Positions 1 to 64,000 of a stretch of DNA of 64,000 nucleotides are shown here, piece by piece. The first letter of the stretch is position 1; every line of letters starts with the position of its first letter. The notes beneath the pieces are model-generated. The model worked only from the letters and a program-made list of their open reading frames with translations, was not told where the DNA came from and did not search any database. The stretch is from Trichococcus pasteurii. Lineage in GTDB: Bacteria > Bacillota > Bacilli > Lactobacillales > Aerococcaceae. Both the position numbers and the translations under genes were made by a program. The stretch covers positions 1 through 64,000 of the forward strand of contig NZ_FONM01000013.1 in assembly GCF_900112935.1 (NCBI RefSeq), read 5' to 3'.

Positions 1-1785
1 TTCGAACAGATCGAAACTCGGCATGGAGACAACAGAAACGTCCACTCCGGCTTCACGCAATTGTTGCTGCGCTTCAACAGCCAAGTTCACTTCCGAACCG
101 GTTGCGATCAGGATGCCGGCAGGCGTTTCGCCTTGTTGCGGAGAAAGCACGTAAGCACCCTTCTTCACGCCTTCGCGGGCCATTTCTTTTGTGCCTTCCA
201 AAACAGGCAAGTTTTGGCGCGTCAGCACCAACATCGTTGGTTTGTCCGCTGAAGACACTGCGATTTCCCATGCAGCACTGACTTCGTTACCGTCGGCAGG
301 ACGCAGAACTGTCAAGTTCGGCATGCCGCGGTAGCTGGATAAGTGTTCCACTGGCTCATGCGTCGGGCCGTCTTCGCCGACCGCGATTGAGTCATGCGTC
401 ATCACGTAAGTGCCAGGCAAGTGCGAGATGGCAGCCAAACGCATTGCTGGGCGCAAGTAGTCAGTGAAGACGAAGAATGTTCCTACATACGTTCTGGTTC
501 CGCCATGCAGAACGATGCCGTTCATGATAGCGGCCATCGCGAATTCGCGCACACCGTACCAGATATTGCGGCCGGCATAGTTGCCCGGCTCAAAATCGCT
601 TGCCGATTTGATCATTGTGTTGTTTGAAGAAGATAAGTCCGCAGAACCGCCCCAGAAATAAGGTACAGCTTCACCCAATGCTTGGATGGATTCAGCACTG
701 GTCACACGGCTTGCTTTTGCTGCGCTGCCCACTTCATAAGTCGGCAGTTTGTTTTGCCAGCCTTCAGGTAATTTACCGTCGATGGCAGCTTCGAATTGTT
801 GCGCCAATTCCGGATAAGCTGCTTTGTAGTCGTTGAACATCGTTGTCCATGCCGCTTCCGCTTTTTGGCCTTCTGCAACCATTGTTTCGTCGAAACGGGT
901 TGTCACTTCAGCCGGTACGCAGAAAGCTTCGTCCGCACAGCCGTAAGCCGCTTTAGCGAAGGAAACGCCTTCCGCTCCAAGGGGAGCGCCATGCACTTTA
1001 TGCGTTCCAGCGTCAGGAGCACCAAAGCCGATGATGGTTTTGATTTCGATCAAAGTTGGTTTTTCGGTTTCAGCTTTCGCTTCTTCGATGGCTTTGGAGA
1101 TGGCTTCCAGATCATTGCCGTCCTTAACCAAGATATGTTGCCAGCCGTAAGCTTCAAAACGAGCAGCAACGTCTTCCGTAAAGGATTTCGATGTAGGGCC
1201 GTCAAGGGAAATGTCGTTGGAGTCATACAAACCAATCAATTTGCCCAATTTCAAGTGGCCAGCCAAGCTAGCCGCTTCATGGGAGATACCTTCCATCAAA
1301 TCGCCGTCGCCGTTCAGGAAGTAGGTGTAGTGATCAACAACCGGGAAGTTTTCTTTATTGTAAGTAGCCGCCAAGTGCGCTTCCGCCATCGCGAAACCGA
1401 CCGCATTAGCGATCCCTTGGCCTAAAGGACCAGTCGTCGCTTCCACGCCATCCGTGTCATGCACTTCCGGGTGTCCAGGTGTTTTGCTGCCGAATTGACG
1501 GAAGTTTTTCACGTCATCCATGCTTACAGCGAAGCCGGATAAATGCAATAAGCTGTATAACAAGGAGGATCCGTGTCCAGCCGATAATACGAAACGATCA
1601 CGGTCTACCCATTTGCTGTTTTTTGGGTTGACTTTCAAATGCTTTGTCCATAAAGCATAGGCCATTGGCGCTGCGCCCATCGGTAATCCGGGGTGCCCTG
1701 AATTTGCTTTCTGTACTGCCTCAATGCTAAGTGTCCGTACGGTATTTACTGCTAACTCGTCGATTTGATCAAATGTATTTTGCAT
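1..1785 (-). CDS. tkt: Transketolase, C-terminus outside window
   Basis: Transketolase is a cytoplasmic thiamine-diphosphate enzyme that moves two-carbon ketol units between sugar phosphates and consumes D-xylulose-5-phosphate. The frame is open from an ATG at 1785 to the left edge, giving 595 codons of a family usually near 660 residues, so only the end of the C-terminal domain is missing. Visible motifs are SGHPGLPMG near the N-terminus, the cofactor motif [13 protein letters not shown], and [12 protein letters not shown] in the central domain. It follows the ula genes on the same strand, and the product of that pathway is its donor substrate. Only about 23 bases separate its start from a strong hairpin with a T-run, so it probably relies on read-through. 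Confidence 0.96.
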
Positions 1786-1808
1786 ATTTCCATATATCCT
1801 CTCTTCCT

Positions 1809-1842
1809 AAAAAATGGTTGAAGGTCTTTTGACCTTCAACCA
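1809..1842 (-). terminator. Terminator/attenuator between ulaE and tkt
   Basis: On the minus strand a 12-bp perfect stem (TGGTTGAAGGTC / GACCTTCAACCA) with an AAAA loop is followed by six T. It looks like a Rho-independent terminator for the ula operon. It lies directly before tkt, leaving no room for a separate tkt promoter downstream of it. Confidence 0.85.
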
Positions 1843-1849
1843 AACTCAA

Positions 1850-2692
1850 TTAATGGCCAACTTGTTGAAATTTTCCTCTTAAGTAAGTGTGGGCGAACTG
1901 GATGTCTTCCAGCCAATTTTCTTGACCGGTATACCAGAATTCGGCAACGAAGCGGCGGACGCCTTCTTTCCACATCGTTTTGATCGTTTCCTCAAAAGAA
2001 ACATGTCCCGTACCGAAGGGGATTTCACGGAAATGACCCGGGATTGTTTCCTTCAGATGCGCTGCAACCATATGTCCCCTGCCCGTTTGGATATCTTCAT
2101 AGACGGAGTTCATGCAGGACAAGGAAGCATTCTTCAAGTTCCCTGTGTCCGGATAGACTTGCAGGTACGGCGATTGGATGATGTCCACATATTCCATCGC
2201 CTTCTCCACGGTGTTCATGAACGGCGTTTCCATCGTCTCGAACCCCAACAGTATCCCTTTTTTACTTGCCATATCGACGGCTTTCTGCAGATTTTCGATG
2301 AAGTATTCCTTGGTCTGCTGATCACCGTCTTCATAATAGACATCGTAGCCTGCCAATTGGATGATGCGGATTCCCAAATCATCCGCCAGATCGATGGCTT
2401 TCTCCATGATCTCCAAGCTTTTTTCCCGGATGAGCGGATCATGCGAACCTAGCGGATATTTTCGATGGCCGCTAAGGCACATGGAGCGGATCGGCAGTCC
2501 GACTTCGTACATGGCATCCAGAAGCTCTTTCCGCTCTTGCTTGCTCCATTCGATCCGTGCCAGTTTCTCGTCTGTTTCATCGACACTCATTTCCAAGAAA
2601 TCATAGCCGGCATTTTTCGCAACCGACAGCTTTTCCTTCCAGCTCAGATTGCCCGGCATCGATTTTTCATAGATTCCTAACGTGTAAGTCAT
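1850..2692 (-). CDS. ulaE: L-ribulose-5-phosphate 3-epimerase (L-xylulose-5-P 3-epimerase)
   Basis: A 280-residue sugar-phosphate epimerase of the UlaE/SgaU group (xylose-isomerase-like TIM barrel). It converts L-xylulose-5-phosphate to L-ribulose-5-phosphate in anaerobic L-ascorbate breakdown. The sequence has the family start [14 protein letters not shown], the stretch [16 protein letters not shown], and acidic and histidine metal ligands late in the barrel ([20 protein letters not shown]). Its start overlaps the end of the upstream 4-epimerase by 26 bases, so the two are probably translationally coupled. Length and motifs fit the family well. Confidence 0.93.
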
Positions 2693-3395
2693 GTTGCTCC
2701 TCCTTGACCTGTCCGTAGTAGGCTCCCGGACCGTGTTTTCGAAGAAAATGTTTGTCCAACAGTTCCTGTTGCATACTTTCGATCCCCGGATTCATGACGC
2801 GGTTGCGCCAGGACATCATGGCAACTTCTTCCATGACGACCATATTGTGGACCGCCTCAAAAGCGTCCTTCCCCCAAGCGAAGGGCCCATGACTGTGTAC
2901 CAGCACGCCCGGAACCTGATTCTCATCGATGGTTGCAAACGTTTCGACGATCACTTTGCCGGTTTCCAATTCATAGGATCCCGCGATTTCTTCACTCGTC
3001 ATCCGGCGGGTGCAAGGGATTGTTCCGTAGAAGTAATCCCCTTGCGTCGTCCCGTAGGCCGGAATCTCTGCCCCTCCTTGCGCCAAAGTGGTTGCCCATG
3101 GTGAATGCGTATGGACCACTCCGCCGATATCCTTGAAGTTTCTGTAGAGTTCAAGATGCGTATCCAAATCCGAAGATGGTTTCAGGCTGCCTTCCACTAC
3201 ATTTCCGTCCATATCGACGATAACGATGTCTTCAACAGTCATATCTGCATATTCGACCCCGGATGGCTTGATTGCGATGATTTGTTTTTCACGATCTATT
3301 TCGGAAACATTGCCCCAGGTGAATTTCACCAGCCCATATTCCGGCAGCGACAGGTTAGCTTCCAACACTCTTTTTTTCAATTCAGTGTATGTCAT
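2667..3395 (-). CDS. ulaF: L-ribulose-5-phosphate 4-epimerase
   Basis: A class II aldolase/epimerase of 242 residues that turns L-ribulose-5-phosphate into D-xylulose-5-phosphate. The zinc-site histidines are visible in [14 protein letters not shown] and in [11 protein letters not shown]. The frame extends further upstream, but I chose the ATG at 3395 because AGGCGGTG precedes it at normal spacing and the protein then begins [18 protein letters not shown], as is usual in the AraD/UlaF family. It sits 11 bases after the EIIB gene. Context makes it ulaF rather than araD; the two differ little in sequence. Confidence 0.92.
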
Positions 3396-3406
3396 GGGAG
3401 CACCGC

Positions 3407-3694
3407 CTATTCGCCCAAGACGATTTCGCGGACTTTTTCTTCGATCTCTTTTTCGGACAAGAGATTTTTCAACCCAATGATTTTTGTTTTGCTTTGGTCC
3501 ACATTTTTGAATACATCCAAAAGAGAGTTCGAACAAACAACCACATCGTAGCTCGGTGCCAAAGTTTTTGCTTCAGAAACCGCACAATGGTGGATTTCCA
3601 AAGGAATATTTAATTTTTTGAAGACATTCGTAATTTTCATTTTGATGATTTGGCTTGAACCCATTCCGCTTCCGCATGCTGCTAGTACTTTCAT
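3407..3694 (-). CDS. ulaB: PTS ascorbate-type EIIB component
   Basis: A 95-residue cytoplasmic phosphocarrier that passes phosphate from EIIA to the incoming sugar at EIIC. The phosphorylated cysteine lies in the N-terminal P-loop CGSGMGSS, typical of lactose/ascorbate-type EIIB. A GGAGG motif eight bases before the ATG at 3694 supports this start over the TTG two codons upstream. It lies between the EIIC gene and the 4-epimerase, and with EIIC and EIIA forms the complete UlaABC permease. Assignment to ascorbate rests on the neighbouring lactonase and epimerases. Confidence 0.93.
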
Positions 3695-3730
3695 AATCAA
3701 TTCCTCCTATTATATATCCTGCTTTTTCGG

Positions 3731-5224
3731 TTAGGCTGCTTCAACGCTAAATTCAGCTTTGTTTTCAGCTTCGATTTCTTCTTTGTATTGCTCATAATCT
3801 TCCGCGATCATGAAGTAGTGTTTTTTGTTTTTGCGGTATTGCAGTTGTGGTATCAACAGCATCCCGATGACAAGTGCAGCGACACCGGCATATCCGCCGT
3901 ATTTCATGATGACTCCGTAACCCAACCATAAAGTATCCCAGTCGAAGTTACCGTGCCAGCCGCCGAATTGGGAAAGCTGGAAGAGGTAGGCAGCCAAGCC
4001 GCCACCGATTACTTGAATGACACCCGAAATGAATGGGATGATCATTGCGGCTTTCATACCGCCTTTGTGGTTCGCATATACAGCAAACGTTGCATTATCA
4101 AAGAATACTGGAACGAATCCGGTGATGACCAGAACCGGGCTCTTGAATACTACCAAGCCGATGATCGCCAAGAATTGTCCCAAAGCTCCGAACAGGAAGC
4201 CGAATGTGACGGCATTTCCTGGGCCGAATCCATAAGTTGCCGCACAGTCAATCGCCGGCATGGAACCAGGCAACAGTTTGTTGGAGATCCCTTGGAAGGA
4301 TTCCGTCAATTCAGATACGAACATGCGGACACCAAGTTGCAGAATTTGCAGATAAACTGCGAAGTACAACGATTTTTCCAGGATATAGAACACGTAGTTG
4401 CGCTCGCCGGTATAAGTAGCATCGATGGTCATCATCAAATCTTTTCCGAGGATACTCATGATGATACCGAAGAACAGGAACATTAGGATACTTGTTGAAA
4501 CGACGCTTTCCTTGAAGATGGAAAGGAAGCCAGGAAGCGTAACATCTTCCAATTTTTTGCTGTTTTTGCTGAATTTCCCTGCAAATTTATCGGTCAACCA
4601 GACACCGAACATTTGCTGATGCCCGATTGCAAATCCGCCGCCTTCAGTCAAATCTTGGGTTGCTTCGACTGTCAGATTAGAGAATACTGACCAATACGTT
4701 CCCAACAAAAGGCCCAGCATGACGATGACGCCTGCATCCTGCAGTTCAGGAAAAGCGAACAAGACAAGCCATAAAGCAGTGGAAGACTGTTGCACCATGA
4801 TGTGGCCGGTGATGAACACGGTCCGGACTTTAGTATATTTACGGAAAATGACTAAAACAATATTCACCATGAAAGCGATAAGTAAAACGATAACCATCAG
4901 GCTGAAGGAACGTCCGGCTCCTTCGATCGCTTGTTGCGCAGCGGTTTGTCCAAAATAAGGATCGATTACGACTGCCGATAAGTTGAAGCGTTCTTTCAAT
5001 CCTGCCAGGATCGGACGGAAATTCCCGACCAAACCGCCAGCCGCTACATTTAAGACTAAATATCCGACAGTTGCTTTGATGAAACCGGCAAGAGCGTCAT
5101 ATACGGGTCTGCCCAACAACAAGTAGCCGACGAATACGATAATACCAAGGAAAAAAGCAGGTTGCGTCAAGATGTTGACTTGAAAGAATGTCCATACACT
5201 AATTAGTAGTTCCAAGATATTCAC
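3731..5224 (-). CDS. ulaA: PTS ascorbate-type EIIC permease
   Basis: Membrane permease of about 495 residues in the SgaT/UlaA family, which imports L-ascorbate and phosphorylates it to L-ascorbate-6-phosphate. Many hydrophobic segments are visible, with family stretches such as GGFAIGHQQMFGVWLTDK and FGFGPGNAVTFGFLFGALGQ-like glycine-rich loops. The longest start is a GTG at 5224. A TTG at 5215 has a better-placed GAGGGTG ahead of it, so the true protein may be three residues shorter. The start overlaps the end of the EIIA gene, which implies coupled translation. Confidence 0.94.
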   Translation of the reverse strand: MNILELLISVWTFFQVNILTQPAFFLGIIVFVGYLLLGRPVYDALAGFIKATVGYLVLNVAAGGLVGNFRPILAGLKERFNLSAVVIDPYFGQTAAQQAIEGAGRSFSLMVIVLLIAFMVNIVLVIFRKYTKVRTVFITGHIMVQQSSTALWLVLFAFPELQDAGVIVMLGLLLGTYWSVFSNLTVEATQDLTEGGGFAIGHQQMFGVWLTDKFAGKFSKNSKKLEDVTLPGFLSIFKESVVSTSILMFLFFGIIMSILGKDLMMTIDATYTGERNYVFYILEKSLYFAVYLQILQLGVRMFVSELTESFQGISNKLLPGSMPAIDCAATYGFGPGNAVTFGFLFGALGQFLAIIGLVVFKSPVLVITGFVPVFFDNATFAVYANHKGGMKAAMIIPFISGVIQVIGGGLAAYLFQLSQFGGWHGNFDWDTLWLGYGVIMKYGGYAGVAALVIGMLLIPQLQYRKNKKHYFMIAEDYEQYKEEIEAENKAEFSVEAA

Positions 5225-5666
5225 CCTCGATTTCCATAATTTTTTCTAAATCAGCGACTGAGTTGGCTTGAATAAAGGCATCCACGACACTTTCGTCGGA
5301 CAGCAGCGTCACCAGTGAGGACAGGTTCGCCAAGTGTTTCTCATTGTCCGTCGATGCAAGGACGAAGAAGATGCGCGCTTCGTACTCGGCTGCCGGACCG
5401 AAGTTCACCGGTACTTTCGTACGCATGAAGCAGATAGCGGTTTCATTTACACCCTTGCCTTCTTGCGCATGCGGGATGCAGATATCCGGCGCGATGACGA
5501 TGTAAGGTCCGAATTCGTTGACGTTTTCGATAATGTACTCGGGATAAGCGCTCTCGATGGCGCCTTCTTCGATAAGTGGCTGACAAGCAGCACGGATGCT
5601 GTCTTGCCAACTATCGAATCCCTCGTGGAAAGAATACCTTTGATTTTTGATGACTTCATCTAACAT
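5199..5666 (-). CDS. ulaC: PTS ascorbate/mannitol-type EIIA component
   Basis: A 155-residue EIIA of the fructose/mannitol/ascorbate fold that accepts phosphate from HPr and gives it to EIIB. The likely phosphorylated histidine is H66 in ICIPHAQEGKG; a second conserved histidine is in DNEKHLANL near residue 110. A GGAGAG motif sits just before the ATG. It follows the lactonase gene by 27 bases and overlaps the EIIC gene by about 26 bases. Confidence 0.93.
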   Translation of the reverse strand: MLDEVIKNQRYSFHEGFDSWQDSIRAACQPLIEEGAIESAYPEYIIENVNEFGPYIVIAPDICIPHAQEGKGVNETAICFMRTKVPVNFGPAAEYEARIFFVLASTDNEKHLANLSSLVTLLSDESVVDAFIQANSVADLEKIMEIEGEYLGTTN

Positions 5667-5693
5667 ATGATCTCTCCTCTTAGGTGCTTGTTC

Positions 5694-6758
5694 TTATAGG
5701 AATGAAGTGAAAGGCAAATCATTTTCGACGCTGAACACATCGTCAAATCCGCGGTAGAAATTGAACTCCATTTTGTCTTTGTCATTCGGATAGACGAATT
5801 TGCCGCCGACTTGCCAGATGTATGGCTTGAATCCGTATTGCAGACGGTCTTTTTTGAATTTCCAAAGTTCGACCAATTCTTTCGGGTCCGCCTGGAAGTT
5901 CGACCAGATGTCATAGTGGACCGGGATGACCACTTTCGCGTTCAACGATTCTGCCATTCTGAGCATGTCCACTGAAGTGACTTTGTCTGTGATCCCGCGC
6001 GGGTTTTCGCCGAATGCTCCTAAGCAGACATCCACTTGGTGATCGTTTCCGTGTTTTGCGAAATAGTTGCAGTAGTGGGAATCGCCTGCGTGATACAAGT
6101 TCCCGCCTGAAGTTTTGAACAGGTAGTTCACTGCGATCAAATCCATGTCCTGCGGCATTTTTCCTCTTAGAACTTCTCCATCTGAAGCCGTAACCAAGGC
6201 AGTGCGATCGAATGCTTCCAAAGCAACGATTTCGATGTCCTTGATTTTGACGCTGTCACCCGGTTTCACAACGACACATTTCTCTTCAGGGATGCCCCAG
6301 CCGATCCAAGTGTCAACGACCGCTTGCGGGCCGACGAATTTCACTGCGTCGCTCGAATTTTTCAGAACAGCCGCTGCCGTATTGATGTCCAGGTGATCGG
6401 AGTGGATATGCGTTACGACCAATGCGTCCACGTTTTTGACTGCGAATGGATCGATGACGAAAGGCTGGGTTCTCAAGTTCGGCTGCATGTTTTGAACACC
6501 GCTCATGCGTTGCATCTGGTGGCCGGTCTTCATTTTTCCGCTGCCGTGCGATTGTTTGCCTGTGCCGCACCACAAATCACAAAGGATGTTTGTCGACTCA
6601 TGTGATTTCAACCAGATTCCTGTACAGCCCAGCCACCACATTGCGAATGTATTTTCAGCAACCACTGTGTCCTCGATTTCTTCGTTCAACCAAGTGCCCC
6701 ATTCAGGAAATGTGCTCAATACCCATGATTCTTTTGTAATATCATTAACATTAGCCAT
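5694..6758 (-). CDS. ulaG: L-ascorbate-6-phosphate lactonase
   Basis: A metallo-beta-lactamase-fold hydrolase of 354 residues that opens the lactone ring of L-ascorbate-6-phosphate to give 3-keto-L-gulonate-6-phosphate. The metal-binding motif is H117-x-H119-x-D121-H122 (THIHSDHLD), with further ligands in [12 protein letters not shown] and VIPVHYD. The N-terminus ([27 protein letters not shown]) is characteristic of UlaG. It is the first gene of the operon, with AAGGAG at good spacing. Its promoter region carries a near-cre site and repeated TTATGA elements. Confidence 0.95.
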
Positions 6759-6859
6759 TCGTCATTCTCCTTCTGCGTAATCGTTATGATCACTTTTTCT
6801 TATTATTTGTACACCGATCTTAAAACGTTCATGAAACGAACATTTCTTTCGATGAGGTA

Positions 6860-6888
6860 ATCATACAATAAAACGTTTTCAGCCGCAA
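6860..6888 (-). promoter_or_regulatory. Putative ula promoter with near-cre in spacer
   Basis: On the minus strand TTGCGG (6883-6888) and TATGAT (6860-6865) are separated by 17 bases. The spacer contains TGAAAACGTTTTAT (6868-6881), which matches the cre consensus TGWAANCGNTNWCA except at its last two positions. This suggests CcpA repression when preferred sugars are present; binding is inferred from sequence only. Confidence 0.6.
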
Positions 6889-7010
6889 TAGGTCCTAAAC
6901 AAACAATCTTTAGCTTATTTTTATGATCGTTTCATTGGTTATGAACGATTCGAACGCCAATATTTCATTTTTATGATTGCTTAACTGGAGGCCTGTAGCT
7001 TGTTTCCAAC

Positions 7011-7061
7011 AAAAAAAGCGGCAATCACAACCGGAGAGTTCCCGTTGCGTTTTGCCGCTTT
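7011..7061 (-). terminator. Terminator of the DeoR-type regulator
   Basis: On the minus strand AAAGCGGCAA and TTGCCGCTTT form a 10-bp stem with a longer inner loop, followed by a run of T (seen as A7 at 7011-7017 on the plus strand). It lies just after the regulator stop codon. Confidence 0.8.
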
Positions 7062-7076
7062 GATCTGTATGCTTAT

Positions 7077-7895
7077 TCAGTTTTCCGTTCGGTTCTCATT
7101 GGTAACGCCGGTAATGTCGGCAACGTCGGTAACATAAAGTACCTTGACGCCCTTGGCTTCGATTTTCTTTATTTCTTCTTTATCCGCAGAGCGGTCAGTG
7201 ACCAGATGCGTGATGAGGCTGATACTGGCGGTGGAAAAATTTTGTTCCCGTCCCACTTTGCTGCCTTCCGCCACTACGATGCGCGGTCCGTTTGTCCGCT
7301 CCAGAATCAGCCTGTTGACAGCTGTTTCCGGCAAGGCATAGGTCGTGATCCCTTTATCATTGATGCCGCCCACACCCAGAAAACAAATATTGGCAGTCAC
7401 TTTTGAGAAGGTGTACAAGGCGAAATCCCCAACCAGCGATTTTTTCTTTTCGTATATTTCCCCGCCGGACAGTACGATTTCCGCCTTCGAGGACGGATTC
7501 CGAAAGATTGCCCGGCCGTTGTTGGTTATGATGGTGACATTCCGGTCCGACAAATAGTTGAGCAAGAGGAATGCGGTAGATCCCGAATTTATGAAAATCA
7601 TGTCATGATCATTGACCAAAGTAGCAGCTAATTTCGCGATTTCCTGTTTTTTCGATCGATGCGGTCTGACTGCCGGATACTCTTCTTTTTGAAAAGATCC
7701 TTCCAATAGACGGGCTCCTCCATAAAAACGCTCGATCAGATGCTGGTCATCGAAACTCTGCAGATCCCGTCTGACGGTGATTTCCGATACATCCAGTTCC
7801 TTCGCCAAATCTTCCACCAACACAACTTTCTTTTCTTGAAGGGCCTTTAAGATGTGCTGCCTTCTCTTGTATACGATTCCTTGACTTGATTTCAT
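7077..7895 (-). CDS. DeoR/GlpR-family transcriptional regulator
   Basis: A 272-residue repressor with an N-terminal winged helix (RRQHILKALQEKKVVLVEDLAKELDVSEITVRRDLQ split across residues 11-46) and a C-terminal sugar-phosphate sensing domain (GDFALYTFSKVTANICFLGVGGI). The start has GGGGTG upstream at good spacing. It precedes the ula operon on the same strand and is the obvious candidate regulator, acting on the repeated TTATGA sites upstream of ulaG. Its effector would probably be ascorbate-6-phosphate or a pathway intermediate, but that is inference. It could be called ulaR-like; I leave the symbol empty because orthology is not proven. Confidence 0.9.
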   Translation of the reverse strand: MKSSQGIVYKRRQHILKALQEKKVVLVEDLAKELDVSEITVRRDLQSFDDQHLIERFYGGARLLEGSFQKEEYPAVRPHRSKKQEIAKLAATLVNDHDMIFINSGSTAFLLLNYLSDRNVTIITNNGRAIFRNPSSKAEIVLSGGEIYEKKKSLVGDFALYTFSKVTANICFLGVGGINDKGITTYALPETAVNRLILERTNGPRIVVAEGSKVGREQNFSTASISLITHLVTDRSADKEEIKKIEAKGVKVLYVTDVADITGVTNENRTEN

Positions 7896-7978
7896 GCATT
7901 CACCCCGATCCTTTTCCTATATTTTACTCAAAACAATCGAAAAATCAAAATAAAAATCATCAAACGGACACAAAACAT

Positions 7979-8116
7979 TCATTTCTTGTCTTGCAACTGC
8001 ATCATACGGTATTCATGATTGATGCTGAAGTTATTGATCATCATATTTACCGTGAACATCCCCATGATAACCTGATCGACGATTACGGGAATATCCTTCA
8101 GATGGAGCTGTGTGTT
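7979..8116 (-). pseudogene. 3' part of a membrane-protein gene split by the IS element
   Basis: Forty-five codons plus a stop that continue the interrupted gene at 9431-9817. If the IS is removed between TTAC on one side and TCAA on the other, the codon TAC is followed directly by AAC ACA CAG and the reading frame runs to the TGA at 7979. The segment encodes NTQLHLKDIPVIVDQ, then a methionine-rich stretch, and ends LQDKK. It has no start of its own. Fragment and host gene are on the minus strand. Confidence 0.72.
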
Positions 8117-8290
8117 TTGACACTCCCACCACTAAAGCAGTTGGATTCTAGAGTACCTTACCGAACGCAGGCCATTTCTGTTTTGTTCAGGTCTCAAGTT
8201 TAGGGTGTGCCATCACCCCTCCCGTGGCAGGTCATATAGACCCACGGGCACCGATGCTATGACCACATCGGTTAGATTGTTTTGGCGATG
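8117..8290 (-). ncRNA. Putative omega RNA (right-end RNA) of the IS605-type element
   Basis: The region after and overlapping the tnpB 3' end folds into two clear hairpins: CCGATG/CATCGG (8251-8271) and CCCGTGG/CCACGGG (8221-8248). This is where TnpB guide RNAs are encoded in related elements. The guide would be the host sequence just past the right end, beginning AACACACAGCTCC. Expression is inferred; the partner TnpB is broken. Confidence 0.45.
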
Positions 8291-9290
8291 TTCAGGGCGC
8301 CTACCCTGTCGCGGTGGGCATGATACCCGCAGCCGCATTGATAATTGCGGTCCTTCACCTTGTTTCGCTCCCCACATGACGGGCAAGACTGGGAGGTATA
8401 TTCGGGTTTGATGTAGATTACTTTGATCCCAAGTTCTCGCGCTTTGTATTCGATGAAACTTGCCAGTTCAAAAAGGTCCAGTTGTGCAGGCTCGCTTTGT
8501 TTTTTCCTCTTAACCTTGAGGTCCGACGGATGCCGGAAAGGTTTTCCAGATGGATGGTGCCGCAATTGTTTTCCGCTGCGAACGTGACTATCTGTCTGGA
8601 AAGCTTGTGGTTGATGTCCCGCATGATTCTGGATTCTTTGTTGTTGATGGCTCGGATGGCATTGACTTTTTTCTGCTTACCCAATTGACGGCGGAGTTAT
8701 TTGTACTTCCTGCGGAGATGCTTGTTTTGCCGGCCGTTGCCGAAGAACTGGGTCTTACCATCGGCAGCGACTACACCTACAGCTGGACAAAGGATACCCA
8801 GATCCACGCCGAGAATCCCGTCGCCGACAAATTCTTTATCTTCGGCGGGAACACAGATTTGCGCCATCCAATGGAAGCCTTTCTTCGTGATCCGTAAAGT
8901 TCCCAATTTGGATTCGGACAGCAACGCAAATATTTCTTCCGGAATGACGGCTTTGATGGCCGTTTTCTTCGCCTTTCCGTCTGCCATAATCGGAAAACGA
9001 ATGGCGGTTGCGTCCACCGAAAAATTCTGGTTGTTATACGAGAGCATCGGTTTCTTGAAAATGCACTTTCCGAACTGCTTGTGCTTGCTTTTGGCATACC
9101 GGATCAATTCATTTTTCAGGACCGAAGGAATATCCGATTCAATGTGCTTTGATGAGACACGCGGGAATTTTTCTTCACTGATTGCCTGTTTGACCAATGC
9201 GTTTGCCTGCCGAATGTATTCTAACGAGAGCCTTTTCAGTTCCATATCCTGTGTCTTGGTCGGCTTCAGTTTGATTTGGACCGTCTTCAT
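8272..9290 (-). pseudogene. tnpB: TnpB RNA-guided nuclease, inactivated by a stop and a frameshift
   Basis: TnpB/Fanzor-type nuclease of about 340 codons. All RuvC parts are still recognisable: the first aspartate in GVDLGI, the glutamate in TIHLENLSGI, the zinc ribbon CPSCG...CGCG, and the final aspartate in HRDRVGALNI. Two lesions break it. A TAA at 8697-8699 replaces a sense codon in KYK*LRRQLGK, probably AAA to TAA. A T-run of five (minus strand, 8470-8474) appears to have lost one base, since six T would restore F-F-E-L-A-S-F-I-E-Y. The protein therefore cannot be made full length. The ATG at 9290 has AAAGAAG upstream. Confidence 0.88.
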
Positions 9291-9430
9291 CTGCGACACT
9301 TCTTTCCATTGCTTGAGATACCTCTATTATACGAACGAACGTTCTAAAAAGCAAAGAAAAGCGCTTATCATCCTACACCTAAAAGGGAGGTGTTGACACA
9401 ACGTGGTGGGCTTTCTCAGCACCAAGATCA

Positions 9431-9817
9431 GTAAAGGACAACGAGCAGCAGAATGAACAGGAACGTAGCGGTTATGATCATGATGAAGTAACGTTCGAAC
9501 AGGGCATCCAGTTTTCTCCTGAAAAGTTTGCTTAGGATAAACGACAGTACCTCTGTAACGGCTACCGCAAGATACAGATTTCGGGTCAAAGCGGACAAGA
9601 TAGCTTCATCAGTATATTGAGCCGGGATCGTTCTGATCACAAACATCGTTGCGATAAGGGCAGATCCGTAATAGATCGTTTTCCCCAAGCTGATGACTTC
9701 GGAAGCATCCCTTTTTTCATCTCCCAGAAGCAAGAAAATACCGCTGAACACAAACCCGGCAAGTATCCCGGCAAAATTCGCATAGTTGCTGCTCATAGCG
9801 GCCCAATCAACTAGCAT
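9431..9817 (-). pseudogene. 5' part of a small membrane-protein gene split by the IS element
   Basis: The first 129 codons of an unrecognised membrane protein that starts MLVDWAAMSSNYANFAG (GGGGGAT upstream of the ATG at 9817). Hydrophobic segments are visible at roughly residues 15-35, 50-65, 85-105 and 115-129. The frame reaches a TGA only because the IS begins right after the TAC codon at 9431-9433. Joined to 7979-8116 it would give a 174-residue protein. The function is unknown. Confidence 0.72.
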
Positions 9818-9863
9818 ATCCTTATCCCCCATCCTTTAAGAACAAGCATTCCGACGCTTCAGC

Positions 9864-9890
9864 AAAAAAACCGAGCTTTTGCGCTCGGCC
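9864..9890 (-). terminator. Terminator of the hydroxyacid dehydrogenase gene
   Basis: On the minus strand GCCGAGC and GCTCGG(T) form a tight GC-rich stem around GCAAAA, followed by seven T. It lies 25 bases after the stop codon. Confidence 0.88.
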
Positions 9891-9914
9891 TTCATTCGGT
9901 ATTCATCATTGGAA

Positions 9915-10919
9915 TTAGCTGATCACACTCGTCGGTTGATCCTGAAGGTAATTGACCAGATTATCCAAGGCGATTTCGATGGCCCGCAAGTTTGTTTCCT
10001 GCGAACCCCATGCGATATGCTGCGTGATTCTGGCACTATCCAACTGAAACAGTTCGATATTTTTTGTGGGCGGTTCTTCCGAAAGGACATCCAAGCCTGC
10101 CGCATAGATTTTGCCTGATTTTAACGCTTCAGTCAACGCCAGTTCGTCGATGATCTCTCCGCGGGCCGTGTTCAAAAGGATCACCCCATGCTTCATCTGG
10201 TCGATAGCCGCACGATTGATCAGATGATAGGTTTCGCTCGTCAAAGGCGTGTTGATCGAAATGATATCCGACTCCTCCAGCAACTGCTCCAGAGAGACTT
10301 GATCAATGAACTGATAAGCCAGACCTTCCTTATAGGTGCGGCTGTAGCCAAGAACATGCATCCCCAAAGCATCGGACTTGCGGGCCAACTGGAAACCTAT
10401 ATTCCCCAAGCCGATGATGCCGATCGTTTTGCCGCTGATTTCCAATTGCCTCGTTGCGGGAATGAACCAAGTGCCGGGCTGCGGGTCCGTCCAATCTGTA
10501 CTTTTAACGATGTCGCTGTTCGTTTGAACATTCTTACAGATATCAAACAAAAGTCCTAGCGTGAATTCGGCGATCGCTTCCGCACCATAGATGGTATTCG
10601 TCACGGTCACACCATATTTTTGCGTCAAAGCTTTATCCATCTCGGCATAACCATGCGATAAGGTAGCCAAGTAGCGAATATTGGGATGTCTGATAAACAA
10701 TTCTTCATTGAAATTCTCTTCGGTGATGAAAAAGCCGATAACGATTTCGGCATCGCCGATGGCCTGGTCATAGGACTCGAAGGAAGAATCATGGACGATT
10801 TCGACCCGATAACCGGTTATTTCGGGTATGTCGGATATCCCTTCCCACGCATTCAAAAGATTTTGGAAATTATAGTTCGATGAATCCGGACGCCAGTTTT
10901 GTAGTATGACTGCCTTCAT
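9915..10919 (-). CDS. D-2-hydroxyacid dehydrogenase, NAD-dependent
   Basis: A 334-residue oxidoreductase of the D-isomer-specific 2-hydroxyacid dehydrogenase family, which interconverts 2-keto acids and D-2-hydroxyacids with NAD(P)H. The Rossmann motif GLGNIG is at about residues 170-175, the substrate arginine lies in LLNTARGEIID, the catalytic glutamate in LSEEPPT, and the catalytic histidine in ITQHIAWGS. It stands alone, between its own terminator and a spacer of about 280 bases. The substrate cannot be told from sequence; glyoxylate/hydroxypyruvate reductase or phosphoglycerate dehydrogenase-like activity are both possible. Confidence 0.9.
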   Translation of the reverse strand: MKAVILQNWRPDSSNYNFQNLLNAWEGISDIPEITGYRVEIVHDSSFESYDQAIGDAEIVIGFFITEENFNEELFIRHPNIRYLATLSHGYAEMDKALTQKYGVTVTNTIYGAEAIAEFTLGLLFDICKNVQTNSDIVKSTDWTDPQPGTWFIPATRQLEISGKTIGIIGLGNIGFQLARKSDALGMHVLGYSRTYKEGLAYQFIDQVSLEQLLEESDIISINTPLTSETYHLINRAAIDQMKHGVILLNTARGEIIDELALTEALKSGKIYAAGLDVLSEEPPTKNIELFQLDSARITQHIAWGSQETNLRAIEIALDNLVNYLQDQPTSVIS

Positions 10920-11147
10920 ATATTTTCCTCCTTATTGAAAAAGTTCCACACTGGAATAACTTTTTGTGAAAACTTCTAACATGAAATTTGTTATAAATGA
11001 ATATTAGAGCAGTTTTTTCAGAAAATCAAACTTCTTCTGTCCTTTTTGAGTGAGAAAACCTCACACACAACAATTGCTTTTGTCCTCATTTGGATGTTTA
11101 TGTTATATTTTCCGCTATCTATTCATTTGATAAAAAACAGTAATCGC

Positions 11148-11194
11148 AAAAACATCCACACCGAGCAAATACAACCTGCTTGGCGTGGATGTGG
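11148..11194 (-). terminator. Terminator of the GPH symporter-GH2 operon
   Basis: On the minus strand ACATCCACGCC and GGTGTGGATGT form a long stem with inner structure (CAAGCAGG...), followed by TTTTTG. It lies shortly after the symporter stop codon. Confidence 0.82.
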
Positions 11195-11200
11195 AATTGT

Positions 11201-12598
11201 CTAGTCTTCTTGCGCTTTGGATTTCATCAGATTTTTCATTTCTTCGATATCTCCATAGTGCTTCGCAACCGGGTTGAACCGTAATGCTACCAAAAGAATA
11301 ACCGCAGTTATTGTTGGAGCACCAAACCTCAGGAAGTTGATTGCTGTCATCGTGCTCTCCGGTTGATTGCCAATGGCCCCTGCAACATAACCTGAAACAG
11401 CCAATAGAGCTAAAATACCCGAATTTGTGATTGTATTCCCAGTTTTCTGAGCGAATCCTTTGATTGACGCAATCAATCCGTTTGCGGAAATACCTTCCTT
11501 AAACTGAATGTAATCAATCGCATCATTCACGAGGACATTCACTAATGCGTTCTGCATGGAGGCGATGCTTGAAGCCAGGAAAGTCACCACATACAGGAAC
11601 GTCAAATTGCTCTTTCCAAAGAAAAACAATAACGTATAGCAGATGATCGCCCCAACTTGAGTGAACACAAGCGCACGCTGGCCGGTTTTAAAAATTTTAA
11701 GCACAATCGGCATCAGCACCATCATAGATACCAGCGCACCGATCGATACGATTCCCATGTATAAAGGAATCAGGTCCGGTCTCCCAAGATAGTACATCAC
11801 ATAGTATACGGACGAACTGAACATCAAGCCATAGCCCACCGAAGCCATCAACCAGACAATCAAAAATGGCGTCAGTTCTTTGTGTTTCAATACTCGCTTC
11901 AAATCTTGTTTGATGGAAGTGTTCTCGATTTTGGTCAGATAGCGTTCTTTGGAAGTCTTGAATAATGTCCAGAAAGAGAAGAATGAAAGAATGCCACAGA
12001 AGAGCATCAGCGGGATGAATCCGTTGCTGAACCCCATATTTTCAAAGAAGCCCGTGATAGTAGTCGTGAAGGTTGATCCCACAGTGAACATCAAAGCCAT
12101 CATACCAGCGCTCAGCGCAATAATTTTGTTTCTTTGTTCATTATCTTTTACAACCGCAGGCAACAGCGCCATATGGGGCATCGTATACATCGTGCCTGAC
12201 ATCCCGTATCCAATGTAGATGATCAAGATATAGATGAACTTACCCGTAGCACTGAAGTCGGGATTCACCCATAACAGCGTTGCAAAGAACGTGAACAAAA
12301 TCGGTGCAGGCACAAAATACGGTCTGTATCTTCCCCATTTGGTATTTGTTCGGTCCGCAATCACACCCATTATCGGGTCATTGATCGCATCCCACAGCGT
12401 GGAAATGAACATAATCAGCGAGGCTGCTGCAGCCGGCAACAGCATTGTATCCGTCATGAATACTGCGAAATAGGTACTGATGACAGCGCCCGCCAGCATG
12501 GGTCCCCCATTCAATGCAGACGCATAAGACCAACTGAATAGTTTGCTTACCTTCTCTTGAGGTTGTGCTATGGTTGTTTGTAATAATTTCTCTTCCAT
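11201..12598 (-). CDS. GPH-family sugar:cation symporter (MelB-like)
   Basis: A 465-residue, roughly twelve-helix permease of the glycoside-pentoside-hexuronide family, importing a glycoside with sodium or protons. Family features include the N-terminal motif with DAINDPIMGVIADRTNTKWGRYRP (the loop between helices 2 and 3, split here for description) and repeated glycine-rich helices. It lies 29 bases after the GH2 hydrolase gene on the same strand, so the pair forms a transport-and-hydrolysis operon. The substrate is probably a beta-galactoside or beta-glucuronide, following the hydrolase. Confidence 0.92.
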   Translation of the reverse strand: MEEKLLQTTIAQPQEKVSKLFSWSYASALNGGPMLAGAVISTYFAVFMTDTMLLPAAAASLIMFISTLWDAINDPIMGVIADRTNTKWGRYRPYFVPAPILFTFFATLLWVNPDFSATGKFIYILIIYIGYGMSGTMYTMPHMALLPAVVKDNEQRNKIIALSAGMMALMFTVGSTFTTTITGFFENMGFSNGFIPLMLFCGILSFFSFWTLFKTSKERYLTKIENTSIKQDLKRVLKHKELTPFLIVWLMASVGYGLMFSSSVYYVMYYLGRPDLIPLYMGIVSIGALVSMMVLMPIVLKIFKTGQRALVFTQVGAIICYTLLFFFGKSNLTFLYVVTFLASSIASMQNALVNVLVNDAIDYIQFKEGISANGLIASIKGFAQKTGNTITNSGILALLAVSGYVAGAIGNQPESTMTAINFLRFGAPTITAVILLVALRFNPVAKHYGDIEEMKNLMKSKAQED

Positions 12599-12627
12599 CG
12601 TAAATTATCTCCCCTATCTATTGAATT

Positions 12628-15087
12628 TTATGGATTACCTTTCGAATCACTTACTGCGCTCAGCTGCCCTTCTTTTCCGCACCCCTCAGCAACAGCAACC
12701 TTTATTTTGGGAACTGCCGCAGCTTCTTTTTTGACAATGAGCAAAGCCTTCCCTGAGAACAAGTGCAGCGCGTTCTCCTTATCCTCTTCTGCATATGCCG
12801 GATTTCCGTTCCCCGTACCCAGAAGCGAACCATTTTTTATCGCTATGTCCAGAGCATTATTGGCCATAGGTACAACATTGCCCGCTCCATCTATCGCTTC
12901 CACCTTGATCAACTGCGTTGTTTCGCCGTCATATATGACCTCAGTCAGAAAATCCACCGCTTCTTTCGCTGTCACTCTTGCATCCGAAACCACTGCTTCT
13001 CCTTTGCTGTATGCAATAACCTTCAATTCACCCGGTATAAAATCAACAACCCAACTATTGTGATGTTCACCGACTGATTGTTTCCCTTGACTGTCATCGT
13101 TCACGAACAGTTCCACTTCATCGCAATTGCTGAATACCCTGACTTCTACTTTGCCGTCCTCATTAAAGGTCAGACCTTCCTTATTCCAATGGGGCATGAC
13201 ATGAACCATCGGCGTTTCTGTCCATTTTGATTGATAGTAGTAGAAGTAATCTTTTTCGAAGCCGCAAGTATCCAACACACCAAATTGAGAGCCGATCCCT
13301 GGCCAGCCGAATGGCGCTGGTTCGCCTGCGTAATCAAAAGCTGTCCAAATGAAGGAACCGCCCATATAGGGATTTTGTTCAATGAAATCAAGGACTTCTT
13401 CCGGTCGTGCCGTCCCGCCAACACCAGGATCGCCTAGCTTGCGCTTTCCAGGCAACACCATTGAATACAAGGAACCAAAGTTGTTCGTTTGACATTTTTC
13501 TGCATTATCTTTATAGATGCCACGAGTAGAAAAGTAAGAAGCGTTCTCTGTACTCATAAGCGGTTGCTCAGGGTAATTTGCCTTTATTTTTTTCAGACCT
13601 TCTCCCATGACACCGGCCTCCGGGTAATTGACGCCAACCACATCAAAATTTGACATGTATTCTTGATCCACAATACCTTCCGGATTAAGCAATTCAGCCG
13701 AAACCAACAGATGCTCATAATCTAGCGATTGCATCAAAGCAGTCACTCTTTTGGCCATCCTGTGACCCAATTTAGTATTCCCGATCACTTCTTCGTTGGC
13801 TATGGACCAAAAGCAGAGGGAGGCATGATTGCGCGTTCGCTTCACCATTTTTTCCAAATCGCGCAGCCTCCAAGGACTGGTTTCGAGAATTCGATTTTCA
13901 TTCATCACAATAATCCCCAGCCTGTCGCAACAGTCCAACAGGTCTTTACTGGCAAAGTGATGCGCGCTTCTGTAGGCATTCACCCCCATCTCTTTTAATT
14001 TCAGCAGTTTAAACTCCACGATATCTTTATTCAATGCAACACCTACGCCCGCAAAATCTTGATGCTCGCACACGCCTTTTAATAGGTAGTTGCTGCCATT
14101 CAGGAAAAACCCGTTCTTGTCGTAGGAAATTTTCCGGATTCCGAATGTAGTGCTGAATTCATCAATATTTTGCTGTTCCCCGTATATCCGGATGGTCGCT
14201 TCATATAAGTGGGGCGTTTCCGGCGTCCAAAGTCTAGGCTGGTAAATCAAAAAATCCTTATTGATGCTGACCGAATGCAACGGTTCAATTGTGATTCCAT
14301 CAAATGCCACTTGTTGATCGCCAACATGCAACGTGGGTCTGACGGTCTGTGGTTTGTCTGTGCAGTTGACAAAGGTTGCTTCACAGCCAAGTACGGCATT
14401 TTCACCAATTTCCTTTGTATAGATATAGAAAGAATCATCATCCACGTATACTTTCGGAAGGAATTGTAAACGGACTTCTTTGTAGATCCCGGCTCCCTCA
14501 TACCACCATCCTTCAGCCCCTGTCGTTGTATCCGCCCGGACCAGCAGCACATTCACCCCTTCATCGCCGAATTTGGCTATTTCGGTGATATCGAATTCGA
14601 AAGGAGTGTAACCGCTTATATTATCACCCAAATAAATGCCGTTGAGCCAAACGGATGCCATCCTCATCACACCATCAAACTTTAACACTATCTGATTTGC
14701 TTCCAGTGTGGCATCCAAGGAAAATGTTTTTCGGTAGTACCCGATATTTTCCGGCTTGGAACCACTCATCAATAATTCCGGCGCATCCACATAGGGAACA
14801 GCCACTGACCAATCGTGAGGAATAGCAATCCTGTCCCATTCTTCCGTCAGCTCTGAATCCATATCGGTTCCCGCCAGCATCCTCAAACCTCTCTTTAAAT
14901 CGCCTTGAGAGATGAGATTCAGAAAATGCTTCCCGCCTTGCCCGATCGTGATCTGTTCCCCATCTTCGCCTTTGAGCGGAGCGGTCAGGCCACCGATTGC
15001 CCCAGCTTTTTTAACTGTTTTCACGGGAGAGCCGATTTCCCCCAGGTGAAACCGCCAATCATCATTCAACTTCATTTCGTTTCGCAT
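12628..15087 (-). CDS. Glycoside hydrolase family 2 (beta-galactosidase-like)
   Basis: An 819-residue cytoplasmic GH2 enzyme: N-terminal sugar-binding domain (residues about 60-220), immunoglobulin-like domain, TIM barrel, then a C-terminal region starting KDYFYYYQSKWTETPMVHVMPHWN that is typical of GH2 enzymes with extra C-terminal domains. The acid/base glutamate is in FWSIANEE (about residue 430) and the nucleophile in MSTENASY (about 513). I chose the ATG at 15087 because AAGAGGG lies six bases upstream; a TTG two codons earlier is less likely. Likely substrates are beta-galactosides; beta-glucuronides or related glycosides cannot be excluded. An AraC-type gene diverges from it. Confidence 0.9.
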   Translation of the reverse strand: MRNEMKLNDDWRFHLGEIGSPVKTVKKAGAIGGLTAPLKGEDGEQITIGQGGKHFLNLISQGDLKRGLRMLAGTDMDSELTEEWDRIAIPHDWSVAVPYVDAPELLMSGSKPENIGYYRKTFSLDATLEANQIVLKFDGVMRMASVWLNGIYLGDNISGYTPFEFDITEIAKFGDEGVNVLLVRADTTTGAEGWWYEGAGIYKEVRLQFLPKVYVDDDSFYIYTKEIGENAVLGCEATFVNCTDKPQTVRPTLHVGDQQVAFDGITIEPLHSVSINKDFLIYQPRLWTPETPHLYEATIRIYGEQQNIDEFSTTFGIRKISYDKNGFFLNGSNYLLKGVCEHQDFAGVGVALNKDIVEFKLLKLKEMGVNAYRSAHHFASKDLLDCCDRLGIIVMNENRILETSPWRLRDLEKMVKRTRNHASLCFWSIANEEVIGNTKLGHRMAKRVTALMQSLDYEHLLVSAELLNPEGIVDQEYMSNFDVVGVNYPEAGVMGEGLKKIKANYPEQPLMSTENASYFSTRGIYKDNAEKCQTNNFGSLYSMVLPGKRKLGDPGVGGTARPEEVLDFIEQNPYMGGSFIWTAFDYAGEPAPFGWPGIGSQFGVLDTCGFEKDYFYYYQSKWTETPMVHVMPHWNKEGLTFNEDGKVEVRVFSNCDEVELFVNDDSQGKQSVGEHHNSWVVDFIPGELKVIAYSKGEAVVSDARVTAKEAVDFLTEVIYDGETTQLIKVEAIDGAGNVVPMANNALDIAIKNGSLLGTGNGNPAYAEEDKENALHLFSGKALLIVKKEAAAVPKIKVAVAEGCGKEGQLSAVSDSKGNP

Positions 15088-15163
15088 ACACAACCCTCTT
15101 TTTCTTGGTATCGCTTTATTCCCTTTGATAGTTACATTTTACTTAAAAAGAGGACATGATATA

Positions 15164-16243
15164 ATGGTAGAAATCGACCCCCATCCACTGAACTATGTGA
15201 AAAATCGACATCCGAAAATGAATATGAAGGTGTGGAAAAAAACTATGATTGAAGCAAATTCATTACCCGAAAAACTTAAAGACTTACAAAACAATTTATC
15301 GGAAAAACCAGCCAGCGTTTTGGATACGAACAGTCCCGTTTCGATGTATTTCAAAACGGCTAAAGATAATCAAATTTTGTATACTGCAGCATACGGAGGA
15401 GAAATCAGATACCTGATTGGCGACAGCATTAATGTGCCGCACAAACATGCGCACTTTGAATTGATGTATGTCCTTCATGGGTCCCTTACTAATTACATAG
15501 AAGATAAAACGGTCTATTATCGCGCCGGTGATGGGTGCCTTATGAACCGTCAGATCAATCACTACGAAGTCCTGGATCCGGCCTGTTCCGTTGTGTTCGT
15601 AAACTTTTCGCCGGAGTATTTGACTTCCATTTTTAATGAAACCTTTTCGCACAAGCAACTCCCGACACTAGGTCCGTTATTTGAATTTCTGCGGGCCAAT
15701 ATCGCTGATGACGACGATTTGAAACGAAGCTACGTTGAGTTTACTCAAACAAACGAAGAAAACCGCACTTTCAACATCCTGCTGGATTCCCTTCAATTAG
15801 AATTATCCACATCCAAACTGGGCGCAGGTTATTTCCAAAAAGGCCTGTCTTTACGCATCATCGACGCTCTCCAGAACAACACAATCTTTTTCACGAAATT
15901 TATGGACCTTGGATTAAGTAAAGAGGACTTCCTGGTGGCTCAAGTTTTGAATGCCCTCGAAAAAAGAATGGGGAACATCACGCGTGCAGAATTATCGGAA
16001 ATAACCCATTATAATGATGAACATCTGAATCGAGTGGTCAAGAAGAATACTGGCCTCAGCATCATGAAGCATGCAAAAAAGCTGAAAATAAAGCATGCGA
16101 TGGATCTGTTGGCCCATACGGATATGACAATCAGTGATATTTCCAGCGCCATCGGATTCACTTCGGAGTCGCACTTCTACCGTTTTTTCAAAGAAAATCT
16201 GCAGCAATCGCCCGACCAATTCAGACAAGAAAAAAAGCTATGA
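15164..16243 (+). CDS. AraC-family transcriptional regulator
   Basis: A 359-residue activator with an N-terminal cupin-like sensor (HKHAHFELMYVLHGS, near residue 90) and a C-terminal pair of helix-turn-helix motifs (ITHYNDEHLNRVVKK and DISSAIGFTSESHFYRFFKE). The ATG at 15164 is preceded by AGAGGA nine bases upstream, so I did not use the longer frame. It diverges from the GH2-symporter operon across about 76 bases and is the natural regulator of that operon. It converges with another AraC gene, and the two stop codons are only six bases apart. Confidence 0.9.
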   Translation: MVEIDPHPLNYVKNRHPKMNMKVWKKTMIEANSLPEKLKDLQNNLSEKPASVLDTNSPVSMYFKTAKDNQILYTAAYGGEIRYLIGDSINVPHKHAHFELMYVLHGSLTNYIEDKTVYYRAGDGCLMNRQINHYEVLDPACSVVFVNFSPEYLTSIFNETFSHKQLPTLGPLFEFLRANIADDDDLKRSYVEFTQTNEENRTFNILLDSLQLELSTSKLGAGYFQKGLSLRIIDALQNNTIFFTKFMDLGLSKEDFLVAQVLNALEKRMGNITRAELSEITHYNDEHLNRVVKKNTGLSIMKHAKKLKIKHAMDLLAHTDMTISDISSAIGFTSESHFYRFFKENLQQSPDQFRQEKKL

Positions 16244-16262
16244 TTTTTCTCACAGCTTTTTG
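16232..16262. terminator. Bidirectional terminator between convergent AraC genes
   Basis: AAAAAGCT and AGCTTTTT form an inverted repeat around the two convergent stop codons, giving T-runs on both strands. The terminator overlaps the last codons of both genes. Confidence 0.7.
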
Positions 16263-17248
16263 TTTCGGTGCATTTTTTTCCTTAACTGATTGGGTGTCTC
16301 TCCGTACTCATTCTTGAATATCTTGAAGAAATAACTCGGGCTGGTGATGCCAAGCTCTGCAACGATTTTTTCGATCGGTTTGTCGGTCCCGATCAGCAGA
16401 TCGTAGGCCTTTTGCAGTCGTCGTTTCGTGACCCACTCTTTGAACGTCAGGCCTGTTTCTTGTTTGAGAAGATTGCTGAGGTAATTTTTGTTGAAATTCA
16501 ATTGTTTCCCCAGACCTTCCAACGTGATGCTGGCGTATTCACTGTCGATGATCTCCAGGGCATCGATCACTTTCTTGTTGAAAGGGAGTTCCCCGGCTTC
16601 GCTGGACATGATATCCTCCAGTTCGGCCAGGATGACCAACAACCAAAGTTCCACTTTCTCGAATTTAGGCGTTTCGTCTACAAAATAATCGGCAAGCAAA
16701 TAGGACAAGCACGTGCTGATCCGTTGATTATCGGCGGTGCTGAAATGCAGATAAGGCCGGTGACGGCTATTTTTTTTGCCCACGGTCAACAGAAAATCAG
16801 TGATCAGACTATGCCTCTGCGCCATCCTTTGGAGTACTTTCGTATTGATGGCGTCCGACTTGATCAAGATATTGATCAGAATGTCCTGCTCACCGAGCTT
16901 ATCGATGGAATGGCCGGTTCCCGGATCGATCATCAGCAGATTGCCTTGCTTCATCTGGATTTTTTCCTGGCCGATCCACTGGGTGCATTGTCCTTGCAGA
17001 AGATAATTCAGCTCCAGGAATTCATGCGAATGGGTGGGCATGGCAAAATAGCGGGCATGCCGGTTCATGAAGATTTGATGATCCACAAAAAAATCCTCAT
17101 CAGACAAATGAAAATCAAGCAGATAGCCGGCTGTTGCCGCTTGATTTTGGAATTTGGCGGTTATTTGTTCGGCCGTCATGGTTTTCATTTCAGCTTCAAG
17201 CGGCGTTTCTTTCAGCAAAATTCCCAAAATTTCTTGTGCCGTGGACAT
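16250..17248 (-). CDS. AraC-family transcriptional regulator
   Basis: A 332-residue regulator with an N-terminal cupin (MPTHSHEFLELNYLLQG) and C-terminal AraC-type DNA-binding domain (LEGLGKQLNFNKNYLSNLLKQ and IVAELGITSPSYFFKIFKNEYG). The ATG at 17248 follows AGAGGAG at good spacing. It lies between two glycosidase units and resembles the rhaR-like protein at 43276 in domain layout and in the N-K-N-Y-L-S-N helix. It could control the GH78 gene upstream of it, but a strong terminator separates them. Confidence 0.88.
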   Translation of the reverse strand: MSTAQEILGILLKETPLEAEMKTMTAEQITAKFQNQAATAGYLLDFHLSDEDFFVDHQIFMNRHARYFAMPTHSHEFLELNYLLQGQCTQWIGQEKIQMKQGNLLMIDPGTGHSIDKLGEQDILINILIKSDAINTKVLQRMAQRHSLITDFLLTVGKKNSRHRPYLHFSTADNQRISTCLSYLLADYFVDETPKFEKVELWLLVILAELEDIMSSEAGELPFNKKVIDALEIIDSEYASITLEGLGKQLNFNKNYLSNLLKQETGLTFKEWVTKRRLQKAYDLLIGTDKPIEKIVAELGITSPSYFFKIFKNEYGETPNQLRKKMHRNKKL

Positions 17249-17292
17249 ATTTATCACTCCTCTGCTCTTCATGCCCATTTTATCAACTCCAT

Positions 17293-17330
17293 CACAAAAA
17301 GCAAAGGCCTTCGGGCCTTTGCTTTTTGTG
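17293..17330. terminator. Perfect 17-bp hairpin terminator after the GH78 gene
   Basis: Seventeen paired bases around a TTCG loop, with AAAAA/TTTTT inside the stem. It abuts the GH78 stop codon at 17331 and would terminate on the minus strand before the next AraC gene. Confidence 0.9.
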
Positions 17331-20078
17331 TCAGATACGATTTGATTTTTTAAATAAACGGTCGGCCTCGGCGACCATCTCTGCAGTTATGCCAGTGTAG
17401 AATAATTTTGACAGCTGATGCAATGACAGGTTCAGCTGTTCCTCATCGGCAAACGCCATGAATCCTCTGATGCGTTCGTGAATGCCCAGGATTTCTTCGA
17501 ACAGCTCCTTGTTTTCGTTCTTGATGACCGCAAGGCGTGTGTCCGAATCATACAGCAGGCTCAGGTCTTTTGTTGGTCGGTAGGTATACTCGTATCTGCC
17601 TGACGCCACTTTGATCGGCTCCCGATCAGAGTAAGGCAATACGATCTCAGCTTGGGCGCCAAATGGAACTTCGAAGCAGCAGCTCAGTTCGCCGTTTTCA
17701 AGTATTTTCCATTCGCTGACGAATTTGCCGGCCGCTGACTGATAGCTTCCGCGGGCATGGCCCAGTTTGGCGTTTGGATTAGGCGCCAATCTAGCGGTAC
17801 GGAAACCGGGCTCCAACGGTTGGATGCCCGCCACATATTTATAGACAAACTCGATGACGGATCCGTAACTGTAGTGGTTCAGAGAATTCATACCGGCAGG
17901 ATTCATGGTGCCATCCGGCATGACGCTGTTCCAGCGCTCCCAAATTGTCGTCGCGCCAAGGTTCACTGCGTACAACCAGCCCGGGAAACCTTCATTGAGC
18001 AGGAATTCGTAGGCCAGATCAACCATACCGTTTTCCGAAAGCACCTGGCAAAAAATCGGCGTCCCGACGAAGCCGGATTTAATTTTGTACAGATCTTTTT
18101 TCAGACGGGTTCTCAGCTGCTCGATGACCACTTCGCGCTCACGGAATAGTTTGAACTTCAAAGCAATGATGTATCCCGATTGGGTGTCGATGGACAGGCG
18201 TCCGGATGGGGTCACATACTCAAATATAATCCGCTCGCGGACTTGTTCGCTGAGTCCGCGGTAATAGGCAGCGTCAGCTTCATTCCCCATCAAAGCTGCG
18301 ACTTCCGCGACGATGCACAGACTTTCATAATAATAAGCTGAAGCAATAAACGTATCGTCAGTGCTGCCCTTGAATGAAGAAGGTGTTGCGCCATCCAGGG
18401 CCAGCCAGTCCCCGAACTGGAATCCGCCGGCATTGAGCTCCGTTTTCGAGCCATGCGCTTTCTCGATTTTAGAACCGGTCCAATCCACCCAGTCTTTCAT
18501 CAGCGGGTAATACTGCCCGACTTCTGCCTTGTTCCCGTAGGCAGTCCACAAGGCTTTAGGGATGAACGTCGCGGCATCTCCCCAGACAGCTGCGCCACCT
18601 TGCGTAGCCATCGCCGGCATATAATTCGGGATGCTTCCCGACAATTTTTCCTGTTCCGTGCGCATATCGATCAGATATTTGCGGTAAAAAGCCCGCGTGT
18701 CCATATGATAGCTTGCTGTCGGAGCAAATACTTGCGCGTCCCCGGTCCAGCCCAGCCGCTCAGCCCTTTGCGGACAATCGGTCGGCATATCGAGGAAGTT
18801 TGATTTGAGCCCCCAAAGCGAGTTTGAATACAGTTGATTCACTTTAGCATTGCCGGTTTCGATGATGCCTGTTCGCGTCATATCGGAATAGATGGCCAAC
18901 CCGCGTACGGCTATTTCCTTGTCTGCCGGCCAGCCCGTCACACGCACATAGCGGAAACCAAAGTAAGTGAAATGCGGATGAACCATTTCGGATTCTCCAT
19001 TGGAAATGTAACGGAAGCCTGCTGTGGCGGTGCCGTAATTCTCATTATAAAAATTGCCTTGCTGCAGTATTTCCCCGAACTCAAAGTGCACCTCGGTCCC
19101 TGCCGGAAAATCGGCATCAAACGCAAGCCAGCCGGCAAAGTTCTGCCCAAAATCAAGTACCGTCTCGCCATTCGGGGTCGTGATGACCTCCTTCAAAGGA
19201 ACTACTTCATGAATGCTCAATCCCGGGCTAACGCGGTCTCTCAATTTTTCTTTTGAAATGCCAACGATCGCCACCTCATCGCAGCGCCCCGATTTATCAA
19301 GTGTCCGGTCGATCGTTTCGCCATCGTAGATGCCGCTGTTCGTGATATCGCTCAGCGTCGCTTTCCAACTGAGATCCGTCACGATCCGCTCTTCCGTCCC
19401 GTTTTCGTAGCACACCACCAATTCTGCAATTGCCGCAAATTTGTCCCCAAAATAAGCATTCTCTCCGCTCAGTCCGAATCTCCCTTTGTACCAGCCGTTG
19501 CCCAACATGATCGCCAACTGATTGCTTTGTTTCAATTGATCAGTGACATCATAGATTTGGATTTGGATGAAAGCATCGTAGTTGTTGACGAACGGCGCCA
19601 GCACATCATTTCCGATCTTCTTTCCGTTCAAACTTGCTTCATAAAGCCCAACCCCACTGATATACAGGCGGGCTTCCTTCACTTGCTGGCTCAGTTCGAA
19701 ATCCTTGAACAAAATCGGATGGATTTCTTCCTGCACCTTCGGCCCAATCCATTCCGCGTCCCATGCTTCATCCAGTTTCCCAGTCTCAAAAAAGCTTGCC
19801 GATTTAGCTTCTTCACCATCTTCAGCCGTGACACGAATCTGCACATAATAGCGTGTTCTGGGCTTCAACTGAAGCGTCAACGTTTCCCCTGAACTGTCCA
19901 GATCACCGTTTTTCTCCAGCACAATCTCCTTGAATTTATGATCGCCAGCTAATTGGAGGCTTGCCTCTTTTTGCATTTTCCCTAACCCGTTGTCGACCGC
20001 CCAACTGACGATCAAGGGCTCAAAATGATAACCGATAGGCTCAACAATACCGTTAAATTTAATATCCGTAATTTCCAT
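17331..20078 (-). CDS. Alpha-L-rhamnosidase, GH78 family
   Basis: A 915-residue glycosidase that removes terminal alpha-L-rhamnose from glycosides. The central (alpha/alpha)6 barrel carries the family motif TDCPQRAERLGWTGDAQ near residue 435, whose acidic residues include the general acid. N-terminal beta domains bind carbohydrate (LARLYISGVGLYEASLNG-type motif), and the final part after about residue 800 is an extra helical tail. No signal peptide is seen, so it should act inside the cell on imported rhamnosides. AAGGCGGGG precedes the ATG. It supplies the rhamnose used by the rha operon near 40 kb. Confidence 0.93.
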   Translation of the reverse strand: MEITDIKFNGIVEPIGYHFEPLIVSWAVDNGLGKMQKEASLQLAGDHKFKEIVLEKNGDLDSSGETLTLQLKPRTRYYVQIRVTAEDGEEAKSASFFETGKLDEAWDAEWIGPKVQEEIHPILFKDFELSQQVKEARLYISGVGLYEASLNGKKIGNDVLAPFVNNYDAFIQIQIYDVTDQLKQSNQLAIMLGNGWYKGRFGLSGENAYFGDKFAAIAELVVCYENGTEERIVTDLSWKATLSDITNSGIYDGETIDRTLDKSGRCDEVAIVGISKEKLRDRVSPGLSIHEVVPLKEVITTPNGETVLDFGQNFAGWLAFDADFPAGTEVHFEFGEILQQGNFYNENYGTATAGFRYISNGESEMVHPHFTYFGFRYVRVTGWPADKEIAVRGLAIYSDMTRTGIIETGNAKVNQLYSNSLWGLKSNFLDMPTDCPQRAERLGWTGDAQVFAPTASYHMDTRAFYRKYLIDMRTEQEKLSGSIPNYMPAMATQGGAAVWGDAATFIPKALWTAYGNKAEVGQYYPLMKDWVDWTGSKIEKAHGSKTELNAGGFQFGDWLALDGATPSSFKGSTDDTFIASAYYYESLCIVAEVAALMGNEADAAYYRGLSEQVRERIIFEYVTPSGRLSIDTQSGYIIALKFKLFREREVVIEQLRTRLKKDLYKIKSGFVGTPIFCQVLSENGMVDLAYEFLLNEGFPGWLYAVNLGATTIWERWNSVMPDGTMNPAGMNSLNHYSYGSVIEFVYKYVAGIQPLEPGFRTARLAPNPNAKLGHARGSYQSAAGKFVSEWKILENGELSCCFEVPFGAQAEIVLPYSDREPIKVASGRYEYTYRPTKDLSLLYDSDTRLAVIKNENKELFEEILGIHERIRGFMAFADEEQLNLSLHQLSKLFYTGITAEMVAEADRLFKKSNRI

Positions 20079-20100
20079 GTGGTTCCCCGCCTTGTTTTTA

Positions 20101-20114
20101 AGTATACGCTTACT
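20101..20114. promoter_or_regulatory. Palindromic operator-like site upstream of the GH78 gene
   Basis: AGTATACGCTTACT is a near-perfect palindrome (AGTA...TACT around a central CG) just downstream, on the minus strand, of a TATAGT -10-like element. It resembles a weak cre (three mismatches) or a LacI-type operator. Confidence 0.4.
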
Positions 20115-20285
20115 ATAATCAAAACCAATCTGTAAAACTACATCAAAATCATATGGGAAAATGCTCTAAATGCAGATTATTCTTTTTTCAAGGCCGCGGG
20201 AAGCCTTGATCTGTAAACTCAGTCTGTACTACTCTCGCCATTTGGCTTATACTTTTGATTAATGACAGATAATGGAGGGATTTAA

Positions 20286-20762
20286 ATGAAAATTGCCGTT
20301 TCCAGCGACCATGCCGGCTTCGCATTGAAAGAAGAAGTCAAAGCTTTACTCGAAAAGGAAGGCCATGAAGTGCTCGACTTCGGACCTTACAACGAAGAAC
20401 CTTGTGACCTGTCCGATTATGTTTACCCTGCCTCACTGGCTGTGGCGGAAGGAAAAGCCGACCGCGGTATCTTTGTGGATGGCGTCGGTTACGGCAGTGC
20501 CATGATCGCCAACAAAATCTACGGCGTCTATGCAGCGGTCTGCCAAGATCCTTTCTGCGCGAAACTGGCGCGTTCCCACTCCGACACGAATGTACTCTGC
20601 CTTGGCGGAAAAATCATCGGTTCGGCATTAGCGCTTGAAATCGTGACGGCTTGGATGACGACCGATTACCTCAGCGATATCGAAAAATACACGAACCGCG
20701 TCGACAAAGTGAAAAAGATTGCCGAAAAGCATCTGAAGAAATTGGATGAAATCCAGGACTAG
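20286..20762 (+). CDS. RpiB/LacA/LacB-family sugar-phosphate isomerase
   Basis: A 158-residue aldose-ketose isomerase of the RpiB fold (SDHAGFALKEEV at residues 7-18; NVLCLGGKIIG near 104). Several catalytic positions differ from classic RpiB: the cysteine and threonine of the CGTGIGMS motif are D65 and V67 here (DGVGYGSAM), while the second histidine (H98, SHSDTNV) is kept. The substrate may therefore not be ribose-5-phosphate. GGAGGG precedes the ATG. It is flanked by GH78 on the opposite strand and by a UPF0303 gene, so context does not settle the substrate. Confidence 0.88.
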   Translation: MKIAVSSDHAGFALKEEVKALLEKEGHEVLDFGPYNEEPCDLSDYVYPASLAVAEGKADRGIFVDGVGYGSAMIANKIYGVYAAVCQDPFCAKLARSHSDTNVLCLGGKIIGSALALEIVTAWMTTDYLSDIEKYTNRVDKVKKIAEKHLKKLDEIQD

Positions 20763-20779
20763 TCAGTCATGAACTGACT
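20761..20779. repeat. Short palindrome after the isomerase gene
   Basis: AGTCAGT and ACTGACT form a 7-bp inverted repeat with a 5-base loop immediately after the stop codon. No T-run follows. Confidence 0.5.
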
Positions 20780-20813
20780 GCACAATGTTCGAAGAACAAA
20801 TTACCACAAAAAC

Positions 20814-20858
20814 AAGACCGCACTGAACTGGATAACAAATCCATTTTGGTGCGGTCTT
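20814..20858. terminator. Bidirectional terminator
   Basis: AAGACCGCAC and GTGCGGTCTT form a perfect 10-bp stem with an inner loop, lying between the convergent isomerase and UPF0303 genes. Confidence 0.8.
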
Positions 20859-20890
20859 ATTGTTTATTCTCAAATCCGTCAGCAACGTTC

Positions 20891-21337
20891 TTAATATTGC
20901 GAGGCCAATACTTCTTCCATTGATTCGACGATCAATTTATGGTCCTCCAGATGTTCCAAGCCGGAAACGCAGATGGCGCCCGTGACTTCCCCGTTTTCGA
21001 TGATCGGGAATCCCCCGCCGCAAACAGCATGTTCCGGACTGCTCTCCCATTCTTTATATTGGGGTACGTCATCCGCATAGAGGAAAGTGTAGAGGGAGCT
21101 GTGTCCGCTGTCCATAACCGTCTTTTCCTTCCGGTTCAACCAAGGGCTCTCCCTGCGGCCATCCATCAAATAATGCAGAATCAGCAAGTCATTATGCACG
21201 ATCCTTATGCCGACAGGCTTTCCTGCCAGTTCCTTGACTTTTTTGATGACTCGTTGCGCGATTTCCAAGCCCATTTCATGCGTAAATGCTTCAAATTGCA
21301 GCGTCTGTTCCTGTTCCAATAACTCGACTTTATCCAC
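20891..21337 (-). CDS. UPF0303 / heme-degrading-domain family protein
   Basis: A 148-residue protein of the UPF0303 (GlcG/HbpS-like, YBR137W-related) family. Recognisable parts are the N-terminal helix with FEAFTHEMGLEIAQRV, the centre HYLMDGRRESPWLNRKE, and the C-terminal GGGFPIIENGEVTGAICVSGL. The biochemical role is not established; members often sit near sugar or dicarboxylate genes. It follows the Gfo/Idh-EIIC operon on the same strand after a hairpin, so it may be a separate transcript or a downstream cistron. Confidence 0.83.
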   Translation of the reverse strand: MDKVELLEQEQTLQFEAFTHEMGLEIAQRVIKKVKELAGKPVGIRIVHNDLLILHYLMDGRRESPWLNRKEKTVMDSGHSSLYTFLYADDVPQYKEWESSPEHAVCGGGFPIIENGEVTGAICVSGLEHLEDHKLIVESMEEVLASQY

Positions 21338-21359
21338 TTATATGCACCTTTCCATAAAC

Positions 21360-21386
21360 GGGACCGTCCCATTTTGAGACAGCCCC
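21360..21386 (-). terminator. Hairpin after the EIIC-Gfo/Idh operon
   Basis: On the minus strand GGGGCTGTCTCA pairs fully (with G-T pairs) with TGGGACGGTCCC around AAA. No long T-run follows, so termination may be partial. The GCTGTCTCA core is shared with the terminator at 33483-33516. Confidence 0.6.
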
Positions 21387-21404
21387 ACCCTTATCTCTAT
21401 TCCG

Positions 21405-22382
21405 TCACCCCAGAATGATTCCGGCGCCTGCCAGCGCCTCTTCGGCGATTTCCATCACGACTTGGCTTTGCTCAAGCATATCCTTGGCTTTCGTAAAATC
21501 TTTGGCTTCGATCATGCGCGCAAATTCGCGGAATTCCTCGTACATCCGGTGTGGATGTACTTTCTTGTCCAATGCTTGGCTCTCCTGGCCGTTCAGGTTC
21601 ACTACAAAAGAATCGCAGAGATTCGGCGGGCCATTCAGTACAACGGAGCCTTTATCGCCCTGAATCATGGATCGTATCGGTGCTGCCGAATCCTTCGCCC
21701 CGATGCAGACCACTTTGCAACCAGGGTAATCCAACAGAAGAATGCCGGATGTATCAATCCCTCGCTCGACATTCGCAAGGTATTTCACCGAGTCGGGTTT
21801 CCCAAGTATCCCAACGACAAAGTGGATGTTGTAGATATTGATGTCCATCAACGCTCCGCCGCCTGCTTTCGGACTGAAGGCGGGCAAAACTTCTCCCTTC
21901 TTGAAGGCATCGTATCGAGAAGAATACTGGGAATAGTTGCATTCGATGATCTTCAGATCCCCCAAGTGAGGGATCTGCTCCTTGATCGCCAGATAGTTGG
22001 ACAGATATCTTGTCGTAATCGCTTCGACCAGGATCAGATTTTTACTTTCCGCCAGTTCCTTCAGTTCGATCAATTCAGCTGAATTGATCGTGAATGGTTT
22101 TTCGCAGATCACATGTTTTCCGTTCTCCAATGCTTGCTTCGTGAATGTGTAGTGCAGATGATTTGGCAGTCCCACATAGATGGTGTCGCACTCCGGATCA
22201 TTCAGGACTTCTTGATAGTCCGTATATATTTTCCCGATGCTGTATGTGTTTGCCAGGCCCTCCATTTTCGCGCGTTCCGCTTCGATGCCGAACATGCTGA
22301 CCAATTCCGTATCCGGCAAGTCCTTCGCCATCGTCAGAAAATCCATGACGATCTGTCCCGATCCTAGTATTGCAAGTTTCAT
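21405..22382 (-). CDS. Gfo/Idh/MocA-family oxidoreductase
   Basis: A 325-residue NAD(P)-dependent dehydrogenase. The Rossmann motif ILGSGQIV is at the N-terminus, and the family EKP motif is in HVICEKPFTINSAE. The C-terminal alpha/beta domain includes GGGALMDINIYNIHF, with the usual aspartate/histidine region. Substrates in this family are sugars, inositols or sugar acids; the exact one is not clear. It is the third gene of an operon with an EIIC permease and a second Gfo/Idh protein. GGAGTC precedes the ATG. Confidence 0.9.
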   Translation of the reverse strand: MKLAILGSGQIVMDFLTMAKDLPDTELVSMFGIEAERAKMEGLANTYSIGKIYTDYQEVLNDPECDTIYVGLPNHLHYTFTKQALENGKHVICEKPFTINSAELIELKELAESKNLILVEAITTRYLSNYLAIKEQIPHLGDLKIIECNYSQYSSRYDAFKKGEVLPAFSPKAGGGALMDINIYNIHFVVGILGKPDSVKYLANVERGIDTSGILLLDYPGCKVVCIGAKDSAAPIRSMIQGDKGSVVLNGPPNLCDSFVVNLNGQESQALDKKVHPHRMYEEFREFARMIEAKDFTKAKDMLEQSQVVMEIAEEALAGAGIILG

Positions 22383-22426
22383 ATATAAGACTCCTTTTTT
22401 CGATTCTTTGTATTCTTATTCAGTTT

Positions 22427-23749
22427 CTATGCTTCAACAGCATCCATCTGATGCTGTACTTCTTCGTCGTTTTCCAGCTCCTGTTTGACCGCCAAATTAT
22501 CCGCTATCTTAAAGAACGGGAAGTAGATGGCAGCAGAAAGAGCGATTTGGACGATATTCAATACGGCTCCTCTCCAACCTGAAACTAGGAATCCTGCAAT
22601 GATCGGAGGAGTGGTCCAAGGAATGTTCACCCCATTGGTATAAGGTACGAGCCCCGTGCTCATTGCAAAAAATGCGACAACGCCCATGATAATCGGTGCC
22701 AAGAGAAACGGAACGATCATGATCGGGTTCAATACGATCGGCATGCCGAAAATGATCGATTCATTGATCGTAAAGATTTCCGGACCGATCGACAATTTGC
22801 CCAACGCTTTGAACTGCTTGGATTTGGCTGCGAACAGAAGCAAAAGACACAGACCGAACGTTGCACCCGATCCACCGATTTTGATGAAGTTATTATAAAA
22901 CTGAGAAGTCACGATATTCGGAATAACATCCCCAGCTGCCAGCGCCGTAGCATTTTCAGCTGTCAAGGTCAACCAAATCGGAGACATTACACTCCCGACA
23001 ATGTTCGCACCGTGCAGACCAAATGACCAAAGAATACCTTCAATGATGAGCACGACGATGGTCGCCGGCAATGTGCTTCCTAAAGCCGTTAATGGTGTCT
23101 GCAAGTTATTGAAGATGAACGTTTGCACATCGCCGTAACTGGTCTGTTCGAATCCGATGCGCACGAAGTTGAAGAAAACGATGACCAGCGCAACCGGAAT
23201 CAAGGCTGAGAAGGACTTCGATACGTTCTGCGGAACCGAATCAGGCATTGTGATTTTCCAGCCCATTTTGTCGGTGAAGCGCATAATTTCAATTGCGATA
23301 ATTGCAATCAGGATACCAACAAATAATCCGGCAGCTCCCAGGTTCCCTAATGGAATCCCGATTCCCAAGCCTTCCTCTGCGAAAGCGTGCATCGGTGTGA
23401 CTACGAAAAAGGATGCCAATGCCGCAAAGATGCCGGCCATATTGTCCAGTCCGTACGATTTAGCTAATTCATTACCCATCCCGACCACAACGTAAACGGT
23501 CATCATACTCATGGAAATGTTGTTCGGGATCGTGAACATCCGCTGCCAATCGGCTCCGAATGTATTCAACATGAATTCGGTATAAGCGTTAATCGGCAAG
23601 TAGGCTAGTAAGATAAAGAAGGAGCCGATGATCAAAAGCGGCATTGCTGACATAAAGCTGTTCTTTACAGCGCTCAAATAGCGGTTTTGTTCCAGTTTCA
23701 CCGCTATCGGAGTCAATTTTTCCTCAAGACTATTCAATAAGTTCTCCAT
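22427..23749 (-). CDS. PTS EIIC, lactose/cellobiose family
   Basis: A 440-residue membrane permease of the CelB/LacE-type EIIC family, taking up a disaccharide or glucoside. Family stretches include KNSFMSAMPLLIIGSFFILLAYLP, a loop with WSFGLHGANIVGSVM, and PWTTPPIIAGFLVSG. GGAGG lies seven bases before the ATG. No EIIA or EIIB gene is visible nearby, so phosphate must come from components encoded elsewhere. Flanking genes are two Gfo/Idh/MocA dehydrogenases, an unusual pairing for a disaccharide PTS. Confidence 0.93.
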   Translation of the reverse strand: MENLLNSLEEKLTPIAVKLEQNRYLSAVKNSFMSAMPLLIIGSFFILLAYLPINAYTEFMLNTFGADWQRMFTIPNNISMSMMTVYVVVGMGNELAKSYGLDNMAGIFAALASFFVVTPMHAFAEEGLGIGIPLGNLGAAGLFVGILIAIIAIEIMRFTDKMGWKITMPDSVPQNVSKSFSALIPVALVIVFFNFVRIGFEQTSYGDVQTFIFNNLQTPLTALGSTLPATIVVLIIEGILWSFGLHGANIVGSVMSPIWLTLTAENATALAAGDVIPNIVTSQFYNNFIKIGGSGATFGLCLLLLFAAKSKQFKALGKLSIGPEIFTINESIIFGMPIVLNPIMIVPFLLAPIIMGVVAFFAMSTGLVPYTNGVNIPWTTPPIIAGFLVSGWRGAVLNIVQIALSAAIYFPFFKIADNLAVKQELENDEEVQHQMDAVEA

Positions 23750-23768
23750 TTTTTATGACCTCCTAATA

Positions 23769-24785
23769 TTATTCCTTGATTGTGCTGATGCCTTCTTCAA
23801 GAATTTCGATCTGGCGGATGGTCTCTTCATCTTTGACGATTTTTTCTTTTCCATTGACGATTGACTCATAGACGCCGGCATAGATCCGACCGTAATCTCC
23901 AACTTCGGAAACGACTTTCTCTTCGTGGTAACAGCCCGCGTCATCCATATACGTGAGGATGCCGTAATGTTCCGGCAAATCGATCCCGAAATCAGCGTTC
24001 GTAGGCATATGGAACATTTTTAGGTGCTCCTCTTGGCGATCTTTGGTCTGTTTGACGAATTGGCCCTTTTTGCCGGTCACGATGAAGCTAGGACGTTCCT
24101 TCAGGCGGAAATAGCTGGATTTGACGGATACTTTTTTGGTCGGATAGAAGAGGTCCAAATCGAAGTAATCATTGAAACGACCTTTTCCCAAAAGCTGTCT
24201 GACGTCATACGTGACACTTTCCGGATTGCCAAAGTAGGACAGGACCTGATCGATTGTATGGCAACCATGCCCATACAGGTAGCTGTTGACCTTAGAAAAG
24301 CTTGTGATGGACTCCGGAATTTCTGGTCTGAAGTAGTCGTAGTGCATTTCGACTTCCAGGATATCCCCCAGAACGCCGCTCTCGATCACTTTTTGAACAG
24401 TCAGGAAATCCGAGTCGAATCTGCGGTTTTGGTAGCACTGGATAAAGAGATTTTTTTCTTTCGCCAAGGCGAACAGTTCTTTAGCTTCTGCGGAAGTGTT
24501 CGTGAAGGGTTTTTCAACCAGCGCGTTCTTGCCTTTTTCCAGGGCCATTTTGCCATATTGATAATGGAAGTCTGATGGCGTGGACACCACTACCAATTGG
24601 ACTTCATCATCGCTCCAGATGTCTTCAATGTTGTCTGTGTAAAGAACTCCTGGCACTTTTTCCCAGGCATCGTTTTGTACCGGAGAAAAGATTGTCTTGA
24701 TGCGGATGTTTTCGTTTTTCAGGGAGAAGGGCATGTGATAACGGTGGGCACTTTTCCCGCCGCCGATATAAGCGATTGTTAACAT
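23769..24785 (-). CDS. Gfo/Idh/MocA-family oxidoreductase
   Basis: A 338-residue NAD(P)-dependent dehydrogenase starting MLTIAYIGGGKSAHRYHMPF; the ATG at 24785 follows GGAGGAATT, and the longer upstream frame is not used. The EKP motif lies in ALVEKPFTNTSAEAKEL, and the catalytic histidine is probably in YGHGCHTIDQVLSYFG. It is the first gene of the operon and faces an RpiR regulator across about 270 bases. It resembles YvaA/IolW-type members in layout; substrate unknown. Confidence 0.9.
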   Translation of the reverse strand: MLTIAYIGGGKSAHRYHMPFSLKNENIRIKTIFSPVQNDAWEKVPGVLYTDNIEDIWSDDEVQLVVVSTPSDFHYQYGKMALEKGKNALVEKPFTNTSAEAKELFALAKEKNLFIQCYQNRRFDSDFLTVQKVIESGVLGDILEVEMHYDYFRPEIPESITSFSKVNSYLYGHGCHTIDQVLSYFGNPESVTYDVRQLLGKGRFNDYFDLDLFYPTKKVSVKSSYFRLKERPSFIVTGKKGQFVKQTKDRQEEHLKMFHMPTNADFGIDLPEHYGILTYMDDAGCYHEEKVVSEVGDYGRIYAGVYESIVNGKEKIVKDEETIRQIEILEEGISTIKE

Positions 24786-24841
24786 AAAATAATTCCTCCA
24801 TTTCTCTTGCATGGCCTCATTATAGGGAATACCAGCCTTCA

Positions 24842-24855
24842 CGAAAACGCTTTTA
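24842..24855 (-). promoter_or_regulatory. Near-cre site upstream of the Gfo/Idh-EIIC operon
   Basis: On the minus strand TAAAAGCGTTTTCG matches the cre consensus except at positions 2 and 14. It lies about 60 bases upstream of the first operon gene. CcpA control is inferred. Confidence 0.45.
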
Positions 24856-25057
24856 CGTCAGATGGGACCTGCTGTTCAATGCAAATCCGATTTGCTTGTA
24901 AAACACTGAACATAATGTTCAGCGCCTATAGTAATATCCTTTGTAATTTGCTGTTGGCAGTTGCCTTTTCGGGGTTTATTGCTTATATTGAAGGAAATAC
25001 CGGATCGGTTAAGTGGATCGAATCATTGCTGGATACGTTATATATGGAGGGAACAGG

Positions 25058-25915
25058 ATGAGTTTGCTGAAAAAATTGAAATTGAAAGAAAGTTTTACGG
25101 ACACCGAGCAAAGAATCGCTGATTACATTTTGACAAACTTGGATGATGTGCCCGATATGGTGATCCAGCAACTTGCAGAAAACACCTTCACTTCCCATTC
25201 AGCAATCATCAGGCTCAGCCAGAAATTGGGTTTTTCAGGCTATCGCAGCTTCAAGGTGGCGCTGATCCACGAAATCCAAAGCAACAAACATACGCCGACA
25301 AACGTCGATCCCAACTTCCCGTTCCTGCCGATGGACGGTTCGATGGACATCGCCAAAAAAATGGCCGACCTGACGATCGAAACGATCAGAAAAACCTTGG
25401 TGAAACTGGAAAAGGACAAACTGAACAAAGCGGTGGATCTGCTGCAAAAGGCGGATAAGATCTTCCTTTTCGGTACGGGCGATTCCCAGATCCGCGCCCG
25501 CAGCTACCAGAACAAACTCATCAAAATCAACAAGCATCTGATCATTGGCGACGAATACGGCGAAGCGGCCTGGAATGCCATGAGCATGGGCAAAGCCGAT
25601 TGTGCTCTGTTCATCAGTTACGGCGGCAATTCAACCAACCACAGAAAGATCATCAAATATCTGAATTCCATGAAGATCCCCTGCATCCTGCTGACGGCAA
25701 ATACGGAGCAACCAACGAGCAAGCTGTGCGACCTAGTGATCGAGGTGCCTTATGATGAGTTCGATTTCTTCAAAGTCGGCACCTTCTCTTCTCAGATATC
25801 CTTTGAGTACATACTGAATACGTTGTTTTCGATCCTCTACGCGCGCGAATACACGAAAAACCTCAACAGCCTCAAGCGCAAAACAGAAGCGGCGAAGAAA
25901 TGGGAACTGCTATAG
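25058..25915 (+). CDS. RpiR/MurR-family transcriptional regulator (HTH + SIS)
   Basis: A 285-residue regulator: an N-terminal HTH_6 domain (FTDTEQRIADYIL, SHSAIIRLSQKLGFSGYRSFK) and a C-terminal SIS sugar-phosphate-binding domain (KIFLFGTGDSQIRARSYQ, ALFISYGGNSTNHRKI). The ATG at 25058 follows GGAGGGAACAGG. It diverges from the EIIC operon and probably regulates it in response to a phosphorylated sugar. Confidence 0.92.
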   Translation: MSLLKKLKLKESFTDTEQRIADYILTNLDDVPDMVIQQLAENTFTSHSAIIRLSQKLGFSGYRSFKVALIHEIQSNKHTPTNVDPNFPFLPMDGSMDIAKKMADLTIETIRKTLVKLEKDKLNKAVDLLQKADKIFLFGTGDSQIRARSYQNKLIKINKHLIIGDEYGEAAWNAMSMGKADCALFISYGGNSTNHRKIIKYLNSMKIPCILLTANTEQPTSKLCDLVIEVPYDEFDFFKVGTFSSQISFEYILNTLFSILYAREYTKNLNSLKRKTEAAKKWELL

Positions 25916-25954
25916 GACTTGGCGGGGAATTCTGACGAAAATTATGTATTTCAG

Positions 25955-25985
25955 CCCGCCAAAATGCTTTTGGCGGGTTATTTTG
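25955..25985 (+). terminator. Terminator of the RpiR gene
   Basis: CCCGCCAAAA and TTTTGGCGGG form a 10-bp stem with a TGC loop, followed by TTATTTT. Confidence 0.88.
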
Positions 25986-26047
25986 GATTCCTCATCTCCT
26001 CCCCGCCCTCCTTTGCAACCTATTTATTTCCTTCAAAAATGGAATTC

Positions 26048-26077
26048 TATGACTTTTGCTTCCATTTGTGATATAGT
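26048..26077 (+). promoter_or_regulatory. Extended -10 promoter of the helicase gene
   Basis: TGATATAGT (26069-26077) is an extended -10 (TG-A-TATAGT); TATGAC at 26048-26053 is a weak -35 with 18-base spacing. Transcription from here would give a leader of about 145 bases. Confidence 0.6.
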
Positions 26078-26083
26078 AGGCCA

Positions 26084-26229
26084 GTCACGCTGTTGCTCAG
26101 AGAACCTATATAACGTTTCGCGGTGAGGAATTTGGCAAACGGGAGTCCGACTCTCTTTCCCAAACTGCCCTGACCCGAAACATACCCACTAAAATCAAAT
26201 GCATGCAGAGCATGCTGAAGGAGATCCAT
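26084..26229 (+). promoter_or_regulatory. Structured 5' leader of the DEAD-box helicase mRNA
   Basis: The leader can form a nested structure. An outer stem pairs GTTTCG-c-GGTgAGG (26115-26128) with CCTgACC-CGAAAC (26169-26181). A middle stem pairs TTTGG (26131-26135) with CCAAA (26160-26164). A tip pairs GAGT with ACTC around CCG (26143-26153). The ribosome binding site AAGGAG follows at 26218. I recognise no named riboswitch class; temperature or helicase autoregulation would be a natural role. Pairings were found by eye. Confidence 0.55.
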
Positions 26230-27513
26230 TTGTTATTTAAAGAACTAGAATTGAACCAAAACCTGCTGCGCGCACTGAAAGAGGCAGGCTACACGAAAGC
26301 GACGCCCATCCAGGAAGATGCCATTCCGCATCTGATGAACAACAAGGATTTGTTGGGTTGCGCCCAAACTGGTACCGGTAAGACCGCTGCCTTTGCCCTC
26401 CCGATTCTGCAGAACCTAACAGAAGCAGGAACAGCTGGAAAAGGTAATATCAAAGCCCTGATCCTTGCCCCTACCCGTGAGCTTGCCTTGCAAATCGGGG
26501 AAAGCTTCCAAATTTACGCAAAATACCTTCCATTGAAGATCCAAGTCATTTTTGGCGGTGTTTCTCAGAATCCTCAGACAACCGCGCTGAAACGCGGAAC
26601 GGATATCCTTGTGGCGACGCCAGGCAGATTGTTGGACCTTATCGGACAAGGATACATCAAACTGAACCAGGTAGATTTCTTTGTCCTGGACGAAGCCGAT
26701 ATGATGTTGGACATGGGGATGCTCCATGATGTACGCCGCATCATCCGTGAATTGCCTAAGAAACGCCAAAGCATGTTCTTTTCAGCGACTATGCCGACTG
26801 AAATCGAAAAACTTGCGGGGACCATTTTGACCAATCCGGTGAAGGTGGAAGTCACGCCGGTTTCCTCCACTGTGGAAATCATCCACCAAAGCGTTTATCC
26901 CGTAGCCAAGACCGACAAAACCGATCTGCTTATCCACCTTCTGAAGGAAGATACAGTGGAGCGCTCGCTTGTCTTCTCAAGAACGAAGCACGGCGCCAAC
27001 AAGATCGTCAAAAAGCTTTTACAGGCTGGACTTTCAGCCGAAGCGATCCACGGCAACAAATCCCAGACTGCGCGTCAGCGTGCTTTGGAAAACTTCAAGA
27101 CCAAAAAAACCAGCGTTCTTGTAGCGACAGATATCGCAGCCCGTGGTATCGATGTGCCTGAACTTTCGCATGTCATCTTGTTTGATCTGCCTGAAGTTCC
27201 GGAAACCTATGTTCACCGTATCGGACGGACGGGACGCGCAGGACGCGGCGGAAAAGCCATCTCCTTCTGTGATGAAACAGAAGCATCCTTGTTGCGAGAC
27301 ATCGAAAAACTTATCCAGAGAAAAGTTCCGGTCGTAACAGATCAGCCTTTCCTGTTGAAAGAAGGCACTAAGGCAGCTGCACCACAACCGAAAAAACCGG
27401 TTGCTGCGCGCAATAACGGAACCCGCGTCAAAAACCAGCAAGGTCCAAGAGGCGGCCAAAAAGCTGCACAAAGACCGCGTTTCCAGACCAAAAAAAATAC
27501 TCAAAGTAACTAA
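26230..27513 (+). CDS. DEAD-box ATP-dependent RNA helicase
   Basis: A 427-residue RNA helicase that unwinds RNA duplexes with ATP, of the CshA/CshB type involved in cold growth, ribosome assembly and mRNA turnover. Motifs in order: Q motif (TPIQEDAIPHL), Walker A AQTGTGKT, PTRELA, DEAD (VLDEADMML), SAT (FSATMP), ARGIDVPE and HRIGRTGRAG. The C-terminal tail is basic and rich in Q, K, R and P. I prefer the TTG at 26230, with AAGGAG six bases ahead, over the in-frame ATGs at 26203 and 26212, which lack a binding site. Confidence 0.95.
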   Translation: MLFKELELNQNLLRALKEAGYTKATPIQEDAIPHLMNNKDLLGCAQTGTGKTAAFALPILQNLTEAGTAGKGNIKALILAPTRELALQIGESFQIYAKYLPLKIQVIFGGVSQNPQTTALKRGTDILVATPGRLLDLIGQGYIKLNQVDFFVLDEADMMLDMGMLHDVRRIIRELPKKRQSMFFSATMPTEIEKLAGTILTNPVKVEVTPVSSTVEIIHQSVYPVAKTDKTDLLIHLLKEDTVERSLVFSRTKHGANKIVKKLLQAGLSAEAIHGNKSQTARQRALENFKTKKTSVLVATDIAARGIDVPELSHVILFDLPEVPETYVHRIGRTGRAGRGGKAISFCDETEASLLRDIEKLIQRKVPVVTDQPFLLKEGTKAAAPQPKKPVAARNNGTRVKNQQGPRGGQKAAQRPRFQTKKNTQSN

Positions 27514-27520
27514 TAAGTAA

Positions 27521-27560
27521 AGAGAGCTCCCGCCGGAAATGGCGGGAGCTCTCTTTTTTT
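27521..27560 (+). terminator. Terminator of the helicase gene
   Basis: AGAGAGCTCCCGCC and GGCGGGAGCTCTCT form a 14-bp perfect stem, followed by a T-run. Confidence 0.93.
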
Positions 27561-27754
27561 CTGACTTCATCTGTGGGGCCGGCACATAAATGCGGGGAGT
27601 CTCTATCCCTTGCAAGCGCTGGATTAAATCACCTTTTATTCTTAATAAAGTTGTTTATCAAGACGACATCCAATTTTTTCTGAACAAAAAACATGCCAGG
27701 GCAAACGTATGCTCAAGTAGGATTTTGAAATCTTCGATCCTGTGATAATTGCAC

Positions 27755-28072
27755 TTAGGATGGATCGCTTACGCGTTGGGTCAGTGTAATCTGAGGTCCA
27801 TACACAAGTAGCGGCTGCAATTGTTCCATAACTCTTGCGACATTCGGATGCTTAGTGTGGTCTTCAACAGCCTTTTCATTAACCCATCCATCCAGAATAT
27901 AGAAAGTATTGGGAAATTCTAGTTTTTGGTATAAATCGTAGTAAAGGCATCCTTCCTCAAGTCGTGCAGGTCCGACAAGTTCCAAAAGGTGTTCTTGTAC
28001 TTTTTCTCGGTTAGGCGTTTCACAACGCAATTCACAAATGATGTGTTGTTCGGCTGATTTTGAAGTTATCAT
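27755..28072 (-). CDS. Antibiotic biosynthesis monooxygenase (ABM) domain protein
   Basis: A 105-residue single-domain protein of the ABM/YgiN dimeric alpha-beta barrel fold ([26 protein letters not shown] split near residues 20-46; [19 protein letters not shown]). Members include quinol monooxygenases and redox-stress proteins. It is the last gene of a minus-strand set with an SDR and two aldo/keto reductases behind a TetR-type operator, which suggests a role in removing reactive carbonyls or quinones. The specific reaction is inferred. Confidence 0.85.
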
Positions 28073-28158
28073 GGTTCATCTTCCCTCTCTTAGTATATAA
28101 CACCGAATGTAGTCCAGCTATATGTTCGACAAGTAAAAGGACATTAATTGATACTGGA

Positions 28159-28968
28159 TTAATTTTTCCCTTGATACACTCGTGTCTGCCCACCATCGAC
28201 CACCAGATCAATCCCCGTGATAAAGCTGCTCGAATCAGAAGCTAGAAAGACCACGGCATTTCCGATATCTTCCGGCGTCCCGACACGCCCTACGGGAATC
28301 TCACTTGTAACTCGCTGCGCGTAATCTGACACCTGTTCTTCGGTCATCTTCTGCTCGGTACGGTACCCCTCTGTCGGTACAACGCCCGGGCTAACCGTAT
28401 TTACTCTGATGTGCCGATGCTTAAGATCTGTTGTCCAGCTGCGTGCAAGCGAACGGACAGCTGCTTTCGTTGCTGCATAAACAGAAAAACCTGGAAGACC
28501 CATATCTGCAGTAATCGAAGCGTTCAAGATAATGGAAGAACCGTCTTTGAGAATCGGAAGCATCGTCTGAACGGTAAAGATTACGCCCTTGATATTGACA
28601 CCTAACAAGTGATCGATATCCCCTTCGGTAAGTTCTTCGAGAGCAATCGGTCTTCCTCCGCCTGCATTGGCGAAGACGATGTCGAGCCCGCCATGATCTT
28701 TCTGGATGGTCTCGGCAAGGCGCTTCAAATCTTCCTTGTTCGTCACATCAACGGCGATGCCACGTACGGATGGGCCGAGCCGAGCTGCCGCTTCTTCAAT
28801 TTGTTTTTGCCGCCGCGAGACAATGTAGACGAATGCGCCCGCCTCGGCCAGTTGCTTAGCAGCACCGAACCCAATCCCTGCGCTCCCACCTGTGACGAGT
28901 GCCACGCTCCCTTCCAAAGTCTTTCCTGATATATTCAAATTGCTGTTTCCAAACTTTACATTTTCCAT
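28159..28968 (-). CDS. Short-chain dehydrogenase/reductase (SDR)
   Basis: A 269-residue NAD(P)-dependent oxidoreductase. The cofactor motif TGGSAGIGFG lies near residue 27, NAG in FANAGGG near 100, and the catalytic Y-x-x-x-K in SVYAATKAAVRS. The classical SDR C-terminus VVDGGQTRVYQ is present. GAGGG lies upstream of the ATG. It shares strand and probably transcript with the flanking aldo/keto reductase and ABM genes. Substrate unknown. Confidence 0.9.
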   Translation of the reverse strand: MENVKFGNSNLNISGKTLEGSVALVTGGSAGIGFGAAKQLAEAGAFVYIVSRRQKQIEEAAARLGPSVRGIAVDVTNKEDLKRLAETIQKDHGGLDIVFANAGGGRPIALEELTEGDIDHLLGVNIKGVIFTVQTMLPILKDGSSIILNASITADMGLPGFSVYAATKAAVRSLARSWTTDLKHRHIRVNTVSPGVVPTEGYRTEQKMTEEQVSDYAQRVTSEIPVGRVGTPEDIGNAVVFLASDSSSFITGIDLVVDGGQTRVYQGKN

Positions 28969-29022
28969 TGATTATCCCTCACCTTCCAGTATTTAAATTA
29001 ATGGACTATTATTTAACAACTA

Positions 29023-30006
29023 TTAATTATGTCCAACAATTGCGTGCGGTACATACGGTTCTTCCAAGTATGCTACCTCTTCCGCTGTTAATGAAACAGA
29101 AAGAGCAGCAACTGCATCTTCGAGATGATAAATTTTTGTCGCACCAACAATAGGAGCTATTACTGGTTCTTTCTGAAGAAGCCAGGCAAGTGCAATATGT
29201 GCGCGTGGAACACCCTGTTTTTCTGCAAGTTCGGCAACACGCTCTACGATTAATCGATCGGCATCTGCTGTTGAATCATACTTCGTTTTTTGCACTTGAT
29301 CCGTTTCCGAACGAAGCGTTGTTTCTGACCAATCACGTGTCAATCTTCCTGATGCGAGTGGGCTGTATGGCGTGACAGCGATTTTTTCTTCCTTGCAAAG
29401 CGGCAACATCTCTCTCTCTTCCTCCCGGTAAATGAGATTCAAGTGATTCTGCATAGATACGAATTTTGTCCAGCCGTTTTTCTCAGCAATCTGGTTCGCC
29501 TTCTGGAACTGCCAAGCGTACATGGCAGAAGCCCCGATGTAGCGAGCTTTTCCGGATTTCACTACCTCATGCAAAGCCTCCATCGTTTCTTCAATTGGGG
29601 TATTGTAATCCCATCGATGCGTAATATAGAGATCCACATAATCTGTACCAAGACGTTCAAGACTTTTATCAATTTCGCTCATAATCGTCTTCCGAGAAAG
29701 TCCCATACTATTTGGACCATCATGCATTGGAAAAAAGACTTTTGTAGCAATGACGATTTCATCCCGTTTGGCAAAATCCTTTAAAGCACGACCCAAAAAT
29801 TCCTCACTCATTCCGTCTGAATAGACATTTGCAGTATCAAAGAAATTAATCCCTAAATCTAGTGCCTTTTTAATAATCGTACGGCTCTGATCCTCATCAA
29901 TTACCCATTTTTGGGGCCAACGATCTGATGGCACACCAAACCCCATCGTGCCTAAACAGATTCGTGATACATCTAAACCAGTATTTCCAAATTTTACATA
30001 TTCCAT
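29023..30006 (-). CDS. Aldo/keto reductase
   Basis: A 327-residue NADPH-dependent TIM-barrel oxidoreductase reducing aldehydes or ketones. Motifs: INFFDTANVYSDG (catalytic D and Y), IVIATKVFF (catalytic K), YITHRWDYNTPIEETMEALH (catalytic H), and a C-terminal LLQKEPVIAPIVGA. The second ATG (30006) has AAGAAGG nine bases ahead and gives the usual start MEYVKFGNTGLDVSRICLG; the first ATG abuts the binding site. Second gene of the TetR-linked operon. Confidence 0.92.
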   Translation of the reverse strand: MEYVKFGNTGLDVSRICLGTMGFGVPSDRWPQKWVIDEDQSRTIIKKALDLGINFFDTANVYSDGMSEEFLGRALKDFAKRDEIVIATKVFFPMHDGPNSMGLSRKTIMSEIDKSLERLGTDYVDLYITHRWDYNTPIEETMEALHEVVKSGKARYIGASAMYAWQFQKANQIAEKNGWTKFVSMQNHLNLIYREEEREMLPLCKEEKIAVTPYSPLASGRLTRDWSETTLRSETDQVQKTKYDSTADADRLIVERVAELAEKQGVPRAHIALAWLLQKEPVIAPIVGATKIYHLEDAVAALSVSLTAEEVAYLEEPYVPHAIVGHN

Positions 30007-30052
30007 TTGTTTCATCCTTCTTTCTATTAAGTGTCATTTCTGTTGGAGAGCA

Positions 30053-30904
30053 TTAAATTTCAAATGTAACGTTACCGAGTCGTCTTACGCTTTCAGGGTC
30101 GTAATGGTCAAAGATAAGGTTCTGTTTCATGTCTAATGCGGCAATCGCCTCCATATCTTCCTGTCTTAGTTCAAAGTCAAAGATATTGAAGTTTTCGATG
30201 ATTCGTTCTTTGCGGATAGATTTAGGAATCGCAACGACGCCTCTTTGAGTCAACCAACGCAGAATCACCTGCGAAACGGATTTATTGTATTTTTCAGCCA
30301 GTGTTACTAATAGTTCATTCTGAAAGACATTATTTGTTCCTTGAGCAAAAGGACCCCAGGACTCGATTTGAACATGGTTCTCTCTCATCAATTTAGTACT
30401 TTCGATTTGCTGGGTGAAGGGATGTGTTTCAATCTGGTTTACAGCAGGAACAACTTCATTATGATCGATCAAATCAATCAGACGGTCCATCTTGAAGTTG
30501 CTGACTCCGATAGCTTTAATCTTTCCATTACGATACAATTCTTCCATAGCACGCCAAGAACCATATATATCACCGAATGGCTGATGAATTAAATAAAGAT
30601 CCAAATAATCCACTTGCAGTTTTTCCAGTGATTTTGCGAAGGCTTTCTTCGTGTTCTCATACCCAGCATCCTGAATCCAAAGTTTGGTTGTAATAAATAT
30701 TTCTTCCCTTGGCACGCCACTCCGTTTGATGGCTCTTCCGACTGCTTCTTCATTCAGATACGCCGCAGCCGTATCAATCAACCGGTAGCCAGCCGTAAGC
30801 GCATTGTAAACGGACTGCTCACATTCATCAGGGTTATTAATTTGATAAACCCCAAAGCCGAGTATCGGCATCTCAACACCATTGTTCAAAATTACATTTT
30901 TCAA
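30053..30904 (-). CDS. Aldo/keto reductase (2,5-diketogluconate reductase type)
   Basis: A 283-residue aldo/keto reductase with the AKR5-like layout: [28 protein letters not shown] (catalytic D and Y), [11 protein letters not shown] (K), YLIHQPFGD (H) and the cofactor motif [10 protein letters not shown]. The start is a TTG with GGAGGG six bases ahead. First gene of the operon, 37 bases before the next aldo/keto reductase gene; a strong operator-like repeat follows its promoter. Probable role: detoxification of small dicarbonyls such as methylglyoxal. Confidence 0.92.
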
Positions 30905-30955
30905 AAGTAACCCTCCTCATAGTTTATTTTTACTATTCACCCAAAAGATACATCG

Positions 30956-31042
30956 GTGTATTAAGATACGCCTGTGTATTATTATAGTCAGAATTTGAAG
31001 GTCTACAATTCCTAAATATCCAGGATTCGTGTATTAGTGTAC
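30956..31042 (-). promoter_or_regulatory. AKR operon promoter with paired TetR-type operators
   Basis: On the minus strand TTGTAG (31003-31008) and TATAAT (30981-30986) are 16 bases apart. Just downstream lies an operator-like element (30956-30979): GTGTAT-N4-ATACGC plus a further GTGTAT half-site. A second element, GTGTATTAGTGTAC (31029-31042), lies upstream of the -35. The same arrangement occurs at 32601-32687. Confidence 0.68.
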
Positions 31043-31145
31043 AAATTTCTCAAAAATGTGTACTTACTGTTAAAAAGTTTGTCAGATTTTTATTTCCCTA
31101 ATATCAGAGGAGATTATTGTCGCTAACCATAGAAAGGAAGCTTAC

Positions 31146-32324
31146 TTAATTTCTGATAGTAGAACGATGTTTTGCAGAATTGTATAAAGTGTTTCTTAGT
31201 AAAATAAATACTAAACTTAAGACCAAGAAGAGTAATCCCCCGAATACGACGTATTGGATGCCCATTCCTGAGATAAATAATCCACCTACAGTTGCGCCAA
31301 TCGTAATCCCTAAGTTGCTGACTGACAGAAACAGTCCATTTGCGAATTCTGGAGCCTCTGGAGCAGCAGACGTAATCCAGTATTGACTAATATTATTTCC
31401 TACAGCAAATAATATTCCCCATGCCAAAACGATGATGACCATAGCTCCAGTGAACTGTCCAGTTAAGAATAACATGATGTAAACCGCCCCTAATACGAAG
31501 GGATAAGACACTACCGATTTGAGGGCATTTTTAGAAAGTACCCTCCCACCCACAATGTTTCCTACAAGACTTGCTATACCAAATAGAACCAACATTAAAC
31601 TTAGCGCTTGACCGGATATATTCGTAATCTTTTCTAGATATTCGGCAAGGTAACTGTAGACTCCGAATACAGCTGAATTGATGAAGATAACAGCAAAAAT
31701 GGATAGCCATAAAATTGGTTTTTTTAACACACTCAATTGTTTTCCATACGACAATTTTTCCGTCACGGGCATGGATGGTACAAATAGTAATGTCGCAATG
31801 AATGCTACTGAGTTAACAACTGCAAAGAATGTCATTGCCAATTCCAACGAACCGGCATTTGCAATAAAAGTAGTAATCGGCACACCAATCACCATACCTG
31901 CCGATACACCCATAATTATTTTAGAAACAGCTTTTGGAGCTTCCTGCTGACTTACTGAACTAGTAGCTGCCGTCAAAGCGATTGAGATGTAAACTGGGTG
32001 TAAAAAAGCTGGAATTACACGAGCGATCAATGCAACGTTGAAGTTTGTTGCAAAGATGGAAACAAGGTTACCAACCACGAAAACACCAAGCGCCAACAAT
32101 AATACCTTTTTGCGATTTATACCCGAGAAAAGTAACGGCAAAGTGGGACCGGATATAGCAACAGCCAGTGCAAAGAAACTCACAAGCAATCCCGCTTGTG
32201 ATACACTGACACCAAAGTGTTCAGCAATTAAAGGCAGCACACCGATAACTCCCATTTCCGTATTGATGATTCCGAAAACTCCTGTAGTCAATATAAACAA
32301 AATTAAATTATTCCTTTTACTCAT
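31146..32324 (-). CDS. MFS transporter, DHA1 (AraJ/YdhP-like) family
   Basis: A 392-residue, twelve-helix efflux permease. N-terminal family motif TEMGVIGVLPLIAEHFGVS, then LLVSFFALAVAISGPTLPLLF and the loop NRKKVLLL; the second half has IVGGRVL and WITSAAPEAPEFANGLFLS. GGTGG precedes the ATG. It lies between the aldo/keto reductase operon and a TetR gene, with operator-like repeats on both sides of the intergenic region, so it is probably derepressed together with the detoxification enzymes. Substrate unknown. Base composition is visibly A+T richer than the sugar operons. Confidence 0.92.
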   Translation of the reverse strand: MSKRNNLILFILTTGVFGIINTEMGVIGVLPLIAEHFGVSVSQAGLLVSFFALAVAISGPTLPLLFSGINRKKVLLLALGVFVVGNLVSIFATNFNVALIARVIPAFLHPVYISIALTAATSSVSQQEAPKAVSKIIMGVSAGMVIGVPITTFIANAGSLELAMTFFAVVNSVAFIATLLFVPSMPVTEKLSYGKQLSVLKKPILWLSIFAVIFINSAVFGVYSYLAEYLEKITNISGQALSLMLVLFGIASLVGNIVGGRVLSKNALKSVVSYPFVLGAVYIMLFLTGQFTGAMVIIVLAWGILFAVGNNISQYWITSAAPEAPEFANGLFLSVSNLGITIGATVGGLFISGMGIQYVVFGGLLFLVLSLVFILLRNTLYNSAKHRSTIRN

Positions 32325-32450
32325 TTTGCTTCCACCTATCTTTCTTAATAATTTATGTTGATTTTAGAATACAAACTGCATGAACATACTTTTTAATAAC
32401 TTTATCTTGAGGGACAATACAAAATTACTCACTCTCAAAAAGTTACAGTG

Positions 32451-32474
32451 GTGTATTAGAATACACGTGTGTAT
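32451..32474. promoter_or_regulatory. TetR-type operator near the MFS gene
   Basis: GTGTAT-N4-ATACAC forms a perfect 6-bp inverted repeat and is followed by another GTGTAT half-site, as in the copies at 30956 and 32601. Confidence 0.62.
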
Positions 32475-32600
32475 AATATGCATATATATATATTCGTGCT
32501 CAAGCAACCTAATAGGACTCTTAGCTTATTTGAATTTTTTACATCAGTTTCTCCTTTCAAAGTTATAATATTTTTTGTGTTTTCCAGAAAAGACACACCA

Positions 32601-32687
32601 GTGTATTAAGATACACCTGCGTATAACTATAAACAGAAAGGAAAAATCTACAATGCCCAATTAATTAACATCAGTGTATTAGTGCAC
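32601..32687 (-). promoter_or_regulatory. Second promoter/operator copy of the TetR family
   Basis: On the minus strand TTGTAG (32648-32653) and TATAGT (32626-32631) are 16 bases apart. They are flanked by GTGTAT-N4-ATACAC plus GCGTAT-type half-sites (32601-32624) and by GTGTATTAGTGCAC (32674-32687). The layout matches 30956-31042 closely, including the -35 sequence. Confidence 0.65.
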
Positions 32688-32768
32688 TAATTAGTTGGAA
32701 TTGTGTATTAATCGCAAAATATTTGATTATACTGTTATTATTTTCAAGAAAGATTGGTGACTTTAACA

Positions 32769-33323
32769 ATGACTAAAGTGGATAGAAGAATACTCAAATC
32801 TCAAGAAGCACTAAAAAAAGCTATTATAGAACTGATGGCTGAAAAAAATTTGGATCAGATAACTGTACAGGATATTGCTGACAGAGCGGATGTTAGCCGA
32901 AAAACTTTCTACCTCCGTTATTTGGATAAATTTGATTTGCTTGATAAGCTCATTGAAGAGCATATCAATGAAATGCAGATAATGTGCGAATCAGCAAATG
33001 AAATGGATTATTTGGACGGAAGTGTAAGCTGGTTCGAATACTTCGAAAGCAATTATTCATTCTTCTCAGCGATGTTAGACAGTAAAGGAGCCCCCTTCTT
33101 CCGTACTCGGTTCCTTGATTTTCTCATCAAAGATATGAAGAATGGATGGGACATAAACGTAAATGAAGGGAAAAATGCCGGTTTAAATGAAGAGGTTATT
33201 CTTCATTTTTTTGCAACGGCTTACCTTGGGGCAGTGGAATGGTGGTTTAAGAATGAAAAACCTTGCCCGCCTCATGTCATGGAATACCAAATGAGAGTAT
33301 TGCTTGAACGGAATTTAGAGTAA
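32769..33323 (+). CDS. TetR/AcrR-family transcriptional regulator
   Basis: A 184-residue repressor. The N-terminal helix-turn-helix is clear (KAIIELMAEKNLDQITVQD then IADRADVSRKTFYLRYLDK, residues about 15-55). The C-terminal ligand domain ends LGAVEWWFKNEKPCPPHVM, a pattern common in DhaS-like TetR proteins. The ATG at 32769 has GGTGA eight bases upstream. It diverges from the MFS gene, and the repeated GTGTAT/ATACAC sites fit autoregulation and control of the enzyme operon. Confidence 0.92.
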   Translation: MTKVDRRILKSQEALKKAIIELMAEKNLDQITVQDIADRADVSRKTFYLRYLDKFDLLDKLIEEHINEMQIMCESANEMDYLDGSVSWFEYFESNYSFFSAMLDSKGAPFFRTRFLDFLIKDMKNGWDINVNEGKNAGLNEEVILHFFATAYLGAVEWWFKNEKPCPPHVMEYQMRVLLERNLE

Positions 33324-33482
33324 ACAATGGATCGTTCCTTCATGTTGATGCACTTTGTTCGTTGCGATTTAAATAAAAAGGCAACTTGCACGATCAAATT
33401 CATAAACCTTTAGGAAAAAATCTTTTAAATGCGGGGAGTATCACTCAACCGGAGTTGGGCAACCAGGACAGCATATGAACAC

Positions 33483-33516
33483 AAAAACGGCGCCGCCTCA
33501 AAATGAGACAGCACCG
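33483..33516 (-). terminator. Terminator of the metE-metF transcript
   Basis: On the minus strand CGGTGCTGTCTCA pairs fully (several G-T pairs) with TGAGGCGGCGCCG around TTT and is followed by TTTTTG. Confidence 0.85.
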
Positions 33517-33535
33517 CTATGGGGTTTGGTTCTTG

Positions 33536-33637
33536 TTATTTGTGCTTAATGAATTGCTTTAGTGATTTTTGGGTCTTTTCGTACACTACCTGGTTATTTG
33601 TTTGACCAAACGTATTTTTTAAATCTCTCTTTCCCAT
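33536..33637 (-). CDS. Possible 33-residue peptide downstream of metF
   Basis: A short frame between metF and the operon terminator. It starts MGKRDLKNTFGQ and ends SLKQFIKHK, giving a basic, hydrophilic peptide with no membrane segment. The frame is closed upstream by the two metF stop codons. No good ribosome binding site is seen, so translation is uncertain. Its position before the terminator means it is transcribed with metE-metF. I recognise no family. Confidence 0.3.
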   Translation of the reverse strand: MGKRDLKNTFGQTNNQVVYEKTQKSLKQFIKHK

Positions 33638-33673
33638 AATCAGATCATTCCAATCCTGCTCATTCAGTTCTCA

Positions 33674-34534
33674 TCAAATCAGATTTTTGATGCCGTCGCA
33701 GATCCTTTTTGCGACGATTGGATTGTTCATCGTGTAGATATGGATGCCGTCCACGTCATGCGCCAGCAGATCGACAATCTGATTTATCGCATAGGCCATA
33801 CCGGCATCGAAAAGTGCCTCTTTGTTGTCTTCGTATTTGTGCATCACTCGGGAAAACTTTTCCGGCAAAGAGGCCCCGCAGAGCGTCACCATCCTTTCGA
33901 TCTGCGCCTTGTTGATGACTGGCATGATGCCCGCCTCGACCGGCACGTGCATACCCGCGATTTGGATATGTTCCTGAAAGGAATAGAAGGCATTGTTGTC
34001 GAAAAAAAGTTGGGAGATCAGATGCTGCACTCCGCTGTCCACCTTCTCTTTCAGGTGGGCGATGTCCTCGACTTTGTTTTTCGATTCCGTGTGGCATTCC
34101 GGATAACAGGCGCCGCTGATGGAAAAATCACCGTATTGCCTGATGAATTTGACCAGATCGCTGGCATACCGGAAGTCTTTTTTCGCTTCTACTGCCGGGT
34201 TTGTATCCCCTCGCAAGGCAAGGATGCTGTCGATGTCAGCAGCCCTCAATTCCTCCAACAATTCACAGATTTCGAATTTCGAATGATTCAGACAAGTCAA
34301 ATGCACCAGCGGATCGATCCCATATTGATGTTTGATGCGTTTTGCCAATTCAACGGTTTGGTTATTCGTATGGCTTCCGCCGGCGCCAAAAGTGACGCTG
34401 ATGAAATCAGGGTTCAGTTCGCTCAGGATCGCCAGTGTCTCGTCGATGTTCTGGATCGCTTTATCGCGCTTCGGTGGAAAAATTTCGAAGGAAAGCACCG
34501 GTTTTTTCTTTTGGAATTTGGATTCTATTTTCAT
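33674..34534 (-). CDS. metF: Methylenetetrahydrofolate reductase
   Basis: A 286-residue flavoprotein TIM barrel that reduces 5,10-methylene-THF to 5-methyl-THF, the methyl donor for MetE. Motifs: LSFEIFPPK (catalytic glutamate), ISVTFGAGGS, ALRGDTNP (substrate aspartate) and HLISQLFFDNNAFY. It lies 16 bases after metE with GAGGTG before its ATG. The gene pair makes the final methylation step of methionine synthesis self-contained. Confidence 0.95.
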   Translation of the reverse strand: MKIESKFQKKKPVLSFEIFPPKRDKAIQNIDETLAILSELNPDFISVTFGAGGSHTNNQTVELAKRIKHQYGIDPLVHLTCLNHSKFEICELLEELRAADIDSILALRGDTNPAVEAKKDFRYASDLVKFIRQYGDFSISGACYPECHTESKNKVEDIAHLKEKVDSGVQHLISQLFFDNNAFYSFQEHIQIAGMHVPVEAGIMPVINKAQIERMVTLCGASLPEKFSRVMHKYEDNKEALFDAGMAYAINQIVDLLAHDVDGIHIYTMNNPIVAKRICDGIKNLI

Positions 34535-34550
34535 CAGCCTTCACCTCTTT

Positions 34551-36827
34551 TCAGACCGAAACTGCGTCTTTGATGATTTTCGCCGCCGCCACAAGATTGG
34601 CCAGACTTTCTTTCGTTTCTTTGATGCCTCTGGTTTTCAGTCCGCAGTCGGGATTGATCCATAGGTTTTCCTCGTCTATCTTCGTCAGCGCGTTCTTCAA
34701 TACCGCCACCATCTCTTCGACACTCGGCACACGCGGCGAGTGGATGTCGTATACGCCCGGTCCGACTTCCGTTTCGAATTGGTTCGCCTTCAAGGCATCG
34801 ATGATCGTCAGTTTGGAACGGGAGGCTTCGAAAGAAATGACGTCCGCATCCATGTTATCGATGTCCTGTACGATCTCCTCGAATTCGCTGTAGCACATAT
34901 GCGTATGCACCTGCGTCTCCGGTCTCACGCCACTGTGGCAAAGGCGGAATGCCGGAATCGCCCAATCAAGGTATTCGCTAGCCCATTCTTCTCTGCGGAT
35001 CGGCAACTTCTCCTTCAGAGCCGCTTCATCGATTTGGATGATCTTGATGCCCGCCGCTTCTAAGTCCTGAACCTCTTCGCGAATCGCCAGACCGATCTGG
35101 AAAGCCATCTCCCTCAGCGAAATGTCCTCACGCGGAAACGACCAATTCAGGATCGTCACCGGACCAGTGAGCATCCCTTTGACCGGTTTGTCGGAAAGAC
35201 TCTGCGCATATTCCGAATAGAACACGGTAATCGGGTTTTCGCGTCGGATATCACCGAAGATGATCGGTGGCTTGACGCATCTTGTTCCGTAGGACTGTAC
35301 CCAGGCTTTTTCGGTAAATACGTATCCCGCCAGGTTTTCTCCGAAGAATTCAACCATGTCGTTGCGCTCAGATTCGCCGTGGACCAGCACATCCAGCCCC
35401 AGTTCCTCCTGCAGATCGATGCATTCTTTGATAAATCCTTTGATGTTTTCATCATATTCGGCTCTGCTGATGTCGCCTTTGCGGTATTTGCTGCGGTTCT
35501 GCTTGACTTCCCTCGTCTGCGGGAAGGAACCGATCGTCGTTGTCGGCAACAGACCCAGTTGCAGTTTCTCCTTTTGGATCGCTCTCCGTTTTTTTCTCGG
35601 AACGTTTCTGACAAAATCTCTTTCCGTCAAGCTCGCCACGGATGCTTGCACGTGCTTGTCTTCATAGACCCGGTCCGCTGAAAAGACTTGCTGATTCGCA
35701 AGATAGGCTCCCTGCTCTTCATATCCGGAAGTGCCGATCAATTCCGTCAGTTCTTTGATTTCCTGCAGTCTTTCCTTCGCGAACGCGAAATACTGGGATA
35801 CTTCATCAGGCAAACTCGTCTCATTTTCCAACGTGTAAGGAACATGCAACAGCGAACAGGAAGTGCTGATGACGATGTCGTTGCTGTACTTTTCCAGCCC
35901 ATTGACCAAGTCGATGACCTTTTTGTAGTCGCTTTTCCAGATGTTTTTCCCGTTCAGGACGCCGGCAAACAAAGTTTTATCAGCCGGAAAGCCATGTCTT
36001 TCCAAAAGTTCCACGGTTTGTTTACCTTCGATGAAGTCAAGGCCGATGCTATCGAAGTCGAGCCCAATCACTTCTTCGTAGCTGTCCCGGATATCCCCGA
36101 AGTAGGTCTGCAGCAATACTTTTACATTGCCTTTATGCGCCAGCACTTTTTCGTATATGGCAGTGAATAGCGCGACATCCGCTTTGGACAAATCGGTGAC
36201 CAAACTCGGTTCATCAAACTGCACCCACGCCACACCTTGCTCATTGAACCTATTGAGTATTGCGATATAGGCATTTGCCACTTGGTCGGCAAAATCATTT
36301 ATTGTTTTGGAGCCTTTGTATTTTGCCAGTTTCAGGAAAGTGAATCCGCCGATGATTACCGGTTTCGTCAGCACGCCGATTGCTTTGGCTTCTGCGTACT
36401 CGGTAAAAGGCTTGTCGCCCACCAATTTAATTTCGGTATCGTCGAACAGTTCCGGAACCAAGTAATGGTAATTGGTGTTGAACCATTTCTTCATCGCCAA
36501 CGCTTTGACGTCGCCTGCTTCGCCCTGATAGCCGCGCGCAGCCGCAAAGTAAGTGTCGCGCTCGTTCAGTCCCAGCTGTCTGTAGCTGTTGGGCAGCGCG
36601 TTCAACAAGACCGTCAGATCCAACAAGTTGTCGTAATATGAAAAATCATTCGAAGGGATGTGGCTGATGCCGGCTGCTTGCTGCAGATTCCAGTGCATTA
36701 TCTTAATACCCTTTGCGACTTTCTCCAACTCTTCTACTGAAATTTCTTTTCTGAAATATTTTTCGGATGCGAATTTCAATTCGCGCCCTTTGCCTACTCT
36801 TGGAAAACCGATTAGTGAACTGTTCAT
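34551..36827 (-). CDS. metE: Cobalamin-independent methionine synthase
   Basis: A 758-residue zinc enzyme transferring the methyl group of 5-methyl-THF (triglutamate) to homocysteine. Two TIM barrels: the N-terminal one begins SSLIGFPRVGKGRELKFA, and the C-terminal one has TTTIGSFPQTREV, the zinc ligands H and C in HTHMCYSEF, a glutamate in SFEASRS and a final cysteine in NPDCGLKTRG. I chose the ATG at 36827, which has GGAGGAA at good spacing; an ATG five codons earlier lies inside that site. Confidence 0.96.
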   Translation of the reverse strand: MNSSLIGFPRVGKGRELKFASEKYFRKEISVEELEKVAKGIKIMHWNLQQAAGISHIPSNDFSYYDNLLDLTVLLNALPNSYRQLGLNERDTYFAAARGYQGEAGDVKALAMKKWFNTNYHYLVPELFDDTEIKLVGDKPFTEYAEAKAIGVLTKPVIIGGFTFLKLAKYKGSKTINDFADQVANAYIAILNRFNEQGVAWVQFDEPSLVTDLSKADVALFTAIYEKVLAHKGNVKVLLQTYFGDIRDSYEEVIGLDFDSIGLDFIEGKQTVELLERHGFPADKTLFAGVLNGKNIWKSDYKKVIDLVNGLEKYSNDIVISTSCSLLHVPYTLENETSLPDEVSQYFAFAKERLQEIKELTELIGTSGYEEQGAYLANQQVFSADRVYEDKHVQASVASLTERDFVRNVPRKKRRAIQKEKLQLGLLPTTTIGSFPQTREVKQNRSKYRKGDISRAEYDENIKGFIKECIDLQEELGLDVLVHGESERNDMVEFFGENLAGYVFTEKAWVQSYGTRCVKPPIIFGDIRRENPITVFYSEYAQSLSDKPVKGMLTGPVTILNWSFPREDISLREMAFQIGLAIREEVQDLEAAGIKIIQIDEAALKEKLPIRREEWASEYLDWAIPAFRLCHSGVRPETQVHTHMCYSEFEEIVQDIDNMDADVISFEASRSKLTIIDALKANQFETEVGPGVYDIHSPRVPSVEEMVAVLKNALTKIDEENLWINPDCGLKTRGIKETKESLANLVAAAKIIKDAVSV

Positions 36828-37262
36828 TTTGAATTCCTCCATTTCATTTTTTTGGTTCCTGCTATTTCAAGTCCCTTCCCAGTCATCAGGGAAAACTGCG
36901 AACATGATGTCTTACCACTGTCCCGATAGTTGCTGATCAGCGTCTATCAGAAGGTTGCTCCAGTATGCCATGGAAAATGGATATAGGATAACACTTAATA
37001 AATATACGCAGTTATAGATTAATACTATACGTGCTCCGAACTCCGGCGAAGCCTACGTTCACAAACAGATCCGAATGCTGGATGCACCAGCAACTTATCT
37101 GGGTTGAACATTATGTCCGGAATAAGCTTGTTTTCGCATGAAATCAATGGTACTTTTTCCCAGATTTAAACGAAAGCCTTTTTAAATTCCGTAATCAGCC
37201 TATAATAAAGCTACACACATACTGCCTTTAAAAGAATAAGACCCAAACAAAGGAGACTACTT
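36828..37262. other. metE / HAD phosphatase intergenic region
   Basis: 435 bases. The metE leader (minus strand) has possible hairpins CTGATAG/CTATCGG with an inner GCTGATCAGC palindrome, and TTCCC/GGGAA. The region also holds a MET-box-like palindrome (37013-37029) and the HAD promoter -10 TATAAT at 37201-37206. I found neither a T-box nor a SAM-I core here. Confidence 0.6.
37013..37029. promoter_or_regulatory. MET-box-like palindrome upstream of metE
   Basis: On the minus strand TATAGTATTAATCTATA is an inverted repeat (TATAG/CTATA, 7-base centre) of the same length as the streptococcal MtaR/MetR box TATAGTTTSAAACTATA and similar at both arms. It suggests a LysR-type methionine regulator acts on metE; binding is inferred. 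Confidence 0.5.
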
Positions 37263-38045
37263 ATGACAAAGTATCAGATCGCTTTTTTTGATATCGATGG
37301 CACTTTGATCGATTCCAGCAATCACAAAGTCAACATAAATGATGGCATACCCGAATCCACAAAAGAGGCCATCCATAAGATCCGTCAGGCCGGAATCATT
37401 CCCGTGATCGCTTCCGGGCGCCACAAGGAAGCTGTATTGGATTTGGCTTCCATTCTCGGTATCGACAGCATGATCACCTCGAATGGACAGGAAATCACCC
37501 TGAATGGCAAGAGCATCTACCAGAATTGGATCGAACAGGATGTTGTGGAGGAAATCTACACTAGCTTCGAACAACGCGGGATTGATGTATTCTATGACAC
37601 TGTTCACGGAATCTTCAGTTCCGCTGATCGGAAGAATCTCTTGGACCGTGGCGTTGAGATCCGCTTCCTCAAACCTGGGGAATACCCGTCGAAAGTGCTG
37701 CAGATACTGGTTGACAGCGCCGACGTCGAGGGCATCAGCAGTTGGTTGACGGAATTGAAAGTCGTCAAATCCACACCGAAAACATTGGATATCCTGCCCC
37801 ATGGCGTATCGAAAGCCTGCGGGATCCAGCAGCTCCTGAACATCCTTGGCTTGCCGCTGGAATCATCGTTGGCTTTTGGAGATGAGCAAAATGATCTGGA
37901 AATGTTCGATGCGGTCGGAACCGCCGTTGCCATGGGTAATGCCATCGATCAGCTGAAAGAAAAAGCCGATTTTGTCACCCGGGAAGTTTGGCGGGATGGT
38001 ATTTATTATGCCTGCCAGCAGCTGAATCTGTTTTTGGAAGACTGA
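37263..38045 (+). CDS. HAD-superfamily phosphatase, Cof type
   Basis: A 260-residue sugar-phosphate or nucleotide phosphatase. HAD motif I is FFDIDGTLIDS with nucleophile and acid aspartates; motif II is VIASGRHKE; motif III is the lysine in HGVSKACGIQ; motif IV is FGDEQNDLEMF. The large C2-type cap (residues about 85-190) marks the Cof subfamily. A TATAAT -10 lies about 57 bases upstream. Substrate unknown. Confidence 0.92.
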   Translation: MTKYQIAFFDIDGTLIDSSNHKVNINDGIPESTKEAIHKIRQAGIIPVIASGRHKEAVLDLASILGIDSMITSNGQEITLNGKSIYQNWIEQDVVEEIYTSFEQRGIDVFYDTVHGIFSSADRKNLLDRGVEIRFLKPGEYPSKVLQILVDSADVEGISSWLTELKVVKSTPKTLDILPHGVSKACGIQQLLNILGLPLESSLAFGDEQNDLEMFDAVGTAVAMGNAIDQLKEKADFVTREVWRDGIYYACQQLNLFLED

Positions 38046-38091
38046 TGCCCCGAAACCGCTCAATCGCTCGGGAGCTCGCTCTTGGGTCGGG

Positions 38092-38247
38092 TGTTCCGAG
38101 CGCTTTGCAGCGCGAACAGCCGAGAGGTCCGGCTTTTGTCAACTGTTCCGAGCGCTTTGCAACGCGAACAGCCGAAATGTCTGGCTTTTGTCAACTGTTC
38201 CGAGTGCTTTGTAGCACGAACAGCCGAGAGGTCGATCTTCTGTCGGC
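38092..38247. repeat. Three 52-bp tandem repeats with covarying hairpins
   Basis: Units start at 38092, 38144 and 38196 and follow each other without spacers. Each contains TGTTC-cga-(stem)-gAACA with a GCGC or GTGC inner stem. Unit 1 has GCGC/GCGC and unit 3 has GTGC/GCAC, a compensatory change; unit 2 has one mismatch (GCGC/ACGC). Units 1 and 2 also carry AGCC...GGCTTTTG, a terminator-like element. The end of unit 3 forms a 10-bp inverted repeat (GAACAGCCGA/TCGGCTGTTC) with the partial fourth copy. Confidence 0.85.
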
Positions 38248-38310
38248 TGTTCAGTATTCTAAGCCTCCTCAACAGCCAACGTCCAGTTCTATAACCGGAT
38301 TTTGGTACAA

Positions 38311-38351
38311 CAAAGAAGAGCCGCCTCAAAAATCGAGGTGGCTCTTCTTTG
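38311..38351. terminator. Bidirectional terminator
   Basis: CAAAGAAGAGCCGCCTC and GAGGTGGCTCTTCTTTG form a 17-bp stem (one G-T pair) with a seven-base loop, followed by TTTT on the plus strand. Confidence 0.88.
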
Positions 38352-38430
38352 TTTTAAATAACCTTATTTTTGGACAAATTCGGATTATCTGCATTTTTTG
38401 GAAAAGTTGTTTTTTTAGCCCAGGTTTGGA

Positions 38431-39588
38431 TTATTGGAACAATTTTTTGTACATCGCAATCGTTTCTTCCAATGTCGGAGTGAATGGGTTTCCTGGTGCG
38501 CAGGCATCGATCATGGCATTTTTGGACAGGTAGTCATAATCGAATTCCTCTTCCTTGATGCCCAGCTCATTCAATGATGTTGGAATACCGACAACTTTGG
38601 ACAAACGTTTGATTTCTTCGACCGTGTAATCCGCGCAGGCTTGATCGGTTACGTCAGCTGTCACTGCCAAGCCTAAAGCTTTCGCTACTTTGCGGAAACG
38701 TTCAGGCGCAAATTTGGCATTTTCGGCTTCCACGATTGGCAACAGCATTGCGCAGCAGACGCCGTGCGGCAAGTGGTAGACGGCACCCAATTGGTGAGCC
38801 ATCGAATGCACGTAGCCTAGGCCGGCATTGTTGAAGGCCATTCCGCCCAAGAAGATGGCGTTGACCATTTTGTCGCGCGCATCCAAGTCAGTTCCGTTTT
38901 CGACAGCTTTCGGCAAGTATTCGCGGATCAATTCGATCGCTCCGGCTGCCAATACTTCCGTCACAGCGTATGCGCCCGGTGTTACCATTGATTCGATCGC
39001 ATGTGTCAAAGCATCCATCCCGGTCGCCGCAGTCAATGATTTCGGCATCGTCAGCATCAATTCAGGATCGTTCACGGAAATTTTCGCCAAGCTGTTTTTG
39101 TCGACCATAACCATCTTCACTTTGCGGTCTTCATCAGTGATGACGTAGTTGATCGTGATTTCAGCGGATGTTCCGGCAGTCGTGTTGATCGCCACAACCG
39201 GCAAACCGGCTTTAGCGGATTTGTGCAAGCCTTCGTAATCCTGCGGTTTGCCGCCGTTCGTCAGGATGATGCTGATGGCGCTCGCTGCATCCTGCGGAGA
39301 GCCGCCGCCGAAGGAAATGATGAAGTCGCAGTTTTCTGCTTGTGCCATCGCCACGCCTTCGTTGACGTTTTTGCAAGTCGGGTTCGGATCGACATCCGCA
39401 TAGATCACATAGTCGATAGCCGCATTGTCCAACTCTGCCAAAACAACGTCGATCATTTCGCTTTTGGCCAAAAAGTTATCTGTTACGAACAAAGCTTTCT
39501 TGTAGCCAAGTTCCTTCACATTGCTGCCCAATTCCTTGATGCAGCCTATTCCGATCAGGTTTATTGCCGGTACATAAAAAGTTGCCAT
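38431..39588 (-). CDS. fucO: Iron-containing alcohol dehydrogenase, probable lactaldehyde reductase
   Basis: A 385-residue group III alcohol dehydrogenase. The NAD motif is FIISFGGGSPQDAASA; the iron site includes aspartate and histidines in GMDALTHAIESM, GYVHSMAHQLGAVYHLPHG. As the last gene of the rhamnose operon it should reduce L-lactaldehyde, the aldolase product, to 1,2-propanediol and regenerate NAD. I use the ATG at 39588; a TTG two codons earlier lies closer to AAGGGG and is an alternative. The symbol rests on context as well as family. Confidence 0.88.
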   Translation of the reverse strand: MATFYVPAINLIGIGCIKELGSNVKELGYKKALFVTDNFLAKSEMIDVVLAELDNAAIDYVIYADVDPNPTCKNVNEGVAMAQAENCDFIISFGGGSPQDAASAISIILTNGGKPQDYEGLHKSAKAGLPVVAINTTAGTSAEITINYVITDEDRKVKMVMVDKNSLAKISVNDPELMLTMPKSLTAATGMDALTHAIESMVTPGAYAVTEVLAAGAIELIREYLPKAVENGTDLDARDKMVNAIFLGGMAFNNAGLGYVHSMAHQLGAVYHLPHGVCCAMLLPIVEAENAKFAPERFRKVAKALGLAVTADVTDQACADYTVEEIKRLSKVVGIPTSLNELGIKEEEFDYDYLSKNAMIDACAPGNPFTPTLEETIAMYKKLFQ

Positions 39589-39613
39589 TTTCAATTATCC
39601 CCTTTTGATATAA

Positions 39614-40432
39614 TTAGATGTTCAAGTAGCCCGCTCTTGGGGTTACAGAGAAACGTTTGCCAAGATTGCTCAGTTGTTCGTCAGTGATTTCCTGTCTGAT
39701 GCCGCCTTGAGATTGCACTAGTGTGTAGACAGTCGCTGATTTTTCAGCCGTTTCGACCAAGCCGAAGCACTCTTCCAAATCTTTTCCGGCTGCGTACAAA
39801 CCGTGGTGTGGCCATACGATCAGACGGTATTCCTTCATCTTCTCAGCAGTCGCTTCGCCGATTTCGTTCGTTCCAGGCATCAACCAAGGCAGGATGCCCA
39901 CGCCTTCAGGGAACACGACCAATGACTCGGTACACATTTTCCAAAGGATGCGCGTGAAGCTTCTTTCATCCAACTCGCATGAGAAGGACATCGCCAACAG
40001 GTTGGTGGCGTGGCAGTGGTAAACGACACGGTTTTCAGGATCGACCGACAAGCGCGAAATGTGCGACATCAAATGAGCAGGCAATTCGCTTGTAGGAGCC
40101 GCTCCATTTTCATAACCCCATAACAGGTCTACGCTGTTGCCTTCCGCAGTTACTTTCAGGATACCCAAGACATCAGCCGGATCATGGATGACGTTTTTGA
40201 AGAATTTCCCTGTTCCTGTGACCAGGAAATATTTCCCAGCCAATGCTTTGCCGTCGAAAGCGATCGGAATGTTGCGTTTCACTTCGTTCAGATTCAGATA
40301 TTCCGTAATTTCCTCTTCTTTCAGCAAGTAGGACAAGTTACCGCTGTTTCTTTCGTGCCAGCCGAATTTGTACATGACGTCCGTCAACAGCATGACTTCT
40401 TTGATGAATGGTGCTTCTAAAATGTTTTTCAT
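39614..40432 (-). CDS. rhaD: Rhamnulose-1-phosphate aldolase
   Basis: A 272-residue class II zinc aldolase splitting L-rhamnulose-1-phosphate into dihydroxyacetone phosphate and L-lactaldehyde. Visible: GWHERNSGNLSYLL near residue 25, FLVTGTGKFF, VVYHCHATNLLAM with two zinc histidines, and VWPHHGLYAAGKD with the third. It follows rhaA by 16 bases with AAGGGGG upstream. Confidence 0.95.
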   Translation of the reverse strand: MKNILEAPFIKEVMLLTDVMYKFGWHERNSGNLSYLLKEEEITEYLNLNEVKRNIPIAFDGKALAGKYFLVTGTGKFFKNVIHDPADVLGILKVTAEGNSVDLLWGYENGAAPTSELPAHLMSHISRLSVDPENRVVYHCHATNLLAMSFSCELDERSFTRILWKMCTESLVVFPEGVGILPWLMPGTNEIGEATAEKMKEYRLIVWPHHGLYAAGKDLEECFGLVETAEKSATVYTLVQSQGGIRQEITDEQLSNLGKRFSVTPRAGYLNI

Positions 40433-40448
40433 TTTTATGATTTCCCCC

Positions 40449-41705
40449 TTATTTGCGTTCCGTAAGAATTTTTTGTTCGTAGTCTTTTACTTCAGTCAGC
40501 CATTCCGTACCAGCTGGTACATTTTGTTGTTGGCAATAGAATTCCCAGACAGCGCCGAATGGATAAGATTTCATTTCTTCCGTAACAGCCAAACGGGTTG
40601 TGAAGTCGCCTGTGCTTTCGGCATCCTTCAATGTTTCGATTGGGCTCAACATACCCAACAACAAGGATTTCAACGTGCTGCGCGCGCCGATGACCATGGC
40701 TGCGACACGGTTGATTGTTGCATCGAAGAAGTCCATGCCGATGAAAGTTTTGTCCAACAAGTCGTTGCGCACCAATGTTTCGCCGATGCGGGTAGTCGCT
40801 TCATCCAAGATGACCACGTGATCGGAATCCCAACGGATCGGACGGCTCACGTGTAGCATCAAACCTTTACCGAACGGCAGGAAGGCCGTGAATTTATCGG
40901 ATACATCCTCGGTTGGGTGGAAATGTCCCGCATCGATTGTCCACAGGATATCCCTTGTCAAAGCGTAGGACAGGTAGAAATCATTGGAACCGGTCGTGAA
41001 GCTTTCTGCACCGATGCCGAAGAGTTTGCCTTCGACTGCGTCCAGCATGTGCGCATCATCGAATTTTTCTTCCAAACATTGATCCAACGCATCGCGCAGG
41101 CGTACACGCGGCGACATTTTGTCGATTGGGTTGTCTTTGTAGCCATCCGGGATCCAGATGTTGTTCACGCAAGTTTGGTTCAGTTCTTCGCCGAAGTAAG
41201 CGGCCACTTTGCGGCTGCGTTTCACGTGTTCGATCCAGAACGCTTGTGTTTCAGGGTCATTGCTGGACAACGTACCGTCTGTCGATTTCGGATGGGAGAA
41301 GCAAGTAGGATTGAAATCCAGTCCAAGACCTTTTTCTTTTGCCCATTGCACCCATTTTTCGTAGTGCTTCGGTTCGATCTGATCCAAGTCGATTTTTTCG
41401 TCCGTATCCACGTAGATGGCATGCAAATTCACTTTATGATTGCCAGGGATCAGGCTCAAGGCTTTATCCAAATCGGCACGCAGTTGCGCTGGTGTCGTAG
41501 CTTTGCCCGGGTAGTTACCACTGACGGAAATTCCGCCGGTCAAGGCTTGATCAGGGAACATGAATCCCAATACGTCGTCCCCTTGCCAGCATTGCAAGGA
41601 AACCTTGATTTGGCTTAATTTTTCAAGTACTGCATCCGTATCCACACCGATGGCGGCGTATTTTTGTTTCGCTAAAGTGTATGCTTCTTCAATAGGTTTA
41701 GTCAT
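40449..41705 (-). CDS. rhaA: L-rhamnose isomerase
   Basis: A 418-residue metal-dependent TIM barrel converting L-rhamnose to L-rhamnulose. It starts MTKPIEEAYTLAKQKYA; family regions include CWQGDDVLGF, LDFNPTCFSHPKS, HVKRSRKVAAYFGEEL, and WTIDAGHFHPTE. The ATG at 41705 has GGAG nine bases upstream; the longer frame overlaps the rhaB stop and is not used. Confidence 0.96.
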   Translation of the reverse strand: MTKPIEEAYTLAKQKYAAIGVDTDAVLEKLSQIKVSLQCWQGDDVLGFMFPDQALTGGISVSGNYPGKATTPAQLRADLDKALSLIPGNHKVNLHAIYVDTDEKIDLDQIEPKHYEKWVQWAKEKGLGLDFNPTCFSHPKSTDGTLSSNDPETQAFWIEHVKRSRKVAAYFGEELNQTCVNNIWIPDGYKDNPIDKMSPRVRLRDALDQCLEEKFDDAHMLDAVEGKLFGIGAESFTTGSNDFYLSYALTRDILWTIDAGHFHPTEDVSDKFTAFLPFGKGLMLHVSRPIRWDSDHVVILDEATTRIGETLVRNDLLDKTFIGMDFFDATINRVAAMVIGARSTLKSLLLGMLSPIETLKDAESTGDFTTRLAVTEEMKSYPFGAVWEFYCQQQNVPAGTEWLTEVKDYEQKILTERK

Positions 41706-41709
41706 TTGT

Positions 41710-43158
41710 CTATACTCCAATCTTTTCTTCGTATTTTTTTAGGTGCTCCCGGTCTGCGATCGGGTTTGGTGGGTATTCTTCTACATGGATCTGACTTCTC
41801 AGCCATTTTCTGGCTTCCGCCAGGTCAGCAAATTCTCCAGCCGCAATCATCTGCACAAGCAAGTTTCCAATTGCAGTGCCTTCGGTAGGTCCGGCAACGA
41901 CCAGCTTACCGGTGACATCGGCAGTCAACTGATTCAGCAATTTAACATTCGCTCCGCCGCCGACGATGTGCAGCACGTCAATCGTTTCCTGCGTTAGTGC
42001 TTCGACTTTCTTCAGTTCATGCGCATAGGCCAAAGCCAGATTGCTGTACACGCACATCACCAATTCGCCCGTCGTTTCCGGAACGATTTCGCCCCGTTCG
42101 CGGCAATAAGCTTGGATTTCAGCGATCATGTTTGCTGGATTGAGGAAGCGCGGATCGTTCAGATCGACATACTGCAGGAATGGTTCGACTGCATAGGCCA
42201 TCTGCGCCATTTCGCCGTATGAGTGTCGGTAATCCAGGTTGCGCGCGATTTCCTGCACGAACCACATGCCGGTGATGTTCTTCAGGAAACGATAGGTGCC
42301 GTAAGCGCCCCACTCATTCGTGAAGTTCGCTTCGTAGGCGGGACAGTCATTGATCGGTGCGTCGTTTTCGACACCGATCAATGACCAGGTTCCGCTGCTG
42401 AGGTAGGCCCATTTCCCGCCCACTGCCGGCACACCCACGATGGCGGATGCCGTATCGTGCGTCGCCGCAGCAATCACTTCGATTTTGGGCAGGTCATAAG
42501 TTTCCGTCAGATCAGCCTTCACATCGCCGATTTTCGTTCCTGGCACAACCAGTTCCGGGAACTTCTCTCTCGGGATGCCGACAAGTTCAAGCAATTCCTT
42601 GTCGAACTCGCCGGTTTCGAGATTCAACATCTGCGAAGAGGACACATTCGTCACTTCGCCGACCATTTCCCCGGTGAGCCGATAAGCCAGATAATCCGGT
42701 ATCATCAAAATTTTGTCCGTCCTGGCCAACAAGTCCTTGTCCTCTTCATACAGTTGGTACAAAGTATTGAAGTTCAGGAATTGGATGCCCGTTTTGGCGT
42801 AGATCGTCTCTTTGTCGATCGCTTGCGCCACTTTTTCCATCGTATCTTTCGTGCGTTCATCCCGGTAACTGATCGGGAGCTGCAGCAGCTGGCCATCCAT
42901 TCCGATCAGGCAGTAGTCCACCGCCCATGTATCGATCCCTAGATGGCATTCGGTCACGCCGAGTGCCTTCAGTTTCGATAGCCCCGTCAGGATTTCCTGG
43001 AAAATGGTTTCGATATCCCATCTGTCGGACCCGTCGATGCGGCTGAAGTCATTTTTGAAACGGTGCACTTCCTGCAACGCCAATTGTTTATTATCTATTT
43101 CCGCCAGCATGATCCGACCGCTGGAGGCTCCGATATCTATCATCGTATAGTACTTCAT
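41710..43158 (-). CDS. rhaB: Rhamnulokinase
   Basis: A 482-residue FGGY-family sugar kinase phosphorylating L-rhamnulose at C1. N-terminal phosphate motif MIDIGASSGRIML, catalytic aspartate probably in LGIDTWAVDYCL, ATP-site motifs ATHDTASAIVGVP and HIVGGGANVKLLNQ. First gene of the rha operon. A cre-like site lies just upstream of its ribosome binding site. Confidence 0.95.
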   Translation of the reverse strand: MKYYTMIDIGASSGRIMLAEIDNKQLALQEVHRFKNDFSRIDGSDRWDIETIFQEILTGLSKLKALGVTECHLGIDTWAVDYCLIGMDGQLLQLPISYRDERTKDTMEKVAQAIDKETIYAKTGIQFLNFNTLYQLYEEDKDLLARTDKILMIPDYLAYRLTGEMVGEVTNVSSSQMLNLETGEFDKELLELVGIPREKFPELVVPGTKIGDVKADLTETYDLPKIEVIAAATHDTASAIVGVPAVGGKWAYLSSGTWSLIGVENDAPINDCPAYEANFTNEWGAYGTYRFLKNITGMWFVQEIARNLDYRHSYGEMAQMAYAVEPFLQYVDLNDPRFLNPANMIAEIQAYCRERGEIVPETTGELVMCVYSNLALAYAHELKKVEALTQETIDVLHIVGGGANVKLLNQLTADVTGKLVVAGPTEGTAIGNLLVQMIAAGEFADLAEARKWLRSQIHVEEYPPNPIADREHLKKYEEKIGV

Positions 43159-43181
43159 TTACTTATTTCACACCTCCGTCT

Positions 43182-43195
43182 TGTAATTGTTTACA
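43182..43195. promoter_or_regulatory. cre-like site in the rha promoter region
   Basis: TGTAATTGTTTACA matches the cre consensus TGWAANCGNTNWCA with one mismatch (position 7). It lies about 25 bases before rhaB and upstream of the rhaR-like gene, so CcpA could control both. Confidence 0.6.
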
Positions 43196-43201
43196 TTACT
43201 A

Positions 43202-43230
43202 TTAAACAACTTCTGGATTTATGCTACAAT
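43202..43230 (+). promoter_or_regulatory. Promoter of the AraC-type rha regulator
   Basis: TTAAAC (43202-43207) and TACAAT (43225-43230) with 17-base spacing; TG one base before the -10 adds an extended element. Confidence 0.6.
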
Positions 43231-43275
43231 GTCACTGAATGAGTTGTGAGTACCAAATATACAGGAGGTGTTGGG

Positions 43276-44232
43276 ATGGATTTGATTGCGCTGCTATCGC
43301 AGGAATCTGTCATCGAAAAGGAACAAAAAAAGCGGCATAAATTTGTGCCCGATCTGCCGGAACTGGAAGGGGAGGCGACTCGGGCGCCAAAGATCAAGGA
43401 GCATCTGTTTTTCGAAAACAAGGATATCTATATCAGCAAACACAACCGCTACGCCGCCTACCCGGAGCACTCGCACCAATTCCTCGAGCTCAACTACATC
43501 GTGAAGGGCGAATGCCGCCAGATTATCAACGGCGTCCCTTACCTGTTGAAGGAAGGCGATATTTTGTTGATGGACACCGGCAGCGAGCATTCCATCGAGG
43601 CGCTCGGCAAGGACGATCTGCTTTTGAACATCCTTTTCAACAACAAGAGCATCTCGATCAACTGGCTGATGAACATGAACCACAACGACAGCATCCTCTA
43701 CAAAATTTTGCTGACTAACAACCCGCTTGACACGAACGCCGCGAACTTCATCCTGTTCCGCAACGAGCAGAACGAACACATCAAGCAGATCATCAACAAC
43801 ATGGCCGATGAATATTTCTTCCCGAAAGTCTTTTCCGGAAAGATCATCAGCAGTTATTTGCCGATCCTGATTTATGAGTTGGCGCGCTCCCTGCCGCACG
43901 AGTACAGCGAAACGTTCAGCAAAAAGGACCCCTTTTACGAGGTCCTCCAACTGATTGATGCCGAGTTCACGACGCTGACCTTGGACGCGGCATCCAAACG
44001 ACTGAACTTCAATAAAAACTACTTGAGCAACATGATCAAAAAGCGCAGCGGCCAGACGTTCACAGAACTGCTGAACGAAAAGCGGCTGCTGAAGGCCAAC
44101 CTGCTGATCGAATCCACCGAAATCCCGATCCAGACGATCCTGACCGAAGTCGGCTTCTCGAACAAGACCTATTTCTATACGTGCTATAAAAACAGATTCC
44201 ACTGTCTGCCATCGGAAGTACGAAAAAAATAA
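43276..44232 (+). CDS. AraC-family regulator, probable rhamnose activator
   Basis: A 318-residue regulator with an N-terminal cupin (YPEHSHQFLELNYIVKG) and a C-terminal AraC domain (AASKRLNFNKNYLSNMIKKRSG and ILTEVGFSNKTYFYTCYKNRF). The ATG at 43276 follows AGGAGGTG at ideal spacing. It diverges from rhaBAD-fucO, the usual position of a RhaR/RhaS-type activator. The closely similar protein at 16250-17248 sits beside GH78. Confidence 0.9.
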   Translation: MDLIALLSQESVIEKEQKKRHKFVPDLPELEGEATRAPKIKEHLFFENKDIYISKHNRYAAYPEHSHQFLELNYIVKGECRQIINGVPYLLKEGDILLMDTGSEHSIEALGKDDLLLNILFNNKSISINWLMNMNHNDSILYKILLTNNPLDTNAANFILFRNEQNEHIKQIINNMADEYFFPKVFSGKIISSYLPILIYELARSLPHEYSETFSKKDPFYEVLQLIDAEFTTLTLDAASKRLNFNKNYLSNMIKKRSGQTFTELLNEKRLLKANLLIESTEIPIQTILTEVGFSNKTYFYTCYKNRFHCLPSEVRKK

Positions 44233-44245
44233 TCTAAGATTGCTG

Positions 44246-44327
44246 GTTGTCCGATTCTTCCCGATTATCGGACAACGCCAAGTGCTAATGCTGCCTGCTT
44301 GTCCGATTCTTCGCACTTATCGGACAA
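44246..44327. repeat. Intergenic palindromic repeat, TTGTCCGAT family (locus 1)
   Basis: Two inverted repeats in a row: GTTGTCCGAT/ATCGGACAAC (44246-44276) and TTGTCCGAT/ATCGGACAA (44299-44327), with 11-base loops. The same core recurs at 56304-56410. They lie in the convergent gap between the rha regulator and galE. Confidence 0.85.
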
Positions 44328-44364
44328 CCGCCAGACGCTCACACCCTCTATTACCGAACTAATT

Positions 44365-44415
44365 GAAAAAGTGAAGGACAGCCCCTAAAAAAATGGGGCT
44401 GTCCTTCACTTTTTC
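44365..44415. terminator. Bidirectional 21-bp terminator between rhaR-like and galE genes
   Basis: A perfect 21-bp stem (GAAAAAGTGAAGGACAGCCCC and its complement) with a nine-base loop; T-runs on both strands. It touches the galE stop codon. Confidence 0.93.
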
Positions 44416-45424
44416 ATTCATATCCGTTTGGATTGTTCTTTTGCCAATTCCAGGAATCGCGGCACATGTCCGCCAATGTCTTCTGGGCGGTCCAACCCAG
44501 TTCTTCTTTTGCTTTCGTCGCATCCGCATAGCAAGTCGCAACATCTCCGGGACGTCTGTCGACGATTACGTAAGGGATCTCGACGCCATTGGCCTCTTCA
44601 AAGTTGTGCACCAAGTCCAGCACGCTGTAGCCGATGCCGGTACCGAGGTTGTAGATGCCGACGCCATTCGACTCCTTGATCTTGTCCAAAGCTTTGATGT
44701 GGCCCAGCGCCAAATCGACGACGTGGATGTAGTCGCGCACGCCTGTGCCATCCGGTGTGTCGTAGTCGTCCCCGAAAACGCTCAAGCGCGGCAATTTCCC
44801 GACCGCCACTTGCGTGATGTACGGCATCAGGTTGTTCGGGATGCCGGTCGGATCTTCGCCGATCAAACCGGATTCGTGGGCACCGATCGGGTTGAAGTAG
44901 CGCAACAAAGCGATACTCCACTCGGAATCGGCGAACGCCACATCCTGAAGGATCTGTTCAATCATGACTTTCGTGTAGCCGTAAGGGTTCGTTGCGCTCG
45001 TCGGCAAGTCCTCCGTCAGCGGTGACACGTTGTTCATGCCGTAGACCGTCGCCGAGGAGCTGAAGACGATCTTCTTCACGCCGTGGCTGCGCATCACATC
45101 GCACAAAACCAAAGAACTCGTGATGTTGTTGTGGTAATATTCGATCGGTTTCGCCACGGATTCGCCCACCGCTTTGTAGCCCGCGAAATGGATGACGGAG
45201 TCGATATCCTCTTTTGAAAAGACTGCGTCCAAGGCTTCGCGGTCCAGAACGTCCACTTCATAGAAAGTCGGTGCTTTGCCGGTGATCGTTTTGATCCGGT
45301 TCAACACTTCCGGTTTGCTGTTGGAGTAATTGTCGACGATGACCACTTCCTGGCCGGCTTTCAATAATTCCACTACGGTATGGCTGCCGATGTAGCCGGC
45401 TCCGCCTGTTACTAATACTGACAT
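44414..45424 (-). CDS. galE: UDP-glucose 4-epimerase
   Basis: A 336-residue extended SDR converting UDP-galactose to UDP-glucose. NAD motif [11 protein letters not shown] at residues 6-16; catalytic serine in FSSSATVYG and Y-x-x-x-K in YGYTKVM. Last gene of galK-galT-galE, 27 bases after galT. Confidence 0.96.
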
Positions 45425-45451
45425 ATGATCCCTCCACTTTCATTCAAAAGT

Positions 45452-46957
45452 TCAACGCAACTGTCCGACGAAACGAAGGAACGCTTGCTGGCCTTCAGGG
45501 GTGCGTTTGAACACACCAGCATCCTCCAGCACCCGCAAAAAGGCTTCGCTTACAGCTTCCTGCACCACTTCCGCCGCATCAGCGCCAGTCCGGTCCTTTT
45601 TGTCCACCAAGCCTGCCACCCACTCCTGATGGTAAGGAGCAATCTCAGCTGTTTCTCCGTTAAGATAATTTTCGATTTCAATCAACTCATCCTTCAAACG
45701 CGGAGGCAAAATGGCTAGCCCCATCACTTCGATCAAGCCAATGTTCTCTTTTTTGATGTTCTGCACGTCCGGATGTGGATGGAAAATGCCGTCCGGGAAC
45801 TCCGGCGAAGTCCGGTTGTTCCGCAGAACCAGATCCAGTTCGAATAATCCGTCCTTCATGCGTGCGATTGGCGTGATCGTATTATGCGGAATGCCCTCCG
45901 TGACATGCAGGATTTCGGCCGCTTCATCCGAATAGCCTCGCCATGCATCCAGGATAAAGGTCGCCGCCTCCGCCAATTCATGGGCATCCTTACCGGCAAG
46001 CCGGATGACGGACATCGGCCACTTGACGATGCCTGCCTGAATCGAAGCGAATCGGTTCATTTCAAATGGCCGTTCGACCGGTGCTTCTGCCATCGCGAAG
46101 GTATGCCGGCCGCCTTGATAATGGTCATGCGACAAGATCGAGCCACCGACAATCGGCAGGTCCGCATTCGATCCGACGAAATAGTGCGGGAATTGCGTGA
46201 TGATCCCAAGCAGCTTCTCGAAAGTATGCTTGTCCAATTTCATCGGCTTGTGCTCCTCGGCCAAAAAGATGCAGTGTTCCTCATAGTAAGCATAAGGCGA
46301 ATATTGCAGACCCCACTTTTCGCCGTTTAATGGCATCCTGACGATGCGGTGGTTGGCACGGGCCGGATGGTCGATGCGCCCGGCGTAGCCTTCATTTTCC
46401 ATGCAGAGTTGGCAAGCTGGATAAGCGGAAGCAGGCACGTTTTTCGCCAATGCGATCTGCTTCGGATCCTTCTCCGGTTTGGATAGGTTGATCGTGATCT
46501 CCAGCTCACCGTAATCGGTCCGGTGCTGAAACGCGATGTTTTTGGCGATGCTGCGGGTTTTGATGTAATCATTGTTCTGGCTGAGCTCGTAGAAATAGTC
46601 AGTTGCGGTTTCCGGATTTTCTGCATAGACTTCCCAGAAATGCTTGTTGATGACGGAAGGCATCGGCGTGATCAAAGACATGATCTGCGCCTCCAGCGTC
46701 TCCCTCGTGTATTGGTAGTCCTCGATTTTTCCGTTTGCGACCGCCCAATCCACCAAGCGATCCAGCAGATCCAAACGATCCGGCAAACTTTGCGACGGCA
46801 CAAGTTGCGTATCCAAGTCTTCCTTTCCGATCATGGCCAACAGCAGATTCCGCAGCGCAATCCTGTCCATCGCATCCGTTTCGCCGTTTACGATGCCCGT
46901 TTCCACGAAATCGACAACAGCTTGGTCGATCGCATACTCTGTCTCATTTATCGTCAT
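45452..46957 (-). CDS. galT: UDP-glucose-hexose-1-phosphate uridylyltransferase, class 2
   Basis: A 501-residue Firmicutes-type GalT that swaps UMP between UDP-glucose and galactose-1-phosphate. Recognisable: QLCMENEGYAGRIDHPARANHR, GEKWGLQYSPYAYYEEHCI, and VGGSILSHDHYQGGRHTFAM with the catalytic histidines. It begins 12 bases after galK and is followed by galE. Confidence 0.95.
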   Translation of the reverse strand: MTINETEYAIDQAVVDFVETGIVNGETDAMDRIALRNLLLAMIGKEDLDTQLVPSQSLPDRLDLLDRLVDWAVANGKIEDYQYTRETLEAQIMSLITPMPSVINKHFWEVYAENPETATDYFYELSQNNDYIKTRSIAKNIAFQHRTDYGELEITINLSKPEKDPKQIALAKNVPASAYPACQLCMENEGYAGRIDHPARANHRIVRMPLNGEKWGLQYSPYAYYEEHCIFLAEEHKPMKLDKHTFEKLLGIITQFPHYFVGSNADLPIVGGSILSHDHYQGGRHTFAMAEAPVERPFEMNRFASIQAGIVKWPMSVIRLAGKDAHELAEAATFILDAWRGYSDEAAEILHVTEGIPHNTITPIARMKDGLFELDLVLRNNRTSPEFPDGIFHPHPDVQNIKKENIGLIEVMGLAILPPRLKDELIEIENYLNGETAEIAPYHQEWVAGLVDKKDRTGADAAEVVQEAVSEAFLRVLEDAGVFKRTPEGQQAFLRFVGQLR

Positions 46958-46969
46958 GCCAACCGCTCC

Positions 46970-48133
46970 TTATAACCGTTTTGCGCCATCGCTGATTTCG
47001 GCGATGTAGAATTCTGCCGGATAACCGATCGCTGCTTCATAGGTTTTACCGACATTTTCGATGAAAGCCGGGATTGCTTCTTTTTGGACAATGGCGATTG
47101 CACAGCCGCCAAATCCTGCTCCGGTCATGCGCGCTCCCAATACACCAGGTTGATCCCATGCGGCTTGAACCAATGTGTCCAATTCGATGCCGGTCACTTC
47201 GTAGTCGTCCCGCAAAGAAATATGCGATTGGTTCATCAACTGGCCGAATGCTTCTAATTCGCCTGCCTGCAAGGCTGCTTTGGCTTTCAAGGTGCGTTGG
47301 TTTTCTGTAACGGCATGACGCGCGCGGCGGTACAGGACGTCACTCTCCAGAACCTCTTTTGATTTTTCGAACGTTTCTTCATCGAGTTCGCCCAGGCTGC
47401 CGACCGAGACGACCGTCTGCAGCTTCGCCAACGCTTCTTCGCATTCGCTGCGGCGTTCGTTGTACTTGGAGTCGACCAATTCGCGGCGTTTTTTCGTATT
47501 CATAATGACGATAGCATGATTGCCCAATTCCACGGGAACCATTTCATATTCAAGTGTGTTGCAGTCCAGCAAAATCGCTTTGTTCTCCTCGCCCATCCCT
47601 ACAGCGAACTGATCCATGATGCCGCTGTTGACGCCGATGAACTCGTTCTCCACGCGCTTGCCGGTTTTGATGAGCTCCAACCGATCCGCATTCAGGTCGA
47701 ACAGGTTATCCAGAACAACGCCCATCAACAGCTCGAGGGATGCGGATGAGGACAGACCCGAGCCATTCGGGATATTTCCGAAGATGACCATATCCATGCC
47801 TTCCGGGATGGCGTGACCGGCTTCCTTCAGATAACGCAGCATGCCTTTCGGGTAGTTCGCCCAGCTGTCGGCTTTTTTGTGATCAAGATCGGCCAGGTCG
47901 AAGCTGATGACGCCGGCTTCCGGGAAGTTTTCCGAGTAGAGGCGGACTTGCTTGAGATCATTTTTTGCCGCAATAGCGAAAGTTCCCAATGTAATGGCGC
48001 AAGGAAAAACATTTCCGCCGTTGTAATCCGTGTGCTCGCCGATCAGATTGATCCGTCCCGGTGCGAAAAATGCTGTGTAATCCCCTTTGCCGAATAATTC
48101 CTCAAATTTTTGCTTCAATCCTGTCAATTCCAT
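46970..48133 (-). CDS. galK: Galactokinase
   Basis: A 387-residue GHMP kinase phosphorylating alpha-D-galactose at C1. Galactokinase signature GRINLIGEHTDYNGG near residue 30, ATP motif GSGLSSSASLELLMG, and GAGFGGCAIAIV near the C-terminus. AAGGAG is nine bases before the ATG at 48133; an ATG two codons upstream is too close to it. First gene of the Leloir operon. Confidence 0.95.
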   Translation of the reverse strand: MELTGLKQKFEELFGKGDYTAFFAPGRINLIGEHTDYNGGNVFPCAITLGTFAIAAKNDLKQVRLYSENFPEAGVISFDLADLDHKKADSWANYPKGMLRYLKEAGHAIPEGMDMVIFGNIPNGSGLSSSASLELLMGVVLDNLFDLNADRLELIKTGKRVENEFIGVNSGIMDQFAVGMGEENKAILLDCNTLEYEMVPVELGNHAIVIMNTKKRRELVDSKYNERRSECEEALAKLQTVVSVGSLGELDEETFEKSKEVLESDVLYRRARHAVTENQRTLKAKAALQAGELEAFGQLMNQSHISLRDDYEVTGIELDTLVQAAWDQPGVLGARMTGAGFGGCAIAIVQKEAIPAFIENVGKTYEAAIGYPAEFYIAEISDGAKRL

Positions 48134-48240
48134 CTTCATCCGCTCCTTTTTGTTTTTGATAAATGTTTACTTGTTATTTTTACTAAATATTAACTAAATG
48201 AATTATAACCCCACAACAAAGAAGTGTCAAGCGAATTTAT
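48134..48240 (-). promoter_or_regulatory. gal operon promoter and AT-rich operator region
   Basis: On the minus strand TTGACA (48225-48230) and TATAAT (48202-48207) have an exact 17-base spacer, a consensus sigma-A promoter. Downstream lie TTTAGTTAAT, TTTAGTAAAA and AAGTAAACATTTATC, the last resembling a GalR/cre-type half-palindrome, where a LacI-family repressor could bind the leader. Confidence 0.75.
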
Positions 48241-48286
48241 AACGCTTTCATTCCAGGTGATCAGCCCGATGTGAGAGTGTGACAAC

Positions 48287-48314
48287 AAATAAAGCCGCCT
48301 CGCAAGGAGACGGC
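48287..48314 (-). terminator. Terminator after the truncated gene end
   Basis: On the minus strand GCCGTCTC pairs with GAGGCGGC around CTTGC, followed by TTTATTTG. Confidence 0.72.
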
Positions 48315-48345
48315 CTATCTTCACTTCTCTTAAATTGGATAATTC

Positions 48346-48438
48346 TTATCGCAAACCCATGTAGGTGTTGTAAAAACTCACGAACAGCAGCAACAGGACC
48401 AAGACCTGGAAGATGATCGAGACGCTTTTGTTCGACAA
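48346..48438 (-). pseudogene. C-terminal fragment of a membrane protein, cut by IS1182 remnant
   Basis: About thirty codons ending in TAA: a short polar start (SNKSVS), one strongly hydrophobic segment (IIFQVLVLLLLFVSFY) and the end NTYMGLR. The only start is a TTG without a ribosome binding site, and the frame closes where IS1182-like sequence begins on the other strand. Followed by a terminator. I read it as the 3' end of a gene truncated by the insertion; a free-standing small membrane peptide is the alternative. Confidence 0.5.
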
Positions 48439-48448
48439 TTTCTGATTT

Positions 48449-49143
48449 TAAGCGTTCCTCCGTTAACAGGGTGCCCCGCCCCCCGCCTACCATCCGCCAA
48501 TGATGAAGATCACCCTGTGTGTTTACACGAAATCAGCGTTTTCGGGAAGAAAAATCGAAGGATTACTCCAGGACAGAGTAAGGATGAGGCTATTTTCATC
48601 GACGGGACAAATATTTAAGCTACCACAAATCGATTCACATTTGTTTGGCGCAAGTCTATTGAGAAGTATAGCTCTGCCATCAGTGACAAGTCCAACCACG
48701 GCTTCTGGAGAAAGAGATCATCCCAAGGATAGAACGGGATCGTCGGGAGGAACTTTCGGAAGCTGAACTTCTTCAGGTAGCTGAACAATTGGACTAGAAT
48801 ATTGTAGCGGTCGATCAAGAGATATCAACGCCGGAGGCAGGTAGTGAAAAAAGCAACTTCGATCCCGACGAACAATCCTAAAGCAGTACCGCAAACTGAT
48901 CCTGGATATGGCAAAGTGGAAACAGAAATATTAGCGTGTTATGACGATTTTCGGAGAAAGATACAGCTATTCCAAGACGGATCAGGATGCCACATTCATG
49001 CGGATGAAAGACGATTATATGAAGAACCGCTAGTTCAAGGCTTACTACGATGTGCAGCTAGCTACAGAAGGTCAATATGCATTGGTTTACGATATTTTCC
49101 CAAACCTGATATTGGATGAAAAGACTAGTGTGATCTACGGATA
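48449..49143 (+). pseudogene. IS1182-family transposase remnant
   Basis: Translation in shifting frames recovers the family in order: PPAYHPPMMKITLCVYT, FSGRKIEGLLQDRVRM, an internal deletion, DEAIFIDGTN, NRFTFVWRKSIEKYSSA, EIIPRIERDRREELSEAE, GERYSYSKTDQDATFMRMK and YDVQLATEGQYALVYDIFPN. Several stops and at least three frameshifts separate these pieces, so the gene is dead. No intact inverted ends were found. It marks an old insertion between the gal operon and the ABC-3C system. Confidence 0.82.
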
Positions 49144-49309
49144 AAAAAAAGATCAACACAGAATAAGCGTTCGGATTCCTGAAGGCTAATTTGTGCTAAA
49201 CTCGATCCTCGTTCAGAGGAAAGGAAAAGGTGCGCAATAACTTTGGATTTGCGCTCATGGCAGTGAACATTCATTCACTTCAGCGAGTTATGTAGTAACC
49301 TCTTCTATT
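49144..49309. other. Spacer between IS1182 remnant and ABC-3C operon
   Basis: About 166 bases with nothing I recognise; no clear terminator for the ABC-3C operon is seen. Confidence 0.5.
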
Positions 49310-51199
49310 CTAGATGTTGTCAATCAAGCCTGAAGTTCCATCTGACAAAAACTCTTTAATTAGATGTTTTTCAGGTAAAAAGTCAGGATATCCATTATTT
49401 ATTACTATAACTTGGATTTCTTCAGACATATTTTTATCCAATTCTATGAAGTAATGGATAATAGCTTCAAAAATCTCTTCGTCTTGGAACTCAGATGATT
49501 TAGCAGACACCCCCAAATTCTTACTTGGTGTATCAATCATTAATAGATTTAGGTGATTGGCATTAAAACATTGTTTTGATGCTTCTTCTAGAATTGTTAG
49601 ATAATAAGCAACTGTTAAGAGAGTCACCGCACCCAAACTCCCTAAATCATTATACTTTCTTCCTCGAACATACGGCAGGTACTGTTTGGGATCAATGTAC
49701 GCGTTTGATAATTTGGGAAATTGAAATTTTTCCAGAATTTCAGTGAATTTTTCATTCAATGACTCAAAAACTTTTTTCTTCTCATTGATTTCCTTTTTAC
49801 TATCTATTTGATCTTTTAAGTCTTCTAGTTCATTCATTTTATCTTTTAACACCAAGCTCAATCTATTAAGCTCTTTAATAAATCGAAGGCTGTTATCAAG
49901 CTCATCGTTCTCGCTATAGAGTTTACCCAACGACAAGTTAATGAAACTAATTTCTTCAAAATACGGATTGACATAGGAATCGGTTAATTCATCAAGTAGC
50001 CTTTCATCCTTCGCAATATCTTTAGAAAGAAAATTATTTTTTTTAATGAGATCCTCACGAAGTGTCATAGACTGTGAAATATGCTTTTCAAGTTCATTTT
50101 GCTTTGTACTTATACTTCTTCTTTCGCTTTTTAGAACTAAGATTTGCTCTGCCAAATTCTCCATTGAATTTGCACAAAGTGAACAACCTGCGGAATCCTT
50201 ATGTTTAGAAATTGGTTGAAGACAATTTGGGCACAATTTGAAGTCATACTTATTAATCTCACGAACACCCATTATAGCCGCATCGATTTTCTCAAGATCA
50301 TTTGAGTATTGATTAGATAAAGTAATTAGTTTTTGAATATATTGTTCCTGATCAGCCATTTCAGAAAGAAGATTGTTTCTCTGTTCTCTTTTTTTTATAA
50401 CACCTTCACTTAACTCTTGTGTCAAGGAGTTCGATGACTCTTTTCTGATTTTGTCCTTTTTTTGATTAAGTAGCTCCGTAAACTCATCAATTTGAATACT
50501 GATTTCCATTTTTCTTTTATTTACTGATTCAAAATTCTCAACTTGAGAATGTTTCAAGAAGTCTTGAATGCCTTTTAGTTTAATTGTTTCATTTTTAAAC
50601 TCTTCTTGTTTAAGATTTAATTGACTCTTTAGTTCACCAATGAGTTGATCATAGAAATTAAAGATTATCTCAAACGTAGCTTTTTGCTTATTATAAACAG
50701 CCCAGTTTTTTTCCGATAAGATATCCTCATTATCAATTTCTGTTTGTTTCAAATAGGAGTATTTAAATAAATCACGGAAACTAAAGTTTTGGTTAGAAAC
50801 CTTTACCCCATCAAGACCCAGTTTTGACAAAAGAAAAGCAGATAGGGTTTTCTCATATTCTTTACTATTGGGTAGAAAAGTTCCCAAAATTTCAAAACTA
50901 TTATTTTCTTCATTAAAAAGTTCAACCAAAATTGGTAGTTCAAATTTAAATAATGTTCTTTTAATTCTATAAAGATTATCCTTTATCATAAATTCTAGTT
51001 CAACATCTGTGCACTTTGTCCCTACCTCTATATATGACTTATGTGATTTAGCTCCAAACGCATAGTCTATGAGTTCAAAGATTGTTGTTTTACCAGTTGA
51101 TGTTGGGCCAGATATAAAGTTTAGACCTTTAATAAAATTAACTTCATAGTTTTTTTCGAATCCTACCAACCTGAATGTCTTCAAAAATAGATTCACCAT
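49310..51199 (-). CDS. ABC-3C / Lamassu-like SMC-type ATPase with zinc hook
   Basis: A 629-residue ATPase resembling Rad50/SMC proteins and the ATPase of ABC three-component (ABC-3C, Lamassu/Ddm-like) conflict systems. Walker A is GPTSTGKT at residues 31-38. Long charged helices suggest two coiled-coil arms (roughly 180-310 and 345-515) joined by a cysteine hook (CPNCLQPI...CSLC, about 319-343). A degenerate signature lies in LGSLGAVTLLT, and Walker B is LLMIDTPSKNLG (about 551-563). The ATG at 51199 overlaps the preceding stop by one base (TAATG) with AGGGGG upstream. It would sense unusual DNA ends or replication structures and license the nuclease. Confidence 0.82.
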   Translation of the reverse strand: MVNLFLKTFRLVGFEKNYEVNFIKGLNFISGPTSTGKTTIFELIDYAFGAKSHKSYIEVGTKCTDVELEFMIKDNLYRIKRTLFKFELPILVELFNEENNSFEILGTFLPNSKEYEKTLSAFLLSKLGLDGVKVSNQNFSFRDLFKYSYLKQTEIDNEDILSEKNWAVYNKQKATFEIIFNFYDQLIGELKSQLNLKQEEFKNETIKLKGIQDFLKHSQVENFESVNKRKMEISIQIDEFTELLNQKKDKIRKESSNSLTQELSEGVIKKREQRNNLLSEMADQEQYIQKLITLSNQYSNDLEKIDAAIMGVREINKYDFKLCPNCLQPISKHKDSAGCSLCANSMENLAEQILVLKSERRSISTKQNELEKHISQSMTLREDLIKKNNFLSKDIAKDERLLDELTDSYVNPYFEEISFINLSLGKLYSENDELDNSLRFIKELNRLSLVLKDKMNELEDLKDQIDSKKEINEKKKVFESLNEKFTEILEKFQFPKLSNAYIDPKQYLPYVRGRKYNDLGSLGAVTLLTVAYYLTILEEASKQCFNANHLNLLMIDTPSKNLGVSAKSSEFQDEEIFEAIIHYFIELDKNMSEEIQVIVINNGYPDFLPEKHLIKEFLSDGTSGLIDNI

Positions 51200-51660
51200 T
51201 ATAGCCCCCTGCAACTTATAAGGATATGATTGATTTTTTCATTAATTGCTTTACTTGATAATTTACATATATTTCTTGATACATACTCTGAAGTTTTAAC
51301 TAAATTCTTAATGTATGTATTTGACATATTATTGATAAACTCCATACCAATACTTGTTGAAGCGTATCTTCGAGTTTCCGAATCATATTTGATAAAAACA
51401 CGTGCTTGTGCATCTGCAAGTACTGCATCATATAATTTATGATTTGGTTTCCAATGAAAATATGAGTATTTCGTATCAAAATCGATACTATCTGTGATAC
51501 TTAAAAGTTCTGGATATTTCAGAAAAAAATCATACATAACAAGCCTTTCTTGAGAAGTGTTTTTTTTATGGTTCTCACCAAGATAGTCTAAAAATGTGAC
51601 AATCCTTATAAGAGTAAGTAAATACTCTTTATAAGTAACACCATTAATTATTTCATTCAT
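51199..51660 (-). CDS. ABC-3C middle component-like protein
   Basis: A 153-residue helical protein between nuclease and ATPase genes, the position of the middle component in ABC-3C systems (LmuC/DdmB in related loci). It contains RIVTFLDYLGENHKKNTSQE, then RLVMYDFFLKYPELLSI, the 'DYL ... ERL..D..LKYP' pattern I associate with that family. No catalytic motif is seen; it probably bridges effector and ATPase. It starts two bases after the nuclease stop. Confidence 0.68.
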   Translation of the reverse strand: MNEIINGVTYKEYLLTLIRIVTFLDYLGENHKKNTSQERLVMYDFFLKYPELLSITDSIDFDTKYSYFHWKPNHKLYDAVLADAQARVFIKYDSETRRYASTSIGMEFINNMSNTYIKNLVKTSEYVSRNICKLSSKAINEKINHILISCRGL

Positions 51661-51662
51661 GA

Positions 51663-52613
51663 TTACTCACCCATGTATTCTGTTAGTTTTTTAAGATAAT
51701 CAGTCACCCAACCGATTCTCTTGTCATTAGCAAGCTGATGAAGTATTCCTTTTTTAGCAACTAGATTGTATTCAGCTGATGACTGAAGTGTCGTTGAATC
51801 AAGATCCTCTATCCTCAAGTAAGCTTGATTTAGCAAATTTTGCCCAGCATCATTCGACTTATGCAGATTAAATTGGGTTCTCCAAAGAGAATAAATACGA
51901 GTCTTCAAATTATTATATATTTTGAGCCCTTCAACTTCATCTTTGCTTAAGCTTTCTTGCTTAGAAATTTCAGCATTAAAGAAATCAATCTTATACTCAT
52001 TTACTTCAACAATATTGGCACTTTCCAACATTTTCACAAAAATAAAATCGTTATATTCTTCTTCAATCCCATCAACATCAGCATAAATAATTGCATCAAA
52101 AACCCGCTGTTTTGATTTATTTAATTCTGCTAGTATTAAATCCAATTTATTTCTTGTATCATCATCAAATTCACGTGCATAAATGTCATAGCATTTCAAT
52201 TGATGAATAAGATATGAGCCATCGCATAATTCAATTTTGATACCCGTTTCTTCACTTTTTTCATTCTTCCATTTCGACCACCACAAAAGATCTTTTTGAT
52301 CCAGTATGCTAGGCAAGCATAACAGCCATTCAGCGATATCGTAGTTAGACGTTACCGTTTCGAAAGACTCTTTAATTTGTTGTCTTTGACTGGCCCCAAG
52401 ACTATCAAGGAAAAACTTACATTGATAGACTTTATCTGGGGATGGTATTTCTCCAACAAGAACATCAATACCCCCATCACCTTTAGAAACTTTTACAGAT
52501 TTAGTGGTAGATCCATACATTGACTGAAAAAGATTGGTACAGATTCTTTCAAAAATTTCTCTAGCACCAGCAATACCATGAATGTCAACTAAATACTCAA
52601 ACCCACGTTCCAT
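51663..52613 (-). CDS. ABC-3C effector: PD-(D/E)XK nuclease with C-terminal partner domain
   Basis: A 316-residue protein. The N-terminal part is a Mrr/Cap4-like restriction-endonuclease fold: a helix with FERICTNLF, then GDGGID50 and the Q64-C-K66 motif (VYQCKFF). The C-terminal part (about 150-316) is helical and ends HQLANDKRIGWVTDYLKKLTEYM, consistent with the domain that joins effectors to ABC-3C partners. GAGGGG lies upstream of the ATG. First gene of the operon, so the order effector-middle-ATPase matches Ddm/Lamassu loci. DNA cleavage on activation is inferred from the motifs. Confidence 0.78.
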   Translation of the reverse strand: MERGFEYLVDIHGIAGAREIFERICTNLFQSMYGSTTKSVKVSKGDGGIDVLVGEIPSPDKVYQCKFFLDSLGASQRQQIKESFETVTSNYDIAEWLLCLPSILDQKDLLWWSKWKNEKSEETGIKIELCDGSYLIHQLKCYDIYAREFDDDTRNKLDLILAELNKSKQRVFDAIIYADVDGIEEEYNDFIFVKMLESANIVEVNEYKIDFFNAEISKQESLSKDEVEGLKIYNNLKTRIYSLWRTQFNLHKSNDAGQNLLNQAYLRIEDLDSTTLQSSAEYNLVAKKGILHQLANDKRIGWVTDYLKKLTEYMGE

Positions 52614-52663
52614 TTGAACCCCTCATTATTCCATAGCCTTGATAAGCTTTTTTTAGTATCATC

Positions 52664-52688
52664 ATACCAAAAATATACTAATTGGTAT
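52664..52688. promoter_or_regulatory. Inverted repeat upstream of the ABC-3C operon
   Basis: ATACCAA and TTGGTAT form a 7-bp inverted repeat with an 11-base centre, next to a TATGAT -10-like element on the minus strand. It may be an operator. Confidence 0.4.
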
Positions 52689-52711
52689 CTATGTATGTGC
52701 CTGTACCATAT

Positions 52712-53329
52712 CTATTCCATAGTTACTTTTCCGACTTTCAACAGGTGCACATCCTTCTCCATGCAGTAGAGCCTGATCAAAGTCGTTGCCAAAAAACAGC
52801 TGTACAACGCCATTTGGCTTCCGGCCAAGCGGAACACGATAATGTATAGGATAGCACCCAGTATGGAAGCTATCGCGTAGACCTCTTTGCGGAATACATA
52901 AGGGATCTCCCGCGCGAAAACATCCCGGATAAGCCCGCCGCCGGTTCCAGTCAGGACTGCCAAAGTCACCACAACGAACCACTGGTATAGGCCCGTCCGC
53001 ACCGCCACCTCTGCTCCGATGGCGGTGAACGCACCGAGTCCGACCGCATCAAAAAATTGCAGCATCTTCGCCAATTTGCTGATGTGCGCATAGAAAAGGA
53101 TGACGAAGCCTGCGGAAAGCAGGCTGATGAGTGCATAGAGCGGATTTTCCAGCGATGCCGGTAAAGGTCGATCGATCAGCAGATCCCTGACGATCCCTCC
53201 GCCCACAGAAGTAGTTATCGCAAATATTCCGATTCCGTAGTAATCAAGATCCTTCTCGATCGCGGTCAACGCTCCTGACATCGCAAAGGCGATCGTGCCG
53301 ATTATTTCAACTATAGAAATGAATTCCAT
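52712..53329 (-). CDS. TRIC/UPF0126-family membrane channel
   Basis: A 205-residue, seven-helix protein of the YicG/TRIC family, proposed trimeric monovalent cation channels. Two internal repeats share the kinked-helix motif: TTSVGGGIVRDLL near residue 40 and TGTGGGLIRDVF near 127. No operon partner is visible. It marks return to typical base composition after the A+T-rich ABC-3C genes. Confidence 0.9.
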   Translation of the reverse strand: MEFISIVEIIGTIAFAMSGALTAIEKDLDYYGIGIFAITTSVGGGIVRDLLIDRPLPASLENPLYALISLLSAGFVILFYAHISKLAKMLQFFDAVGLGAFTAIGAEVAVRTGLYQWFVVVTLAVLTGTGGGLIRDVFAREIPYVFRKEVYAIASILGAILYIIVFRLAGSQMALYSCFLATTLIRLYCMEKDVHLLKVGKVTME

Positions 53330-53398
53330 TATATTGTATCCCCCCTAATGATAGTTTTCTGAAAATATTTTGTTTCGCAAAAAGTATAACGCAAAAGA

Positions 53399-53423
53399 AT
53401 GCAAAGTCGCCATAACTTTGCAT
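53399..53423. terminator. Terminator of the MFS-M20 operon
   Basis: ATGCAAAGT and ACTTTGCAT form a perfect 9-bp stem; on the minus strand TCTTTTG follows. Confidence 0.72.
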
Positions 53424-53460
53424 CCTTTTTCATTCTATTTTTTGGTCTGTTTGCACAAAC

Positions 53461-54852
53461 CTATTCTGTAGCTTCCACTTGCGCAGTTGCTTTCGGAGCT
53501 GTCAGCAAAATCGAAGCCAACGCAATCGTCCCAAAAGCGACATTCAGTATCAATCCGGCAGAACCGGCCACTTCCATATTTCCTTGCGCTCCCAAAGCAT
53601 TGAAAAGGCTGGACGAAAGTGCGACCCCGACTGCTCCGCCTAAAGAGCTGGCCATTTTGTAGATGCCTGACGCGCTGCCGATTTTATCAGCAGGAGCATT
53701 CGAAATTGCGGTATCAGTGGAAGGTGTCGCATAAATGCCCAAACCGAAGCCGTACAAAGCATAGCCAACAAATACCAACAAGTTGTAGATGATTCCCGGC
53801 ACGAAAGTGAAGGCCATCAAAGCGATACCGATCGTTGCAATGAACGAGCCGGTCACCATCGGCTTGCGGGAACCGAATTTTTGCAAGGCTTTTTCACCCA
53901 AACGGATGGAGCTCAATACGCACACCAAGTACCCGATCGTCAGCAAGCCGGATTGGAAAGAAGAAAAACCGCGGCCAACTTGAACATAAGTGTTAGCAAC
54001 CAACATTGTCCCTGCAGAAGCATTCAACAAGAAGTTAGACAAAGTGGCACCACTGTAAGCTTTGTTTTTGAATAGAGAGAAGTCGATGAAGCTGTTTGCA
54101 TGTCTTTTTTCGATATTCACAAAAAGAAGCACTGAAATGACGAATGCCACAGCCAATCCCAAGATAATAGGATTTGTCCATCCCATAGTTCTTCCTTGGC
54201 TGATAAAAACATTGAAAGTCAGCATAGCAATCACGAAAGTAATCAGTCCACCGACATCAAAAGGTTTCTTTTCGCCGACTGCTTCAACTTTGCTTTCTGG
54301 AGTTTCTTTAAGCAAAAGAAGCCCAATAACAGCAACTACAATCGAAACGATGAAGATTGCACGCCAGCCGAAGTAAGTGGCTACTAAACCGCCGAAGAAG
54401 GAACAAATTCCTGAGCCGCCCCAAGAACCGATTGACCAGAAGCTCAACGCACGTTGTCTTTCAGCTCCATCGAAGTAAGTCTTCATCAAAGCCAAAGTAG
54501 CCGGCATGATGCACGCAGCAGATAGCCCTTGGATGATACGACCGATGATCAACAAAGCTGGGCCATTTGCCAATACTAAGCACAGTGAACCGATGATGCT
54601 TAGTATCATTCCGATATTCGTTACTTTCACGCGGCCATGTTTATCCGCAAGCCCACCAGCAACAACCATAAACATACCTGAGAATAAAGATGTCAAACTG
54701 ATGGCAATGCCCAAGATGCCGGATGAAATGCCCAAGTCTGCTTGGATGGCCGGTACGATGTTCACCATTGTTTGAGCAAACAACCAGAATGTTACAACCC
54801 CTGAAACAATCCCCAAAATAAGTCTGTTATTACCTTTGTATTGCGTTTCCAC
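53461..54852 (-). CDS. MFS drug efflux transporter, DHA2 family (NorB-like)
   Basis: A 463-residue, fourteen-helix efflux pump. The start NNRLILGIVSGVVTFWLFAQ then IVPAIQADLGIS and GGLADKHGRVKV resembles staphylococcal NorB/Tet38. The start codon is a GTG sharing a base with the TAG stop of the M20 hydrolase gene, so translation is coupled. It may export a product or inhibitor related to that hydrolase; substrate unknown. Confidence 0.92.
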   Translation of the reverse strand: METQYKGNNRLILGIVSGVVTFWLFAQTMVNIVPAIQADLGISSGILGIAISLTSLFSGMFMVVAGGLADKHGRVKVTNIGMILSIIGSLCLVLANGPALLIIGRIIQGLSAACIMPATLALMKTYFDGAERQRALSFWSIGSWGGSGICSFFGGLVATYFGWRAIFIVSIVVAVIGLLLLKETPESKVEAVGEKKPFDVGGLITFVIAMLTFNVFISQGRTMGWTNPIILGLAVAFVISVLLFVNIEKRHANSFIDFSLFKNKAYSGATLSNFLLNASAGTMLVANTYVQVGRGFSSFQSGLLTIGYLVCVLSSIRLGEKALQKFGSRKPMVTGSFIATIGIALMAFTFVPGIIYNLLVFVGYALYGFGLGIYATPSTDTAISNAPADKIGSASGIYKMASSLGGAVGVALSSSLFNALGAQGNMEVAGSAGLILNVAFGTIALASILLTAPKATAQVEATE

Positions 54853-56054
54853 TATTTTTCACTGCTCCCTTTTAAGTAATCAATCACTAATGTCCCCATT
54901 GTTTCGGCTGCGATCAGCATACTGTCCTCATTGATCCGGAATTTCGGATGATGATGCGGATAAGCTTCGCCGTCTTTCGGCGTCGCTCCGACATACAGGA
55001 AGACGCTCGGGCGTTCCTTCGCATAATAAGCAAAATCTTCCGAAGGCGGCTGCGCCTCGCAGCGTTCCACAGCCTCTACTCCCGGAAGTTCGGTAGCCTG
55101 CAGAGCCGCAGCTGCGAATGCCGTCATTTCTGGATCGTTGAACAGGACTGGATAGTCGTTTTCGTAATCCAGTTCATAGGTCACATCGAACATGGCGGAG
55201 ATGCCGTCTAGCTTCGCCCGGATTTCCTTTTCGATCAGCGTGCGTGTCTCTTCTGACATCGAGCGCACATCGCCCTCCAATACGACGGAATCTTTGATGA
55301 CGTTGAACGAGCCTTTGCCGTCAAAACTGCCTATAGTGATCGATCCGACATCGAAAGGATTCATACGGCGGCTGACGATGGATTGCACGGCTACGACAAA
55401 ATAACTGGCCGCGACGATGGCGTCGTTGGCTTTATGCGGCGAGGAGCCATGTCCGCCGACGCCTTGAATCTTCACGCGGAAATTGGCGCGGCCGGTCTGA
55501 ACATTGCCTTCACGGTAGAACACTTTGCCGCTGTCCATCTGCGACATCACATGGATGCCGAAGACAGTATCGACGCCTTCGAGCGCTCCGGCGTTGATCA
55601 TGCCGATCGCTCCGCCTGGGGGAACTTCTTCCGCAGGCTGATGCAGCACAACGATTTTTCCTTCGAGTTGTTCCTTCATCTCAATCAAGGTTTCGGCCAG
55701 GATCAGCATGTAGGCTGTATGCGCGTCATGTCCGCAAGCATGCATGACTCCTGGTGTTTTTGAGGCAAATGGCAAGCCCGTTTCCTCTTGGATCGGCAAC
55801 GCATCAAAGTCCGCTCGGATGGCGACGGTTTTTCCCGGTTTGCCGCTGTCGATGGTCACGACAATGCCCAATCCTCCGACATGGGTGCGGATGTCACACT
55901 CTTTCCCTGCATAAAAAGCTTCGATATACTTGGCCGTGTTCTCCTCCTGGAAAGACAATTCCGGATGGGCATGCAAGTAGCGGTAGATTTCGATCATGCG
56001 CTCCTGCTTCTCGGCTAATTTGCTGAATAATTGCTTCTTGGTCGCTTCATTCAT
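54852..56054 (-). CDS. M20-family amidohydrolase/peptidase
   Basis: A 400-residue metallohydrolase of the M20D (N-acyl-amino acid amidohydrolase, hippurate hydrolase, IAA-amino acid hydrolase) group. Metal-site motif MHACGHDAHTAY near residue 107, catalytic glutamates in HQPAEEVPPGG, dimerisation domain with GHGSSPHKANDAI, and final histidine in YPHHHPKFRINE. It is cotranscribed with the NorB-like pump. The substrate is probably an N-acylated amino acid or aminobenzoyl conjugate. Confidence 0.92.
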   Translation of the reverse strand: MNEATKKQLFSKLAEKQERMIEIYRYLHAHPELSFQEENTAKYIEAFYAGKECDIRTHVGGLGIVVTIDSGKPGKTVAIRADFDALPIQEETGLPFASKTPGVMHACGHDAHTAYMLILAETLIEMKEQLEGKIVVLHQPAEEVPPGGAIGMINAGALEGVDTVFGIHVMSQMDSGKVFYREGNVQTGRANFRVKIQGVGGHGSSPHKANDAIVAASYFVVAVQSIVSRRMNPFDVGSITIGSFDGKGSFNVIKDSVVLEGDVRSMSEETRTLIEKEIRAKLDGISAMFDVTYELDYENDYPVLFNDPEMTAFAAAALQATELPGVEAVERCEAQPPSEDFAYYAKERPSVFLYVGATPKDGEAYPHHHPKFRINEDSMLIAAETMGTLVIDYLKGSSEK

Positions 56055-56303
56055 TTATTTACGCTCCCTTATTTTTGACTGTTTGTAACTATCCTATTGG
56101 TTGTTTAATGCTACGTTTCGTAATCACTCAGCTAGTATACCGCCACAAAAAAATAAGAAAAGGCTCGTTATTATGCAAAACATCCTGATTTTTGTCTTCG
56201 CATTTTAAGAAATCAGTGGGATAGCAATTTACTGCGGATGATTTTTGTCCGAAAGCCCTTTCTATTTAAAAATGGCCCGCAAGCAGGCAGAAAAAAGTAA
56301 AAA

Positions 56304-56410
56304 ATCGGACATCGAGAGAGCATTGTGCTGGAGGATGTCCGATAACCCGGAAGAATCGGACAACCACAATGCAACCGTCCTGCTACTTGTCCGATAACCC
56401 GAGTGAATCG
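56304..56410. repeat. Intergenic palindromic repeat, TTGTCCGAT family (locus 2)
   Basis: ATCGGACATC (56304-56313) pairs with GATGTCCGAT (56334-56343). ATCGGACAA (56355-56363) pairs with TTGTCCGAT (56387-56395). A degenerate ATCGCACAA follows at about 56407. The cores equal those at 44246-44327. Confidence 0.83.
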
Positions 56411-56434
56411 CACAAGCCGAAAATATCCGGCGAC

Positions 56435-56467
56435 AAAAAAAGGTTGTCTCGTGGAAGACAACCTTTT
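56435..56467 (-). terminator. Terminator of the AraC-GH39 gene
   Basis: On the minus strand AAAAGGTTGTCT and AGACAACCTTTTTT pair around a short loop; T-rich tail follows. Confidence 0.82.
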
Positions 56468-56484
56468 CTTCATTATTGTTCTGC

Positions 56485-58836
56485 TCAGCCGATCGCTCGG
56501 CGGAATTCGATGAACAGGATCGCGTTACTGCTCATCGAAGCATAGAAGGACCAATCTTTGTCGATCTGTTCATCCTCCAGCTCCAAAGTAGGCATGGAGG
56601 ACTTCACGATGTACTCCATCACCTCAAGGTCGATGCCGTGTTTGCTGTTCAGTTGCCCCCACTTTGTGTAGAGACCGCCATTTTGTTGGTCGAATCGGTA
56701 TTTCCGGACTTGGTATTCACCGTGCTCCATGCCGATCAGCCGGACATGCAGTTCGTTGCTGCGGTTCCGCATGAACAATTCGTCGACCGAGTAGCGCGGA
56801 TTGAAATGCTTTTCGTTGAAAAGCAGCAGTTGGTAACCCTCTTCGTTTTCGGTCAGCACATAATGTTCTCCCTGAGCGCGCACTTCGCCCGTCATCCGTT
56901 CCTTGAACATCAGCGTGTAGAAAGCAGGCCTCTTGCCATTGAAGAAATGGAACAGCTCCAAACCCGCCACAGCCTTGTTGTGGTTTCCTCCGTGCAGCTC
57001 ATGGAGTTCGCTGTTCAGCCAAAAACCGACGCCCGCGACTTCAGTCCCCAAATCCAAGATAGTCCTCAGGATCAGCGCACCCCGGAAAAAAGTCCCGTTT
57101 GTGTAGCGCGTGTTTCCGGTCAGCGTGTTCCAATTTTCCAGGTACAGTGGCTGATGCATCTGGTGCTTTTTCAGGAAACGTTTCAGCTTTTGCGTTTTCC
57201 GCAGGATATAGCCTTGGCTGTTCAGGAAGTCTTCATCGCTGATTTCAGAAAAGTCGACGACCTCGTTCTGATCGGCATCATAGGTGATGAAGTCGATGCT
57301 GTCGGATTGGTGAAGTTGCCAGTGATGCGACAATGAAAGACTATCTTTGTCCTCTTTGAAAGGAAGGAAAGTGCCGATTTTCAGCTGAACAGCATATTTC
57401 CGGATCAATTCATGCAGCCTCAAGTACACGCGCTCCAACTCTGTGGACAGGACGGCCGTCTCTTTTTCCGCATAGAAAACGACTTTCCATTGGTTAACAA
57501 ATTTCCTGCCGAATACCTGCAGTGTGTGGATCAGAAACCCTTCAAGTTCTCTGAAATAGCGCTCTTCATTGTGGATGACTTCTTTATAAGTGATCCGCAA
57601 ATACAGGCTGATATCCAGTTCCTTCAGGTACTGGATGGCCAAATCGGCGTTGGCGTACTTCGGTGTGGTGGATACGAACTCATCCGTCTCGACTTCCGGC
57701 AATAAAGTGGATCCGCCGATCAGATTGCGCACCCCCACAAAATCGACGCGAAGGCGCTGCTTGGCAAGAAGCACTTGCTCCTTCACCTGCTCGTTCAGGA
57801 TTTCCTTCAGTTCCCCGATGAACACAACATGCTTTTCGCGCGCCAATAGTCTGTCAGCGCCACCGTCTCCTACAACGATCTTGCATGCTTCACCCGGCGC
57901 CTCGTCCGGCAATGCGCGCAGATTCAGGGGCTCCTCCAAATATTTAGTCAACTGCATCAGCGCTTCCGGCGAATCCAATTCCTTTCCGGCTTCCGTTTTT
58001 GCGGTCACTGCTCCGAACGCTTCGCTGTTTTCTTGTTTATGTTCCTTCCGGTACTGCACCGGTGTCTGATCGTAGACCGATTTGAAGGCTTCCGTAAAAT
58101 TCTTCGCTGTCGAGAAGCCGTTTCGCACCGCAATCTGGAACAAATTATCGGATGTATGCAGCAAGTCCTCCACGCAGTGCTTCAAGCGCACCATCTTCAG
58201 ATATTGCAGAAAGCCCATTCCGGTCGTCTGCTTGAAGTAACGGGATAAATAGGTAGACGACAAGTACTCGTTTTCCGCCATCTCCGCAAGCGTCAAGGGT
58301 TCCGCATAGCGGAGTTCAATCTTATGGATGATCCGGGCAATCCGTTCATCGCTCGCTTCGCCTGCTCCGGTATGCGGCCCCTCCTTTTTGAAGAAGCGGG
58401 TCACCAGCAGCATCGTCTGAAACAGGATACTGCGGGCCTCCAAAACGCTGCCTTCTTCCTGGCGGGAATGGACGATCACGAGTTCAGCCAGCAGCCTGCG
58501 CAGCTGCGCTACGACATCCCCGCGCCCCGGATCCAAATCTTTCGAGAAGCATTCGAAGGAGTAATGGAAGTAATTCGGGTAGTTCAGCACGAAGAAATGG
58601 CTGGGGATGCTCAGGCAAATGAGGATATTATTTTCGCTGCCCCGGACAGTATAGTGGTCGTTCCGGTTGATGAAGAGAATATCCCCTTCATCCAGAGCAT
58701 AAATTTCCCCATTGACGGACACGCTCGCCCTTCCTTTGGTCACGAACAAAATCCGCGTGCCGTAATACCGTTGTGGTGCGGCATAACGGATATTCCCCAT
58801 CGTGATATCATAATCTGCCCCATGCTCTCTCGTCAT
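56485..58836 (-). CDS. AraC regulator fused to a GH39-like domain
   Basis: A 783-residue protein in three parts: cupin sensor (residues about 15-110, FINRNDHYTVRG), AraC helix-turn-helix (LTLAEMAENEYLSSTYLSRYFKQ split near 190-215; IAVRNGFSTAKNFTEAFKSVY near 240) and a C-terminal glycosidase-like TIM barrel of GH39/beta-xylosidase type (about 300-780). The barrel has PLYLENWNTLTGN, where a catalytic glutamate would lie, so it may bind or still cleave a sugar. The ATG at 58836 follows GGAGGAG. Next gene downstream of its promoter is an alcohol dehydrogenase on the same strand. Target genes are not evident. Confidence 0.85.
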   Translation of the reverse strand: MTREHGADYDITMGNIRYAAPQRYYGTRILFVTKGRASVSVNGEIYALDEGDILFINRNDHYTVRGSENNILICLSIPSHFFVLNYPNYFHYSFECFSKDLDPGRGDVVAQLRRLLAELVIVHSRQEEGSVLEARSILFQTMLLVTRFFKKEGPHTGAGEASDERIARIIHKIELRYAEPLTLAEMAENEYLSSTYLSRYFKQTTGMGFLQYLKMVRLKHCVEDLLHTSDNLFQIAVRNGFSTAKNFTEAFKSVYDQTPVQYRKEHKQENSEAFGAVTAKTEAGKELDSPEALMQLTKYLEEPLNLRALPDEAPGEACKIVVGDGGADRLLAREKHVVFIGELKEILNEQVKEQVLLAKQRLRVDFVGVRNLIGGSTLLPEVETDEFVSTTPKYANADLAIQYLKELDISLYLRITYKEVIHNEERYFRELEGFLIHTLQVFGRKFVNQWKVVFYAEKETAVLSTELERVYLRLHELIRKYAVQLKIGTFLPFKEDKDSLSLSHHWQLHQSDSIDFITYDADQNEVVDFSEISDEDFLNSQGYILRKTQKLKRFLKKHQMHQPLYLENWNTLTGNTRYTNGTFFRGALILRTILDLGTEVAGVGFWLNSELHELHGGNHNKAVAGLELFHFFNGKRPAFYTLMFKERMTGEVRAQGEHYVLTENEEGYQLLLFNEKHFNPRYSVDELFMRNRSNELHVRLIGMEHGEYQVRKYRFDQQNGGLYTKWGQLNSKHGIDLEVMEYIVKSSMPTLELEDEQIDKDWSFYASMSSNAILFIEFRRAIG

Positions 58837-58935
58837 CGGTTCTCCTCCATCCTTTTCTCCCATTATCCACCTCATACCCAATCGGCACAATGGCCATTTT
58901 CCGACAACTATTTGAACGAATCAGTCTGATTGTGC

Positions 58936-58974
58936 AAAAAAACAAAAAATGCCCCCAAAGCAAAGCCCGGGGAC
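58936..58974 (-). terminator. Terminator of the zinc alcohol dehydrogenase gene
   Basis: On the minus strand TGTCCCC pairs with GGGGGCA (one G-T) around a 12-base loop, followed by TTTTTTG. Confidence 0.82.
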
Positions 58975-59003
58975 ATCTTGTCTGTTCATGAAACTAATTT
59001 TTA

Positions 59004-60044
59004 TCAGATTGTACTTGTGTCGATCACGAAACGGTATCTGACGTCGGAAGCCAATACGCGTTCATAGGCCTCGTCGATCTGGTCGGCTGAAATGACTTCG
59101 ATATTCGGAACGATGCCGTGCTCGGAGCAGAAGTCCAGCATTTCCTGCGTTTCGCGGATGCCGCCGATCATGGAACCAGCGAAGGAACGGCGATGCCCGA
59201 TCAAGGACATCACATTCACTGACAACGGTTCTCCGGGAGCCCCTACGTTCACCAGCGTGCCGTCGAGCTTCAACAAGCCCAGGTAAGCATCCAGATTGAT
59301 CACGGCGCTCACCGTATTGATGATCAGATCAAAAGTGCCGGCCAATTCCTTGAATGTTTCCGGATCCTTGGTGGCGTAATAATGCTGCGCCCCGAACTTC
59401 AGACCGTCTTCTTTTTTGCTCAACGTTTGCGAAAGGACGGTGACTTCAGCCCCCATCGCATGCGCGATTTTAACGCCCATGTGCCCCAATCCCCCCAGTC
59501 CGATCACGGCGACTTTCTTGCCGGGGCCGGCTTGCCAGCGGTTCAATGGCGAGTAGGTAGTGATGCCGGCGCACAACAGCGGCGCTGCAGCATCCAGTCC
59601 GATGTTGTCCGGAATACGCACAACAAAATCTTCGGTCACGACAATATGCGTCGAGTAGCCGCCCTGTGTCGGTTCGCCGTATTTATCAACGCCGGCATAA
59701 GTCGGGACATTGCCATTGAGGCAGTACTGCTCCTCGCCGCGCAAACAATTTTCGCATTCTCCGCAGGAATCGACCATACAGCCTACGCCGACGCGATCCC
59801 CGATTTGATATTTCGTCACACCAGGACCGACCGCTGTGACCAATCCAGCGATTTCATGCCCAGGCACGAGCGGATAGTGCACGTGCCCCCATTCACCATG
59901 GGCTGTATGGATATCCGAATGGCAGATACCCGCAAATTTGATTTCGATCAGAACGTCCTGCTCATCCAATTCCCGTCGCTTGATTTCAGCAAATCGGAAC
60001 GGTTTGTCCGGACCGTCGACCGCTCTTGCTCTTGCTAGTACCAT
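59004..60044 (-). CDS. Zinc-dependent NAD(P) alcohol dehydrogenase (YahK/CAD-like)
   Basis: A 346-residue medium-chain dehydrogenase. Catalytic zinc ligands are the cysteine and histidine in [13 protein letters not shown] in [10 protein letters not shown]; structural zinc cysteines are in [20 protein letters not shown] (about residues 92-111). The Rossmann motif is [12 protein letters not shown]. The layout matches cinnamyl-alcohol/aldehyde reductases that reduce many aldehydes with NADPH. GGAGGA lies before the ATG. Monocistronic. Confidence 0.93.
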
Positions 60045-60280
60045 CTATTTTTCCTCCATTATGCTTTTTTATTCAAAAGCAGCGCACTATTTTTTCGCGG
60101 CGCTCTTGCTCCTGTAGAAAAAGCATACTACTTGAAGTTAAGGTTAAGTCAAGCAATAACCGTTAGGAAGTATTCATTTATTCTAAATTTTTTTGTTGCT
60201 TATTATTAACATTATTTCAATATTAAGCACAACTGGTTTATACTTAATATTGAAACAATTCGAAAATGGGAGGAATCAAC

Positions 60281-60640
60281 TTGAAAATGAAAGCCTACTT
60301 AGCTCTTCCGGTTGCATTATTGCTTATGGCCTGTTCGAATGAATCAAACGAAACTACCCAAACCGAAGTCACTCAAACATCAGTCAGTGAAAGCGCAGAA
60401 ATCATCAGCACGGAAGTTATTGATAACGAAACTGCATTTTTGGAACAACTCGCGGATTTTGATGCGGAGCATGAGCCCTTCATTGTAGCCTATTACGATT
60501 CTCTTGACGCAATAAAAGAAAAGGTATCCGACGAGACGAATACTTTTGTCGATCCGGAACTTTCTGAAAGGGAACTGCAAATCAAACTGATATTCAAGGG
60601 TGACGATGATTATTACCGCGTGGTGTTGGAACAAAAATAG
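60281..60640 (+). CDS. Small secreted lipoprotein, function unknown
   Basis: A 119-residue predicted lipoprotein. The signal peptide KMKAYLALPVALLLMACSNE has lipobox LMAC, so cysteine is at residue 18 and the mature protein is anchored outside the membrane. A threonine/serine/glutamate-rich linker follows, then an acidic helical domain. I use the TTG at 60281, five bases after GGGAGGAA; the ATG two codons later is the alternative. No known domain recognised. Confidence 0.75.
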   Translation: MKMKAYLALPVALLLMACSNESNETTQTEVTQTSVSESAEIISTEVIDNETAFLEQLADFDAEHEPFIVAYYDSLDAIKEKVSDETNTFVDPELSERELQIKLIFKGDDDYYRVVLEQK

Positions 60641-60654
60641 ACATTAAAATATAA

Positions 60655-60699
60655 AGCAAGCAGCCTGCGACTCCTTAGCGCAGGCTGCTTGCTCTGTTT
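60655..60699. terminator. Bidirectional terminator between lipoprotein and DMT genes
   Basis: AGCAAGCAGCCTGCG and CGCAGGCTGCTTGCT form a 15-bp perfect stem with a nine-base loop; T-rich sequence on both sides. Confidence 0.92.
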
Positions 60700-61632
60700 T
60701 CACAAAATTTCCTTGCCGCATTCTCGGGAAGGGATTTTTTCTTTGAACCGACTGAAATTCGACAACAGCAATACGGATCCCAAGACGATCGCAATGCCCA
60801 GCCATTCAACAAAGCCGGATGCGGTTCCGAAGACGAGTACCGAAAGAATCGCCGCCAGCAGTGGCTCCAGTGCAGTCATGACGCTCGCCAAGGAGGCTTC
60901 GATGTATTTTACGCTTTCCAGATACGCCAGGAAAGCGACGGCCGTTCCGAAGAGGATGATTGCGCCGGTCAACAGAACGCTCTGCGCTGTCATCGCGAAT
61001 CCGGGAGCCCAAAAAGGATGGATGAACTGGAACAGCACGCCACCAATGAACATGCCCCAGCCAACAACCACCGAGGATCCGTATTTCTTCAGGATCAGCC
61101 GCGGTTGCAGTGTGTAAAAGGCCACGCCGATCGCAGAGCCGATTCCCAGTACAAGTCCAAGCGGCGAAACCGCGATTCGGCTGAATTCGCCTTTGGTCAC
61201 GATCAGCAGTACTCCCGCAAAAGTTGCCAGCACCAGTCCGCCTTCAGCCGGATTGAAGTGCTTCTCTTTTTTTATCAACATATATAGATAGACAAAAATC
61301 GGCGCTGTGAATTGAAGGATGGCCGCCAAGGACGCGCTGCTCACTTCGATTGCCTTGAAAAACAAATACTGGCAGGAGACCATGCCGAACACCGCGAACA
61401 ACAGCAGGCGGATGACATCCCCGCTTTCACGAAAAATCCCGAAAATATCCTCCCGCTTTACGGCACGGCTGTAGAAAAGGATCAAGATTCCTGCCATCAA
61501 AAGGCGCGTGCTCACCAGCCATTCTGAAGAGACCGTATAAACAGCGAAAAGCAGTTGCGCCAAAATCCCTGAAATCCCCCACAAGCTGCCTCCACCCGCC
61601 GCCAATAATATTCCTTTCACTTTATCACTCAT
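60700..61632 (-). CDS. DMT-family (EamA) transporter
   Basis: A 310-residue, ten-helix drug/metabolite transporter with two EamA repeats (GSLWGISGILAQLLF near residue 15; LGIGSAIGVAFYTLQPRLI near 155; late motif LEPLLAAILSVLVFG). The ATG at 61632 has GGGAGCGG upstream. It diverges from an AraC gene that may control it. Export of amino acids or metabolites is typical; substrate unknown. Confidence 0.9.
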   Translation of the reverse strand: MSDKVKGILLAAGGGSLWGISGILAQLLFAVYTVSSEWLVSTRLLMAGILILFYSRAVKREDIFGIFRESGDVIRLLLFAVFGMVSCQYLFFKAIEVSSASLAAILQFTAPIFVYLYMLIKKEKHFNPAEGGLVLATFAGVLLIVTKGEFSRIAVSPLGLVLGIGSAIGVAFYTLQPRLILKKYGSSVVVGWGMFIGGVLFQFIHPFWAPGFAMTAQSVLLTGAIILFGTAVAFLAYLESVKYIEASLASVMTALEPLLAAILSVLVFGTASGFVEWLGIAIVLGSVLLLSNFSRFKEKIPSRECGKEIL

Positions 61633-61829
61633 ACCGTCCGCTCCCATTCCTATGATTATCCATTGTATTCGTTCATTATAGGCGGGTGGAAGATCCGATT
61701 CTATCGCTGGGCTACTTATTTTTATCAGATTTGTGTATATTTTATTGCCGGATTTGCCAGATTCGGATTAAAATTGCTATTATAGTATCAGAAAAAAATA
61801 CGGGCCGGACAGAGAAAGGAGCTGTACAG

Positions 61830-62759
61830 ATGACAGCAACGAGAGATTCCGATAGCGGCAGCTACCGCATCGTCCCAAGCCAAGTGGACGGAAAAACAAT
61901 GCCGATCCATTTCAGGAATCAGCTGGAAGAGGACGTCCGTTTCCCTTCTCAAGACTTCAATCTGACGCTGCTTCGCCAGCATTTTCAGCATCTGCGCCAA
62001 GATACGATTCCGCTGCATTGGCATCAGGAACTGCAGGCCGTCTGGGTCCATTCAGGTACTTTGGAATTCACGGTGAATGAGGATGCGTTTCCGTTATCGG
62101 GCGATACGCTCCTGATCATCAACCGCGGGCAGCTGCACCGTTCCCGGACTATATCAGGAGATGCCGCGGCCATCTGCGTCAATTTTGAGCCGGATTTCTT
62201 CCATCCAAAAGTGCTTCAGGACTACATTCTGCCACTTTTGGAAAACGAAGCCTTCAGCTACCACCTGTTGGCTCTGTCTCCGGAGAAAACGGCGCGTCTG
62301 CAACGAATTCTAGCGGCAAGCGACCATACCATCCCTTATTTCTCCGTCATCAATCTGCTTTCGGATAGTCTGGAGGAGACGCTCTACGCGCTCAGGGGAT
62401 CCGGAAAAGCAGCCGATTTCGAGGAAAGAAAGCTATTCCACCGCCTGTTGGCATATGTCGAAGAAAATTACCAGCACCAAATCACGGTCGCCGATTTGGC
62501 CAATCATGCCTTGATTAATAAAAACCGCTGCACAGCGCTGTTCCAAAAATATACCCAGACATCCCCGATGAGATACGTCGCGAAGCACCGGCTCTTCCTG
62601 GCCAAAAACCTGATCATCGGCACCGACCTATCGATCAGCGCAATCAGCGAAGCGGTCGGCTACAACCAGATCAGTTACTTTGTGGAACAATTTCGGCGCA
62701 GCTACCGGCTGTCACCTTTGAAATACCGGAAGCGGTTCGGGAATAGGAACGAGACCTGA
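61830..62759 (+). CDS. AraC-family transcriptional regulator
   Basis: A 309-residue regulator with cupin sensor (TIPLHWHQELQAVWVHSG near residue 55) and C-terminal AraC domain (TVADLANHALINKNRCTALFQK and ISEAVGYNQISYFVEQFRRSY). The ATG at 61830 has AAGGAG eight bases ahead, so the longer frame is not used. Divergent from the DMT transporter gene across about 200 bases, suggesting it regulates that gene. Confidence 0.9.
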   Translation: MTATRDSDSGSYRIVPSQVDGKTMPIHFRNQLEEDVRFPSQDFNLTLLRQHFQHLRQDTIPLHWHQELQAVWVHSGTLEFTVNEDAFPLSGDTLLIINRGQLHRSRTISGDAAAICVNFEPDFFHPKVLQDYILPLLENEAFSYHLLALSPEKTARLQRILAASDHTIPYFSVINLLSDSLEETLYALRGSGKAADFEERKLFHRLLAYVEENYQHQITVADLANHALINKNRCTALFQKYTQTSPMRYVAKHRLFLAKNLIIGTDLSISAISEAVGYNQISYFVEQFRRSYRLSPLKYRKRFGNRNET

Positions 62760-62929
62760 TGGGGGTGCGTCGACTATTCCACACGACCATTGCTACTGAA
62801 GCTCAAGACAACTCACTTTTGTCGACTGAACAGACGCTGACGCTTCTCCGAAAGCCAACTGAGGCAGCACCCCCAACCGAAAGAAGACGCCCTTGGCCAA
62901 GCGCGTCTTCTCTCGCATTCTATGATCGC
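62760..62929. other. Spacer with inverted repeats after AraC gene
   Basis: GGGGGTGC (62760-62767) and GCACCCCC (62867-62874) are inverted repeats about 100 bases apart. AGAAGACGC (62883-62891) and GCGTCTTCT (62904-62912) form a terminator-like hairpin without a strong T-run. A frame across the region has no ribosome binding site. Confidence 0.5.
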
Positions 62930-63298
62930 TTATTTCCACTGGCTCTCCACAAAATCCCATAACACGACGACATGATTGATTTCCGGATCCCGCGCGGCAT
63001 AGACCAATGTGACATCGGTCGCTTCCAACTGTTTCAGGATCTCCGCTACAGCAGCAGCTGTCGGCGGGTTCGTCAACATTTCCTCTTCATAGCGTTCTTT
63101 GAAGGCGGTGAATTTTTCGGGATCGTGGTCGAACCATTTGCGCAAATCCGGCGAAGGCGCGCTGTCTTTCAGCCATGCATCCAGTTGCGCGGCTTCCTTT
63201 TTCACACCCCGCGGCCACAGCCGATCAACCAGGATCCGGAAGCCATCCTTTTCCGCGGGGGCTTCGTAGATGCGTTTCATCTTCAGTTCCAAATCCAT
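62930..63298 (-). CDS. DUF488-family protein (YeaO-like)
   Basis: A 122-residue protein of the DUF488 family: IYEAPAEKDGFRILVDRLWPRGV near the N-terminus (described in parts), WLKDSAPSPDLRKWFDHDPEKF in the middle, and LVYAARDPEINHVVVL towards the end. The arginine and aspartate pattern is conserved but the biochemical role is unknown. GGGAGG precedes the ATG at 63298. It starts 20 bases after the upstream coiled-coil protein gene and so lies under the SAM-I riboswitch. Confidence 0.88.
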   Translation of the reverse strand: MDLELKMKRIYEAPAEKDGFRILVDRLWPRGVKKEAAQLDAWLKDSAPSPDLRKWFDHDPEKFTAFKERYEEEMLTNPPTAAAVAEILKQLEATDVTLVYAARDPEINHVVVLWDFVESQWK

Positions 63299-63318
63299 TC
63301 CTCCTCCCAATTGCTTCG

Positions 63319-63597
63319 TTAAAACTGGTCCACCAGTTCCATCATCTTATCCACTTGTACCCGCTCCAGGTAAAGGTGCTGCTGCAACTTGGCGATTTCT
63401 TCCTCAAGCCGATGTACTTCCACTACTTTGGCCAGCAGTTCCGTTTGATAGTTCTCCTTACCCAGCTTAAGCGCTTCTGCAATGGCAGCCTTTTGCTGTT
63501 TGTACTGATGATAGAGCATAGCCTCGGCTTGGCTTTTTGGGCCGCCTGCAGCTTCCATTCTTTCGCAATGTTCGAATTGTTCTTTTGTCATTGTCAT
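63319..63597 (-). CDS. Small coiled-coil protein under SAM-I riboswitch control
   Basis: A 92-residue, mostly helical, hydrophilic protein starting MTMTKEQFEHCERMEAAGG; residues about 50-85 (ELLAKVVEVHRLEEEIAKL and after) look like a coiled coil. I chose the ATG at 63597 because GGAGGG lies upstream. No signal peptide, membrane segment or catalytic motif. It is the first gene after the riboswitch and is followed closely by the DUF488 gene. I recognise no family. Confidence 0.78.
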   Translation of the reverse strand: MTMTKEQFEHCERMEAAGGPKSQAEAMLYHQYKQQKAAIAEALKLGKENYQTELLAKVVEVHRLEEEIAKLQQHLYLERVQVDKMMELVDQF

Positions 63598-63630
63598 CGT
63601 CTTTCCCTCCAGATTGTTTTTTTTGAAAAC

Positions 63631-63657
63631 AAAAAACCCTTCTTTAAACAAGAAGAG
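63631..63657 (-). terminator. Riboswitch expression-platform terminator
   Basis: On the minus strand CTTCTT (63655-63650) pairs with AAGAAG (63644-63639), followed by GGTTTTTT. The same 5' arm, CTCTTCTT, can pair instead with AAGAAGAG (63682-63675) in the P1 strand of the aptamer, forming an antiterminator. This is the classic OFF-switch arrangement. Confidence 0.88.
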
Positions 63658-63676
63658 TCGGGAATGTCGCTTTGCT

Positions 63677-63790
63677 CTTCTTATCTCTCAGATTGCTCTG
63701 CAGGATTTAGCACCGTGCCGCTGCGTTCGCGCAGGGGTCGGTTGCTGAGATGTCATCGGGCCAGTCCCTCGATCTCTCTTGATAAAGAAG
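63677..63790 (-). promoter_or_regulatory. SAM-I riboswitch aptamer (S-box)
   Basis: On the minus strand the conserved core reads in order: P1 strand CTTCTTTATC, AAGAGAG, GAGGGACTGGCCCGATGA, CAGCAACC, a P3 hairpin around GCGAACGC, GGTGCTAAATCCTGCAGAG, and CTGAGAGATAAGAAG closing P1. All SAM-I hallmarks are present (AGAGA kink-turn side, GGGACTGGCCCGATGA, GGTGCTAA-TCC). S-adenosylmethionine binding should stabilise P1, free the terminator and lower expression of the two downstream genes. Confidence 0.96.
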
Positions 63791-63809
63791 TTATTTAATT
63801 TTCAAATAT

Positions 63810-63838
63810 ATTATGTCATACCCTTGCGCAAAATTCAA
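63810..63838 (-). promoter_or_regulatory. Promoter of the SAM-I riboswitch transcript
   Basis: On the minus strand TTGAAT (63833-63838) and CATAAT (63810-63815) with a 17-base spacer, about 20 bases before the aptamer. Confidence 0.65.
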
Positions 63839-64000
63839 CTAATCGCGAATCCATATATTTTATTTTTTAACTACATCTGTTCTACACACTTCCTTAGTAT
63901 ACTGAAGAAGGATCAAGCGATCCCGCGTTGCTGATCATTTCTTTTGTCCGATCAACAAGGCTGAAACAGCCGCATAAACTATAGTCAGTATACATAGGAA

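Follow-up and report, generated by a model that had tools for sequence, protein, structure and literature searches.

The 64,000 nucleotides of Trichococcus DNA analysed in this work, referred to here as the window, carry near one end a SAM-I leader followed by two small genes, all on the minus strand. In the direction of transcription these are arranged as promoter-like site, 21 nt, aptamer, antiterminator, terminator, Shine-Dalgarno (SD) site, 92-aa open reading frame (ORF), 20 nt and DUF488 ORF:

63810..63838, minus strand: promoter-like site TTGAAT-17-CATAAT, extended -10, sigma-A-type (consensus scan)
63678..63788, minus strand: SAM-I (S-box) aptamer, full length (RF00162, 78.5 bits)
63646..63686, minus strand: antiterminator, 63686-63675 with 63657-63646, 12 pairs (sequence pairing, leader alignment)
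63635..63659, minus strand: intrinsic terminator hairpin of 10 pairs, then a T run (sequence pairing, leader alignment)
63319..63597, minus strand: ORF of the 92-aa orphan protein, family F1, with SD and ATG (ORF list, omega, structure model)
62930..63298, minus strand: 122-aa DUF488 ORF, 'inactive DUF488-N3' subclade (PF04343, PF22752)

The SAM-I leader and its ligand

An earlier note had read the interval 63319-63838 as a complete SAM-I riboswitch with aptamer, antiterminator and terminator. A check of this interval against RF00162 gives a match at 63678-63788 on the minus strand, well above gathering (78.5 versus 44.4 bits, E 8.7e-17, positions 1-108 of 108; cmscan of the 64-kb window). It is the sole Rfam match at gathering in the whole 64 kb, and nothing else in Rfam matches the interval 62800-64000 at E≤1. 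The canonical pocket motifs are present (AGAG in J1/2, GAGGGA, GCAACC and GGTGC), by a crude check in which a motif was counted anywhere in the aptamer and which is backed by the RF00162 alignment. The 5' arm of the antiterminator (63686-63675) draws on bases of the 3' strand of P1, and the strand CTCTTCTT is common to antiterminator and terminator, making the two stems mutually exclusive; the reading of a complete switch is thus borne out. Among 12 distinct leaders from Trichococcus and one genome of another genus (G323), 100% of cells are paired in the terminator, 93.1% in the antiterminator and 80-100% in the aptamer helices. Two of 42 aptamer pairs change on both sides, and none in the antiterminator does, because its sequence is nearly invariant. 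Covariation support for the window's leader is slight, the sequence being too invariant for it to prove either the antiterminator or the terminator.

The promoter-like site was the one site found where shuffles led us to expect 1.4. The Trichococcus leaders aligned have it in the same position, which supports it despite this chance expectation; its position, 63838-63810, also accounts for the coordinate at which the earlier note ended the locus. A 207-aa open frame on the plus strand (63175-63798) runs antisense to nearly the whole unit and is probably a chance frame.

A second RF00162 match, scoring around the threshold, can be found in 11 of the 13 Trichococcus genomes:

L002:1501-1636 (G000:C29:23367-23502), also L028-L037: second SAM-I-like element (RF00162, 43.7-45.0 bits)

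In the window's own genome this element precedes an Orn/Lys/Arg decarboxylase gene (Pfam-confirmed). Its J1/2 is altered (AUUAAUAG) and GCAACC has an extra base, and it fits the published spermidine riboswitch. Excerpts of PMC10853860 describe SAM-I variants in Trichococcus and others, with the variant before ldcC of T. ilyis assayed. According to the same excerpts, 1 mM SAM strongly triggers termination by a 'consensus SAM-I riboswitch' of T. ilyis, on which 1 mM spermidine has no effect. The T. ilyis genome (G009) has exactly one canonical RF00162 match, which lies before F1, and the consensus riboswitch in these excerpts is therefore, by elimination, most probably the F1 leader. SAM-dependent termination in vitro has thus very probably been reported for a leader orthologous to that of the window.

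The 92-residue protein and its DUF488 neighbour

The earlier note could not place the 92-aa protein, and our searches agree, with no Pfam or NCBIfam match above cut-off. A PDB sequence search reached a best E of 0.8, and the best PHROG values were 0.0088 with this protein and 0.0019 across all 13 members, matches that are weak and inconsistent between members. An AlphaFold2 model built with 11 sequences from the genus has a helix at 5-16, a turn at GGPKS and a second helix at 23-91 (pLDDT 94.1, pTM 0.55); a search of PDB and BFVD with this model returned no fold match at E≤0.001, a long single helix being uninformative in such a search. GGPKS and AMLYHQY are invariant in the F1 alignment. Among 11 of the 13 Trichococcus copies, 43 of 55 pairs have a finite dS and give a median omega of 0.31, so coding is supported and selection on F1 is purifying.

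F1 is present in 12 of 13 Trichococcus genomes, with 13 copies in all, and the genome that lacks it (G008) is 51% complete. Every one of the 13 copies begins about 80 nt behind the end of a SAM-I aptamer (71.4-87 bits), and a 14th copy, in another genus (G323, L200), has its own SAM-I. The survey for SAM-I followed by homologues of the 92-aa protein, which the earlier note had proposed, therefore finds all 14 F1 copies behind SAM-I. In 11 of the 12 Trichococcus genomes with F1 the unit occupies one conserved place, the exception being T. palustris. The record MUZD01000006.1 (L052), titled Sedimentibacter sp. SX930, holds an F1 that is 98% identical to the window's and is probably a mislabelled Trichococcus record.

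The second gene is a DUF488 protein, as had been stated (PF04343, E 3.7e-33; PF22752 'inactive DUF488-N3', E 1.1e-37, 129.9 bits versus a cut-off of 27). It begins 20 nt after the 92-aa gene and in the window is likely to be co-transcribed with it. We know of no function for the inactive N3 subclade. The 11 Trichococcus genomes that match DUF488 have one such gene each, always behind F1. For 6 of the 13 F1 copies in the genus it starts within 40 nt of the end of F1; for another five the distance is 0.7-1.1 kb, and a different gene or unrelated sequence lies between. In three genomes a 184-206-aa gene occupies this gap (L045:1247-1801, minus strand, and the same place in L046 and L048); the L045 copy has no Pfam match. 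No DUF488 match was found in the incomplete genome G008 or anywhere in the genome of T. palustris (G010), where both F1 copies have another location, so that F1 can do without DUF488. G323 has two DUF488 genes, one of which belongs to another subclade (PF04343, E 7.1e-32) and immediately precedes the SAM-I-F1 unit, and four genomes with the related family F2, introduced below, have a single DUF488 each, away from F2. The unit is SAM-I plus F1, and DUF488 is secondary to it, with some linkage. Of the pair put forward in the earlier note as a joint candidate, the SAM-I-F1 link is constant and holds up, whereas DUF488 lies apart from F1 in several genomes and has no match in T. palustris. A DUF488-HTH fusion described in an excerpt of PMC12704722 was judged not relevant to the window's DUF488.

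With an orphan and a DUF488 protein as its genes, the operon holds no methionine gene, in keeping with the claim that the controlled genes have no known methionine role. The methionine genes of the window lie elsewhere:

34551-36842, minus strand: metE
33674-34534, minus strand: metF

These had been said to lack a SAM-I, and indeed no Rfam element reaches gathering at metE-metF in the scan of the 64-kb window. At E≤1 the region has just a sub-threshold DUF805b match inside metE (16.9 of 35.6 bits), and the 26 T-box matches of the genome include none on the window's contig.

Genes behind SAM-I across the Lactobacillales

A profile of F1 was searched in 295 Lactobacillales genomes. Besides five sampled Trichococcus genomes it matched four proteins of 107-110 aa (F2) in one genus of another family, with E 1.0e-4 to 2.2e-4 and similarity centred on GGP[KR][SC]xAEAM; all four F2 genes lie directly behind SAM-I (59.6-67.3 bits). 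Matches in 19 further genomes (E 0.0017-0.05) were taken as chance, and two of these loci, when inspected, had no SAM-I. In the F2 leaders (L083-L086) the coding region begins 8-9 nt after the aptamer, with an SD (AGGAGG or AGGGGG) that shares bases with the 3' strand of P1, so the expression platform of the window is not usable for F2; from this arrangement, SAM-I would probably act on translation there.

RF00162 itself is found in 88 of the 295 genomes, 36 of them in one taxonomic family (f7) with 3-7 copies each. Downstream genes were read outside f7, at 48 of 54 places in 44 of the 52 genomes; the other six places all score below cut-off. SAM-I before orphan genes is not a one-off of the window, since in the Trichococcus family SAM-I mostly precedes orphan small proteins. 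This family is represented by 76 genomes, 41 with RF00162, and its 61 matches comprise 11 of the spermidine type and 50 canonical ones. Small orphan ORFs, three of them decayed, follow 45 of these 50: F1 in 14 cases, F7 in 20 (two decayed), F6 in 4, F3 in 3 (one decayed), F4 in 2 and another orphan of 135 aa in 2. The other five precede metK (3) or no recognisable gene (2). Beyond the Trichococcus family there are 15 places above cut-off, of which 12 precede small orphan ORFs (F3 4, F5 3, F4 1, F2 1, singletons 3) and the others an amino-acid permease, a NIL-domain ABC transporter and metK; of the 14 places below cut-off, eight were read, four of them preceding metK and four other small ORFs of about 105-113 aa. 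Pfam confirms one metK (L145) and both transporters, the permease and the ABC type, while the remaining metK and family assignments were read by eye, with profile searches backing those in the order sample. Ten representatives of the small proteins have nothing above cut-off in Pfam or NCBIfam.

The association can also be read from the side of the proteins. When profiles were searched back against the 295 genomes at E≤0.001, SAM-I preceded 9 of 9 F1/F2 matches, 15 of 16 F3-F6 matches (the odd one scoring 23.8 bits) and 12 of 13 F7 matches (the odd one a fragment). F3-F7 had been found via SAM-I in the same genomes, and their figures therefore mean that there are no SAM-I-free relatives, not that the link was discovered independently. 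Profile comparison with hhalign joins F1 with F2 (96%, E 2.6e-9) and F5 with F6 (95%, E 2.1e-8), and F3 with F4 (57%) and F4 with F6 (35%) weakly. A single superfamily for all the small proteins was considered and rejected, F1/F2, F7 and the remainder failing to join; by these comparisons they form at least three groups without detectable relation. The F3-F6 profile, searched against PDB sequences, matched nothing convincingly (best E 0.0042, over 27 positions).

Some details of individual leaders can be added. GCAACC and GGTGC are absent from all three F5 leaders (L152, L154 and L164), and P3 of L154 reads GCAGCA/TGTGC; the F5 aptamers may be a SAM-I variant that binds its ligand with altered affinity or has an altered specificity. 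Upstream of the F5 units in L152 and L164, about 290-525 nt before the aptamer end, is a conserved 74-75-aa ORF (MAYVIAKKxGxNGSVAYTYDS...). Elsewhere in the order, an SMK element and T-boxes are described for L. paracasei in an excerpt of PMC6004538.

Several comparisons show that unrelated small proteins are swapped behind one leader and that the units move horizontally. In one genome (G027) the F6 and F7 leaders share 91% identity (by blastn, 89% over 209 bp); their homology extends from the -10 region as far as the start codon, where it breaks off. In a leader tree, which carries no support values, the F6 leader of G027 nests among F7 leaders and the F7 leader of G043 stands beside the F6 leader of G219. 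The two F1 copies of T. palustris share a 584-bp block of 95.9% identity that runs from the -35 box to a point 52-54 bp beyond the stop codon and is flanked by unrelated sequence, and the F1 leader of G323 is 92% identical to one of them. By eye, one T. palustris copy lies behind two serine-recombinase-like genes and the other before an HsdR-like gene (L049 and L050). F7, together with a convergent serine-recombinase-like ORF (also by eye), is 86-90% identical over 1.6-2.1 kb in four genera. In L201, L202, L195 and L163 the F7 units of different genera become homologous 17-22 nt before the aptamer, as though the element ended within the SAM-I promoter.

F3 provides a plasmid-borne case. The plasmid search with F3 returned two Enterococcus faecium plasmids and a weak Microvirga record (E 0.4). 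The first plasmid, NZ_LR134110.1, carries an intact F3 unit (SAM-I 81.4 bits, L186) that is 93.7% identical over 635 bp to one in a Trichococcus-family genome, the leaders being identical where compared; on the second, NZ_CP110295.1, the match is without SAM-I and begins shortly after an IS1216 transposase gene. Just upstream of SAM-I/F3 in NZ_LR134110.1 (L186:6268-8222), the annotation has a Y-family DNA polymerase and a small hypothetical protein. A plasmid origin of the small proteins in general was set aside, as the F1 of T. palustris, F7, F6 and F4 had no match in the plasmid search and, of the families searched, F3 alone matched the E. faecium plasmids. Among Pfam neighbours, recombinases (3), resolvases (2) and phage integrases (2) are within the first 25 of 175 families in the unit set, and none of these is among the first 25 of 212 families in the control set, where control singletons would not show.

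A proposed role for the unit, and known systems

In the explanation that we consider probable, a SAM-I OFF switch of the transcription-attenuation type drives F1, which would be one of several exchangeable and unrelated small proteins carried mostly on single-gene mobile cassettes. With ample SAM, the aptamer would keep its P1 stem, the terminator would form and transcription would halt before the 92-aa gene. As SAM falls, the 3' strand of P1 could pair with CTCTTCTT, allowing the polymerase to read into the 92-aa gene and then DUF488. F1 may be a small coiled-coil, protein-binding effector needed only in SAM shortage, its helix-turn-long-helix with the invariant head acting through the binding of a partner, and DUF488, where adjacent, would be a co-expressed passenger or helper. 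F1/F2, F3-F6, F7 and the singletons would then be interchangeable small proteins placed under SAM-I control in the Lactobacillales. What the sequences themselves show is the switch with its platform, its link to the gene, and the exchange and movement of units; from small size, swapping and the helical model we infer that F1 may be an accessory effector responding to low SAM. The earlier suggestion of an undescribed function in sulfur or SAM metabolism is therefore upheld in part: the switch does stand before genes without a methionine role, but the exchange of unrelated proteins behind one leader, and their mobility, argue for accessory effectors rather than core sulfur enzymes. Against a mobile cassette, the Trichococcus unit keeps to one conserved place in 11 of 12 genomes. 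A wider proposal, which we put forward as a tentative possibility, is that SAM-I in the Lactobacillales is the control of a mobile cassette system whose interchangeable small effectors, unrelated to one another and served by one SAM-sensing leader, are released only when SAM is exhausted, by starvation or by a SAM-destroying invader, with F1 as a domesticated member.

SAM-I elsewhere controls methionine and SAM genes, and the small proteins could accordingly be metabolic helpers that tune methionine uptake or SAM-consuming enzymes, the cassette being part of ordinary methionine/SAM homeostasis. In line with this, metK follows 3 of the 50 canonical elements in the Trichococcus family and 1 of the 15 above cut-off outside it, where two more precede the permease and the transporter; two genomes of a single genus also encode a Cys/Met-metabolism PLP enzyme past F7, at distances of about 1.1 and 2.1 kb, though in G045, one of this pair, a convergent gene intervenes. 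The swapping of non-homologous proteins behind one leader, their horizontal movement and the lack of a methionine gene in the window's operon speak against such a role, which we regard as rather unlikely. The high conservation of the F1 leaders (mean column identity 91% of nucleotides, versus 68% of residues in the F1 proteins) would suit a different arrangement, in which the terminated SAM-I RNA acts in trans and the ORF is incidental, as with SreA and SreB of Listeria, which are trans-acting terminated SAM-I RNAs. An omega of 0.31 over 43 pairs, the presence of SD sites and the conservation of protein families between genera make this very improbable.

The small protein might instead be switched on by loss of SAM, through phage SAM-degrading enzymes or starvation, to halt growth or prevent restriction for as long as methylation fails. 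An OFF switch, small exchangeable orphans and mobile elements would all be expected of such a guard, and some units lie near restriction-modification-like genes (by eye; the T. palustris copies, L162 and L174). However, in a PADLOC comparison of 20 unit regions from outside Trichococcus (146 ORFs of at least 110 aa) with 18 control regions (148 ORFs; one further control region of 10 ORFs was left out), the neighbour tallies have no clear defence excess among the families displayed. Within the first 25 of 71 unit and 54 control families, the generic ABC-ATPase-type mad3 was counted 11 versus 5 times, and the families displayed include single restriction-modification genes in the unit set and two SNF2-type proteins in the control. 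F1, F2 and F7 are also without a relative in viral collections: tblastn against 50,697 phage records found no match to T. palustris F1 (E≤0.01) or to F2 (E≤10), and the IMG/VR scans (A1, A3 and A5) confirmed no relative. With the unit at a single stable locus in most Trichococcus, we think a guard function distinctly improbable. A phage origin was likewise rejected, given the empty phage and IMG/VR searches with F1, F2 and F7 and the weak, inconsistent PHROG matches.

SAM-I is among the best-studied riboswitches, and its targets are thought of as methionine and sulfur genes; here 45 of the 50 canonical elements in the Trichococcus family stand before small orphans, several on mobile elements. 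No account of SAM-I controlling such small proteins was found in the open-access literature (titles and abstract starts of the PMC open-licence set), and its use mostly before orphan small proteins in swapped, mobile units is, as far as that literature shows, new. The ligand, SAM, can serve as a ready handle on the role of these unannotated proteins. More generally, the units suggest that accessory genes can make use of a metabolite switch as a plug-in regulator, and a SAM-I upstream is by itself poor ground for labelling a gene 'methionine metabolism'.

Compared with known systems, the second gene of the window is a clear member of the DUF488 family (PF04343; PF22752), a family that adjoins SAM-I only in Trichococcus, with another subclade beside one G323 unit. 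The spermidine riboswitch before ldcC of T. ilyis, as presented in excerpts of PMC10853860, has its scaffold and genus in common with the window element. It differs in an altered J1/2 and P3 loop and a polyamine gene downstream, none of which is found in the window element, whose SAM pocket is canonical. With the attenuating SAM-I (RF00162) of met, cys and SAM genes in Bacillus and others, the window shares the aptamer, pocket motifs, OFF logic and antiterminator/terminator pair. The usual regulon of methionine, cysteine and SAM genes is replaced here by a 92-aa orphan and a DUF488 gene; control of the former genes is usual for RF00162, not defining for the RNA class. The RNA of the window is an ordinary SAM-I and the unusual part is its regulon, the related units being, unlike the usual SAM-I systems, mobile and swapped.
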